A stretch of 44,678 nucleotides of DNA from a bacterium BMS3Abin08 (GTDB taxonomy: Bacteria; Nitrospirota; Thermodesulfovibrionia; Thermodesulfovibrionales; JdFR-85), in assembly GCA_002897935.1 (NCBI GenBank), contig BDTA01000083.1:1-44678 (forward strand). The letters are read 5' to 3'. This document shows, in pieces, positions 1-44,678 of the stretch (position 1 is its first letter; the number at the start of each line of letters is the position of its first letter). The notes under the pieces are model-generated. The model did not search any database and was not told the DNA's origin. It worked only from the letters and a program-made list of their open reading frames with translations. A program made the position numbers and the translations under genes.

Positions 1-1137
1 TCCCCTGCGCACAGAACCTTCATGCTCTACCATGGTACCGAGAAGGATGTTTATCAGTGTAGTTTTTCCTGAGCCATTGGGGCCGATAATCCCTATCTTG
101 TCGCCTCTCATAATTACCGTTGAAAAATTATCTATAAGTTTTAGCCCGTCAAATGTACACCCAATCCCCTTTGCCTCAAGCACAAGCTTCCCTGATCTTT
201 CAGCATCGTTAAGATTCATTTTAGCGCTTCCGGACAACTCACGCCTCATGCCCCGCTCTTGTCGCATCTCTTTCAACGCCCTTACACGGCCTTCATTCCG
301 GGTGCGGCGTGCCTTAATGCCCTGACGAACCCATGCTTCTTCCTGTGCAAGCCTTTTATCAAAAAGCGCATTATGGGTGGCCTCGGCATTTAGCAGGGCC
401 TGTTTCCTTTTAAGGTATGTCGCGTAGTCACCGGGCCAGTCGGTTATCTTCCCACGGTCAAGTTCAATTATACGCGTTGCGAGAGACTGGAGAAATTTCC
501 TGTCATGAGTTATGAAGAGGATGGCCCCCCGGTAGGCGCTTAAGAGTTCTTCAAGCCATCTGATCGATTCAATGTCGAGATGGTTCGTAGGCTCATCAAG
601 CAGCAAAAGGTCCGGCTCATTTACAAGTGCCCTGGCAAGGAGAACTCTTCTTTTTTGCCCCCCTGAAAGTTCGGCAACAGATACATCGGCATTTAACTTA
701 AGCATCGAGAGCACAGACTCTACTCTCTGCTGTAAATGCCAGCCGCCTTCAGATTCGATTTCATGCTGTAGTCGTTCAAGTTGAGAGAGCACTCCTTCAT
801 GATGATCAGATGCCAGGCGCTGACTTATCAAGTGGTATTCAGAGATTAAGTCGACTATTTTACCAAGCCCTTCTGAAACTACATCAAATACCTGACCGCT
901 GAGGTCATGGGGAACTTCCTGGGGAAGTGAGGCAATTCGCAGTCCCTGGGAATATATAACCTCACCTGCGTCAGGAAGAATTTCTCCGCCGATTATCTTG
1001 ACAAGAGTGGATTTACCGGCACCGTTCCTGCCGACCAGACAGACACGCTCCCCTGCCTCCACATTAAGCGTAACTCCATCGATCAACTCAGGGCCGCCAA
1101 ACGCTATCTTTATATTCTGCAGACTTACTATTGCCAA
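1..1137 (-). CDS. uup: Uup-type ABC-F ATPase, 3' part beyond window
   Basis: Soluble ABC-F protein with two ATPase domains and no membrane segments; ABC-F proteins act on ribosomes, and Uup is also linked to transposon excision and replication intermediates. On the - strand the reading begins at a TTG (1135-1137) giving (M)AIVSLQNIKIAFGG, preceded by a GAGGTGA ribosome-binding site; no ATG fits better. The first domain shows Walker A GRNGAGKST (about residue 36), signature LSGGQKRR and Walker B LLLLDEPTNHLD. It is followed by the charged inter-domain linker rich in Arg and Glu, and then the second Walker A, GPNGSGKTT, just inside the window edge. About 379 codons are visible; the family is usually 600-650 residues, so the second ABC domain and C-terminal tail lie outside. 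EttA or another ABC-F paralogue is possible, but the linker and order fit Uup best. Confidence 0.9.
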   Translation of the reverse strand, partial: MAIVSLQNIKIAFGGPELIDGVTLNVEAGERVCLVGRNGAGKSTLVKIIGGEILPDAGEVIYSQGLRIASLPQEVPHDLSGQVFDVVSEGLGKIVDLISEYHLISQRLASDHHEGVLSQLERLQHEIESEGGWHLQQRVESVLSMLKLNADVSVAELSGGQKRRVLLARALVNEPDLLLLDEPTNHLDIESIRWLEELLSAYRGAILFITHDRKFLQSLATRIIELDRGKITDWPGDYATYLKRKQALLNAEATHNALFDKRLAQEEAWVRQGIKARRTRNEGRVRALKEMRQERGMRRELSGSAKMNLNDAERSGKLVLEAKGIGCTFDGLKLIDNFSTVIMRGDKIGIIGPNGSGKTTLINILLGTMVEHEGSVRRG

Positions 1138-1184
1138 ATATCACCTCTAATAATTAAAATCGGCCGGACTTCGTTGTTGCATAC

Positions 1185-1306
1185 TATTGTCGCGTCAACT
1201 CTCAATTGTCATTCCGGCTTGTCCGGAATCTAAGAGGAGTATGATTTACGACGTAGCGGGAATGACAATCCAAACACCCCGACATTACAAGGATGACACG
1301 ACACTA
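1185..1306 (+). mobile_element. MITE-A copy 1 (122 bp, TA ends)
   Basis: Non-autonomous palindromic element. The termini read TATTGTCGCGTCAAC on the left and the complement of TAGTGTCGTGTCA(A/T)C on the right, with inner ATTCCGG/CCGGAAT-type hairpins. Near-identical copies lie at 21941-22062 (same orientation), 24114-24235 and 42296-42412 (reverse). This copy is also enclosed by a further 12-bp inverted repeat (CGTTGTTGCATA / TATGCAACAACG, 1171-1183 and 1305-1316), suggesting insertion into an older palindrome. No ORF is encoded; the short readings that start MSRQLSIVIPACPESK are artefacts of the repeat. TA ends resemble IS630/Tc1-type target duplications, which is inference. Confidence 0.8.
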
Positions 1307-2049
1307 TGCAACAACGTAAAGTTTTCATGGAAGATTCCTTGTCCTGCCTGCCCTGTTAGAATTTTATAAGGACAGGCCCTTTTCATGGATTCCTATACAG
1401 CTATTTCCCGAGCTTTCACACTAATTCTGTCCCTTGTCCAGGGCAGAACCCCAGCCACCCTCTTGGTTGATATTTGAGACTTTTATAAAAATGGGGGGAG
1501 GAGCTGCTTTATCCGGGATGGTGAGACGGTGCTTCAATGAGGTCGGCGCTCCTGATAATCAGGATTATGTCCTGACGCCCCGGACTTGGACCTCGAACCC
1601 GGTACTTGGACTGGCAGTCACCGCTCACCACAAATATTATATCATATCTTGTAATACTTCAGCCCCTTTAGTAAACCGGCAAATAAATACAGGGTTTTAG
1701 CTGATTAAGAATTTGTTACACAAACAGAAAAAACGATATATGTCATTCTGAATCCCGAATTAACTTCGGGAAATCTCTAAGAATCAATATGTTGTGAGAC
1801 GCAGTCTATTCGCCTTGCCAAGCCTGAATCAAGTTCAGAGCCTGCCCTGAATTTAGTTCAGGGGTGACAAAACAAGGGGTTAGCAACAAGCTCTTAAGTG
1901 GTTGATTTTGACGAATATGTCTCTCTGAATAGTTGCCGGGTTAATAGTAAAGGAGGGCAGGGGGATTTTATAATTTTAATCGTGAACTGTCAGGATAAAT
2001 ATCAAGCATGGTAGATATCCAGTTTTCTTGATATCATTACAATGTGCTT

Positions 2050-2368
2050 TGACGAAAGCCTCAACTTAAGCAAACCTTGCGGTTTGAATGTAAGGAAAAA
2101 GAAAAATTAGTCATAAGAGAGACTTCGTCTCTGGATGTAAGGAATTTACATGGATGCTGGCTGAAAGCCAGCTTTATAATTCATAATTTTTCCTTACATG
2201 GAAGCCCCGACTTTAGTCGGGGAGCTTCAAAATTAACTATATTTGCTTCATTGCCATGAAGCATCCACCATGCTGCACTGCCGTGAAGCACCCATTGGAG
2301 GCTTTGCCTCAATGTTAGGAATAAACGACAATTAATCATAGTTGCTACACTTTGTGTAGCACCCATTT
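2050..2368. repeat. Chain of short perfect hairpins
   Basis: At least six different stem-loops occur in about 300 bp: AACCTTGCGGTT, GAGACTTCGTCTC, GCTGGCTGAAAGCCAGC, CCCCGACTTTAGTCGGGG, GAGGCTTTGCCTC and GTGCTACACTTTGTGTAGCAC (loop bases within). They are separated by related linkers that contain ATGTAAGGAA, or its complement TTCCTTACAT, next to the hairpins. The stems differ while the linkers are similar, so this is a family of structured repeats rather than a simple tandem repeat. Function unknown. Confidence 0.55.
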
Positions 2369-2384
2369 AGTTGGGAATAAAGTC

Positions 2385-2450
2385 AAGGAATGTAATCAAT
2401 CAAATCTTCCTTGCATCGGCAAGTCCCGACCTTTGGTCGGGGTTCTTGAC
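2385..2450 (+). repeat. Dispersed hairpin repeat R3, copy 1
   Basis: The core is GGCAAG-TCCCGACC-TTT-GGTCGGG-GTTCTTGAC, preceded by a stretch AAGGAATGTAATCAATCAAA-type. An inverted copy with the same extended flank is at 5982-6050, another core copy at 15411-15449, and degenerate cores at 40386-40411 and about 42246-42262. The core is an imperfect palindrome with CAAG/CTTG outer arms. Confidence 0.7.
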
Positions 2451-2853
2451 AAAAAGGGGATATATAGTTAAATTAAGCACCACCGCCAGAGATGGTGGCT
2501 TTCGACAAGCATGCATTGTAAAAAGAGATAAATTGGATTGTCATTTACAGCATATCCAGCTCCTCAGGAGGGCCTCAAAATATACGACTACTTCCCGAAA
2601 GAGTGATTTTATTATACACATCTGCAGTACAACCTTTCATACGGAAATAAATGAAATGAGCGGAGGGACCACTTTTATATTAATTGTGCCTATCGGAAGG
2701 AATGTCCCGCCTTTCAAGAAGCGTAACAAATCGCATAAGGAACTCAGGGGGTATATTAAGCATTGGCTGACTGAATCATGGTATATTTATTCCATACCGG
2801 ATACTGATCGACAAAAATCTATAACAGTATCAGGTAGTTATGTCAATTCCTTA

Positions 2854-2882
2854 TTGTAATCTCCCTGGATTTTTGCTATTAT
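2854..2882 (+). promoter_or_regulatory. Sigma-70 promoter at head of cassette 1
   Basis: TTGTAA (2854-2859), 17-bp spacer, TATTAT (2877-2882), reading towards the gene at 2947. It lies in a block of about 70 bp (2838-2908) that is repeated at 10475-10547 with an equally good promoter. Both blocks end with CGCTTAATATATTGTT, after which the sequences diverge. CGCTTAA, six bases, GTT is the L'-R' arrangement of an attC right half, so this block probably ends at the cassette boundary at 2905. Confidence 0.6.
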
Positions 2883-2946
2883 GTCTGTAGTCGCTTAATA
2901 TATTGTTAGCTATCCACAATCAACCAAACGTAAAGAAGGTGCAAAC

Positions 2947-3627
2947 ATGAGCAGGAAGAAAAGCATAGACGCTCTGATTAATAAATGCCGTAATTCAATC
3001 AATGCTCTTAAAGACGATTATCAGTCATCATTGAAAGAAAAAGAGGTCTCGGAAGAACTAAAAATCGATATCAAGAACATTCTTGAGAACTTGCGTTCTT
3101 GTTTGGATTACATAGCTCGCGATGTCCACGAGAAATTTATTTCCGGGACATCATCCAGACTCTATTTTCCAATTCGCCATACAACTGCTGAGTTTCAGCA
3201 GGCAATTGCGCGTGATTACAGTGGATTAGATTCGTCTGCTCCAGGAATCTTTAACATTATCGAAAAGGTTCAACCCTATAATGATGTCTGGCTTGGAAAG
3301 TTTAATCGGCTTAACAATGATAACAAACACGAAGACCTAGTGGAACAGACACGAACCGAAACGAAGCGTGTAACTGTTTCATCAAAGGGTGGAGATGGCT
3401 CTGTATCATGGGGGCCTGGTGTTACTTTTGGTTCTGGTGTTTCCGTTATGGGTGTGCCAATTGATCCACGTACTCAGATGCCAGTACCTAATTCGATTAC
3501 CGAAACGAAGGTCGAAATATGGGTTGATTTTAAATTTGCCGACAACAATGAGTCGGTAATTCCCTTTTTAGTCAAGTCTATTGACAAGGTCGAATTACTT
3601 TGCAAGTCAATACAGGATTATCTATAA
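2947..3627 (+). CDS. Hypothetical protein, cassette 1 (226 aa)
   Basis: Family not recognised. The start ATG follows AAGAAGGTG eight bases upstream. Residues 1-70 are predicted helical (Lys/Glu-rich, then an ENLRSCLDYIARDVHEKF segment that vaguely resembles HEPN-type helices, without a convincing R-x4-H pair). The middle (about 140-180) is a Gly/Val/Ser-rich stretch with the distinctive motif SWGPGVTFGSGVSV followed by PIDPRTQMPVPN, and the C-terminus is a probable beta-alpha unit. There is no signal peptide or membrane segment. It is the only gene between GTTAGC (2905) and its R'' box GCTAACA (3632), so it forms a complete integron-type cassette. A stress or defence role would fit its neighbours but is not shown by the sequence. 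Confidence 0.75.
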   Translation: MSRKKSIDALINKCRNSINALKDDYQSSLKEKEVSEELKIDIKNILENLRSCLDYIARDVHEKFISGTSSRLYFPIRHTTAEFQQAIARDYSGLDSSAPGIFNIIEKVQPYNDVWLGKFNRLNNDNKHEDLVEQTRTETKRVTVSSKGGDGSVSWGPGVTFGSGVSVMGVPIDPRTQMPVPNSITETKVEIWVDFKFADNNESVIPFLVKSIDKVELLCKSIQDYL

Positions 3628-3631
3628 AAAT

Positions 3632-3738
3632 GCTAACAAATCAATACAGCGGTAACTCCTGAACCTCCCTCCGCTGCGGGAGAACCAGGAGTTGGAGACG
3701 GATGCCCCTCCGGGGCACCGCTCATCGCCGCATTATCC
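3632..3738 (+). other. attC-like recombination site 1
   Basis: R'' box GCTAACA (3632-3638) is complementary to the start of its own cassette (GTTAGC at 2905). The right end is GCATTATCC (3730-3738), a one-base variant of the GTTATCC R' box. Arms AGCGGT (3649) and ACCGCT (3717) can pair around inner GC-rich hairpins (AACTCCTG/CAGGAGTT, GATGCCCC/GGGGCACC). It separates the 226-aa gene from the nuclease-like gene. The stem is less regular than in the other sites. Confidence 0.6.
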
Positions 3739-3755
3739 GATAAAAACAAAACGAT

Positions 3756-4655
3756 ATGCAAATATTTAAGCACTTAACGGCAAACAATATAAAATTAGAT
3801 CAAATGCCTTTCCAAAGAGAACTATCGATGGAGGCATATTTAATTGAAAATGAAGGAGTTCTTACTCTTGATAATGAATTATTTAATTCAGTGGAAATTA
3901 TTGAAGCTGAATTAACTCTAAAGCAAGGAAGAAAGAGCCAGGATACAGATGGACGCATTGACATACTTGTCAAGTATTCTGAGGAGTATATCGGCATAAT
4001 AGAGTTAAAGCTAGGAAAACTTGAACAAGTTCACTTAGAGCAGTTGGAAGATTATTTGAGTGAACGTGATCGACTGCTTTCAGAATATCCCGATTTAATC
4101 AGTCCCGAATTATCAGAAAAACCAAAATGGATTGGCGTTCTTGTTGGCTCATCGATAGATCCAGAGATGGAACGTAAAATATCTGATGGTTACTTAACAC
4201 ATGATGATATCCCCATTGCAGCGTTAACCATGCAAAGATACCGTGGGAATGACGGTCAAATTTATGTTGTTACCGACACGTATTTCAATAATAAAGCATC
4301 GACAAAAGACTATACGAAGTATCAATTCGACGGGAAAACATATGGCAAGGGTCGTCTTGTATTAGCAGTTATGAAAAAGTTTGTTGAAGAACATCCCGAC
4401 GTAACATACTCAGAACTCGTCACAGTCTTTCCAAAGACAACGCAAGGTTCAAGAGGTGTGTTTGCTTTACAAAGCGAGGCTGAAGACATATATGCAAGCT
4501 CTTCAAGAAAACGGCATTTTATTAACCCTGAAGATATTATTCAATTAAAAGATTCAGTTATAGCAGTTTGCACTCAATGGGGTGCAAGCAATATTGTCAA
4601 ATTTATATCTGTAGCCAGACAGAATGGCTATGAAATCGTGCAAGTGAACGGATAA
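3756..4655 (+). CDS. PD-(D/E)XK nuclease-like protein, cassette 2
   Basis: 299-aa cytosolic protein. Residues about 50-90 carry a restriction-endonuclease-like core: an early Glu-rich helix and strand, then GRIDILVKYSEEYIGIIELK, in which Asp (RID) and the E-L-K triad match the PD-(D/E)XK catalytic pattern. A helix follows with EQLEDYLSERDRLL. The C-terminal half (about 190-299) is mixed alpha/beta with no known motif and may bind DNA. There is no Shine-Dalgarno sequence; the ATG lies only 24 bases after the cassette start (3732), as is common for cassette genes translated from a short leader. The stop codon TAA (4653-4655) forms the end of the R'' box GGATAA, right where a group II intron remnant begins. 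Low GC compared with the TIR cassette. A DNA repair or defence nuclease is the likely general role; specificity cannot be read. Confidence 0.75.
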   Translation: MQIFKHLTANNIKLDQMPFQRELSMEAYLIENEGVLTLDNELFNSVEIIEAELTLKQGRKSQDTDGRIDILVKYSEEYIGIIELKLGKLEQVHLEQLEDYLSERDRLLSEYPDLISPELSEKPKWIGVLVGSSIDPEMERKISDGYLTHDDIPIAALTMQRYRGNDGQIYVVTDTYFNNKASTKDYTKYQFDGKTYGKGRLVLAVMKKFVEEHPDVTYSELVTVFPKTTQGSRGVFALQSEAEDIYASSSRKRHFINPEDIIQLKDSVIAVCTQWGASNIVKFISVARQNGYEIVQVNG

Positions 4656-5363
4656 TCGGATAAGCGGGGGTTTTCTCCCCCGCTCTCCACACCACCCCGG
4701 CAAGCGGGGTCCCGATTCATCGGGATTCCCAAAGCACGTCGGCCCGTAGGCGGACAATAATATCAGAGGCATCACAAGATGCCCCTCTGGGGCGAGCGAT
4801 TCAACGATGCGCCGTGTGGTCACTTATCCTGTCGGATTCAATGTGCCTCACGAGCTAATTGAGACTCGCAGTTCCCTGCTCTGAGTTCGGCCCTTCACCA
4901 TGTCCCGGTCATTACACCGGGTATTCGGCTACTATGGCCTCTGCTGACTTCTGCTCAATCTCATCAGGGATTGCTCCCTGATGCGCTGCCTTTACCCGCT
5001 CTTGTCCGTTTCCTTGTTCCGTTCGTTATCAGGAGGGAAACGGTCACCTGATAACGCCGTGGGCTTGTTCTTCCGGTTTTGCCCTCCCGGTTTCCCTACA
5101 TAAAGCAGACCAAAGACCGCCTGTTGAGCAGATCTCCCCGGATAAGAACGTGAACTTTCACTGCACAGTACCGCTATTGGCGGGACTCACAGTTTTGCCG
5201 TAGGCTTCCTCCAGACAATCTCTCGCGATTTTGCCCTTGCCTTAGACTGGTACTTCTGCTAATATAAATTATCTTAGCAGGGTTCACGTACAGGGGACTT
5301 CCTGCCTGTGCGTTGCACGCAGACAGGTCACCCCTTTAGTTCACGCCCATGCGGGGCGTACAC
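4656..5363 (-). mobile_element. Deleted group II intron in attC of cassette 2
   Basis: On the - strand the element starts GTGTACGCCCCGCATGGGCG, matching the GUGYG start and conserved 5' domain-I sequence of bacterial group II introns. It continues with typical blocks (GTCTAAGGCAAGGGC, GTCTGGAGGAAGCC, CGGGGAGATCTG) and the GAAGTCAGCAGAGGCCATAG segment that normally lies at the 5' end of the reverse-transcriptase gene. It then jumps to a 3' end with a GCGGGGG/CCCCCGC hairpin and TTATCCGA. The reverse transcriptase is missing. The 3' junction TCGGATAAGC (top strand, 4656) is identical in the second copy (5878), while the outer flanks differ and are the R'' boxes of the two cassettes. Insertion in the bottom strand of attC is the known habit of group IIC-attC introns. 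Confidence 0.75.
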
Positions 5364-5413
5364 CAGGCGATGGAGCGAACGGCGTTCCGCCGTCGCTCAT
5401 CTTAACGTTAGCG
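5364..5413 (+). other. attC site 2, part right of intron
   Basis: With R'' GGATAA (4650-4655) this restores an attC: GGATAAC, then GATGGAGCGAACGGCG (5369-5384) pairing with CGCCGTCGCTCATC (5388-5401) apart from two unpaired bases (G and A) on the left arm, then CTTAAC and R' GTTAGCG (5407-5413). Two extrahelical bases on one arm and an unpaired loop are hallmarks of attC sites. Confidence 0.8.
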
Positions 5414-5440
5414 ATATAAAACCATAACGGAGGTAGCAAT

Positions 5441-5644
5441 ATGAAGATTAAAATTTATCTCGAACCGAGCGATGAAGGAGGATATACTGTAATTGTTCCC
5501 TCATTGCCTGGGTGCATATCCGAGGGTGAAACAAAAGAGGAAGCCATAAAAAATATTAAAGAGGCAATCGAGCTTTATTTAGAACCTGTGGAGGATGATG
5601 TTTTAGCCGTTTCTAATGCTGAAGAGTTGGAATTAGCAATATGA
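5441..5644 (+). CDS. hicB: HicB-type antitoxin
   Basis: 67-aa protein with the short HicB fold: YLEPSDEGGYTVIVPSLPGCISEGETKEEAIKNIKEAIELYL, the partial RNase H-like domain that binds HicA (GGY-x-V-x-PxLPGC and a GET-KEEA helix). No C-terminal DNA-binding domain is obvious in the last 20 residues, so autoregulation may need the HicA pair or be absent. The start ATG follows ACGGAGG. It overlaps hicA by four bases (ATGA), so the two are translated together. Gene order antitoxin-toxin, with a short leader of 34 bases from the cassette boundary (5407). Confidence 0.92.
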   Translation: MKIKIYLEPSDEGGYTVIVPSLPGCISEGETKEEAIKNIKEAIELYLEPVEDDVLAVSNAEELELAI

Positions 5645-5868
5645 GCAAAATTCCCAGCCTGAACTATGATAAGGTAATCAAGGCATTACAGCGTGATGGA
5701 TGGGTGATAGTTCGCCAACGAGGATCACATATCAGATTGCAAAAGCATATAGAGAAGGAAGTTCTGAAAATAATCGTGCCAGCTCACAAACCTATTAAAC
5801 GGTCGACTTTATCTCATATCCTTAAACAGGCTCGAATAACCATAGATGACTTTCTTAGAAAATTATAA
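5641..5868 (+). CDS. hicA: HicA-type mRNA interferase toxin
   Basis: 75-aa toxin with a double-stranded RNA-binding-like fold: NYDKVIKALQRDGWVIVRQRGSHIRLQK, containing the GW-x-x-R-Q-x-GSH motif whose His is the catalytic residue in HicA RNases. A PAHKPIKRSTLSHILKQARI segment follows. It cleaves mRNA when free of HicB (family knowledge). The reading frame is intact, unlike the second hicA in the array at 12727. The R'' box TCGCTAA (5871-5877), complementary to the cassette start TTAGCGA (5408), follows three bases after the stop codon. Confidence 0.93.
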   Translation: MSKIPSLNYDKVIKALQRDGWVIVRQRGSHIRLQKHIEKEVLKIIVPAHKPIKRSTLSHILKQARITIDDFLRKL

Positions 5869-5877
5869 TTTCGCTAA

Positions 5878-6429
5878 TCGGATAAGCGGGGGTTTTTCTC
5901 CCCCGCTCTCCACAGCACCCCGCATGCGGGGTCCCGATTCATCGGGATTCACAAAGACTACCGGGTCCCGACGTATCGGGAGTCAAGCTCTCCGACCAAA
6001 GGTCGGAGCTTGCCAATGCAAGGAAAATTTGATTAATTACATTTCTTGCCTTCATACCCGACCACAGGTCAAGGCCTTCGGCATGGTGCATTGTAATGAA
6101 TGTTCACCCACATTTCCTTGATTGACACTAAGCCTTGATCCACGATTCCCGCTGTTGACGGGATCATTCCGGTTTCTTTACACAGTCATCTCGAAGATAT
6201 TCCTTCAGGCCGCCCCTTGAACAGATCTCCCCGGATAAGCACGTGAACTTTCACTGCACAGTCCCGCTATTGGCGGGACTCACAGTTTTGCCGTAGGCTT
6301 CCTCCAGACAATCTCTCACGATTTTGCCCTTGCCTTAGACGGGTATTTTGCTAATATAAATTATCTTAGCAGGGTTCACGTACAGGGGACTTTCACCCCT
6401 TATAGTTCACGCCCATGCCGGGCGCACAC
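5878..6429 (-). mobile_element. Second deleted group II intron, in attC of hicBA cassette
   Basis: The - strand starts GTGTGCGCCCGGCATGGGCG and has the same 5' domain blocks as the 4656-5363 copy (about 200 bp nearly identical: 6216-6429 against 5127-5363) and the same 3' end (5878-5960 against 4656-4735). The middle is different: it contains an inverted copy of hairpin repeat R3 (5982-6050) and unrelated sequence to about 6215. No reverse-transcriptase coding remains. The left flank is the R'' box TCGCTAA of the hicBA cassette and the right flank AACAGAG, so the intron splits the R'' region. Confidence 0.75.
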
Positions 6430-6553
6430 AACAGAGTGCAGTGAATGCAGTGCAGCAGTGACTTATTGAGCTTGCCATAGGTTACGATTTGCAAATTGTC
6501 TTTCAGCTTGTTTATATTCTTCATGGTCTGCATCACTGACTCAGGCGTTCGGC
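6430..6553 (+). other. attC site 3, part right of intron
   Basis: GAGTGCAGTGAATGCAG (6434-6450) pairs with CTGCATCACTGACTC (6529-6543) if two bases (G and A) on the left arm bulge out. The R' box GGCGTTCGGC (6545-6553) follows. The matching R'' of this cassette (TCGCTAA, 5871-5877) is on the far side of the intron. The long loop (about 80 bases) resembles large attC sites. Confidence 0.8.
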
Positions 6554-6594
6554 CAGCAAGAAGGAGCGCGAGTAGCCCGGAGGAGGAGATGTCG

Positions 6595-7875
6595 ATGGCA
6601 GAGAAATTGAAAGTGTTTGTTGCCCACTCTTTCGAGAAGAGCACTCCAGAGGGCGAGACCCACAGCGACAGAGACGTCGCGGATTGGTTTGTCCGCCTCC
6701 TTCGCAAACGCCCGCTATCCTTCCAGGTGCTGACAGGCGCGAAACCCGTCCCCGCGCCAATTGACGAGAAGGTTGCCGCCGACATTGCCGACTGTGGGTG
6801 CGTGATCGGCGTTTTTACCAAGCGGCACTACGAGTCCCAATTGCAGCGGTGGCTCCCGTCTCAGTTCGTACTGTGTGAGTGCGCCTCCGCGATTGGCTTC
6901 TACTACAACACGAACAAACTCATCTGCGGATTCTATGAAAAGGGCATTGATCCGAAAGACTTGGCTCTGGTGACTGTCGGTGGGCTTGAGCTTGTCGAAT
7001 TCACGAGGGACGATCTTGAGAAAGACAAGAACCGCTTCGTTGACTATCTCAGGAGACTACCTGAGCTCGTGGCGACTGGAGCAGCTCGTGAGTCACAACT
7101 ACTGTTTCGTCCGAAGCCCTATGTTCAGCAGCGGCTCTATAAGATCTACACAGTCTACAGGAATGGGCGAGTCACAGTGCAGAACCTCAACACGATGCTC
7201 CTCACCGATATGCCTCGCTTCCTGAGCGAAGAGCAAGGGAAGATAACTCACGAGATTTGGCACCGCAGGGCGGAGATCCCCCGTTTGGCCGATATGGCGG
7301 CAACGCCAATCAGTGAGCGCGCTAAGAAGCCGTTTCTCAATGCCATTCTGCGCTCGGTCAACCAGAAGAAGATAAACGCCCGTTTGGGGGTCGTGCCTGT
7401 CCGTCACGACGGCACTCGCGCATATTTCGCCCTCAGCTTTGCCAATCTGGCAGGATGTGGAGTAAAGCTGAAGAACCAAGACATTCTCCGGTATCAGTAT
7501 GCGTGGGGTCTGCTCTGTGCCTATCCGACGAACGAGGAAGAGCTCGCGGAACCGGCCGGCAGAGGCCAAATCAACGAGCACGCCTATTGCGTGGCAGAGG
7601 TGTTTGCAAGCCACGGACTGATCCGCGAGCTTGTCTTCGAACTAAGATTCGAGCGTGGCCACGGAGAGTTCTTCAGCAAGTCTCCATTCTTCCAGACTAC
7701 GGCAACGTTTGGCGATCTTCCTTCGTGGTCCCTTCCCCAGGACATGCCGAAGGTCGAGGAAGAAGATCACGAAATGTGGTTTCAGACGTATAGACTGGCC
7801 GAGCGCAATTTTAACGGGCGAATCCGGGTGCTTTGGCGGCCGAGCAGCGCGAAGGTGAAAGCCGAACACTTATAA
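6595..7875 (+). CDS. TIR-like domain protein, cassette 4 (possible defence effector)
   Basis: 426-aa cytosolic protein. The N-terminal 150 residues look like a TIR or nucleoside-deoxyribosyltransferase-like flavodoxin fold: LKVFVAHSF (strand A), a helix with RDVADWFVRLL, DEKVAADIADCGCVIGVFT (strand C), then LPSQFVLCECASAIGFYY, in which Glu of CEC is placed like the catalytic Glu of NAD-cleaving TIR domains. Residues about 190-426 are not recognised and include an aromatic-rich end (PSWSLPQDMP...WFQTYRLAERNFNGRIRVLW). ATG 6595 follows GGAGGAGG by about eight bases; ATG 6589 is an alternative. GC content is clearly higher than in neighbouring cassettes, indicating a separate origin. The R'' box GCCGAAC (7861-7867) lies inside the last codons and is complementary to the cassette start TTCGGC (6548). 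Antiviral NADase activity is plausible but inferred. Confidence 0.7.
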   Translation: MAEKLKVFVAHSFEKSTPEGETHSDRDVADWFVRLLRKRPLSFQVLTGAKPVPAPIDEKVAADIADCGCVIGVFTKRHYESQLQRWLPSQFVLCECASAIGFYYNTNKLICGFYEKGIDPKDLALVTVGGLELVEFTRDDLEKDKNRFVDYLRRLPELVATGAARESQLLFRPKPYVQQRLYKIYTVYRNGRVTVQNLNTMLLTDMPRFLSEEQGKITHEIWHRRAEIPRLADMAATPISERAKKPFLNAILRSVNQKKINARLGVVPVRHDGTRAYFALSFANLAGCGVKLKNQDILRYQYAWGLLCAYPTNEEELAEPAGRGQINEHAYCVAEVFASHGLIRELVFELRFERGHGEFFSKSPFFQTTATFGDLPSWSLPQDMPKVEEEDHEMWFQTYRLAERNFNGRIRVLWRPSSAKVKAEHL

Positions 7876-8064
7876 GGCCTCCTCGTGTCAAGGGCAAAAA
7901 GGTCCGTAAGCGGAATCCCGATAAATAATCCTTTCCACATCTACGTCGCGATACACTTAGCTGATTAATCTATTCCGACTTGGTTTCTCTTAACTGATGT
8001 CCCGCTTGAACGGGACACCAAACACTTATAGTGGCTCAATAGCCAGTCCTTATGGAGGAATAAG
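7861..8064 (+). other. R'' box and unresolved attC of the TIR cassette
   Basis: GCCGAAC at 7861-7867 is a perfect complement of the cassette start (GTTCGGC at 6547). The right half of this attC was not found. The spacer holds a hairpin TGTCCCG/CGGGACA (7995-8013) and a direct repeat AACACTTATA (7865 and about 8023). The boundary with the next cassette is therefore uncertain. Confidence 0.4.
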
Positions 8065-8238
8065 ATGGAACAGGAACCTATCTTAAAAGAGATTCGTAGG
8101 ATCAGACTCGAGATCGAAGCAGAGTGCAACGATTCTCAGAAATACTTCGAACATATCCAACAGATACAGAAGCAATACAGCAATAGGTTAGTTCGCTTCA
8201 AACCAAAGCCAGCATTGAAGTTGGCCAAGGCTAAATAA
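8065..8238 (+). CDS. Small conserved-looking protein (57 aa), cassette 5
   Basis: The ATG is preceded by TGGAGGAATAAG, a strong ribosome-binding site. The product begins MEQEPILKEIRRIRLEIEAE and continues with a helix around YFEHIQQIQKQYSNRLV and a basic tail ending KLAKAK. This resembles a widespread family of tiny proteins of the form DPI-x-EE-VRRIR-x-E, often found near toxin genes or in mobile regions. Function unknown; probably all-helical, with a basic C-terminus. It is the only gene of its cassette, whose R'' box GTCTAAC lies five bases after the stop codon. Confidence 0.75.
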   Translation: MEQEPILKEIRRIRLEIEAECNDSQKYFEHIQQIQKQYSNRLVRFKPKPALKLAKAK

Positions 8239-8242
8239 AAAA

Positions 8243-8409
8243 GTCTAACAAGTCGTTGGAGATTGAACGAGTACCAGCAGGGACTTTTTTTGCTGTCGGT
8301 ACTTTGAGTAATTCAAATCAGTTTTCAGCAAAATATTGTGATTCATGGTACTCGTCACTCAACTCTGAATATTATCTCAATGAAAAATAATACTATTGCC
8401 TTGTTATAA
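8243..8409 (+). other. attC-like site 5
   Basis: R'' GTCTAACAAG (8243-8252). The left arm GTTGGAGATTGAACGAGTACCA (8254-8275) pairs with TGGTACTCGTCACTCAAC (8346-8363) if a few bases bulge out. The right boundary GTTATAA (8403-8409) is where the next cassette begins. The loop contains a GCAGGGAC-type hairpin and a T-rich run. Confidence 0.6.
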
Positions 8410-8435
8410 TATATAGTATTAATATATGACTACTT

Positions 8436-8759
8436 GTGAGTGATACGTTTAAAAAAATAATTGAACTTATTGAAAAAGGCGAAATAAAAATATCCAATCA
8501 TGGATATGATGAACTTGCCGAAGATGGTATATTGGTGAGAGATGTTATGGCCGGGGTGAAGGATGGCAAAGTAGTAGAAGATTATCCCGATTATCCGAAG
8601 GGACCGTGTGTTCTGGTATTACAAAGAGATAAAGATGGGAATCCAATACATGTGGTATGGGGTATTCCGAAAAATGCTTCTTCACCCGCAGTATTAGTTA
8701 CCGCATATAAACCCGATCCTTTGATCTGGTTGGATGATTTTATGGAGAGAAGAAAATGA
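8436..8759 (+). CDS. DUF4258 protein, putative toxin of a TA pair
   Basis: 107-aa protein starting with GTG (the upstream in-frame ATG 8426 is in another frame and stops at once). DUF4258 features: IKISNHGYDELAEDGILVRDVMAGVKDGKVVEDYPDYPKGPCVLVL, then HVVWGIPKNASSPAVLVTAYKPDP. These are the H-x-x-E-x-x-x-DGI start, the central YP-x-GP and the C-terminal TAY-x-P strand typical of this RelE-like family. It overlaps the next gene by four bases (ATGA). The pair fills one integron-type cassette (8403 to about 8983). Toxin activity is inferred from pairing and family context; some DUF4258 proteins have no tested activity. Confidence 0.8.
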   Translation: MSDTFKKIIELIEKGEIKISNHGYDELAEDGILVRDVMAGVKDGKVVEDYPDYPKGPCVLVLQRDKDGNPIHVVWGIPKNASSPAVLVTAYKPDPLIWLDDFMERRK

Positions 8760-8968
8760 AAAAAAGACATCATATTAAACTTGTGCATGAGAGGGGCTAT
8801 GTGGCTGAGGTTGAGATTGAACTGATTGAGACAGGTGAAGGATGGTCTCCCTACCTCTCTCTTGAAGATGCAGAAAAATTGGATGATGTGAGAGAGGCAC
8901 TTCGTCGGGAAGATATTGATACTGCAAGAAAACTATCGAAAGTTTATCGTCTTACTCCTGTGAATTAA
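8756..8968 (+). CDS. Small partner protein of DUF4258, putative antitoxin
   Basis: 70-aa protein MKKRHHIKLVHERGYVAEVEIELIETGEGWSP..., ending in a helix with EDAEKLDDVREALRREDIDTARKLSKVYRL. It has an N-terminal beta hairpin and C-terminal helices and no zinc ligands. It matches the type of short protein commonly encoded directly after DUF4258 genes. Translation is probably coupled through the ATGA overlap. The R'' box AGATAAC (8977-8983) follows the stop codon by eight bases. Confidence 0.7.
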   Translation: MKKRHHIKLVHERGYVAEVEIELIETGEGWSPYLSLEDAEKLDDVREALRREDIDTARKLSKVYRLTPVN

Positions 8969-8976
8969 AAATAAAA

Positions 8977-9073
8977 AGATAACCTGCCAGTGCTTTCGAA
9001 TGCATGCCAGCAGTGCTGATTTTGGTTTTGATTAGTTTTCATTTGCAAACAGTTGTTTTGCTTGAAGTTATCC
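8977..9073 (+). other. attC-like site 6
   Basis: R'' AGATAAC (8977-8983), complementary in ATAAC to its cassette start GTTAT (8403). The right end is GTTATCC (9067-9073). An internal palindrome CCAGTGCT/AGCAGTGCTG is present, but the long arms pair poorly. A second hairpin follows at once (GAAGT...TCCGATG with CATCGGA...ACTTC, 9065-9097). Confidence 0.45.
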
Positions 9074-9168
9074 GATGTGGCACGCATCGGAGACTTCATC
9101 GTTCGGGCGTGTTGCGCACGCCCGAATGCGGAGCTGAGCTAACGCTCCCTACCGCTGGAGGAAGCAAA

Positions 9169-9865
9169 GTGCAAATCAAACATCTGTGGATCACCATGGT
9201 AGTGATCATTGTTTTGGCCGGAATTAGCGGGTGTGCTACAGAACGTCACATCGCCCCAACGCTATCTGACTCCCCAAGGAGTGGGCTTGATTTAAAACCG
9301 CCGGTTCTTTGTGCGGTTTTTGATGGAAGAGCAAGCCAGGAACCAAAAGACGCAGCAACGCAACTACAAGAAGATTTGAAACGAATTTACGGTTCTTCGA
9401 TTGAATGGAGTAACTACTTTACAAAAACACCGCAGGGTCGTGTGGCGGTGCGAGTTCGGCTTGTCACCTTAGGAGCCACCTTTGGAAGTCGCCTAATTTC
9501 TACAGTGGCCTTTGCGGATGCCGTGAGTTCGGCGCGAGGTAGTGCCATTGGCTCATGGGGGACCGTTGTGGGTAATATATAGGCCCAGCAGACACTGTTT
9601 GCAGGATCTTTTTCCGGTGAAGGCTGGTGGGAATGGTGCCGCTTGGATTGATATTGAAGCGCAGGACTACCGAGGCGCAAAGCCAATAAATTTTACCCTG
9701 CCTATTGTAGCAGAGCATAGAGAATCGAACATGTGGGGTTACTCGTCGGGAGACAAAGCCGCACGCATCGCATGGCAACGAGTGTCTGTTCAACTTACAA
9801 GAGCCATGGATACAATTTTTCGTGTAGCACAGAAGAGGAACGATTTTACTGTATTGGCCGTGTAG
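9169..9865 (+). pseudogene. Exported lipoprotein gene broken by stop and frameshift
   Basis: The start is GTG 9169, preceded by GGAGGAAGCAAA; the product opens with a signal peptide and lipobox (VLAGISGC, then ATERHIAP), so the ancestral protein was an outer-membrane or periplasmic lipoprotein. The frame is closed by TAG at 9580-9582 (after GTVVGNI). The same frame continues with a sensible AQQTLFAGSFSGEGWW, after which a frameshift near 9635 is needed to reach NGAAWIDIEAQDYRGAKPIN and the end at 9865. Two independent lesions mean this is a decayed gene. The family appears to be an uncharacterised lipoprotein found in accessory regions. An R''-like ATAACCG lies at about 9885. Confidence 0.65.
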
Positions 9866-9988
9866 GTAATGGCATAATAACCGTAAGGTTTACTTATAGA
9901 GGTAGTGTTATACCAATCACGATTAAAAATCAGGGAAAACTGAGAAAGGAGCTAGATTTTTTCACATGGCTAATATTATAATAAGTGC

Positions 9989-10114
9989 ATGAAGGATTTC
10001 ACATTAACTTCAGAGGAAATCTCAAAACTGAGAATAGCCCATAGAACGGCAAAGAGGAAACGAGATGCCGATAGAATTAAAGCCATAGAAGAAGGATTAA
10101 GGGTCAGCCCTTGA
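9989..10114 (+). pseudogene. IS630-type transposase, N-terminal fragment
   Basis: MKDFTLTSEEISKLRIAHRT followed by AKRKRDADRIKAI is the typical start of an IS630-family transposase (helix-turn-helix part). Reading is lost after 33 residues, exactly where the inverted-repeat element 10099-10442 begins; the catalytic DDE domain is absent. A remnant interrupted by a later insertion. Confidence 0.65.
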
Positions 10115-10442
10115 CCTGTGACATAGTGGTGTGATATTCTCACTTCAGGCAGTCAAGAACGGATTCAATGTAACGTTATAATGAACCGGAGGGAGAATGG
10201 CCCGGCCGATGATATCCTGAAGGGCAGGGAGAGAGAGGCCCGGAAGGCAGCCGTATACCTGACAAAGAAGCACACGGAGGTGACGAACCGGGAAATCGGA
10301 AAGTGGTTCGGAGGGGTGAGCTACTCGGCTGTGTCGAAGGTAATGGAAAGGACCGAGCAGGAAATGGAAGCGAATGGGAACATGAGGAGACGCATCAACC
10401 GCATGAACAAGAAATTGTCACAGGTCAAGGGCTGACCCCTTA
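10099..10442 (+). mobile_element. 344-bp element with 25-bp inverted ends (RAYT-derived)
   Basis: The left end AAGGGTCAGCCCTTGACCTG (10099 onward) and the right end, complement of AAGGGGTCAGCCCTTGACCT, are inverted repeats of about 25 bp differing by one inserted G. The interior codes for the C-terminal domain of a REP-associated transposase (next entry). It sits in the IS630 fragment and appears to be a deletion derivative: ends plus the last part of the gene. Confidence 0.7.
10181..10435 (+). pseudogene. DnaA-C-like tail of a REP-associated transposase
   Basis: 84 codons: after a short lead, LKGREREARKAAVYLTKKHTEVTNREIGKWFGGVSYSAVSKVMERTEQEM. This is the helix-turn-helix of the DnaA C-terminal type (TNREIG-x-WFG-x-x-x-YSAVSK) found as an extension in IS200-like REP-associated tyrosine transposases. 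The HUH catalytic domain is missing. It could still be translated as a small DNA-binding protein, but the ATG has no convincing ribosome-binding site and the right inverted repeat overlaps its last codons. Confidence 0.65.
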
Positions 10443-10495
10443 CCTTTTAACGACAAAAAAGTATAGCAATTTCAGTTACTTATGTCAATTTTGTA

Positions 10496-10524
10496 TTGTA
10501 ATTTTATCGAATTTCTGCTACAAT
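10496..10524 (+). promoter_or_regulatory. Sigma-70 promoter before the mntA-hepT cassette
   Basis: TTGTAA (10496-10501), 17-bp spacer, TACAAT (10519-10524). It lies in the second copy of the block also seen at 2838-2908. It reads into mntA-hepT, about 115 bases upstream of the start codon, across the cassette boundary at 10600. Confidence 0.65.
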
Positions 10525-10544
10525 GATATTTGTCGCTTAATATA

Positions 10545-10606
10545 TTGTTCCCCCCTCCGCTTCGCTCCGGGGGAACGCGGCAGTTGAGCGGTATGCCGCG
10601 TTATGT
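10545..10606 (+). other. attC-like boundary of the mntA-hepT cassette
   Basis: Two nested hairpins: GTTCCCCC/GGGGGAAC (10545-10575) and AACGCGGC/GCCGCGTT (10574-10602). They end in the R' box GCGTTATGTG (10598-10607). The new cassette start TTATGTG is perfectly complementary to CACATAA at its own end (11301-11307). Confidence 0.6.
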
Positions 10607-10640
10607 GCAGGAAATAACATGATTGTAGAAGGTGAACGTA

Positions 10641-10934
10641 ATGATGAGTAGTTCTGAGATACAGCAACTATTAAAAATATATAAAGAAAAAACAGCATCT
10701 CGATATGGGATAAGTCGTCTTGGTATATTTGGTTCATACGCAAAGGGAGAATCAACAGAAAAAAGCGATATTGATATCATAGTTGAATTACAGACTCCTG
10801 ATATATTTAAGATGATACATATTAAGGAAGAATTACAGGAATTGTTAGGCAAGCGTGTGGACATTATAAGAAATCGTGACAAAATGAATCCTTATTTAAA
10901 AAAACATATAGAAAAAGAGGCGATATATGTATGA
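10641..10934 (+). CDS. mntA: MntA-type nucleotidyltransferase antitoxin
   Basis: 97 residues from ATG 10641, which follows GAAGGTG by six bases (a GTG at 10632 is less likely). Minimal nucleotidyltransferase fold: RLGIFGSYAKGESTEKSDIDIIVEL has the G-S-x(A)-KGE and S-D-I-D motifs with the metal-binding Asp pair, followed by KRVDIIRN with the third Asp. In MntA-HepT systems this protein neutralises the toxin by adding AMP to a Tyr in the HepT active site (family knowledge). It overlaps hepT by eight bases. Confidence 0.9.
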   Translation: MMSSSEIQQLLKIYKEKTASRYGISRLGIFGSYAKGESTEKSDIDIIVELQTPDIFKMIHIKEELQELLGKRVDIIRNRDKMNPYLKKHIEKEAIYV

Positions 10935-11307
10935 CAGGGAGTTGGTTGTTGATATTCTGCATCAAATTGATAATGCGATAGATAAAATTTTATATCGCTT
11001 TTCTGTTATAAAATCTGCTAACGACTTTACAGATACCCCTGAGGGGATGGAAAAACTGGATTCTATATGTATGCAGCTCATAGCAATAGGAGAAAGTCTT
11101 AAGAATATAGACAAAATTGCAGGTAAGTCGTTCTTGTCTCGATATGGGGGTGTAGACTGGAAAGGCATAAAAGGGATGCGTGATATCATAACTCACCACT
11201 ATTTTGATATTGATGCTGAGGCGATTTTTGAAGTATGCAGGACACATATCCCAAAATTGAAAGAGGCAATAAATATAATCTTATCTGATATAAAAAACAA
11301 CACATAA
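10927..11307 (+). CDS. hepT: HepT-type HEPN ribonuclease toxin (DUF86)
   Basis: 126 residues, all-helical. The HEPN active-site motif is seen as GMRDIITHHYFDID, with the R-x4-H arrangement (R, D-I-I-T, H) and the following Tyr that MntA modifies in characterised pairs. The N-terminus DRELVVDILHQIDNAIDKI is typical of DUF86. The stop codon TAA (11305-11307) lies within the R'' box CACATAAC (11301-11308); an IS110-family element begins immediately after. Confidence 0.9.
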   Translation: MYDRELVVDILHQIDNAIDKILYRFSVIKSANDFTDTPEGMEKLDSICMQLIAIGESLKNIDKIAGKSFLSRYGGVDWKGIKGMRDIITHHYFDIDAEAIFEVCRTHIPKLKEAINIILSDIKNNT

Positions 11308-11308
11308 C

Positions 11309-12322
11309 ACCTCTTTCCTTTTGAGCATATAGTAGGTGGCTCTGGCAAGTTTATGTGCAAGTATCGATAGTGCTTTGGCTTTACCGTGTTTCCGCTCAAG
11401 TTTTGCCTTATACTTCTTGGCCTCAGGGTTTCTTCTGAGAAAGAGCACTGCTGCTTCAGAGAATGCCCATTTCAGATGGACGTTGCCGATCTTTTTCCCT
11501 GATGTTCCATAACGTTTGCCTGCTGACTCCTTGGCTGATTTGACCAGTCGGCAATAAGAAACAAAGTCTTGTACCCTGGGGAATCTATTAATATCGTGAA
11601 TCTCATAGAGGATGGTCAGACCGAGAATCCTTCCAACTCCGGGAATGGACCGTATACGGAAATACGAATCAGCATCATGTGTTTTAGCAATGAGTGATAT
11701 CTCGTGTTCCAGTCTCATAAGAAGCTCGTCGTAGTGATTGATAAGCGAAAGATCAAGTTCAATGCTCTTGCAGACGCTTTCATCGGGGAATCTCTCGGCC
11801 ACCCCTTCCCTGTTAGCTTTATGCGGCTACTTTCTTGCCTATGTCTGGCAGATTATACTGATAGTTAGTATTTTGTATATGGGCCAGGAGTTCGGCTCTT
11901 TAGCGGGCAAGATGCATCCGGCGACGGAGCAGATCCCTCGTGGACCGCATTTGTTGTGGATAAACATATGCCATAGGCATCATACCTCCCCTTAACAAAA
12001 CAGATATCTTATGAGAGCCGATTTTGTCATTCTTTGCCTTCCCTCCATGAATAGCTTTCATATACAGAGCATGTCCCAGGACAAAGGGGATGTTTTCCTG
12101 CTCACACAGATCAGCTATCCAGTACCATGTGAATATGCACTCCACCGCTATTACAATGTCTTCACGATACCGGGAGATTGTGCTTAAGAATTTTTCCGGT
12201 TTCGTGCGGATGTTTCGATGCAGCACAACATTACCTGCCTGATCCAGTATGCAAAGATACATACTTTTGGCATGCAGGTCGATTCCACAGTAAAACTTGT
12301 GCTGTTTGGTGTAAAATCTCAT
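11309..12322 (-). pseudogene. IS110-family transposase, nonsense plus frameshift
   Basis: The N-terminal part (12322 down to 11903) has the DEDD-type RuvC-like domain: KFYCGIDLHAKSMYLCILD with the first Asp and VIAVECIFTWYWIADL with Glu. The C-terminal part (11802 down) has the Transposase_20 domain: IRSIPGVGRILGLTILYEIHDINRF and SAGKRYGTSGKKIGNVHLKW. A TAA (11900-11902) replaces the expected Lys in HLAR-x-RAELLAHIQN, and a frameshift near 11825 is needed to continue as HKANREGVAERFPDESV. The last codons run into the cassette. The enzyme is inactive. Confidence 0.85.
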
Positions 12323-12404
12323 ATACGGCCTTCTTTTGAAATGTATTTTGGCTTAAAACATCATACCCCAATGTGGTATGCTTAAGGAGGCCTTAATTAG
12401 TATC
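11309..12404 (-). mobile_element. IS110-family element inserted in attC
   Basis: About 1.1 kb between the R'' box of the mntA-hepT cassette (11301-11308) and the rest of its attC (12405-12453). The boundaries are estimated from the attC halves; no long terminal inverted repeats are visible, as expected for IS110 elements. The 80 bases upstream of the transposase start (12323-12404) contain a CATACC/GGTATG hairpin (12361-12379) and GGCC arms, and may be the remains of the structured non-coding end. IS110/IS1111 elements that target attC are known. Confidence 0.7.
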
Positions 12405-12453
12405 AAAAGTTTCAAGCCGACGGCTGTCGCCGCGGCTTAAACAAGCGTTATCC
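12405..12453 (+). other. Classical attC right part after IS110
   Basis: TTCAAGCCGACGGC (12410-12423), TGTC loop, then GCCGCGGCTTAA (12428-12439), spacer ACAAGC and R' GTTATCC (12447-12453). The arms pair with exactly two extra bases (C and A) on the left, the textbook attC pattern of class 1 integron cassettes. Its R'' half CACATAAC lies at 11301 beyond the IS element. Confidence 0.88.
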
Positions 12454-12514
12454 AAAATTAACTCTACCCATTTACTCATGCTGTAATAAACTGAAATGGT
12501 TTGGAGGTATAAAT

Positions 12515-12730
12515 ATGCACAATGAATTTACTGCAATAATTGAAAAAGATGAAGATTGGTACATTGCATATTGTCCTGAAATACCAGGTGCCAATGGTCA
12601 GGGCAAGACAAAAGAAGAATGTCTTAAGAGCTTGTCAGAAGCCATTAAATTGATTTTAGAGGACAGAAGACAGGATGGTATGCGAGGAATTTCACAGGAT
12701 GCAATATCTGAAGTTGTGGCAGTTGAATGA
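12515..12730 (+). CDS. hicB: HicB-type antitoxin, second copy
   Basis: 71 residues: FTAIIEKDEDWYIAYCPEIPGANGQGKTKEECLKSLSEAIKLIL shows the HicB fold (D-x-x-W-x-I-A-x-CPE-x-PG-A-x-GQG-x-T-x-EEC). Only about 20 residues follow, too few for a DNA-binding domain. The ribosome-binding site TTGGAGG lies eight bases upstream of the ATG. Sequence identity with the first HicB is low, so this is a separate acquisition and not a duplication. Overlaps the inactivated hicA by four bases. Confidence 0.9.
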   Translation: MHNEFTAIIEKDEDWYIAYCPEIPGANGQGKTKEECLKSLSEAIKLILEDRRQDGMRGISQDAISEVVAVE

Positions 12731-12915
12731 AAAGAAGCGAGTTGTTAAGACATCTTCGCAAACACGGCTGTTACCTCAAATGAGAGGGTTCATCTCACTC
12801 TCTATGGTGTAATCCTTTAACAGGTCATATCGAAGCTGTTCCTCGCCATACAGAGATTTCTAATAAGTTAGCTCGGAAAGTCTGTAAGGCATTATCAATA
12901 GAAGAGATCGGCTAA
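12727..12915 (+). pseudogene. hicA: hicA with premature TGA
   Basis: Read through, the frame gives MKRSELLRHLRKHGCYLK, stop, EGSSHSLWCNPLTGHIEAVP and RHTEISNKLARKVCKALSIEEIG: a complete HicA with the GS-x-HS catalytic motif. The TGA at 12781-12783 replaces the Arg that normally precedes EG (CGA to TGA is a single C-to-T change). No hairpin of SECIS type follows, and the position is not catalytic, so this is a nonsense mutation. The real stop TAA (12913) lies in the R'' box. Confidence 0.85.
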
Positions 12916-12965
12916 CAAACCATTTGAGTGGACAGGCACAGCCTGCCACTTAATTTTATTGTGTG
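12910..12965 (+). other. Last attC site of the array
   Basis: R'' GGCTAAC (12910-12916), then TTTGAGTGGACAGGC (12923-12937), ACA loop, GCCTGCCACTTAA (12941-12953). The arms pair apart from an extra A. The expected R' box is replaced by TTGTGTG, and immediately after comes a relic (AGGATGTCCCCAAA, 12978 onward) of REP-transposase element ends. This appears to be the end of the array. Confidence 0.75.
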
Positions 12966-13035
12966 TACTGGAATTTAGGATGTCCCCAAAAGTGCGGAGA
13001 GGTTTTGCATGTTTGGGCAGGTATGAGATAAGAAT

Positions 13036-13296
13036 TTAGTAGACATGTTTCCGATGCTTTACTGTGAGAATATAGACAATATGCTTGGTGTTATCAAGTT
13101 CATAGACAATGCGGTAATTGCCGACCCTGAAAGAGAATTCACCTTTGTGGTTTCCGGCAAGCGGCCTGCCCTCTTTTGGATTATCAGAGAGAAATTCAAT
13201 CTTGGCAAGTACCTTCTCAAAGAGCTTCCTGTCTGCCTTATGAAGGAATTCAAGGTCGGACTCCGCCTCTCCTGCAAGTTCAATCCTGTGGGTCAT
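13036..13296 (-). CDS. RelE/ParE-family toxin
   Basis: 86 residues: HRIELAGEAESDLEFLHKADRKLFEKVLAKIEFLSDNPKEGRPLAGNHKGEFSFRVGNYRIVYELD, ending KHRKHVY. The pattern DL-x-x-L, NP-x-x-G-x-PL-x-G, S-F-R-VGNYRIVYE and the C-terminal HRK-x-VY is typical of RelE-like mRNA interferases (Arg and Tyr near the end act in cleavage). It overlaps the antitoxin gene by four bases, antitoxin first. Opposite orientation to the cassette genes and outside the last attC, so this pair belongs to the chromosome side. Confidence 0.88.
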   Translation of the reverse strand: MTHRIELAGEAESDLEFLHKADRKLFEKVLAKIEFLSDNPKEGRPLAGNHKGEFSFRVGNYRIVYELDNTKHIVYILTVKHRKHVY

Positions 13297-13565
13297 TTAA
13301 GCTTTAACCTTGATTTGAAATCTCCGAGGGATACGGTTTTGCCTTTTCTGACCTGTTTTTTTGCCCGTGCTATCGCTTCTCTTTCTTCTTTACGGGAGAG
13401 AATATCGAGTGTTTCCATCAGGCCTTCAAATTCGTCACTGCTGAGAATAACGGCTTTCTCAACGCCGTTTTTTGTTATGGCAAAACGGTCATATTTTTCA
13501 TCAACATCTCTTACAATTGCAGAGAGGCTCTTTTTTGCCTCTGCGAGCGGGATAGTCTTTGTCAT
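13293..13565 (-). CDS. Phd/YefM-family antitoxin
   Basis: 90 residues from ATG 13565: MTKTIPLAEAKKSLSAIVRD then EKYDRFAITKNGVEKAVILSSDEFEGLMETLDIL, the Phd/YefM DNA-binding fold, followed by a disordered basic tail that would wrap the toxin. The start is chosen because AAGGAGGAATGCC directly precedes it; longer readings to 13682 run through repeat-like sequence. It is expected to repress its own promoter together with the toxin. Confidence 0.88.
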   Translation of the reverse strand: MTKTIPLAEAKKSLSAIVRDVDEKYDRFAITKNGVEKAVILSSDEFEGLMETLDILSRKEEREAIARAKKQVRKGKTVSLGDFKSRLKLK

Positions 13566-14021
13566 GGCATTCCTCCTTATTTCCGTCATTCCGCGTCTGA
13601 CTGGTTCGAACCCTACCGGAATGCGGAACCCGGTCTTTTTGTCTTGACTATAATTATAGTCTATATCATGAATGAAAATCAAATAACAATGGGGCGAAAA
13701 ATAAGATCCACGCTTAGATTAAGAGGGACTGGGGGAGTTATCATTTTAAGAGGGCATTCAATTGTGCTTGCGGCTTTGCTGTATGTCTATAGATCCCGAC
13801 TTGTCGAGGATATGGGGATGGTTCTAAAATCCTTCACTGTGTTTTAAAAGTAGTGACATTCGTTTTTCTTATGTTTGAGTCTGCAAGGGACATCTCGGTA
13901 AGGAGAACAAAATAACAGTTTTCTTTATAATAGTGTGTTATTATATATAACCTGGATTCAGCGATACGCTGAACTGACTAAAAGCATAATAAGACTTAAA
14001 GAGATGAAAGGGGGTAAGTAT
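13566..14021. other. Intergenic region, no gene seen
   Basis: About 455 bases between the divergently oriented antitoxin gene and tatA. It must hold both promoters. AT-rich; no convincing -35/-10 pair was fixed. Short readings here have no ribosome-binding site. Confidence 0.5.
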
Positions 14022-14213
14022 ATGTTTGGACTTGGAGTGCAGGAACTGATTATTGTTTTGGCCATTGCAGGCATCCTTTTTGGTGGCAAGAAGTTGCCGG
14101 AATTAGGGAAGGGGATCGGACAGGCAATTAAAGGCTTTAAGAAGACAATGTCTGAAACTGAGGAAGATCTGGTAAGCCATGATAAACCTGCCGGAAAAAG
14201 CACAAATGAATAA
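14022..14213 (+). CDS. tatA: Sec-independent protein translocase TatA
   Basis: 63 residues: MFGLGVQELIIVLAIAGILFGGKKLPELGKGIGQAIKGFKK. It has one N-terminal membrane helix, the FG hinge (FGGKKLPELG) and an amphipathic helix, then a charged tail. It forms the pore of the twin-arginine pathway for folded cofactor proteins. ATG 14022 follows AAAGGGGGTAAGTAT; an in-frame ATG at 14004 lies in the ribosome-binding site itself and is rejected. No tatB or tatC is adjacent, so those must be elsewhere. Confidence 0.93.
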   Translation: MFGLGVQELIIVLAIAGILFGGKKLPELGKGIGQAIKGFKKTMSETEEDLVSHDKPAGKSTNE

Positions 14214-14855
14214 TATATCTGATTGAAGTTAAGGTTTAGGAAAGATCAGAGTTAAAGAGTAGACTGTAAGCAGTTTAACTGACACCGACACTGACACTGA
14301 AAAGGCAGAGCAGGCTGGAGATAGTGCCAGTGGGAGTCCCTACCCCGTTGAAAGTATTGTTTTGAAGGCCTACCTGCTCCGGATTTATCTTCTTTTTTGC
14401 CTCCTCTGAGAATTTACGAGAACGAGAATTTAGGGGACATCCTTGTCTTCTTGAACTAACTTTATTATAGTGAGTAGTATGCTGATACAGAACAAGGGAG
14501 GGGAGACGCCACGCCAGGCACGCCTTGACGCACCGGGAACGCTTCACCACATCATAATCCGTGGAATAGAGAGACGAAGGATAGTTGATGACAAGAGAGA
14601 CAGGGAGAATTTCGTATCCCGAATAGGTAGTATAGTGTCCGTAGTTATCAAGAAACCAGTTAATAACTTGTTCTCAGCGGCGCAGCAGCCGAGAATCGCG
14701 GTGTTGACTGCGTCCAGTACCGCGATTATCAATCAAAAATAAAGATGATGATTGTCTGAAGATTTATTGATATCATGTTGGCTGGGTGAAGAAATAGAAA
14801 ATATAAAAAGGCATCAAGAGAAAAAAAGGCATAAAAACAGAAAGGAGATCAAACT
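14214..14855. other. Spacer with REP-transposase relics
   Basis: Between tatA and the zinc-ribbon gene. 14427-14440 has TTTAGGGGACATCC, the same motif as at 12975 and 20750 (complement), which marks ends of REP-associated transposase elements. The fragment at 14503 is listed separately; nothing else is supported. Confidence 0.5.
14503..14640 (+). pseudogene. REP-associated tyrosine transposase, N-terminal fragment
   Basis: TPRQARLDAPGTLHHIIIRG then IERRRIVDDKRDRENFVSRIG matches the start of IS200-like Y1 transposases: P-R-x-ARLD-x-PG-x-LHH-V-x-RGIERR and the DR-x-x-F helix. The HUH motif region is only begun (LHH), and after about 45 residues the similarity is lost. The downstream frame to 14742 is unrelated. 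Confidence 0.7.
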
Positions 14856-15122
14856 ATGATGCAACCCCACGGTCCATTTTGTCAAAGCTGTGCTATGCCG
14901 ATGGAAAAACCCGATATGTTCGGTGCCAATACGGATGGCTCTAAATCAGAGGAGTACTGCACGTACTGTTTCAAGAACGGCAATTTCACGGATCCAGACA
15001 TCTCCATGCAGGACATGATCGACAAGTGTGTGACCATCATGGATCAACGAAAAATCATGACTGAAGACCAGGCGCGAGATCTGATGACTAAAACCATTCC
15101 AACTCTTAAACGATGGAAGTGA
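14856..15122 (+). CDS. Zinc-ribbon domain protein
   Basis: 88 residues: FCQSCAMPMEKPDMFGANTDGSKSEEYCTYCFKNGNFTDPDISMQDMIDKC. Two CxxC pairs (CQSC and CTYC) form the zinc ribbon of the small family annotated as putative zinc-ribbon domain, with the FGTN/ADGS-x-x-x-YC signature. The ATG follows AAAGGAGATC. Single cytosolic gene without an operon partner. Function unknown; often found next to transcription regulators in anaerobes. Confidence 0.85.
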   Translation: MMQPHGPFCQSCAMPMEKPDMFGANTDGSKSEEYCTYCFKNGNFTDPDISMQDMIDKCVTIMDQRKIMTEDQARDLMTKTIPTLKRWK

Positions 15123-15229
15123 TAAACTACTTCACTTCAGGGACATCCATACTATGCAAAACTATTGACAGATAAAAAGGAATTTGGGTCACAAGATTCA
15201 ATTATTAAGAGGACAAAACCCTAACAAGT

Positions 15230-15368
15230 TGGCGAGAAGGAGATGCATACGACGTAGAAATTGTTGATTATCATTAAGGAGGAATGTATGACTAAACAAA
15301 AGTTACCACCGATTCATCCCGGACAATGTTCTTTGCCGAAAGCACCGAAGTGCTGGAGGCAAATATAA
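15230..15368 (+). pseudogene. higBA remnant: end of higB and start of higA
   Basis: 15230-15277 reads WREGDAYDVEIVDYH and stop, the conserved C-terminus of HigB-type toxins. After AAGGAGG, 15288 starts MTKQKLPPIHPGQ, the conserved N-terminus of HigA antitoxins (PPIHPGE). The frame then derails to CSLPKAPKCWRQI and stop. Toxin first, antitoxin second, as in intact higBA. Only these ends survive. Confidence 0.7.
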
Positions 15369-15410
15369 AGATAAAATATCAAAACCTTACATTGCTATGC
15401 TGTAAGGCAT

Positions 15411-15449
15411 GCCATTGGCAAGTTCCGACCTTTGGTCGGAGAGCTTGAC
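15411..15449 (+). repeat. Hairpin repeat R3, third copy
   Basis: GGCAAG-TTCCGACC-TTT-GGTCGGA-GAGCTTGAC, the same core as 2418-2450 and (inverted) 5982-6022. Confidence 0.75.
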
Positions 15450-15623
15450 TTCCCAAGTTTACGATATCATAAAATAACATTGAGGTGGGTCTATACTTTT
15501 GACGGATTGTATAATGTAAAGACCTGTTCCTTCTGTCTTGATCCAGAAGTGGATTCCCAAAGACCCTCAGCAGAAATGAGCGTTACATCCGGGGAGCCGG
15601 CAATCATACAACTAATAATTCAG

Positions 15624-15672
15624 AAGATTCGGGGGAAAATCCAACGATCAGATTTCCCCCCGAATCTTTTTG
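15624..15672 (+). terminator. Strong intrinsic terminator-like hairpin
   Basis: AGATTCGGGGGAAAATC, nine-base loop, GATTTCCCCCCGAATCT, then TTTTTG. It lies between the higBA remnant and the 3' end of rubrerythrin; the complement also has an A-rich start (CAGAAGATTC), so it mainly serves + strand transcripts. Confidence 0.7.
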
Positions 15673-15758
15673 TTCCAGATCCCAAAAGACATGCCCGATT
15701 CGGACACAACTGCCGTATTGCATTACAGTTGAGAGACTAAATGGTGATGGATAGCCTT

Positions 15759-16337
15759 TTAATAGTTCTCGCTCAGTAATTCATAATATGCCTGTGGGTG
15801 CGCACAAGCCGGACATTTCTGGGGTGCTTCTTTTCCTTCATGAACATATCCACAGTTACGGCATTTCCATTTAACTACGGTATCCTTTTTGAATACTGTG
15901 CCCTCTTTAACATTTTTCATTAATTTTCTGTACCTTTTTTCATGTTCCTCTTCTACTTCTGCAATCTCCTTAAATAAAACGGCGATTTCTTGAAAGCCTT
16001 CTTCGCGTGCTGTTGTTTCCGCCTCTTTGTAGAGTTTTGTCCACTCAAGATTTTCGCCGTCTGCTGCTGCTTTTAGATTCGCAACAGTATCTCCTATAAC
16101 CCCTGCAGGATAACTTGCTGTAATCTCTACATCACCGCCTTCGAGGAATTCAAAAAACCTTTTGGCGTGTTCTTTTTCGTTATCTGCAGTTTCTAAAAAA
16201 ATCGCTGCTATCTGCTCAAACCCGGCCTTTCTTGCAACAGAAGCAAAATAAGTATAGCGGTTTCTTGCCTGGGACTCTCCTGCAAAACTTGCCAGCAGAT
16301 TCTTTTCCGTCTTTGTTCCTTTAATTGATTTTTCCAT
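15759..16337 (-). CDS. rbr: Rubrerythrin
   Basis: 192 residues. The N-terminal four-helix bundle carries the di-iron Glu and His ligands (GESQARNRY, DNEKEHAKRFFEF, EVEEEHEKRYRKL). The C-terminal rubredoxin domain has two CxxC pairs (CRNCGYVHEGKEAPQKCPACAHP). It reduces hydrogen peroxide to water in the cytosol of anaerobes. The ribosome-binding site AAGGAGG lies eight bases before ATG 16337. It is 75 bases downstream of the Fur/PerR gene in the same direction, so it is likely co-transcribed and part of the peroxide response. Confidence 0.96.
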   Translation of the reverse strand: MEKSIKGTKTEKNLLASFAGESQARNRYTYFASVARKAGFEQIAAIFLETADNEKEHAKRFFEFLEGGDVEITASYPAGVIGDTVANLKAAADGENLEWTKLYKEAETTAREEGFQEIAVLFKEIAEVEEEHEKRYRKLMKNVKEGTVFKKDTVVKWKCRNCGYVHEGKEAPQKCPACAHPQAYYELLSENY

Positions 16338-16412
16338 TTTTCTCTACCTCCTTGTTTTAGATTTTTGTAACGTGGACGTCCTGTAAAGAACTGCTCACCG
16401 CCTGCTCAATTT

Positions 16413-16847
16413 TTATTGGCATTGGTCGCAAATACCCTCAATGCACACTCTCTTTCTTAATACAACAAACTGCCCTTTAATTTCTTCGGGAACCTTTACA
16501 TTGTCACAGGATTTGCTGTGGAAGTCTATTATATTATTACATTTAAGACACCTGAAATGATGGTGGCTGGCATTGTCCGGATCAAATCGTTTGGGATCAC
16601 CGAATCCCTCAACAATATTAACAATTCCAACCCTTGCAAAAGTCAGGAGTGTTCTGTTTACAGTATCGAATGAGATGTTGGGAAAGATCATTCTCGCTCT
16701 CCTAAATATGGTGTCTGCAGAAGGATGGTCTTTTGACTCATATAATTCTCTATATATAACAATGCGTTGTGGTGTTATCTTGAGATTATGTTCTCTACAC
16801 TTGTCCCGAAAGAGATCCATTAAACCGTTATGGTTCTTTGTTGACAT
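16413..16847 (-). CDS. Fur/PerR-family peroxide or metal regulator
   Basis: 144 residues. Winged helix HNLKITPQRIVIYRELYESKDHPSADTIFRRARMIFPNISFDTVNRTL, then the metal-binding dimer domain with HHHFRCLKCNNIIDF and the C-terminal CIEGICDQC (two CxxC pairs, structural zinc). The adjacent rubrerythrin favours a PerR-type role; the Asp residue that would mark PerR cannot be decided by eye. The start is uncertain: ATG 16847 would give a leaderless message because it lies at the expected transcription start; ATG 16823 (MDLFRDKC) fits the usual family length and has no ribosome-binding site either. Confidence 0.9.
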   Translation of the reverse strand: MSTKNHNGLMDLFRDKCREHNLKITPQRIVIYRELYESKDHPSADTIFRRARMIFPNISFDTVNRTLLTFARVGIVNIVEGFGDPKRFDPDNASHHHFRCLKCNNIIDFHSKSCDNVKVPEEIKGQFVVLRKRVCIEGICDQCQ

Positions 16848-16853
16848 GATGGT

Positions 16854-16882
16854 ATTATATAGGAGTTAATCCTATTTGTCAA
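16854..16882 (-). promoter_or_regulatory. Consensus promoter with palindromic operator of the Fur/PerR gene
   Basis: On the - strand TTGACA (16882-16877), 17-bp spacer, TATAAT (16859-16854). The spacer contains ATAGGA-TTAAC-TCCTAT (16875-16859), an inverted repeat that overlaps the -10. Its position suits autorepression by the Fur/PerR product, probably also controlling rubrerythrin. Transcription should start at about 16847. Confidence 0.8.
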
Positions 16883-16884
16883 GA

Positions 16885-17244
16885 AATTTATTCCAGCAAA
16901 TTACAGATCAAAATATTAATGAAAACTCCCCGCCTTAGAGACAGTGGACTATAGTCAGGTAGAGTTTATCGGATTTAAAAATCCACCTCGCCCACCTTTT
17001 GCAAAGGGGAGATTATATTGTTTGTGAACTTCAGGTGACGCAGAGGATGAGAGGAAGATTGTCGAGGAAATTAATCGAAAAATCAGAACATGACCGAAGA
17101 GACAGCGCCGGCTGCCTCTTCTTATCGCTGGACCCAAGCAGTTTGTTTTTTTCAAATACTTAGGTGTAATTAACAAATAAAGAGATGATACACATCGAAC
17201 TTCAACTCTCTCTGCAGACTCATACAAGCCATGTCCTGATTGAA
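16885..17244. other. Intergenic region, no gene
   Basis: Lies between the Fur/PerR promoter and the 3' end of the cupredoxin gene. It contains a fragment of a common dispersed repeat (CCACCTTTTGCAAAGGGGAG-like, near 16995). An open frame at 16955-17227 has no coding features. Confidence 0.5.
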
Positions 17245-17622
17245 CTACTCTACAATCAACTTTCCTCTAAGCATTCCCATTCCGCAGTGAAAGTTGTACT
17301 CGCCCGGTTTATCAATATTTAATTCAACCGTGATATTTTTAAACGGGGTCAGCGTTGCTTTTTTGTTAAAATCCGGAAAGATTACCTCCTCGGAACAAGC
17401 TGCTGTTTCTTCACGGTAGAAGATGAGTTTTATCGGTTTTCCAGCCTCAAAAACCAGCAGATCCGGAGAATAACCGCCTTTTACTTTGATGAACGCTTCC
17501 TGGATGCCGGAATCAGCGGTTTTTATTTTAACGGCTTTTTTCTCGGAAAACCAGAAATACCAGCCGACAAGAAACGAAAGCCCTATTCCGATTAAAGTTA
17601 CTATAATTTGATCTGTGGACAT
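17245..17622 (-). CDS. Membrane-anchored cupredoxin-like protein
   Basis: 125 residues from ATG 17622, which follows GGAGCAGAAA (an ATG four codons upstream is less well placed). One N-terminal membrane helix (IIVTLIGIGLSFLVGWYFWF) is followed by a cupredoxin domain: SPDLLVFEAGKPIKLIFYREETAACSEEVIFPD and PGEYNFHCGMGMLRGKLIVE. Cys (AACSEE), His and Met of FHCGMGM could be copper ligands, as in the Cupredoxin_1 family. It lies 28 bases after copA in the same direction, so it is probably co-transcribed as a periplasm-facing copper acceptor or delivery protein for CopA. Confidence 0.85.
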   Translation of the reverse strand: MSTDQIIVTLIGIGLSFLVGWYFWFSEKKAVKIKTADSGIQEAFIKVKGGYSPDLLVFEAGKPIKLIFYREETAACSEEVIFPDFNKKATLTPFKNITVELNIDKPGEYNFHCGMGMLRGKLIVE

Positions 17623-17650
17623 TTTCTGCTCCATTCTCCAATAAGATTTG

Positions 17651-20332
17651 TTAAACAGTCTTAGGTTTAAATCTTCTCAAACGGTTTGCGTTTGTAACTA
17701 CCGTAACCGAGCTGAAAGCCATTGCGGCTCCGGCGATTATCGGTGATAATAAAATGCCGAAGAAAGGATATAGGAGACCCGCGGCTACCGGTATTCCAAG
17801 TCCGTTGTAGAAAAATGCACCGACCAGATTTTGTTTGATGTTTTTCATTGTAGCCCTGGAAAGCTCGATGGCAAGAGCAACGCTTTTCAGGCTTCCTTTA
17901 ATCAGCGTAATATCGGAGGCCTCTATGGCTACGTCCGTGCCTGCTCCTATCGCAAATCCGATATCGGCCTGAGCTAAAGCGGGGGCATCGTTAAGTCCGT
18001 CACCCACCATTCCCACAATTTTGCCTTCATGCTGCATTCTCTGTACATTAAAGGCCTTTTCCTGCGGTAAAACTTCTGCAAACACCCGGTCGACGTCCAC
18101 TTGTTTAGCAATTGCCCTGGCCGTTCTTTCGTTATCACCGGTTATCATTACCACTTCCAATCCCAATTTTTTCAATTTAGCGATAGCCGCTTTGGAATCG
18201 GGTTTTACAATGTCGGCGACCGCAACTATTCCCGCGGCCTTTCCGTCAATTGCCAGAAACATCGGAGTTTTGCCGTCGTCGGCTAACTGTTTGCTCTTTT
18301 CTTCCAAATCGCCTATTTCAATCGAGTGCTTTTTCATCAGCTTGATATTTCCTAAAAGTATTTTTTTCTCTTCCACAAGCGCCTCTACGCCATGACCCGG
18401 AATCGCATCGAATTCTTTCGGTTCGTACAACGCAAGAGATTTATCGGAGGCTCCTTTCAGGAGTGCTTCGCCCAGCGGGTGTTCGGAAGCCTTCTCAACA
18501 CTGGCGGATAAACCCAATACTTCATCTTCGCTGAAACCCTTCACGGTTATAACGTCGGTAAGCGAAGGCTTCCCCTCGGTGATGGTACCGGTTTTATCCA
18601 GGACAATAGCGTCTAACTTCTGTGCCGTTTCCAGGGCATCGCCGCTTCTGATTAATATGCCGTTCTCCGCTCCTTTTCCGACGCCTACCATCAAGGAGAC
18701 GGGTGTTGCTATGCCCAGTGCGCAGGGGCAGGCGATTATCAAGACGGTAACAAAAACTATCAAGGCGTAAATCAGATTAGGCTGCGGACCAAAATCATAC
18801 CAGCCTACAAAGGCCATAATAGCGATAATAATAACGCTGGGAACAAAGTACCCGGCTACTCTATCGACAATCTTCTGTATGGGGGCTTTTGAACTCTGCG
18901 CCTGTTCTACCATGCCGATGATTTGCGAAAGGGTGGTATCCTTTCCGACTTTGGTGGCCCTGAATTTGAACGAACCGGTTTTATTTATCGTACCACCTAT
19001 CACTTCGTCGTTCTCCACCTTTTCTACGGGTATCGCTTCGCCGGTAATCATCGCTTCGTCAATCGACGAGGAGCCTTCTACAATCTCACCGTCTACAGGA
19101 ATTTTTTCTCCGGGCCTGACTAATATAATTTCATCTAAAACCACCTCTTCTATCGGAATATCCGATTCCTGGCCGTTCCTGATAACTCTCGCCGTTTTTG
19201 CCTGCAGTCCTATGAGTTTTTTCATCGCTTCAGAGCTTTTTCCCTTGGCTCTGATTTCAAGCGCCATACCGAGAACGACTAAGGCCACCACTATGGCGAT
19301 CGCGTCGAAAAACTGGTTTGCGAGTTCCGCTTTTGGAAAGATTCCCGGAAAGAAGGTAGCTATTGTGGAATATATCCAGGCCGCACTTATACCGGTAGAG
19401 ACCAATGTGTGCATATTCGCCGAACGATTCCTGAACGCGGCCCAGGCTCCCGTGTAAAATTGAGAACCGCTCCAAAACATAATCGGCAGACTTAAAACGC
19501 TCATCGCAATCCATAAATAATGCAGCGTCGGAGAGCCTTCTCTGAACGCTTCGGGCAGTCCCAGAAAATCTGCATAGCTTATTATTAAGAATGGAATGCC
19601 CAGGGCTGCGGCAAAGATGAACTTTTCCATCAAAGTCTTGTACTCTTTCTCTCTCGCCAACTGGTTTTCGTCTACCGGTTCTTTCTCGGCCTCCCCTTTT
19701 TCAGAAGGCGTTTCTTTCACCGGGTGTTCTCCTGCCGGTTCGACTGTTTTATATCCAAGCTTTTCAATGGTGTTTTTAAGTTCTTTTATATTGATCAAAT
19801 TAGGCAGGTATTTAATGAAGGCTTTTTCTGTGGCGAGGTCAACACTGGCGGAAAGAACACCCGGGAGACTATTTAACTCGTTTTCTATCTTTGTAACGCA
19901 TGAAGCGCAATACATGCCAACGATTCCCAGGCTTAAACTTGACTGACCGGCTTTATAGCCAGCCCTTTTAATAGCTGAAATTATACTTTCAGCGTCGACC
20001 TCTTTTCTATTGAACTCTACTCGCGCGTTTTCCGTGGCTATATTCACTTTCGCTAAATTAATACCGGGAAGTTTTTTAATCTCGCTCTCTATCGTGGGGA
20101 TGCACGAGCTGCAATGAATGCCGATTATCGGAATGTCTAATTTTTCAATTCCTCCGCTCGTGATATTATACGTCGCCCCGGAGGAATTTACCGGTTTGAT
20201 ATATTTATCCGGGTTCGACAGAAAATCATTTTTACATTTTTCCGAACAGAAATCATATTCTGTGCCCCCAACTTCTGCGGAATATTCAGACGGCGATTTA
20301 ACTTCCATGCCGCATACCGGGTCTTTTGCCAT
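17651..20332 (-). CDS. copA: Copper-exporting P1B-type ATPase with YHS and two HMA domains
   Basis: 893 residues. Domain order: YHS/TRASH metal-binding domain (DPVCGMEV ... [12 protein letters not shown], 1-45), HMA 1 (GIHCSSC, about 71), HMA 2 (GMYCASC, about 140), a charged linker, then the ATPase with eight predicted membrane helices, ITGEA actuator loop, IACPCALG copper site in the sixth helix, DKTGTITEG phosphorylation site, SEHPLG for nucleotide binding and [13 protein letters not shown] hinge. This is the subgroup-1B (copper I) pattern. It exports Cu+ from the cytosol. The N-terminal YHS fusion is found in many anaerobic bacteria. It is transcribed with the downstream cupredoxin gene. 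Confidence 0.96.
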
Positions 20333-20841
20333 TTGTATTCCCCTCCTCTGTTTCTGTTATAGATATAACCTGAATTATACCTTAACATTATTTGTCTTTA
20401 TACTTAAGAATAATACAAAAAGATGAAGAAAGTATGAAATTATACAGGCCCCTGGCAACAACGTAGAGGCACCTCTGACCTCGTGCGGGACAATTACCGG
20501 GGTCTCTCACTGAACTCTGCAACCTGGATAAGGGATGATGGGTGGTCCCGCATAAGCAGGATGTGTCGGATAGATCGTAACGATCAGGTGCAAAGTTCCA
20601 TGATGGTGAGAGACTCGCCGATAAATGATTTAAAAGTCTCTCGAAGGCTTAGCAGCAGAGGTGCGTTTGTTCTTACTTATAACGCGATGACTGCATGATT
20701 TTAAAGGATATTTTCTTAACAGTATTTTTTCTTTGACAGGGGAGTATAGGATGTCCCCAAAGTCCGTCCCACGATTTCAAGTTTCCGGCCTGCTTCATGA
20801 TACACCATGGCAACAACGTCACCGCTGCCCGCTGAGCTTTC
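20333..20841. other. Intergenic region, repeat relics only
   Basis: About 500 bases between copA and mscS, both on the - strand. It contains AGGATGTCCCCAAA (20750 onward), a REP-transposase-associated end motif also at 12978. No ORF with coding signals. The copA promoter should lie at 20340-20440 but no clear boxes were fixed. Confidence 0.5.
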
Positions 20842-21903
20842 CTAATTTGTTTGGGACTTCTCTAAAAATATCGTCTGTGTCGGGTAAGCAAATTCGATCC
20901 TGCGTTTTTCAAACTCCTCCATGATTTCAAGGTTGATTTCCTGCTGAATATTCATGTACTTATTATAGTCACTGCCGATAACATAATAAACGACTTCAAA
21001 GATGAGACTGAAATCCCCGTAGGAGGAAAAATGAGCACGATCGAAGGCTGTATCGTTAATCTTCTTTATGATGCCCGTTATTATTAGCGGTATCTCTTTC
21101 AACTGCTGTAGACTGGTCTGATAAGTAACGCCAAGCTTAAAAACCACGCGACGCTTTTCCATCCTTTTATAGTTACGCACTCTTGAATTAGTGAGATCAG
21201 TGTTGGAAAAGACTAACTGTTCTCCGCCCAAGCTGCGTATTCTCGTGGTTTTAATACCGATGTCCTCGATGCTTCCCATGTATTCTCCAACGATGATAAA
21301 ATCACCGACCTCAAACGGTCGGTCAAAGAATATGGCAAAGTAACTGAACAGGTCTCCTAAAACCGCCTGGGCCGCCAGGGCAACCGCTACACCGCCGATG
21401 CCTAAGCCGGCAATTACAGAGGAGATTTTAAACCCTAAGTTATCAAGGAGAAATGTGATGCCAAGACCCCAGATAACTACCTTTATTACTGTAATGATTC
21501 CTTTGAGATTGCGCTCCCTGATCGCATCTTTCTCCTTCTTTAACAAATAGGTCTCGATTGAATAGTTGATCAGTGCCACTAAAAAGCGAATACCAAAGAG
21601 AGTTAAGACAATCACTCCCAGGGTATATATAATTTTGTTTAAGGCGGCGTTCAGGGTCAAACTGCGTGTGGACAAATAAAATATCCCGAAATAAAGGATG
21701 GGCAGCAGTGTCTTTTCAAAGCCTTGAATCAAAAAATCGTCTATATCCGTGGCTGTTTTCTCTGCCCATGCCCTGAGACGGCTCAGGACAAGATGTCTGA
21801 ATATCCGGATAGTGAGGATACCGACAAGAAGAATCGAGAAAAAAACCAGATAGTCCAGGATGCGATTCTGGAGAAACGTTATCTGCATAATGTTTTCAAA
21901 CAT
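20842..21903 (-). CDS. mscS: MscS-family mechanosensitive channel
   Basis: 353 residues. Four or five N-terminal membrane helices, then the MscS pore helix and beta domain: SSVIAGLGIGGVAVALAAQAVLGDLFSYFAIFFDRPFEVGDFI, the A/G-rich TM3 and the conserved F-DRPF-x-VGD-x-I. Then a beta domain with GSIEDIGIKTTRIR and a cytoplasmic C-terminal cage domain. It opens on hypo-osmotic shock to release solutes. About 70 residues longer than E. coli MscS because of extra N-terminal helices. AAGGAGG precedes ATG 21903. Stands alone; MITE-A and MITE-B copies lie upstream. Confidence 0.93.
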   Translation of the reverse strand: MFENIMQITFLQNRILDYLVFFSILLVGILTIRIFRHLVLSRLRAWAEKTATDIDDFLIQGFEKTLLPILYFGIFYLSTRSLTLNAALNKIIYTLGVIVLTLFGIRFLVALINYSIETYLLKKEKDAIRERNLKGIITVIKVVIWGLGITFLLDNLGFKISSVIAGLGIGGVAVALAAQAVLGDLFSYFAIFFDRPFEVGDFIIVGEYMGSIEDIGIKTTRIRSLGGEQLVFSNTDLTNSRVRNYKRMEKRRVVFKLGVTYQTSLQQLKEIPLIITGIIKKINDTAFDRAHFSSYGDFSLIFEVVYYVIGSDYNKYMNIQQEINLEIMEEFEKRRIEFAYPTQTIFLEKSQTN

Positions 21904-21940
21904 GTAGGTCCTCCTTATTGGCCTGTTACGGAAATATAAC

Positions 21941-22062
21941 TATTGTCGCGTCAACTCTCAATTGTCATTCCGGCTTGTCCGGAATCTAAGAGGAGTATGA
22001 TTCCCGACATAGCGGGAATGACAATTCAAACACCCCGACATTACAAGGTTGACACGACACTA
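21941..22062 (+). mobile_element. MITE-A copy 2
   Basis: 122 bp, nearly identical to 1185-1306. The right TA end (22061-22062) is shared with the left end of MITE-B copy 1. Confidence 0.85.
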
Positions 22063-22207
22063 GTGTCTGTGTATAAAGTCAACAATAGAGCCGTCATTCC
22101 CGCGGTCTGTTGGGCGGGAATCCAGTCTTTTCAGTAACTTCTGGATACCCGACTACAGACTTCGGGCATGACAAAAATATAAAACAGCAGTTTATACACA
22201 GACTCTA
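22061..22207 (+). mobile_element. MITE-B copy 1 (147 bp)
   Basis: The ends TAGTGTCTGTGTATAAA and the complement of TAGAGTCTGTGTATAAA form an inverted repeat of about 17 bp. The interior holds the CATTCCCG/CGGGAAT and GCCCGA/TCGGGC hairpins. Two more copies occur in tandem at 40497-40790. No ORF. Confidence 0.8.
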
Positions 22208-22285
22208 AATAATGATTGTCGCTTCCGGTTTCAACTGCTCTTTAGTGCTGGTCTGCCTCACACGTAAGGCGGTATAATGATGATA

Positions 22286-22314
22286 TTGATTATACAACAA
22301 GATTGGATTATAAT
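22286..22314 (+). promoter_or_regulatory. Promoter of adenine deaminase
   Basis: TTGATT (22286-22291), 17-bp spacer, TATAAT (22309-22314); the -10 lies within the palindrome GGATTATAATCC. It leaves a leader of about 165 bases before the start codon; no purine-riboswitch core was recognised in it. Confidence 0.6.
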
Positions 22315-22484
22315 CCTATCGGCAGTCATTAATAAAGGGGTAAGTTCTTAGTCACGGCTTTTAGGGCGTTACTTGTAACAAGGCCTGTTTTTCCGGAATG
22401 ACAACCCTCTCCTGGCCCTGTGCAGGGAATTGCTCGATATCAGGCTGGTATCATGGCTTTATTCAAACAGAAAAGGGAGGTTGG

Positions 22485-24116
22485 ATGAAGGTAATTTCAG
22501 GGAATATAGTGGATGTCCTTAACTCAGAGATCTATCCCGGCACGATCGGGATAACAGATGGCAGGATATCAAGCATTGCAAAAGAAGACAGGGGATATGA
22601 AAACTTTATAATCCCTCCCCTGGTGGACTCACATATCCATATCGAGAGTTCAATGATGGTTCCCTCTGAGTTTGCAAGGCTTGCAGTGCGGCATGGAACA
22701 GTGGCTGTCGTATCCGACCCACACGAGATAGCAAATGTCCTTGGGTTGGAGGGCGTAAGATTCATGATTCGCAACGGCAAGGGCGTGCCCTTTAAATTTT
22801 ATTTTGGCGCACCTTCCTGTGTTCCTGCAACGGGGTTCGAGACATCGGGTGCTGAACTCGGGACTGAGGAGATTGAAGAACTGCTGAAAGAGACGGATAT
22901 AAGGTATCTCAGTGAGATGATGAATTTCCCGGCGGTTTTAGACAGGCAGCCCGGGGTGATGGCGAAGATAGAACTTACACAAAGATACGGAAAGAGGATA
23001 GACGGCCACGCTCCTGGATTGAGGGGAGATGCCCTGAAGAGATACATCGAGGCGGGTATCACAACCGACCATGAAACCCTTGGGTACGAAGAGGGGCTTG
23101 AAAAACTGAGGATGGGGATGAAGCTGCAGATAAGGGAGGGTTCTGCTGTCAGGAACTTTGACGAACTGATCCCTCTCATTGAGGACTATCCCGACGACTG
23201 CATGTTCTGCAGTGATGACAAACACCCCGATGACCTTGCAGCAGGGCATATCAATGAGCTTGTCAGGAGGGCGCTGGGGATGGGCTATGACAGGATGAAG
23301 GTTCTGCAATGTGCCTCTGTTAATCCTGTCAGGCATTACAAGCTCGATGTCGGGCTCCTTCAGAGAGGTGATTATGCCGACTTTGTCGTAATTGACAATC
23401 TTGACGATTTCAATATTCTCAGTACCTGTATCAATGGAGAGGTTGTTTATGAAGGTAACAGGTCCTTCCTGCCCGAGGTCCCTGTTGAGGCTCTCAATAA
23501 CTTCAGGGCGGAAACAAAGGCGATATCGGCCTTTGAGGTGAAGATGTCGGGAGAAAGGATCAGGGTTATTGAGGCAATAGATGGACAGATCATGACAAGG
23601 AGCATATCAGGGCGCCCGAAGACTTCCGGTGCTTTTGTCGTATCTGACCGGGACAGGGACATACTCAAGATAGCCGTTGTTAACCGGTATGTGGATACGG
23701 CACCCTCCGTTGCCTTTGTAAGGGGCTTTGGCCTGAAAAGGGGAGCTATCGCCACCTCAGTCTGCCATGACTCACATAACATCATAGTCGTCGGTGTCTC
23801 GGACAGGGATATACAGCAGGCGGTAAACCTCATAGTTGAGAAAAAGGGCGGGCTGTCCGCAGCAAATGGCGGGATGCAGAAGGTGCTGCCTCTTCCCGTT
23901 GCCGGGCTGATGTCCGGCAGGGACGGGACGGTAATAGCCGGGGAGTATGTTGAAATGGACAGGCTTGCAAAGGAACTCGGGTCCGGGTTGAGTGCGCCTT
24001 ACATGACCCTCTCCTTTATGTCCCTGCTGGTGATTCCCGAGCTGAAACTCGGCGACAGGGGGCTCTTTGACGGGACGAGGTTTGAGTTTGTTGACCTGTT
24101 CATAAACGGTGGGTAG
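22485..24116 (+). CDS. ade: Adenine deaminase
   Basis: 543 residues. Converts adenine to hypoxanthine and ammonia in purine salvage. Amidohydrolase fold: VDSHIHIESSMMVPSEFARLAVRHGTVAVVSDPHEIANVLG holds the HxH metal site and the family signature; later GHAPGLRG, TDHE and CSDDKHPDDL give the remaining His and Asp ligands; the C-terminal domain has SVCHDSHNIIVVGV. The start is ATG 22485, preceded by AAAGGGAGGTTGG; the frame is open upstream to 22398 but without a signal. The stop TAG (24114-24116) is made of the first three bases of a MITE-A copy, so the native C-terminus may have been a few residues longer; family length suggests little is lost. Confidence 0.95.
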   Translation: MKVISGNIVDVLNSEIYPGTIGITDGRISSIAKEDRGYENFIIPPLVDSHIHIESSMMVPSEFARLAVRHGTVAVVSDPHEIANVLGLEGVRFMIRNGKGVPFKFYFGAPSCVPATGFETSGAELGTEEIEELLKETDIRYLSEMMNFPAVLDRQPGVMAKIELTQRYGKRIDGHAPGLRGDALKRYIEAGITTDHETLGYEEGLEKLRMGMKLQIREGSAVRNFDELIPLIEDYPDDCMFCSDDKHPDDLAAGHINELVRRALGMGYDRMKVLQCASVNPVRHYKLDVGLLQRGDYADFVVIDNLDDFNILSTCINGEVVYEGNRSFLPEVPVEALNNFRAETKAISAFEVKMSGERIRVIEAIDGQIMTRSISGRPKTSGAFVVSDRDRDILKIAVVNRYVDTAPSVAFVRGFGLKRGAIATSVCHDSHNIIVVGVSDRDIQQAVNLIVEKKGGLSAANGGMQKVLPLPVAGLMSGRDGTVIAGEYVEMDRLAKELGSGLSAPYMTLSFMSLLVIPELKLGDRGLFDGTRFEFVDLFINGG

Positions 24117-24235
24117 TGTCGTGTCAACCTTGTAATGTCGGGGTGTTTGAATTGTCATTCCCGCTACGTCGGGAATCATACTCCTCTTTGATTCCGGACA
24201 AGCCGGAATGACAATTGAGAGTTGACGCGACAGTA
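24114..24235 (-). mobile_element. MITE-A copy 3, provides ade stop codon
   Basis: 122 bp in reverse orientation to copies 1 and 2. It begins TAGTGTCGTGTCAAC at the ade stop codon and ends GTTGACGCGACAGTA. Lies between the convergent ends of ade and aroE, and could also act as a bidirectional hairpin terminator. Confidence 0.85.
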
Positions 24236-24294
24236 GCATGAGGAATCATGTTCGAACACTTTGCCCTCCGGCATGCTGTATTACGGATATCTCT

Positions 24295-25140
24295 TTAATA
24301 GCTGTCTGCCCTTTTCTTCTCTATCTGCCTCATTAGTGTATCCCTCATTAGATCGACAGGTGGATTCACACCCGTCCAGATCGTAAAGGCGAGCACCCCC
24401 TGCCAGAGGAGCATGCCAAGACCGTTCATGACCGTACACCCGCGCTCCCTTGCCGTTTTTAGAAGGGGAGTTTCCCAGTAGATAAGGTCACATACAACCT
24501 TCCGTTTGGTTAAGAGATCAGACTCTACCGGAAGGGGATCGTCCTCCCTGAGGCCAAGGGGTGTAGCATTTATAACGATGTCGGCTGATTTGATGTTCTT
24601 TTTGTCCCCGGTAAGCACAACGTTGTCATTTACCCTTTTGAGGTCCCTTACCAGCATGAGACCCTTCTTCTGGTCTGTATCGAAGATAAAGATTTTTGAG
24701 GCTACCTTCGAGAGATGGTAGCTTACCGCCCTTGATGCACCACCTGCACCGAGCATGAAGACGTTCATCCCGCCGGGATTAATACCTGACTCCTTTAAGG
24801 ATTCCATAAAACCACGTCCGTCGGTGTTGTAACCCACCAGTCTGTCATCGACTCGTTTTACAGTGTTTACCGCACCGATAAACTCAGCCTCTTCTTCGAC
24901 CTCGTCAAGGAGGGGAATCACGGCTTCCTTGTGAGGTATAGTGACGTTCATACCCCAGAAATTCATGGCCTTTACCCCCTTCAGGGCCTCCCCGAGGTCT
25001 TCCTTTTCTACCTTCAGCGCCAGGTAACAGAAGTTCAGTCCCAGCTGATCAAAGGCTGCGTTATGCATGTTCGGCGAAAAGCTGTGTTCAACGGGGTTCC
25101 CGATGAGACATATGAGCTTTGTCCTTGCGTTTATTTCCAT
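24295..25140 (-). CDS. aroE: Shikimate 5-dehydrogenase
   Basis: 281 residues. Reduces 3-dehydroshikimate with NADPH in aromatic amino acid synthesis. N-terminal substrate domain: GNPVEHSFSPNMHNAAF (Ser residues bind shikimate), NVTIPHKEAVIPLLDE (catalytic Lys of PHK) and GAVNTVKR. NTDGRGF contributes the catalytic Asp. Rossmann part: MLGAGGASRAVSYHL with the GxGGAxxA loop, then INATPLGL and GLGMLLWQG. Its ATG is one base from the stop of the upstream radical-SAM gene (TGACATG), so it is translationally coupled. Last gene of the long - strand run. Confidence 0.96.
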   Translation of the reverse strand: MEINARTKLICLIGNPVEHSFSPNMHNAAFDQLGLNFCYLALKVEKEDLGEALKGVKAMNFWGMNVTIPHKEAVIPLLDEVEEEAEFIGAVNTVKRVDDRLVGYNTDGRGFMESLKESGINPGGMNVFMLGAGGASRAVSYHLSKVASKIFIFDTDQKKGLMLVRDLKRVNDNVVLTGDKKNIKSADIVINATPLGLREDDPLPVESDLLTKRKVVCDLIYWETPLLKTARERGCTVMNGLGMLLWQGVLAFTIWTGVNPPVDLMRDTLMRQIEKKRADSY

Positions 25141-25141
25141 G

Positions 25142-26425
25142 TCATTCCTCCAGTCCTTTTATTAATCCCTCGGGCGTTGATTCGATAACCCGAACCTTTA
25201 TCTCAAGGATCCTCTCCAGGTCCTGTACCGAGACACTGTCAAGGAGCGTATCCTCTCCATCCCTCAGGATGATATCGGGAAGGAGCAGATAGTCCGCCTT
25301 CCCGGCCATGTCGGATAGTTCGTGTATTATGTCCCTTCCCGTGAGAAGCCCCGTCACTGTAACGGTGTCTCCGAAAAACCTGTTTGCAACAGGGAGGAGC
25401 TTCAGGTTCACGCTGTTGGCAATTTTATCAGTGTATTTTTTGAGGAAGGGATAGAACGAGGTGCCTGTTATGGTGATATAATGCTTCCCCGACGGCCTTA
25501 AGGCGGAAAGCGCCTTCCTCATCCTTGATAAAAATAAAGGGACCATGCCTACACCGTTTTCTATCTGTGGAAAATCACCATAGTTTTTCAGTGGTGGGAA
25601 CGTCTTACCCGCCTTTATGTATAACTCGTCTGATCCGTAAACGAGGGGGTCGCCATACCTTTTCAGAAATCTCTTCTGAAAGTCGGCGATGATCCCGAGC
25701 GCTCCGGCTGCCTCGTCCTTTCCAACGTGATCGAGGGTGTTCTTCCTGTGTCTGGTCAGTCCCACGGGAACCACTGCAATCGAAGTCACATAGGGGTAGA
25801 GCCTCTGGAGGTCATTGATCGTCCTTACAAGCTCCTCTCCATCGTTATATCCCGGACATAACACTACCTGGGTGTGTATCCTGATCCTGTGCTTTGCAAG
25901 CCGTCTCAGTTCTTTAAGAATATCAACACCGTTGTTATTTCCCAGCATCCTGTTTCTTAAATCCCTGTTTGTTGTATGAACGGATATATAAAGGGGGCTG
26001 AGTCTCTGTTCAACGATCCTCTTCCTGTCGGCAGCGGAGAGATTGGAGAGGGTTATATAGTTGCCGTAGAGGAAGGACATCCGGTAATCCTCGTCCTTGA
26101 CATAGAGGGTCTTTCTCAGACCCGCGGGTAGTTGATGGACAAAGCAGAAGATGCATCTGTTCTTGCACCTCTTTATCGTAAAGTGGTTCAATTCAATACC
26201 GAGAGGTTCCCCTTCGTCTCTCTGAACACTTGTCCTGAAAGTCTTTCCCTTTCTGATATAGGAGATGCTGAGTTCAGGATTGCCTGAATGGAATAAAAGG
26301 TCGATGGAGTCTCTGATCCTGTGACGGTTGATCGACTTTATTTTATCGCCGGGGAGGACCCCTGCACGTTCGGCAGGGCTTCCCTCCATCACGTGCTTGA
26401 CGGTATTACCATTGTGTGCCGGCAT
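25142..26425 (-). CDS. PDZ-radical SAM DUF512 protein
   Basis: 427 residues. An N-terminal PDZ-like domain (MEGSPAERAGVLPGDKIKSINRHRI) is followed by a radical SAM core with CKNRCIFCF (the CxxxCxxC 4Fe-4S motif) and HFTIKRC before it, then the C-terminal DUF512 region (KYTDKIANSVNLKLLPVANRFFGDTVTVTGLLTGRDI, LLLPDIILRDGEDTLLDSV). The family is found in anaerobes; the substrate is unknown. It overlaps pgsA by one base and is coupled to aroE. Confidence 0.92.
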   Translation of the reverse strand: MPAHNGNTVKHVMEGSPAERAGVLPGDKIKSINRHRIRDSIDLLFHSGNPELSISYIRKGKTFRTSVQRDEGEPLGIELNHFTIKRCKNRCIFCFVHQLPAGLRKTLYVKDEDYRMSFLYGNYITLSNLSAADRKRIVEQRLSPLYISVHTTNRDLRNRMLGNNNGVDILKELRRLAKHRIRIHTQVVLCPGYNDGEELVRTINDLQRLYPYVTSIAVVPVGLTRHRKNTLDHVGKDEAAGALGIIADFQKRFLKRYGDPLVYGSDELYIKAGKTFPPLKNYGDFPQIENGVGMVPLFLSRMRKALSALRPSGKHYITITGTSFYPFLKKYTDKIANSVNLKLLPVANRFFGDTVTVTGLLTGRDIIHELSDMAGKADYLLLPDIILRDGEDTLLDSVSVQDLERILEIKVRVIESTPEGLIKGLEE

Positions 26426-26952
26426 CAGGTCAGCCCCCTGTATATGTAGTGTATTCCTGAGGAAACGGTTAAGACCGCTGTAATAATGATCAGGATGTCC
26501 GGTTCAGGTATCCCGGCATCCCGGAGGTTTAACTCCAGGAGTATGTATGCAAGCAGGATCAGTTGAAAGGCGTTTGCAAGCTTTCCGAGTATGGTTGGCT
26601 CAATCCTTGTCCCGTGGCTGGTGAGATAGAGCATAAGCCATCCCGTAACTATTATTATATCCCTGCTTATAACCGTGATGCTCAGCCATTTGGGCACAAG
26701 CCCGTAAACTGCAAAGAGTACAAATGCCGTAACGAGCAGGAACTTGTCTGCTACCGGGTCAAGGAACCTGCCCAGTTTGGTCTGCTGGTTTCTCATGCGT
26801 GCAATCAGACCGTCAAAAAAATCGGTTACAGCCGCAAAAATAAAGATAATCAGGGCATAATCGTTTTTCTTGTATACAAGGGCTCCTACGAAAACAGGAA
26901 TAAGGATAATCCTTAGTGTTGTTAACGCATTAGGTATATTTAGATAAGACAA
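26425..26952 (-). CDS. pgsA: Phosphatidylglycerophosphate synthase
   Basis: 175 residues, four or five membrane helices. CDP-alcohol phosphotransferase motif: DFFDGLIAR, MRNQQTKLG, RFLDPVADK, i.e. DGxxAR-x8-G-x3-D-x3-D, with the three Asp metal ligands. Transfers phosphatidyl from CDP-diacylglycerol to glycerol 3-phosphate, the first step to phosphatidylglycerol and cardiolipin in the inner membrane. N-terminus NIPNALTTLRIILIPVFV is typical. The ribosome-binding site is GGGGAGCGG; 20 bases from the upstream TPR gene. Confidence 0.94.
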   Translation of the reverse strand: MSYLNIPNALTTLRIILIPVFVGALVYKKNDYALIIFIFAAVTDFFDGLIARMRNQQTKLGRFLDPVADKFLLVTAFVLFAVYGLVPKWLSITVISRDIIIVTGWLMLYLTSHGTRIEPTILGKLANAFQLILLAYILLELNLRDAGIPEPDILIIITAVLTVSSGIHYIYRGLT

Positions 26953-26972
26953 CCGCTCCCCTTCGAATCGGT

Positions 26973-28073
26973 TTAAGGTATATTAAAGGGAACCCCATCG
27001 AACCTGATATTAACCCCGAGCCTATTATAGCAGGATGATGTCGGGGGTGTTAATACCTTACCGGACTTTACCCTATCGAGATATCTAATGAGCTGCCTGC
27101 TATGGCATTGCTCAAGCAGAAAGCCATACTCCGCCGCTGTTTCAAGGGACTTCTTAAGCAGTCCGGACGCCTTTTTGAACTCCCCTTTCTGAATGCATTC
27201 CTGGCCCATCCCAAGATGGAAATAGACCATTCCCCGGACATCACCTGTTTTTCTGAACAGTTCACGCGACCTGAGGTAGTACCTTTCAGAGAGCTTTGTT
27301 CGGCCCAGCATCGTGTAGTTCTGCCCGATACTCCAGAGGGTGTATGCAGAGCTTACAATGTCCCCGATCCTCTTGTAGATTACAAGTGCCTTCCTGAAAT
27401 GTGACATTGCCGTGCCGTAATCACCATACATCCTGTAAGCATTACCGATTCCGCAGTGTGAGTAGGCCTTGCCGAAACTGTCGTTCCTCCCGGTAAAGAT
27501 CCGGTTTGCCCTCTCGTAATAACGGAGGGACTCCCTGTTAAGACCTGCCACCCTCGATGCACCGCCAAGGGCGTTGAGAGAGAAACCCTCCATCTCCCTG
27601 TCCTTGAGCCTTTTGCTGATACTCAGGGTTTCCTTCAATAGCTCAATTGCCTTGAGGGGAAGCCCCCTGTATCTCCAGGCCCCTGCTTCAGCCCAGCAGA
27701 GGAATGCCTTGCCCGGGAGGTCGTTCTCCCCCGTTAAATGTCTCCCGGCACGTCCAAAACACCTCAGTGCATCCCGCCATAGTCCCATCCCTCGAAGGGC
27801 AAGCCCCATCCCTATAGCGGCATCCGATTGAAGGGATTTATCCCCGATTTTCCTTGAAAGAACGAGTGCATCACTGTAATGTGTGAGGGCATCCTTATAC
27901 CTCCCGAGCATCCTCGACATATCTCCGGCAGCCATATGGCAGTGAAGTGCCCCTTCTGTATCATTGTTCCTTAACGAAAGCCTCAGTGCAGAGCGGAACC
28001 TCCGGAGCGCCCCTCCGTAGTCGGACCGGCTTCGCAGTCTTTCCCCTTTCTGTAGAAGTTCTTCAGTTCGCAA
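26973..28073 (-). CDS. Tetratricopeptide-repeat protein
   Basis: 366 residues built from about eight TPR units of about 40 residues each, e.g. GALHCHMAAGDMSRMLGRYKDALTHYSDALVLSRKIGD, AYSHCGIGNAYRMYGDYGTAMSHFRKALVIYKRIGD and AYTLWSIGQNYTMLGRTKLSERYYLRSRELFRKTGD. The repeats resemble the TPR_12/LGN-type scaffold. No signal peptide; a cytosolic protein-binding role is expected. The last 30 residues (SSCYNRLGVNIRFDGVPFNIP) are not TPR. Overlaps rpe by 11 bases. Partner unknown. Confidence 0.88.
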   Translation of the reverse strand: MRTEELLQKGERLRSRSDYGGALRRFRSALRLSLRNNDTEGALHCHMAAGDMSRMLGRYKDALTHYSDALVLSRKIGDKSLQSDAAIGMGLALRGMGLWRDALRCFGRAGRHLTGENDLPGKAFLCWAEAGAWRYRGLPLKAIELLKETLSISKRLKDREMEGFSLNALGGASRVAGLNRESLRYYERANRIFTGRNDSFGKAYSHCGIGNAYRMYGDYGTAMSHFRKALVIYKRIGDIVSSAYTLWSIGQNYTMLGRTKLSERYYLRSRELFRKTGDVRGMVYFHLGMGQECIQKGEFKKASGLLKKSLETAAEYGFLLEQCHSRQLIRYLDRVKSGKVLTPPTSSCYNRLGVNIRFDGVPFNIP

Positions 28074-28719
28074 AACGGTTCCTCAGGTCCTTCATCAACG
28101 CACTGTAATCCTCGGCATGGAAGAAGGCGGAGCCCATAACGAGTATATCCGCTCCGGCCTTTACGATCCTGCTTGCATTGTCCGTCTTTATCCCGCCGTC
28201 GACCTCTATCAGGACGTCGAGATTCCTTTCATCGATCATGCCTTTCAGTGTTTCGATCTTTTTCAGAGACCCCTCGATAAACCTCTGTCCGCCGAATCCC
28301 GGATTGACGGACATTATAAGCACGAGGTACAGATCCGGCAGTATCTCCTCGAGGGTCCGGACGGGTGTTGCGGGGTTTATGGATACCCCCGGCTTTTTGC
28401 CCTCCTCTTTGATGCTTTGAACGGTCCTGTGAAGGTGGACCGTGGCCTCCTGGTGAACGGTGATTATGTCGGCTCCAGCCCCTGCAAAGTCAGCTATGTA
28501 CCTGTCGGGGTCTTCGATCATGAGATGGACATCAAAGGGTAACCTTGTAACCTTTCTGATAGCCCTTATAACCTCCTGTCCTATCGTCATGTTGGGAACA
28601 AAGTGTCCGTCCATAACATCTACATGGATGAGGTCTGCCCCTGCAGCCTCGGCGTCCCATATCTCCCTGCCGAGGATGGTGAAATCAGCCGAAAGGATTG
28701 ACGGTGCGATCATAACCAT
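28063..28719 (-). CDS. rpe: Ribulose-phosphate 3-epimerase
   Basis: 218 residues, TIM barrel. Motifs: APSILSADF, VDVMDGHFVPNMTIG (catalytic Asp and metal His), FDVHLMI, VMSVNPGFGGQRF-like segment (IMSVNPGFGGQRFI) and LIEVDGGIKTDNASRIVKAGADILVMGSAFF with the second Asp. Interconverts ribulose 5-phosphate and xylulose 5-phosphate in the pentose phosphate pathway. Starts ATGGTTATG (28719 or 28713). Overlaps the PASTA gene by ten bases. Confidence 0.96.
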   Translation of the reverse strand: MVMIAPSILSADFTILGREIWDAEAAGADLIHVDVMDGHFVPNMTIGQEVIRAIRKVTRLPFDVHLMIEDPDRYIADFAGAGADIITVHQEATVHLHRTVQSIKEEGKKPGVSINPATPVRTLEEILPDLYLVLIMSVNPGFGGQRFIEGSLKKIETLKGMIDERNLDVLIEVDGGIKTDNASRIVKAGADILVMGSAFFHAEDYSALMKDLRNRFAN

Positions 28720-29420
28720 CTCAGTCGCTGCTCCTCCTTGTGTTCCAGTTTTAGTTTAATCAAATCACCTCTCTTGATGATTGAACCGGCGGCGGGTTTC
28801 TGTCCCACTATTCTGCTTCCATAGCCGCTCAGCTCGATCTCCAGACCCATTTTTTCAACGAGTTCTTTTGCAGCAGAGAGGGACATGCCTGCAAAATCGG
28901 GACAGGAGTACAACACATCAAAGGGGCCATTGCTCACAAGCAGCGAAACCCTGTCCGCACCCCTCTCGTCGGGTGTGGGCCTCTGGCCGATTACCGTATC
29001 CTTCTCGTAGGCATCCGAACGGGCCCTCAGGATGCGCTTGATCTTTAAGTTGTTTTTTATGGCAAGATCACGGGCCTCATCAACATTCAGTCCGATGAAA
29101 TCGGGCATGTAGTACCTCTTTGGTCCCTTGCTTATTATAACCCTGATAGTCCTTCCCTGCTTGATTCGCTCCCGGGGAGGGATTTCCTGTCTTATAATAG
29201 TGCCTGCGGGCAGTGTCTGGTTGAATTCCTCTCCATCGATCTTGATATAGAGCCTGCGTTCCATTATCTCCTTGTTCGCCTCGATCAGGTTCTTTTTCCT
29301 GAGGTCCGGAACCGCAACCGTCTTTTTGGCGCCCATAATCCTGAATGTTACGTAGCTGCTGAAAACAGTCAGTACGAGAAATAATGTGAAATAGAGGGTT
29401 ATCTTGAAAATTGTCTTCAT
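28710..29420 (-). CDS. Membrane-anchored PASTA-domain protein
   Basis: 236 residues from ATG 29420, seven bases after the rsmB stop codon (the frame is open 27 codons further into rsmB, which is not used). One N-terminal membrane helix (ITLYFTLFLVLTVFSSYVTF), then three PASTA repeats: VPDLRKKNLIEANKEIMERRLYIKI..., MPDFIGLNVDEARDLAIKNNLKIKRI... and CPDFAGMSLSAAKELVEKMGLEIELS.... PASTA domains bind peptidoglycan stem or muropeptides. There is no kinase or transpeptidase domain, unlike PknB or PBP2x. Such stand-alone proteins sit between rsmB and rpe in several Nitrospirota and Deltaproteobacteria; this recall is not checked. Confidence 0.88.
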   Translation of the reverse strand: MKTIFKITLYFTLFLVLTVFSSYVTFRIMGAKKTVAVPDLRKKNLIEANKEIMERRLYIKIDGEEFNQTLPAGTIIRQEIPPRERIKQGRTIRVIISKGPKRYYMPDFIGLNVDEARDLAIKNNLKIKRILRARSDAYEKDTVIGQRPTPDERGADRVSLLVSNGPFDVLYSCPDFAGMSLSAAKELVEKMGLEIELSGYGSRIVGQKPAAGSIIKRGDLIKLKLEHKEEQRLRWL

Positions 29421-29427
29421 AAGCAAA

Positions 29428-30753
29428 TCAGTGCAAAGAAAGTACTGCAGCGAAAAAACCGTCCATATCATCCCTGTGGGGGAGACTGAGGAAGAACCCA
29501 TCCTCTGTGCGGAATCCCTTTAACCCGGTTTTAACTGCCGGTGTTTCAATATACCCGATATCTATAATAAAAAAATCTTTCCTTTTATGCAAGAACTTAT
29601 TCACCACGTCCGGTCCCTCCTCCGGCTCGGTTGAACAGACAGTGTAGAGAATCACGCCTCCTCTCCTCAGGTGAGGACTTACTTTAAGGAGCAGGTCAAG
29701 CTGTTTTTCATGAAACCTTTTGAGGTCGGAGGGGTGGTGCCGGTATCTGACATCGGGGTTTCTCCTGATGACTCCCATAGAGGAGCACGGGGCATCGAGG
29801 AGGATCCGGTCAAACATGGATCCGGCATTCATCAGGGTTGAGTCCGAGATGACGACCCGTATTGACTTGAATCCAAGACGTTCAATATTTCCTCTCATGA
29901 GAGATGCCCTCTCAGGGCTTATATCCATGGCGATGATCTCCGCCATGTCACCGGTCAACTCGGCGATGTAGGTTGTTTTGCCTCCGGGAGCGGAGCAGGC
30001 ATCGAGGATCCGCTGCCCCGGTCCGGGATGAAGGAGGGAGGTCACAAGCTGGGCAGCCTCATCCTGTACGTAAACGTCTCCGATAAGATCGGCAATTTCG
30101 GGGAAGACGTGATTGGGTTCGATAACTATTCCGGAAGATGAAAGTTCTGTAAACCTGTATCTGATGTTTCTGCTGTCCAGGATAGAGGCGATTTCCTCCC
30201 TTGACTTCCTCAGGAGGTTTACACGTAATGTCAGATTCGGCCTCTCGTTGTTTTTCCTCAGGAGTTTTTCTCCCTCCGGGGCGCCGAACCTCTTGAGCCA
30301 CCTCCTTACAAGCCATTCAGGATGGGAGGTGGAAATGGAGAGTCTTTTTACCTCTTCATCGGGCAGAGGTGGACAGGACCTGTCGCGGAGCAGTCTTCTT
30401 AAGACGGCATTTGTTAACGCCGTGTTCCTGCCGGTCTTTTTTTCAACCTCTACTGTCTCGCTTACCGCAGCCCAGTCTGAAACCCTCATGAGGAGTATCT
30501 GATATGCACCGATTCTGAGGTTGTTAAGCGTTGAATCTTTAAGTCCTTCAGGCCTCCTGAGGTAAGGCTTCAGGCACCAGTCGAGAAAGTAGAGGTTTCG
30601 CAGCACCCCGTATATGATCTCCTGGATGAATGCCCGGTCTCTCCGGTCGAGGGTCTCCGGTAGTCCATCGAGTAACTCCCTGGGCTTTTTGCCCCTGAAG
30701 AGTATATCGTTGAGGGTGCTTAATGCGACGTATCTGGTGTTTCCTCCTGTCAT
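29428..30753 (-). CDS. rsmB: 16S rRNA (cytosine-967-C5)-methyltransferase
   Basis: 441 residues. N-terminal NusB-like RNA-binding domain (about 1-145: RYVALSTLNDILFRGKKPRELLD ... RRDRAFIQEIIYGVLRN), then a Rossmann methyltransferase: DACSAPGGKTTYIAEL (SAM motif I), ILLDAPCSSMGVIRRNPDVRYR (motif IV; Cys of PCS) and ILYTVCSTEPEE (motif VI with the catalytic Cys of VCS). Methylates C967 of 16S rRNA. It is 41 bases after gspM and starts the housekeeping part of the run. Confidence 0.95.
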   Translation of the reverse strand: MTGGNTRYVALSTLNDILFRGKKPRELLDGLPETLDRRDRAFIQEIIYGVLRNLYFLDWCLKPYLRRPEGLKDSTLNNLRIGAYQILLMRVSDWAAVSETVEVEKKTGRNTALTNAVLRRLLRDRSCPPLPDEEVKRLSISTSHPEWLVRRWLKRFGAPEGEKLLRKNNERPNLTLRVNLLRKSREEIASILDSRNIRYRFTELSSSGIVIEPNHVFPEIADLIGDVYVQDEAAQLVTSLLHPGPGQRILDACSAPGGKTTYIAELTGDMAEIIAMDISPERASLMRGNIERLGFKSIRVVISDSTLMNAGSMFDRILLDAPCSSMGVIRRNPDVRYRHHPSDLKRFHEKQLDLLLKVSPHLRRGGVILYTVCSTEPEEGPDVVNKFLHKRKDFFIIDIGYIETPAVKTGLKGFRTEDGFFLSLPHRDDMDGFFAAVLSLH

Positions 30754-30794
30754 GGGAATGCATGCCTGAACAAGAAAGTATGATAAAGAAGGGG

Positions 30795-31343
30795 TTAGCT
30801 GATGGAGAGTCCCGAGATCTTGAGTCTTACGGTCAGACCTGAGGGCCTCCTGTAATTCCTGACGCGTATGCTCATCTCCCTCATAACCATATAGGGGGTC
30901 CTTGATTCTATATTGTAAATAATATTTGAGAGTTCTGCTATGGATTTAACATTCAGGTCCACACTGACTGAAACGACCCTGTATCCGTCATGCTCTTCGG
31001 TCCGCTCCACCCGCTCGCTCCTGATGGTAGCCCCTGCATCCGTTATAATCCGTTTAACCATACCCTGAAGTGACGCTGAGGCAAGGGCGGGGGTATCCCC
31101 GCTGAGGAGTTTGAGCTCTTCATCCTTGACGAGACTCCGCAGTTCATTGACCTCTTTCCTGAGGGCCTCTTCCTGTGAGAGCAGTGCCCGGTATTTTGTC
31201 AGTGTACGGATCTTTATCTCTTTCTCTTCCCTTAGATTGCGGTTCCTTTCTCTTAATCCACTAACCCCGTACTGGTAGAAAACCGCTATAGAGAGCAGGG
31301 CTATTAGTATGATTCCTATTAGTCTTCTCCTGTTAGTTGTCAT
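30795..31343 (-). CDS. gspM: Type II secretion GspM-like protein
   Basis: 182 residues. N-terminal membrane helix (RLIGIILIALLSIAVFYQYGV), a coiled coil (LRERNRNLREEKEIKIRTLTKY ... ALRKEVNELRSLV) and a ferredoxin-like periplasmic domain (LQGMVKRIITDAGATIRSERV ... LSNIIYNIESRTPYMVMREMSIRV). This is the GspM/PilO architecture of the inner-membrane assembly platform. Overlaps gspL by four bases. Confidence 0.85.
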   Translation of the reverse strand: MTTNRRRLIGIILIALLSIAVFYQYGVSGLRERNRNLREEKEIKIRTLTKYRALLSQEEALRKEVNELRSLVKDEELKLLSGDTPALASASLQGMVKRIITDAGATIRSERVERTEEHDGYRVVSVSVDLNVKSIAELSNIIYNIESRTPYMVMREMSIRVRNYRRPSGLTVRLKISGLSIS

Positions 31344-32740
31344 TTGCCCTGTTCTACCCCTTCGAGTTCCGCCTTGATCCTGAAGCGTTCCTTGTTCAGC
31401 CTCCTGTCTTTGACGGTAGTTGAGGAAAAGCTGACATTCCTGAATATATCCGATGACTCCAGGATGGATATGAGCTTGGTTGCACTGTCGGAGAAGCCCT
31501 CGAAGGTTGCCTTCCCATCCTTCACCTCAAGTCTTGTAAGCCATGTATCGTCCGGTAAGAGCGTGGTTACCTCCTTAAGGATCTCAATCATTACGGGGGC
31601 GTTGCTTTTGAAGCCCCGTATTGCGTTGATTTTTTTGTTGAGTACCTTTAGCTCACCCTTTAATGCCTCCACCTCTTTTACACGCCCCTTCAGGGTATTG
31701 ATCTCAACTGTCAGGGCTTCCACCTCTTTTTCGTTTTTTATTACGGGTAATGTCAGAGATGCGCCTATAATCAGGGCAAGAAGAATCAAGAGAAATGCCG
31801 AGAGAGCAACCGGCTTCTTTACGGTCTCCCTTTTCCCGAGGCTGAGAAGATTCAGGGTTTCCTTCCCCGAGATACCCATAAGGGAGGCCCCGATGGCGGA
31901 TACCCCTTCTCCTGAAACCGGCCCACTTATCGCTTTTTTCAGTGATTCGGAGAGGTCGTGTGATGGAATGCCCGTTTCACTAAGGGGGTCCTGTAACCCG
32001 CTGCCGTTTAAATAGACGATCATGTCGGGTCTCAGGTCATCACCGGAGTCTTTCCGGAGTGTATCTATTATATGGTCTGCCGTAGAGACCTCTTCAAGAC
32101 TGAGGGGCAGGCCCTTTTGGCTGAGGAGCGAGAGATAACCATCGGAGGTCCTTTTTAAGAAGAGGACTTTCTTTCCGGGATATAACCAGTTTATCAGAAA
32201 CGAAGAGGCTGTCTGTTCAGGTGTGACGATTTTTATTGAAAAACCATCCTCTTTGTATGTGTTTATTATGGGGACAAGCAACTCCCTGTTTATCAGGGTA
32301 AGCATGAGGAGGATCTTTGAATTGTCCCGGGATATTATTCTGTAATCATAGAAGACCTGTTCAGAGCTGAAAGGGGTATACCGGTCCATCTCATAGGAGA
32401 GTACATCGGAGAGGTTTTCTTCAACAGATCCGGGTAGCTCGATGTTTGTGGTCAACACCCACTCGTGGGGCACAGAGAGGATTATCTCCTTGTTTTTGAC
32501 GCCCCGGTCGGATAGCACCATCCCCGTAGTCGATACCAGTTCACCGGGCCCCGGGTGTTTTTCAGATATGGTGAGTGTCTGGAGTGCCTCTATCCTGAGA
32601 GAGACCGGGCTCCTCTTAATATAACAGACCGATATCCTGTGGTCCTCTATGGCCACCGACAGGGAGGAATCGATCCTCAGATATTCCTCGAAGGGGTTGT
32701 AAAAGAGTATTTCCTTAAGATTCTTCATGCTTTTTTTCAA
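31340..32740 (-). CDS. gspL: Type II secretion GspL-like protein
   Basis: 466 residues combining PilM- and PilN-like parts: an N-terminal cytoplasmic actin-like fold (SLSVAIEDHRISVCYIKR ... LSYEMDRYTPFSSEQVFYDYRII), one membrane helix near residue 315-335 (VALSAFLLILLALIIGASL), a coiled coil and a periplasmic ferredoxin-like domain (MIEILKEVTTLLPDDTWLTRLEVKDGKATFEGFS). It links the ATPase GspE to the membrane platform. Overlaps gspK by 26 bases. Confidence 0.88.
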   Translation of the reverse strand: MKKSMKNLKEILFYNPFEEYLRIDSSLSVAIEDHRISVCYIKRSPVSLRIEALQTLTISEKHPGPGELVSTTGMVLSDRGVKNKEIILSVPHEWVLTTNIELPGSVEENLSDVLSYEMDRYTPFSSEQVFYDYRIISRDNSKILLMLTLINRELLVPIINTYKEDGFSIKIVTPEQTASSFLINWLYPGKKVLFLKRTSDGYLSLLSQKGLPLSLEEVSTADHIIDTLRKDSGDDLRPDMIVYLNGSGLQDPLSETGIPSHDLSESLKKAISGPVSGEGVSAIGASLMGISGKETLNLLSLGKRETVKKPVALSAFLLILLALIIGASLTLPVIKNEKEVEALTVEINTLKGRVKEVEALKGELKVLNKKINAIRGFKSNAPVMIEILKEVTTLLPDDTWLTRLEVKDGKATFEGFSDSATKLISILESSDIFRNVSFSSTTVKDRRLNKERFRIKAELEGVEQGK

Positions 32741-33671
32741 TCTGCTTCACGGTTTCTTTCCATTTTCTGATGGTAAAATCATTACCGTTTATCTGGATCG
32801 TCGCTTCAATCCCGAAAGCCTTTCCCTTGCGCCGGGCAATTACCCTGTAAGTGTTGCCCGCGGAGAAAGTCACATACCCTGATATGCCTGCATAGAGGCC
32901 TCCCAGGGCATCCTGCAGTTCTGCAGAGTTTTTGATCTGTTTATTCTTTCTGTACTCTATAACTGCATCTGCAGTATCTTCGTCCATACCGGGAAGTGAG
33001 AGCAGGACCTCACGGGCTGCGGTGTTGATATTAATCCTGTCGCTATCTGAAAATACGGTGACATAGTCCCTGAGTCCCGGTTTTTCCCCGTTACCGTAGA
33101 ATATCTCCCTCGTGACACCCCTTACGAGGAGGAGTTCCTCCGTGCTGTCGAGGTTGCCGTTTTTACAATCATACGGACGGTCAAGGGAATGGTAATAGTC
33201 ATTCTCCGCACCGTTGAGTCTGTGAAGGTCATCGGGATCACGCCAGTCAAGCAGTGAATCGGCAATCACATCCTGAGTCTCTGCATCAACGCCTATTGCG
33301 GCAAGGAGGCCCTTTAATATTACATCAGATGCCCTGTTTAAATCCACCTTTGAGGACTCCGGTATGATCCTTATTTCCATCTCGAAATTATCCTCTTTCA
33401 ACAGGTTGAGCCCGCCGTTGAGGTCCCATATATCCTCGGCATCCGGTGACTTCCTTGCATGAAGCAGCTCGAGTACGGCCCTCTGTATGGCACCCTCCAG
33501 GAGCATGTCATCCTTCAGTCTCCTGTTGAAGTAGTGCCCGGCTTCCAGTTCTGTCCGTGTCATGTATGAGAAGGACATGCCAAGCACCATCAGTAGAATC
33601 AGTACCCATAACACAAGGAGTAGGGCTACCCCATCCTGTTGCTTAAAACGGAAGTTGATCTCTCTTCTCAT
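32715..33671 (-). CDS. gspK: Type II secretion minor pseudopilin GspK
   Basis: 318 residues. N-terminus QQDGVALLLVLWVLILLMVLG is a prepilin-like helix (cleavage after Gly, then Val-Ala-Leu-Leu). The large domain includes SSKVDLNRAS and SDRININTAAREVLLSLPGMDEDTADAVIEYRKN, a helix-hairpin-helix segment typical of GspK. It forms the pseudopilus tip with GspI and GspJ. ATG 33671 follows a CAGGTAGGAAT-type leader; 35 bases from gspJ. Confidence 0.92.
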   Translation of the reverse strand: MRREINFRFKQQDGVALLLVLWVLILLMVLGMSFSYMTRTELEAGHYFNRRLKDDMLLEGAIQRAVLELLHARKSPDAEDIWDLNGGLNLLKEDNFEMEIRIIPESSKVDLNRASDVILKGLLAAIGVDAETQDVIADSLLDWRDPDDLHRLNGAENDYYHSLDRPYDCKNGNLDSTEELLLVRGVTREIFYGNGEKPGLRDYVTVFSDSDRININTAAREVLLSLPGMDEDTADAVIEYRKNKQIKNSAELQDALGGLYAGISGYVTFSAGNTYRVIARRKGKAFGIEATIQINGNDFTIRKWKETVKQIEKKHEES

Positions 33672-33706
33672 TTTTAGTATGCCGATATCTCCGTATGCTG
33701 ATATTC

Positions 33707-34393
33707 CTACCTGAACGGTAAGAGACGGCGACCGAGTTCTTCCTTGTTTGAAATACTTGCCGGCTGCTGCTGTTTCATTATTCCCTTGCTCATCAGGGGA
33801 AATATCAGGTTGTGATCAAGGGCCTTCCCCTTAATGCGCAGTGCAATCGCCACAGGGAATTTGTCCTTTTCCGTCCAGTCCTTCAGCCATTGAGGATTAC
33901 CATCGGTATCGTAGGTAAAATATGCAAATTCCGCATCCTTGAGATCAGGAAAGATCGTCAGCCTCAATCCATCCTTTTCGCCCGGGAGCCTTTCAGTCTC
34001 GGTAATTCTGAAATCCTCCCGGTCTCCTTCTTCAACAGCGTAGGTTATTTCAATAAGGCCCTCCCGCCTGCCCCACAAGGAGGAGGTCGAAAGGAACGAA
34101 CAGCCCTTATTGTCCCCGGTAAACCATACGATATTTTCACCGTTTACCGTATGGGTGGTCTGCACTGCAGAGCTGATCTGCCTGTCAAGCAGGAGTACCA
34201 GGGAACGCAGTCTGTCTATTTTTTCCACCTCGGCTTTCCCCCTGTCGACGGAACTGATTCCAAGCCTCAGGGCCCCACCGATTATCAGTATTACAATGCT
34301 CAGGATGGTGATGGATATCAGGATCTCTATCAGGGTGAATCCCTTGTTTACCCTTCCCCCCATGCGGTGTCCTGAATTACAAATGATTTTCAT
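33707..34393 (-). CDS. gspJ: Type II secretion minor pseudopilin GspJ
   Basis: 228 residues. Prepilin signal VNKGFTLIEILISITILSIVIL (cleavage between G and F, Glu at +5), preceded by a long 17-residue leader; the start ATG overlaps the gspI stop (ATGA). Then a beta-rich domain with LVLLLDRQISSAVQTTHTVNGENIVWFTGDNKG. Part of the pseudopilus tip. Confidence 0.9.
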   Translation of the reverse strand: MKIICNSGHRMGGRVNKGFTLIEILISITILSIVILIIGGALRLGISSVDRGKAEVEKIDRLRSLVLLLDRQISSAVQTTHTVNGENIVWFTGDNKGCSFLSTSSLWGRREGLIEITYAVEEGDREDFRITETERLPGEKDGLRLTIFPDLKDAEFAYFTYDTDGNPQWLKDWTEKDKFPVAIALRIKGKALDHNLIFPLMSKGIMKQQQPASISNKEELGRRLLPFR

Positions 34394-34782
34394 TGAGTCA
34401 GTGACTTTATAATCCTCTCTGTTCGTAGTGTAACCCTCTTGCCCCCCCGGGGCTCGGAAACGGTTAATCGTATTTTGTAAAGCCTGTAGGGGAGGCCTTT
34501 GTACCTCTCGTTCTCTACCTCTTCGATCGTGGTTTCAACCTCATAATCATCTTCAACGTGTTTGTCGATACCCTCTTCCAGCGAGGGGTCAAGGAGGAGT
34601 ATTCTCATCTCGGAGAGGGCTATCAGTGAGAGGTCGGCATGTTTTTTTGTTGAATAAATCGACCTCAATGATATGGAAAACACCTCTGACACGGCAACAA
34701 TGCCGATTGCAAGGATTGCAATCGCCACGATAACCTCTATCAGGGTGAATCCGTTTTTATGGAGTCGCCTTGTACTATTCAT
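34390..34782 (-). CDS. gspI: Type II secretion minor pseudopilin GspI
   Basis: 130 residues: KNGFTLIEVIVAIAILAIGIVAV is the prepilin peptidase site and helix; the rest is a short alpha/beta domain typical of GspI (SLIALSEMRILLLD ... YRLYKIRLTVSEP). Overlaps gspH by eight bases and gspJ by four. Confidence 0.9.
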   Translation of the reverse strand: MNSTRRLHKNGFTLIEVIVAIAILAIGIVAVSEVFSISLRSIYSTKKHADLSLIALSEMRILLLDPSLEEGIDKHVEDDYEVETTIEEVENERYKGLPYRLYKIRLTVSEPRGGKRVTLRTERIIKSLTQ

Positions 34783-35284
34783 ATGTCTTGTTGGTTGAGC
34801 TTCCGGTCAGTGGATCTACCGTTATGGAGTATGAGGTTGCCTTCCTTGTAAGTATTATCTCCGCCCCGGAAGAGGCCCCTTCAGGATAAAAGATTACCTG
34901 ATAACTTCCGCTGTCTATTTCACCCTCAAAAGGGTCTTTAATCCTGATCCCGATATCCTCCGGGAGGGTCAGGATCTTTTTTTTTGTAACCCAGACCCTG
35001 TGGTTATCTATATCAATCGTTACGGTTGTCTCACGGCCCCTTATCTGTGCGTTGTTTTTTGCATATCTCAGCATTGAAGAGATGTCCCTCACCATCGACC
35101 TGAACTTGGCGCCGGGCAAGGCCCTGCTGAAACCGATTCCTACGAGCCCGACCATGATACCCACCAAAACCATAACAACAATCAGCTCCATCAGGGTGAA
35201 TCCCCTTTCAGAGTTGTGATGCCCTGTCCTGTTGTTATTTAGGGATGAGGGAGATTGCCTGAAGTAAGGGTTAAGGAGTTTCAT
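34775..35284 (-). CDS. gspH: Type II secretion pseudopilin GspH
   Basis: 169 residues: a 28-residue leader, then RGFTLMELIVVMVLVGIMVGLVGI (prepilin site, Glu +5) and a GspH/FimT-type domain: RDISSMLRYAKNNAQIRGRETTVTIDIDNHRVWV. It is not the major pseudopilin GspG, which has a calcium-site C-terminus not present here. 14 bases after gspF. Confidence 0.88.
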   Translation of the reverse strand: MKLLNPYFRQSPSSLNNNRTGHHNSERGFTLMELIVVMVLVGIMVGLVGIGFSRALPGAKFRSMVRDISSMLRYAKNNAQIRGRETTVTIDIDNHRVWVTKKKILTLPEDIGIRIKDPFEGEIDSGSYQVIFYPEGASSGAEIILTRKATSYSITVDPLTGSSTNKTYE

Positions 35285-35298
35285 TTCTAAAAGACGTA

Positions 35299-36492
35299 CT
35301 ACATCGGTAATTCGTTTATACTGAAGATTGCCATCAGGATTGATACGACGATAAAGCCGATTACCAGCCCCATTATGAGGATCATCATCGGTTCAAGGAG
35401 GCTTATGAACCTCCGTACCGTTGTCCTGAGTCCTTTTTCGTAAGTGTCTGCAACCTTAAGAAGCATGCTGTCAAGCTGTCCCGTCTCTTCTCCAACCTTT
35501 ATCATGGACAGAGCAAGGGACGGGAAGACCCCTGTTTTTTCTATAGGAGCGGAAACACCCTTTCCTTCCCTTGCTCCTTTTATCACCTTTTCTATGGCAG
35601 AGGCAAAGACCGTGTTTCCGATGACATCCTTCACGTTTGAAAGGGCCTGCAGCAGCGGCACCCCGCTTCGGAGGAGGGTCCCCAGGGTTCTGCAGAAACG
35701 TGCTGTCTCGAGTTTTACGACTATGTCCCTGAAGAGCTTGATCTTGAATTCATCCCACCTCTTCTTTCCCTCAGGGCGGGAGATATACCTTCTCAGCATA
35801 ACCCATGAGCCGATAAAGACGGAGATGATTATCCACCAGTAGTTACTCATAAAGGTGCTGAGCGACATCAGTATCTGTGTGGGAAGGGGGAGTGTCTGAC
35901 CAAGGTCTGTAAAGATCTTTGAGAATTTCGGTATAACGTAAGTAAGGAGTATGATAATAGAGGCACCACCCGTCAAAGTCAGTATAGCGGGATAGATCAT
36001 TGCAGAGGAGAGGTGTTCACTCAGTTCCTTTGAGGTCTCAAGGAATTCGACCAGCTTGTCAAGAACCACGTCCAGCACACCACCGGCCTCCCCTGCCTTG
36101 GCCATGTTAATGTAGAGTTTCGGGAAGGTCTTCGGATGCATGGAGAGCGCCTCGGAGAAGGAACTCCCTTCACTTATGGACTTGAGGATCGCCTTGATTA
36201 CCCCCTTCATCTGTTTCTGATCGGTAATCTCCGAGAGGATATTAAGGCTCCTGTCAAGTGGCAGACCTGCACCAAGGAGGGCGGAGAGTTCTGTGGTGAA
36301 GGTGAGTATATCGGCCTTCCTCCATCCCCTGATATCAAAGAGACGGCTCTTTGTTCCGGGCCTGGCAACCTTTATGGGGATAAATCCGGAATCCTTGATC
36401 GATTCTATGGCCGATTTTTCATCAGGAGCTTCAATTACTCCTTCATGTATGGCGCCGTCAAAAGAGGTTGCCTTGTAAGAGAATATGGGCAT
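35299..36492 (-). CDS. gspF: Type II secretion inner-membrane protein GspF
   Basis: 397 residues. MPIFSYKATSFDGAIHEGVIEAPDEKSAI is the conserved N-terminus. Two repeated T2SSF domains (FTTELSALLGAGLPLDRSLNIL and FCRTLGTLLRSGVPLLQALSNV) and three membrane helices, the last at the C-terminus (EPMMILIMGLVIGFIVVSILMAIFSIN). It couples GspE to pseudopilus assembly. Two bases after gspE. Confidence 0.95.
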   Translation of the reverse strand: MPIFSYKATSFDGAIHEGVIEAPDEKSAIESIKDSGFIPIKVARPGTKSRLFDIRGWRKADILTFTTELSALLGAGLPLDRSLNILSEITDQKQMKGVIKAILKSISEGSSFSEALSMHPKTFPKLYINMAKAGEAGGVLDVVLDKLVEFLETSKELSEHLSSAMIYPAILTLTGGASIIILLTYVIPKFSKIFTDLGQTLPLPTQILMSLSTFMSNYWWIIISVFIGSWVMLRRYISRPEGKKRWDEFKIKLFRDIVVKLETARFCRTLGTLLRSGVPLLQALSNVKDVIGNTVFASAIEKVIKGAREGKGVSAPIEKTGVFPSLALSMIKVGEETGQLDSMLLKVADTYEKGLRTTVRRFISLLEPMMILIMGLVIGFIVVSILMAIFSINELPM

Positions 36493-36494
36493 TG

Positions 36495-38003
36495 TCAGAC
36501 CTCCTGGGTGACGCGGAGGACCTCTGAGATTGTTGTGATGCCTCTCATGACCTTTCGTGTACCGTCTTCCATCAGGGTCCTCATGCCCGAGTGCCGGGCA
36601 ACCTTCCGGAGTTCAGCAGAGTCGATGTTCTTTACTATTTTATTTCTTGCGAGTTCGTCGATAACGAGGAGTTCAAATATTCCGGTTCTGCCCCTGAACC
36701 CGGTGCCGGCACAGTTCTCACAGCCTGTTCCCCTGTAGAGTGTTACACCCGGGTTGATGCCGAGGAGCCTCCTTTCCTCGTCGGATATATCCCTGTCCTC
36801 TTCCTTGCATTCCGGACAGATTACCCTTACGAGTCTCTGGGCCAGTACGGCCCTGATTGTGGAGGAAATCAGATAGCTCTCGACACCCATCTCGATCAAC
36901 CTGGTGATGGCACTTGGGGCATCGTTTGTGTGGAGAGTGGAGAAGACAAGATGACCCGTCAGTGATGACTGTATGGCGATTTCGGCGGTCTCAAGGTCCC
37001 TTATCTCGCCTATCATTATTATGTCGGGATCCTGCCTGACGATATGTCTGAGGGTGTTTGTAAAATCAAGGCCGATCCGGGGTTTTACCTGAATCTGATT
37101 AATCCCCTTCAACTGATATTCAACGGGGTCCTCGACGGTGATAATCTTTTTTTCAGGGCTGTTGATCTTGTCAAGGGCACCGTAAAGGGTGGTGGTCTTT
37201 CCACTGCCTGTCGGTCCTGTTACAAGAATTATGCCGTTGGGGAGAGTGATAAGGCGGTTGAAGGTGCCGAGTGTTTCACGGGGGAAGCCGAGCTGTTGGA
37301 GATCAATCACGATGCTTTCCCTGTCAAGTATCCTGATTACCACGCTTTCACCGTAGATGACCGGGATCGTGGATATCCTCATGTCGATATCCTTGCCGAG
37401 GACCTTTAACTTTATCTTCCCATCCTGTGGGAGCCTCCGTTCAGCTATGTTCAGTTTAGCCATGATCTTGACCCTGGAGATGATGGCCGGCTGGAGTTTC
37501 CTCGGGGTTGATTCCACATCGTGCAGTACACCGTCTATCCTGTACCTGACCTTGAGTTCATCCTCAAAGGGTTCGATGTGTATATCACTGGCCCTGCTCT
37601 CTATGGCCCTCGTTATAATGAGATTCACCAGTTTGATTATAGGCGCCTCTGAGGCGAGGTCTTTCAGGTGCCCGATATCCTGTTCCTCCTCTGTAATCTC
37701 TTCGTAACTGAGCTGGTCTATGTCTTCTATTATCTTGTTGATTGTGTTTTCCTTGCCATATAGGCTGTCAAGATAGTCGGTGATCCCGTCCCTGTCACCG
37801 TGTAATACCTCGATTGAGTGACCTGTGGCGTATTGAAGGGCGCTTATAACCTCTCTGTTATCGGGGTCTGCGGTTACAATTACAAGCCTGTTGCCCTTCA
37901 GTTCCAGGGGAATGACGAGGTTCTCCTTCAGAAAACGGGGAGATATCCCGTTCAACATAAGGGGGACCTTGGGGAATTCGGATATCTTTTCATTTCTCTG
38001 CAT
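36495..38003 (-). CDS. gspE: Type II secretion ATPase GspE
   Basis: 502 residues. A short N-terminal domain, then the hexameric ATPase: Walker A GPTGSGKTTTLYGAL (about 265), Asp box TVEDPVEYQLKGINQIQV, Walker B IIMIGEIRDLETAEIAIQ, His box TGHLVFSTLHTNDAPSAITRL and a tetracysteine zinc site (CPECKEEDRDISDEERRLLG ... GCENCAGTGFRGR). It powers pseudopilus assembly. First gene of the gsp run; no gspC, gspD or gspG is present nearby, so those must be elsewhere. PilB is excluded by the gspF-K context. Confidence 0.95.
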   Translation of the reverse strand: MQRNEKISEFPKVPLMLNGISPRFLKENLVIPLELKGNRLVIVTADPDNREVISALQYATGHSIEVLHGDRDGITDYLDSLYGKENTINKIIEDIDQLSYEEITEEEQDIGHLKDLASEAPIIKLVNLIITRAIESRASDIHIEPFEDELKVRYRIDGVLHDVESTPRKLQPAIISRVKIMAKLNIAERRLPQDGKIKLKVLGKDIDMRISTIPVIYGESVVIRILDRESIVIDLQQLGFPRETLGTFNRLITLPNGIILVTGPTGSGKTTTLYGALDKINSPEKKIITVEDPVEYQLKGINQIQVKPRIGLDFTNTLRHIVRQDPDIIMIGEIRDLETAEIAIQSSLTGHLVFSTLHTNDAPSAITRLIEMGVESYLISSTIRAVLAQRLVRVICPECKEEDRDISDEERRLLGINPGVTLYRGTGCENCAGTGFRGRTGIFELLVIDELARNKIVKNIDSAELRKVARHSGMRTLMEDGTRKVMRGITTISEVLRVTQEV

Positions 38004-38121
38004 TATCAGTTAATATACCAGAACCCGGTGTATTAATTGTAGTATATCCGTGTTCACTGTCTTCATACTTTATTCATATTTTTGCTTTACAATCAAGAAA
38101 AACAAAATGAAAGGAGTTGCC

Positions 38122-38907
38122 ATGTTGAAGAATGTGTATTTCAGATCCTGTGTTCTCTTTCTGCTGACCGCCTTCCTGTCGATAGCCTCGGTGCCCACGG
38201 TATATGCAGCCGGGAATGTAGGGAAACTCACGAACGATCAGGCCAAACAGATCCTTCAAAAGGTGGCGCCGGGACTAAAGGTGCTGTCAGTTGATAAGGC
38301 TGCCGTCAAAGGGCTCTGGGAGGTGGTTGTTCAGAGTGGTAGTGGTAAGAAGTCTATTGTTTATCTCGATTATGCAGGGAAGAATCTCGTACTCGGTTCA
38401 ATAGTTGATCTGGAAAGCCGTAAAAACCTCACAAAGGAAAAATTCGATAAAATCAACAGGGTAGATTTCTCACAGATACCCCTTGACGATGCCCTCCTTC
38501 TCGGAGATGCCAACGCAAAGCACAAGGTGATTGTCTTTGACGACCCCGACTGACCCTACTGCGCCAGACTTCATCCGGAGATGAAGAAGATTGTTGACAA
38601 GAGGAAAGACATCGCATTTTATCTGAAGATGTTTCCCCTGGTGAGTATCCATCCGAAGTCATACAATAATGCAAAGGCCATTGTATGCGAAAAGTCAAAT
38701 GACAAGGCTCTAAAGCTTCTTGAGGATGCTTATGCAAAGAAGACCCTCCCGGATCCAACATGTCAGACGGATGTGGTGGATAAGAATATCGCCCTTGGTA
38801 AGAAGTTGGGGATTTCGGGAACACCAACCCTTATCTTTCAGGACGGACGTGTTGTGAGTGGTGCAATGAGTGCCGATAAACTGACAAAACTGATTGATAA
38901 AAAATAA
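38122..38907 (+). CDS. dsbC: DsbC-like disulfide isomerase, probable selenoprotein (UxxC)
   Basis: 261 residues if TGA 38551-38553 is read as selenocysteine (residue 144). Start ATG 38122, after GAAAGGAG; signal peptide NVYFRSCVLFLLTAFLSIAS ending VYAAG. Residues 35-115 form a DsbC-type dimerisation domain (LTNDQAKQILQKVAPGLKVLSVDKA). The thioredoxin part has KVIVFDDPD-U-PYCARLHPEMKKI, where U takes the place of the first Cys of the CPYC active site, and the cis-Pro loop GISGTPTLIFQDGRVVSG. The frame is the same before and after TGA, and both halves are full domains, so it is not two genes. A perfect seven-base hairpin follows the TGA at the right distance for a bacterial SECIS. Periplasmic; would be kept reduced by CcdA (42424). 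The alternative is a C-to-A nonsense mutation of TGC. Confidence 0.85.
38551..38586 (+). promoter_or_regulatory. Candidate bacterial SECIS element with UGA codon
   Basis: After TGA (38551), 15 bases downstream, CTTCATC (38569-38575), loop CGGA (38576-38579), GATGAAG (38580-38586). Seven perfect pairs and a four-base loop with two G. In bacteria the SelB-binding hairpin lies within about 16-37 bases of UGA, which fits. The single bulged U seen in E. coli fdhF is not evident, but SECIS sequences vary between phyla. Confidence 0.65.
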
Positions 38908-38910
38908 TGA

Positions 38911-38937
38911 AGCCCCCCTCACCGAAGGTGGGGGGCC
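38911..38937 (+). terminator. Terminator-like hairpin after the DsbC gene
   Basis: GCCCCCCTCACC, GAA, GGTGGGGGGC: a strong GC-rich stem 4 bases after the stop codon. The tract after it (CATTTATGG) has few U, so efficiency is uncertain. Confidence 0.65.
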
Positions 38938-39311
38938 ATTTATGGAAATCCGGATTTGCTGTATTCGCGGCTCTCCTCCCCCGTTTTCAGCGGAGGCTTT
39001 CAGCCGTTATCCGTGTAATGTAACTATCCGGTTCCGACGGCGGCCCCTCCTTCTATCTCCTTTACAGGGTGCCCGGGACCGGGAGACTAAAGCCGCCCTT
39101 CTAAAAAGTCCACAGATTTACGGTGGTTATGGGGCCTTGCGCGATTGTGACGGTGGCTGTGAGTATATATATGATCGGTCCTCCCGTGACCGGCCGGCAT
39201 ATTGATTGACCCCCGTTTTTTGTGTTGGGGATATGCCGGGTGATCAGGCAATTTTCCTTGTGTTTTGTGTGATGTGAAATTTTTTATCAAGGAGAAAAGA
39301 AGGAGGTAACG
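38938..39311. other. Intergenic region, no gene
   Basis: Spacer before copC, GC-rich and then AT-rich, without ORFs that have coding signals. Small hairpins such as CCCCG/TGGGG (39210-39230) occur. Must hold the copC promoter, not resolved. Confidence 0.45.
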
Positions 39312-39665
39312 ATGAAAAAGATACTGATGTCTGTTGTTCTGTTGCTTGTTGTTCCTGCCATCAGTTTTGGCCATATATTTATGATTGAGAGTACTCCAGC
39401 GCCTCAGTCTGTAACCAAAAAGGCCCCTGAAAAGATCACGATAACCTTTGCAGGATCTGTAGAAAGGGCCTTCTCAAGGGTTGAGGTCTTTGATGAGAAG
39501 GGCAGGAAGGTCTCCGGAAAGACCGGGTTTTTAGAGAATGACACCATAATGGAGGCCGACCTTCAAGGGCCTCTTTCCTCAGGCAAGTACACCGTGAAAT
39601 GGAAGTGCATGAGCCTTGACGGGCACAGCCAGAAGGGAAAGTTTGCCTTTACCGTCACGGAATGA
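39312..39665 (+). CDS. copC: CopC-domain periplasmic copper-binding protein
   Basis: 117 residues. Signal peptide KKILMSVVLLLVVPAISFG, then HIFMIESTPAPQSVTKKAPEKITITFAGSVERAFSRVEVFD and the end SGKYTVKWKCMSLDGHSQKGKFAFTV. The mature protein starts with His, which together with the Asp/His of LDGHSQKG forms the Cu(II) site of CopC. Preceded by AGGAGGTAACG. Overlaps copD by four bases. Confidence 0.9.
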   Translation: MKKILMSVVLLLVVPAISFGHIFMIESTPAPQSVTKKAPEKITITFAGSVERAFSRVEVFDEKGRKVSGKTGFLENDTIMEADLQGPLSSGKYTVKWKCMSLDGHSQKGKFAFTVTE

Positions 39666-40384
39666 CCATTCCATATGTACTAATGGTTTTATCATACTGG
39701 CTCTTCCTTACCGGTGTGATTTTTCTTGCAGGAGCCCTCTTCTCCAGGTTTATAGTTACAGGTCCCTCGGGTGCCGATGTCTGTGTGATTGAAGGAGGGA
39801 AAAGGTGTTTTGGTGAGACTGCATCGGTCGTCATATTCCTGTCTGCTCTGTTTACCTTTGTTTTTAACCTTATACATCTCGTTTTTCATGCCTCTGTAAT
39901 GACGGAAACACCACTAACCGGGGTTTTCCCCATACTCCCTATCTTTCTCGTAAAGACAAAGTACGGACAGCTTATTCTCATCAGGACCATTCTTCTTCTG
40001 CCGCTTATCATCGTTGCCTTCTTAACAATCAGGAGGCCAAGGTTGTGGTTGGCCCTCTCAGGCATTGCTCTTTCTTTTTCGATAGTGGTTACTCTCAGTA
40101 TCTCGGGACACCAGGGAGTAAACGGCTATTTTAATCTGCCCGTTGTGACGGATACACTGCATATAACAGCTGCGGCTCCCTGGATAGGGGGTATTTTCTT
40201 TATCCGTCTCTGCTACTCATTTTTACTTAAGGCAGGGGGCAGGGATTTATGGGGTGTATTTCCGGATCTTATAAACAGGTTTTCCAATCTGGCCACTTAC
40301 TGTGTCTATGTGGCAGGAGTGACAGGAATCGTACTCGTGTTTTTCAGGGTAAAGGACTTCGAAGTCCTTACCGGTACTACATAA
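39662..40384 (+). CDS. copD: CopD-like membrane protein, C-terminally truncated
   Basis: 240 residues, six or seven membrane helices. The second half has HITAAAPWIGGIFFIRLCYSF (the CopD H-x-x-A-x-x-x-WIGG motif) and then VYVAGVTGIVLVFFRVKDFEVLTGTT, stop. In the family the last segment continues with YG and two more helices (L-x-GT-x-YG-x-x-L-x-x-K). The break is precisely where a copy of hairpin repeat R3 (40386) begins, so the gene was cut by rearrangement. Copper uptake function is expected for an intact CopCD pair; this version may be non-functional. Confidence 0.8.
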   Translation: MTIPYVLMVLSYWLFLTGVIFLAGALFSRFIVTGPSGADVCVIEGGKRCFGETASVVIFLSALFTFVFNLIHLVFHASVMTETPLTGVFPILPIFLVKTKYGQLILIRTILLLPLIIVAFLTIRRPRLWLALSGIALSFSIVVTLSISGHQGVNGYFNLPVVTDTLHITAAAPWIGGIFFIRLCYSFLLKAGGRDLWGVFPDLINRFSNLATYCVYVAGVTGIVLVFFRVKDFEVLTGTT

Positions 40385-40385
40385 C

Positions 40386-40411
40386 ATTGGCAAGCTCCGG
40401 GAGAGCTTGAC
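40386..40411 (+). repeat. Degenerate hairpin repeat R3
   Basis: ATTGGCAAGCTCCGGGAGAG then CTTGACC: the R3 repeat with the central hairpin shortened to CTCCGGGAG. It directly follows the truncated copD. Confidence 0.6.
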
Positions 40412-40496
40412 CCACCTGCCCTCAATTTGACCCACGAGTCAAACGGAGGATTCGGACGGGATTGTCGGTTGGCCTGAATTACACGATTCTTCTATA

Positions 40497-40647
40497 TAGA
40501 GTCTGTGTATAAACTCGATTTTTCTATCTGTCAGTCCGGCAGTCCTTAAGCCGGAATCTATTCTTTTCAATAAGTTCTGGATGCCCGATTACAGACTTCG
40601 GGCATGACAAGAATAAAAAATGGCAATTTATACATAGACACTGAATA
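40497..40647 (+). mobile_element. MITE-B copy 2
   Basis: Starts TAGAGTCTGTGTATAAACTC and ends with the complement TTTATACATAGACAC. Shares the block GATTACAGACTTCGGGCATG with copy 1 (22150). Confidence 0.8.
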
Positions 40648-40790
40648 GAGTCTGTGTATAAATAACAGTCATTAGTCATTCCCGCAATCCCGAACGCATT
40701 CGGGAGTCGGGAATCCTTCTCAAAGAACGATTCCGGACAAGCCGGAATGACGGAAAAACGACAACTGTTCGACTTTATACACAAACTCTA
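40646..40790 (+). mobile_element. MITE-B copy 3, in tandem with copy 2
   Basis: TAGAGTCTGTGTATAAATAA to TTTATACACAAACTCTA. The interior differs from copy 2 and has the ATTCCGG/CCGGAAT hairpin reminiscent of MITE-A. It shares TA with copy 2, as if one had inserted at the end of the other. Confidence 0.8.
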
Positions 40791-40814
40791 AGTAATCAAG
40801 TTTTCCGTAATAGT

Positions 40815-40970
40815 TCAGCACCTTTCTTCCCGTTTAAGCTTATCATCATACACAAAACTGAACAAAAGCCTTCTCCCTTTTCCAAACTTATCCTTACCCA
40901 CATTTAGGTCTGGATACAGGGGGTATTTTATAACTACCGGCATTAATACTGTGAGTTTCTTAACCATTCC
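40815..40970 (-). CDS. Small hypothetical protein (51 aa)
   Basis: MVKKLTVLMPVVIKYPLYPD then LNVGKDKFGKGRRLLFSFVYDDKLKREERC. Supported only by a very good ribosome-binding site (AGGAGGAAAGG directly before ATG 40970). It lies 110 bases downstream of the kinase-like gene in the same direction. Basic, no motif recognised. May be spurious. Confidence 0.35.
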   Translation of the reverse strand, partial: GMVKKLTVLMPVVIKYPLYPDLNVGKDKFGKGRRLLFSFVYDDKLKREERC

Positions 40971-41081
40971 TTTCCTCCTCCTTCTGTGAGATGGTTCAGG
41001 AAAAATTTCAGTGGCAATCTCGGCTATATCACCCAAGAGAGGGATATAGGGGGGGATTACATGGCTTCTTCCTTAGGGCTG

Positions 41082-41939
41082 TTAATTGGCGACTGACTTT
41101 GCCTCCTGTGCATGAATGTCAAAGATCATAATGCCGTTTGTGTATTCTATAGTCCTGTAATGGGTAATATTCAGCATCTTTTGAGTGATTTCGTCCATCC
41201 TGATGCACTGTTCCTTAATGATTTTAAGTTCTTCAGAGACAGGTCCTTTCTTGTTCATCTCATTGAGGAGTTCGGAATAGCATATTATAATGGAGAGGGG
41301 CTGCCGTATCTCATGGGCGGTTGCTCCTGCCAGTTCAATCAGTGCCTTGAGTCTTTTTTCTTCAACCTCTCTGCCGATTCCGAAACTGATTTTCCTTGAC
41401 AGCCTCCATGAAGTGAATATGACAAAGACCATTGAAAATATTCCGACAATGATAAATGAAACTATCTCTCTTGCAACCTTTGCGTGGTGTATATTGTCAG
41501 AAATATCTGCGGGTATATCCACAACCAGCACATCCCCTTTGAGTAACTCCGGCTTGGTTATTTTTTTAACAAACTCAAAGAACCTTATACCCTTTCTTTC
41601 AATAAAGGCGTAAGTCTCCTGTGCTGCGCCGAGTTTCTCAAGAAGGTTTTTCCCTGTCTTGGATCCCGACGGGTTTGAAATCACCCTGAATCCATGCCCA
41701 CCCGTATTTGATATTCCAGAACCCTCTCCGGAGAACAACGGTTCCTGTTTTTTTGAGTCTTTGATTCGGATCAATATCTGCCTGGAAAGGACCCTCCCTG
41801 TTTCAACCAGCCCGGTTATCTGTTCATTTCTGTGTTTCTTTATGCTCCATGCCATTAAAGAAAACATCAGGATAGATAATACCAGAACAAAGGGAACCGT
41901 ATAAATCAATGTGAGGTGCAGGGGCTTTCTGTAACTCAT
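41082..41939 (-). CDS. Sensor-kinase-like protein without ATPase domain
   Basis: 285 residues from ATG 41939 (after AAGGAGAGG; the open frame continues upstream but without signal). Membrane helix 1 (LIYTVPFVLVLSILMFSLMAW), a periplasmic part of about 125 residues resembling DUF3365/Tll0287-like sensors (RVISNPSGSKTGKNL), helix 2 (IVSFIIVGIFSMVFVIFTSW), then the dimerisation and phosphoacceptor domain LIELAGATAHEIRQPLSIIICYSELL with the phosphoacceptor His. It ends after MLNITHYRTIEYTNGIMIFDIH; no N, G1, F or G2 boxes of a HATPase domain follow. A phosphotransfer role with a partner kinase is possible. Confidence 0.82.
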   Translation of the reverse strand: MSYRKPLHLTLIYTVPFVLVLSILMFSLMAWSIKKHRNEQITGLVETGRVLSRQILIRIKDSKKQEPLFSGEGSGISNTGGHGFRVISNPSGSKTGKNLLEKLGAAQETYAFIERKGIRFFEFVKKITKPELLKGDVLVVDIPADISDNIHHAKVAREIVSFIIVGIFSMVFVIFTSWRLSRKISFGIGREVEEKRLKALIELAGATAHEIRQPLSIIICYSELLNEMNKKGPVSEELKIIKEQCIRMDEITQKMLNITHYRTIEYTNGIMIFDIHAQEAKSVAN

Positions 41940-42035
41940 CGTATATCCTCTCCTTATAAAACTTACTTTTACCATAAAAAGGGGCAGCCGGAGGGGAGGT
42001 GTAGCCGGCTGCCTTACGGAGGTAATTGAGATCAC

Positions 42036-42295
42036 CCTGACTTAAATGTCTTTAAGCGTATGAAGACTCAATGATGTTTTTCAAAACTGTATGGCCGCCT
42101 CACTTCTGTTAAGTTATATCTTACAGGGACAGTTTGAAGATTGATTGAAGATTTTGTGAATTTCTTGTGAAGACTTCAATACCTGAACCCCATGCCTCTT
42201 CATAATTTCTTCACATCTTAAGGTTATTTTAAACGGCAGGCGAGGTCAAGCTCTTGCCGACCAGATGATAACGAGCTGTTTTTCATTCAACAGGG
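42036..42295. other. Intergenic region between kinase-like gene and ccdA
   Basis: Divergent promoters are expected here. AT-rich, with repeated TCACATCTTAAGGTT-like segments and a degenerate R3 core (GGTCAAGCTCTTGCCGACC, 42243-42262). No gene. Confidence 0.45.
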
Positions 42296-42412
42296 TAGTG
42301 TCAACCTTGTAATGTCGGGGTGTTTGAATTGTCATTCCCGCTGCGTCGGGAATCATACTCCTCTTAGATTCCGGACAAGCCGGAATGACAATTGAGAGTT
42401 GACGCGACAGTA
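42296..42412 (-). mobile_element. MITE-A copy 4, directly upstream of ccdA
   Basis: 117 bp. Same orientation as copy 3, with five bases lost from the left end (TAGTGTCAAC instead of TAGTGTCGTGTCAAC). It ends 11 bases before the ccdA start codon, so it separates the gene from its original leader. Confidence 0.85.
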
Positions 42413-42423
42413 GAGTTTTTCAT

Positions 42424-43146
42424 ATGAAGGATATTTCATATTCAATATCGTTTTTAGCGGGATTACTGTCCTTTCTGTCTCCCTGTGTTTTGCCGCTTGT
42501 GCCCTCCTACGTATCCTTTATCACAGGGATTTCTTTCGAGGATCTGACCTCTGCCCCGGATAGGGCAAGAATCAGGTTTCTGACCCTGACGAATTCTCTG
42601 GCCTTTGTTGTTGGTTTTTCCATGCTGTTTATCGCCCTTGGCGCTTCCTCCTCTGCCATAGGGGGCATACTCTATCAGTATGAGGATACTATAAGGATTG
42701 CCGGAGGTGTCCTGATTATTGTTTTTGGACTCTTTGTGTCGGGCTTTTTGAAGATAGGGTTTTTGACGAGGGAGAAAAAACTGCATATCAGCGGTAAACC
42801 GTCCGGGTATCTTGGATCAACAGCCGTGGGAATGACCTTTGCTGCCGGATGGACTCCGTGTATAGGGCCAATACTTGGCAGCATACTCCTGTATGCCGGG
42901 AGTAAGGGATCTCCAGTATATGGTGTAAAATTGCTTTCAGTATATTCCCTTGGACTTGCCATCCCTTTTCTTCTGTCATCCCTTGCATTTAACAGCTTCT
43001 TGAGTTATTCCAAAAGGATACGGAAATACATGAAGGTTATAATGATAATCAGCGGGTTGCTCCTGATTATATTCGGCATTCTGCTTCTCACAAATATGGT
43101 AAGTCTGCTTTCCACCTATTTCCCTGACTTCGGGATCGATATTTAA
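42424..43146 (+). CDS. ccdA: CcdA/DsbD-type thiol-disulfide transporter
   Basis: 240 residues, six membrane helices. SFLSPCVLPLVPSYVSFITG and AAGWTPCIGPILGSILLYAG hold the two conserved Cys (PCVLP and TPCIGP) that pass electrons across the inner membrane from thioredoxin. It reduces periplasmic partners in cytochrome c maturation and possibly the DsbC-like selenoprotein encoded 3.5 kb upstream. No Shine-Dalgarno sequence is seen before ATG 42424 (leader AGTAGAGTTTTTCAT), because a MITE-A copy ends there. Confidence 0.93.
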   Translation: MKDISYSISFLAGLLSFLSPCVLPLVPSYVSFITGISFEDLTSAPDRARIRFLTLTNSLAFVVGFSMLFIALGASSSAIGGILYQYEDTIRIAGGVLIIVFGLFVSGFLKIGFLTREKKLHISGKPSGYLGSTAVGMTFAAGWTPCIGPILGSILLYAGSKGSPVYGVKLLSVYSLGLAIPFLLSSLAFNSFLSYSKRIRKYMKVIMIISGLLLIIFGILLLTNMVSLLSTYFPDFGIDI

Positions 43147-43175
43147 GCCTTACTTGAATGAGGTAAGGCCCCTCT
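43147..43175 (+). terminator. Weak terminator after ccdA
   Basis: GCCTTAC, TTGAATGAG, GTAAGGC then CCCTCTTTC: seven-base stem directly after the stop codon. Confidence 0.55.
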
Positions 43176-43284
43176 TTCACAACTTTTTCACAGTTCCTTC
43201 AAAATCTCTTCGCATTTGAATGCTATCGTAAGATATGCAGTGTATGTTGCGGTTTCATTAAAAAACGCAGGATAAAGGGGTTGC

Positions 43285-43881
43285 ATGATGGTGGAAAGAG
43301 AGATCAGGGAAAGACCACAGGAGGCACATATCGTCAGAAGATCGTTCTTTTGGGGGGCCTTTTCAGGCGCAATACTCCTATCTTTGTATTTTCTGGTGCT
43401 TTCGGTAGCCAATTCATTCTCCCATGCCCTTGAACAGTTCCGTGCAATGTGGCACTGGATAGCGTTGCTGGTTGCAGGGTTTGCCCTCCAGTCGGGGTTG
43501 TATACATACATACGGGCAACAATGAAGATGAAGAGAGACTCAGGGGTGGCTACCTCTACAGTTGCAGCAGCAGGCGGTATCTCCACCACTTCAATGGTTG
43601 CATGTTGCGCGCATCATGTCACGGATGTTTTCCCATTGCTCGGGTTGTCCGCAGCAGTCATATTTTTCAATCGCTTTCAGAGCCTTTTTTTAACAACAGG
43701 TGTGCTGTCCAATCTGATCGGGATTACACTTATGCTGAGGATAATCCAGGAGCACAGCCTGTATGCGGAGGGAAGGGGGGTCTTGTCCCGGCTGATGAAA
43801 TTAGATATGAAGAGGTCGTTCTACGGTATAAGCATTTTCAGCGCTGTTACCTTTCTGGTAACGCTGTATATCAGTATTTAA
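43285..43881 (+). CDS. Uncharacterised membrane protein with CCAHH motif
   Basis: 198 residues, five predicted membrane helices: GAFSGAILLSLYFLVLSV, WHWIALLVAGFALQSGLYTYI, GISTTSMVACCAHHVTDVFPLLGLSAAVIFF, SLFLTTGVLSNLIGITLML and the last at the C-terminus (GISIFSAVTFLVTLYIS). The motif SMVACCAHHVTDV in the third helix has two Cys and two His and would suit metal or redox chemistry. Family not recognised by name. Between ccdA and an exported protein; 12 bases before the next gene, so co-transcribed with it. Confidence 0.75.
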   Translation: MMVEREIRERPQEAHIVRRSFFWGAFSGAILLSLYFLVLSVANSFSHALEQFRAMWHWIALLVAGFALQSGLYTYIRATMKMKRDSGVATSTVAAAGGISTTSMVACCAHHVTDVFPLLGLSAAVIFFNRFQSLFLTTGVLSNLIGITLMLRIIQEHSLYAEGRGVLSRLMKLDMKRSFYGISIFSAVTFLVTLYISI

Positions 43882-43893
43882 GGAGGAAGAACC

Positions 43894-44376
43894 ATGAGGT
43901 TTGACAAGATATTATTGTTTGGGCTCGCTGCCCTGGTAGGGTTCGGGCTTGTCTTTGCCTTCTCTTTTGCAGTAAAGAATGAACAGCCTGTTACTGCCAA
44001 GGTCACGGGGGAGAATAAAGAGGGCACGCTTATTTCAGATAAGAAAAGGGTTTTTGAGACCAGGTCCTCCGGGACCATGGAATCAGGAGATGTCCTGATT
44101 GAACTGACTCCCCGGATTATGTCACCTGATAGGCTTATCGTGAAGTTTGCAATCAACACCCATTCTGTAGATTTGGCCGGGTTTGACCTTAAGGAGATCA
44201 CAACACTGAATTATGATGGTAAGGTTATAAAACCCGATGATGCCAACAGTCTGAGCGGACATCACTCATTTGGATTGATATTCTTCAACATCGGAAGTCC
44301 TATCGAGGACTTCAGGATCAGGATCCGGGGAATTCCGAGGGAAGAAGAAAGGGTTTTTGAATGGACGGGGAACTGA
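43894..44376 (+). CDS. Uncharacterised membrane-anchored periplasmic protein
   Basis: 160 residues. The N-terminal helix ILLFGLAALVGFGLVFAFSFAV is an uncleaved anchor or signal, then a beta-rich domain: SGDVLIELTPRIMSPDRLIVKFAINTHSVDLAGFDLKEITTLNYDGKVIKPD and LSGHHSFGLIFFNIGSPIEDFRIRIRGIP. The pattern looks like an immunoglobulin-type fold. AAGGAGGAAGAACC precedes ATG 43894. Pairs with the CCAHH membrane protein. Confidence 0.75.
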   Translation: MRFDKILLFGLAALVGFGLVFAFSFAVKNEQPVTAKVTGENKEGTLISDKKRVFETRSSGTMESGDVLIELTPRIMSPDRLIVKFAINTHSVDLAGFDLKEITTLNYDGKVIKPDDANSLSGHHSFGLIFFNIGSPIEDFRIRIRGIPREEERVFEWTGN

Positions 44377-44513
44377 AGATACCGCAAGTTCCGGCCGATG
44401 TGCTGATGAGTGAAGCACAGGTGAAAACTTCATAATTCCTTCATAATTCAATTGTAACATAGACGTTTGAATAATGATCCTTATTGCCGGGATGAGGAGC
44501 GGTGTTTTATTAT

Positions 44514-44678
44514 ATGGTTGTGATAAGAAGGACTATATTTTCAGTGCTTTTCGTACTTGTCTTAACTTCAGGCATGTCATATGGTAAAGACATCCCCCTT
44601 ATGCAACTTGAGGCCGTGACGGATCTTATTATGAGTCCAGGATGCAGCTATATCTATACACTCACAAACTGTCCGTCC
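44514..44678 (+). CDS. CcmH/NrfF-like cytochrome c maturation protein, partial
   Basis: 55 residues are visible. Signal peptide VVIRRTIFSVLFVLVLTSGMS, then LMQLEAVTDLIMSPGCSYIYTLTNCPS. Two Cys separated in a short loop, at the place where CcmH-type proteins have LxCxxC near the mature N-terminus, suggest a heme-ligation thiol-reductase; the spacing (C-x8-C) is unusual. Continues past the window. Context with ccdA supports cytochrome c biogenesis, but the family is tentative. Confidence 0.5.
   Translation, partial: MVVIRRTIFSVLFVLVLTSGMSYGKDIPLMQLEAVTDLIMSPGCSYIYTLTNCPS

Follow-up and report, generated by a model that had tools for sequence, protein, structure and literature searches.

A predicted selenocysteine-containing DsbC-type disulfide isomerase with a conserved in-frame UGA and downstream hairpin

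The window (the whole stretch of 44,678 nucleotides analysed here) carries a gene that we read, with a probability of about 0.96 on the basis of sequence comparison, as encoding a secreted disulfide isomerase or reductase of the DsbC type with selenocysteine (Sec) as its attacking residue. The comparison also lends strong support to the existence of a real, so far unnamed, selenoprotein family, defined by a UGA and an RNA signal common to dozens of relatives. The frame from 38122 to 38904 has a single interruption, the TGA at 38551–38553, and ends with TAA at 38905–38907 (Table 1). The TGA stands within the sequence DDPD-TGA-PYCARLHPE, so that the initial annotation was right in placing it at the first cysteine of a CxxC motif, in a frame open on both sides. 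All six frames of the window were also scanned for open reading frames split by TGA (at least 45 codons before and at least 40 after, not inside another gene, candidates judged by size and position), and no other case looked comparable.

Table 1 Features of the dsbC-type gene and its surroundings (positions in the window)
Feature	Position	Strand	Details
dsbC-type gene, predicted selenoprotein	38122..38907	+	261 codons, UGA read as Sec144, plus TAA stop
Probable Shine-Dalgarno sequence GGAG	38113..38116	+	Direct reading of the sequence
Probable Sec-pathway signal peptide, residues 1-29	38122..38208	+	Hydrophobic helix 2-21 ending VYA-A; cleavage site placed by eye
DsbC_N dimerisation domain, residues 39-104	38236..38433	+	PF10411, 48.4 bits, E 7.2e-13
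Thioredoxin-fold catalytic domain, residues 130-257	38509..38892	+	PF13098 (Thioredoxin_2), 79.1 bits, E 3.7e-22
UGA, predicted selenocysteine codon at the first (nucleophilic) position of UxxC	38551..38553	+	TGA 71 / Cys 65 among 136 distinct homologous loci
TGC, resolving Cys147 of UPYC	38560..38562	+	Cys in every aligned Sec form except L012 (Ser)
SECIS hairpin CTTCATC-CGGA-GATGAAG	38569..38586	+	Starts 15 nt after TGA, 7 bp
Cys189	38686..38688	+	Invariant column (46 homologues); probable structural disulfide with Cys214, as in DsbC
Cys214	38761..38763	+	Invariant column (46 homologues)
Pro235, cis-Pro loop GTPT	38824..38826	+	Invariant column (46 homologues); cis state presumed from the family
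CcdA/DsbD transmembrane homologue, candidate electron donor to periplasmic thiol proteins	42424..43146	+	PF02683, 62.6 bits
Type II secretion cluster (E, F, K, M among others)	30795-38003	minus	Divergent from dsbC, adjoining

DsbC is the textbook periplasmic disulfide isomerase, and the product of the gene resembles it throughout. When the UGA is read through, both Pfam domains score above their cut-offs and P235 is invariant, bearing out the earlier view that the DsbC_N domain and the cis-Pro loop are intact. An AlphaFold2 model of the monomer has a mean pLDDT of 92.1, and Foldseek ranks DsbC, DsbG and DsbP as its best matches; the whole-chain TM-scores of ~0.46–0.59 suggest that the arrangement of the domains in this model differs from that in the crystal structures. 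A sequence search against known structures likewise returned DsbC proteins, and DsbC-type catalytic domains, as the best relatives. The DsbC structures of Escherichia coli (1EEJ) and Salmonella (4I5Q), among the best matches by both sequence and fold, share with the window protein the signal peptide, DsbC_N, the thioredoxin-fold domain with a CxxC-type motif, the Thr-Pro loop and the second cysteine pair. They differ from it in the active site, where the window protein has Sec in first place (UPYC against CGYC), and the identity is ~25%. Since the protein scores 88.5 bits against the NCBIfam DsbC equivalog NF008129, below the cut-off of 215, we describe it as DsbC-type rather than as an orthologous DsbC.

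The strongest evidence for the UGA comes from a comparison of 136 distinct homologous loci drawn from relatives and GTDB genomes, mostly of one bacterial group and represented by assemblies that are mostly metagenome-assembled genomes. The codon aligned to the window TGA is TGA in 71 loci and Cys in the remaining 65, with no other residue found. The active-site motifs are UPYC (45), CPYC (36), CPFC (28) and UPFC (23), together with a few single variants. Most DsbC homologues in 61 related genomes contain a single TGA or none; the BMS3Abin08 genome has three paralogues, all with TGA and hairpin. A sequencing or assembly error, raised in the initial annotation as a change of TGC to TGA or a miscall at 38553, is suggested by the single base that separates a Cys codon (TGC or TGT) from UGA and by the origin of the sequence in a metagenome assembly. 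It cannot account for a TGA that is shared by 71 distinct loci from many independent assemblies, including two further paralogues in the same genome, nor why the TGA occurs together with the hairpin. The conservation across loci and in all three paralogues thus excludes an error for practical purposes.

A decaying pseudogene is equally improbable. One in-frame stop is what a nonsense mutation would leave, but a check for other lesions in the gene found none, and the sequence beyond the UGA is, on comparison of the homologues, under purifying selection. Simple Nei–Gojobori counts between fairly diverged pairs give dN/dS downstream of the UGA with a median of 0.21 between TGA-bearing homologues and values of 0.11–0.28 for pairs that include the window gene. 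Upstream of the UGA synonymous sites are saturated in most pairs, precluding an estimate there. Thirteen columns are invariant in 46 homologues, and those after the UGA include H177, C189, C214 and P235. It is this selection past the UGA that leaves the pseudogene with a negligible chance. One Sec copy (L012, G021:C1:2087657-2088406) has the motif UPFS, with the resolving Cys replaced by Ser and the SECIS retained, which points to a mechanism that uses the selenol alone or to a different partner.

The hairpin 15 nucleotides downstream of the TGA, already recognised in the initial annotation, proved to be a property of the family. Its pattern is CTTCATC-NGGA-GATGAAG, 15 nt after the TGA, and all seven pairs are formed in 70 of the 71 TGA copies (one pair is broken in L089) compared with 3 of the 65 Cys copies. 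In isolation the window hairpin folds with −7.5 kcal/mol, an energy that is not exceptional against shuffled sequences (z = −0.42); the single sequence therefore could not prove the hairpin, and it is conservation that does so. With up to two mismatches allowed the motif occurs once in the window, where 0.04 occurrences are expected, and the whole 2.6-Mb genome contains three, one for each DsbC paralogue, against none for the reversed control. Compensatory changes are found at two pairs and are thus few: U-A to C-G in L023, L053 and L063 (CTTCAC..GTGAAG), and likewise at another pair in L165 (CTCCAT..ATGGAG). At the third positions of the hairpin codons CTT, GAG and AAG the entropy is zero across the first 46 Sec forms but 0.9–1.5 bits across 25 Cys forms. 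Many Cys copies retain the amino acids L-H-x-E-x-K with freely varying codons; since these residues are shared and only the TGA copies have fixed third positions, the constraint acts on the RNA. The case for a SECIS element, as far as comparative analysis can make it, is one of contrast between Sec and Cys forms and of the genome-wide specificity of the hairpin. Three Cys copies with a complete hairpin (L019, L100 and L168) are probably recent replacements of Sec by Cys, and L100 clusters on short branches with the Sec copies L021 and L024.

The genome, 2.6 Mb in size and 96% complete, encodes the machinery for selenocysteine. The selA, selB, selC and selD genes, named earlier as a check on the selenoprotein reading, were all found: SelA (496 bits), SelB (356 bits), a tRNA-Sec with anticodon UCA, and SelD (C100:26260-27174, minus strand; locus L047). 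SelD is itself a selenoprotein with UGA in the known AGUAGK motif and is therefore an independent sign that the organism reads UGA as Sec. Together with the alternation of TGA and Cys at the aligned codon and the conservation of the hairpin in the TGA forms, which is the outcome of the alignment of homologues proposed at the outset, these genes support the initial reading of the gene as a selenoprotein. SelA was found in 60 of 61 relatives. In G046, a TGA-bearing genome that is 99% complete, neither SelA nor SelB gave a match over the cut-off, and this genome has two Sec-type dsbC genes (L020 and L070) and a tRNA-Sec of 71 bits. As the tRNA-Sec is still present, a gap in the assembly is more likely here than a real absence or recent loss of the machinery.

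The UGA might instead be read as Cys or Trp, if the genetic code were altered or a suppressor tRNA were at work. The genome does have a second match to RF01852 (C92:10603-10701, minus strand; L033 1501-1599, also in L209), shaped like a tRNA-Sec but with the anticodon GCA, which fits the selC* tRNA-Cys of Nitrospirae and was not detected by ARAGORN. Some selC* tRNAs with an opal anticodon are on record, and they may use a second SelB (PMC7609411). As a suppressor of UGA the tRNA found here was rejected, because with GCA in place of UCA it would decode Cys codons. We consider this reading very unlikely, given that a true tRNA-Sec(UCA), SelA, SelB and a Sec-type SelD are all present and that the hairpin codons do not vary at their third positions, a pattern to be expected if recoding depends on SelB.

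A further UGA-containing gene of the same genome (C123; L206 11911-12507) encodes a TlpA/redoxin-like protein. Its frame is interrupted by a TGA within W-U-G-W-C, and a hairpin GGAAGG-AGTTG-CCTTCC follows ~12 nt after the TGA. The gene lies ~3.7 kb downstream of one of the DsbC paralogues, and its product is predicted to be a second Sec-containing thiol-disulfide protein.

With UGA read as Sec, SelB and Sec-tRNA-Sec would bind the hairpin, and Sec would be inserted without termination. The product would then be exported and adopt the DsbC-type fold, probably as a dimer through DsbC_N. By analogy with the biochemistry of DsbC, the selenolate of Sec144 would attack wrong disulfides, Cys147 would resolve the intermediate and a membrane protein of the CcdA/DsbD type would probably re-reduce the enzyme. 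Sec in the attacking position is expected to be the more reactive nucleophile and to recover more easily from oxidation. A CcdA homologue is encoded in the window, and the initial annotation had linked it to the dsbC-type gene; the conserved neighbourhood gives this link no support. In tblastn searches of the window neighbours against the other loci (flanks of up to 5 kb, often shorter) no ccdA was found beside dsbC, and only gspE lay next to it, in one relative (L003). Since the adjacency is not conserved, a role for this CcdA in the pathway is no more than presumed.

A related question is how much full-length protein is made. The UGA could serve as a regulated stop, with a short product consisting of the signal peptide and the dimerisation domain being dominant and Sec readthrough minor or dependent on selenium. 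Such a stop would not conflict with the Sec reading and would bear only on the amount of the complete enzyme. Sec insertion is inefficient in general, and residues 1–143 make up a complete exported domain. The strong conservation of the catalytic domain after the UGA speaks against such a stop and means that readthrough matters in any case; on balance, we think a dominant short product unlikely, though clearly less so than the other alternatives.

The Sec and Cys forms have been exchanged many times. In a maximum-likelihood tree of 136 proteins, calculated with the active-site residue masked, the minimum fit requires 27 changes of label, and the well-supported branches taken by themselves require 15. 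With Sec as the ancestral state 30 losses to Cys suffice, while 38 gains are needed if Cys is ancestral. We favour a single ancestral Sec form followed by repeated loss, since the Sec copies all have almost the same hairpin. Cys copies are found in genomes that retain SelA (for example G002, G004 and G005), so loss of the Sec machinery is not the reason for the Cys forms. The many exchanges suggest that the gain from Sec is conditional. With at least 15 switches among close relatives, and with Sec and Cys paralogues within single SelA-keeping genomes, the family is a natural experiment that bears on the reasons for keeping or losing Sec, and a naturally occurring Sec-DsbC would allow the benefit of Sec for isomerisation to be tested directly.

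With regard to novelty, thioredoxin-fold selenoproteins with UxxC are a well-known class, so that the description of the protein as a new selenoprotein in the initial annotation stands for the DsbC type only. A 2026 review lists 119 prokaryotic selenoprotein families and subfamilies, among them ‘DsbG-like’ (NF041057), ‘DsbA-like’ and ‘Thiol:disulfide interchange protein’ (PF13098); DsbC is not named in this inventory of May 2026 (PMC13188914). In the deep-Sep and stop-codon-mining papers we found no mention of a DsbC-type selenoprotein family. The ‘DsbG-like’ selenoprotein (COG1651; NF041057, Rcas_1661_fam_Se) is similar in its UxxC thioredoxin fold and belongs to the broad DsbG orthologous group. 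Membership of NF041057 was rejected for the window protein, which gave no hmmscan match up to E 10 (the family cut-off is 190 bits); none of the three DsbC genes of the genome matched it, and the one match in the genome was a different gene, with 24 bits. A DsbC-type protein could be present among the 5 sequences of an older metagenome ‘DsbG-like’ set.

The ‘Thiol:disulfide interchange protein’ selenoprotein of Geobacter and Syntrophus also has UxxC and is listed under the general domain PF13098. Its reference protein is WP_011366075.1. The GOS survey places the thiol:disulfide interchange selenoprotein in cd02953 (PMC2398784). This is the DsbD gamma domain, which may set the protein apart from the DsbC-type family. 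Other bacterial selenoproteins with Cys orthologues (Prx-like, Trx, Grx and DsbA-like) have in common with the DsbC-type proteins SelB/SECIS recoding, a catalytic Sec and Cys homologues. The DsbC-type family differs in being about half Sec and half Cys, in a sample mostly from one bacterial group, and in having at least 15 changes between the two. We thus regard it as a new and unusually changeable family or subfamily within the known UxxC thioredoxin-fold class, with the proviso that a sequence of the older metagenome ‘DsbG-like’ set may belong to it. Annotation that takes no account of Sec would split such genes in two.

A further feature of the homologues is a CxxCH motif of the type that binds c-type haem. 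It is present in 108 of the 136, in Sec and Cys forms alike, ~113 residues before the active site and between the signal peptide and DsbC_N, and is absent from the window copy and its branch. We have found no description in the literature searched of a haem-linked, Sec-containing disulfide isomerase. It is possible, as a tentative reading of these motifs, that the family joins a Sec site and DsbC_N to a haem which would exchange electrons with the selenenylsulfide or act as a sensor. If so, a disulfide isomerase would be wired directly to the cytochrome network, with the window gene in a branch that has no haem motif. An example of the motif is EDCTKCHTL, and one of the other paralogues of the same genome (C84; L207 7558-8343) has CxxCH.
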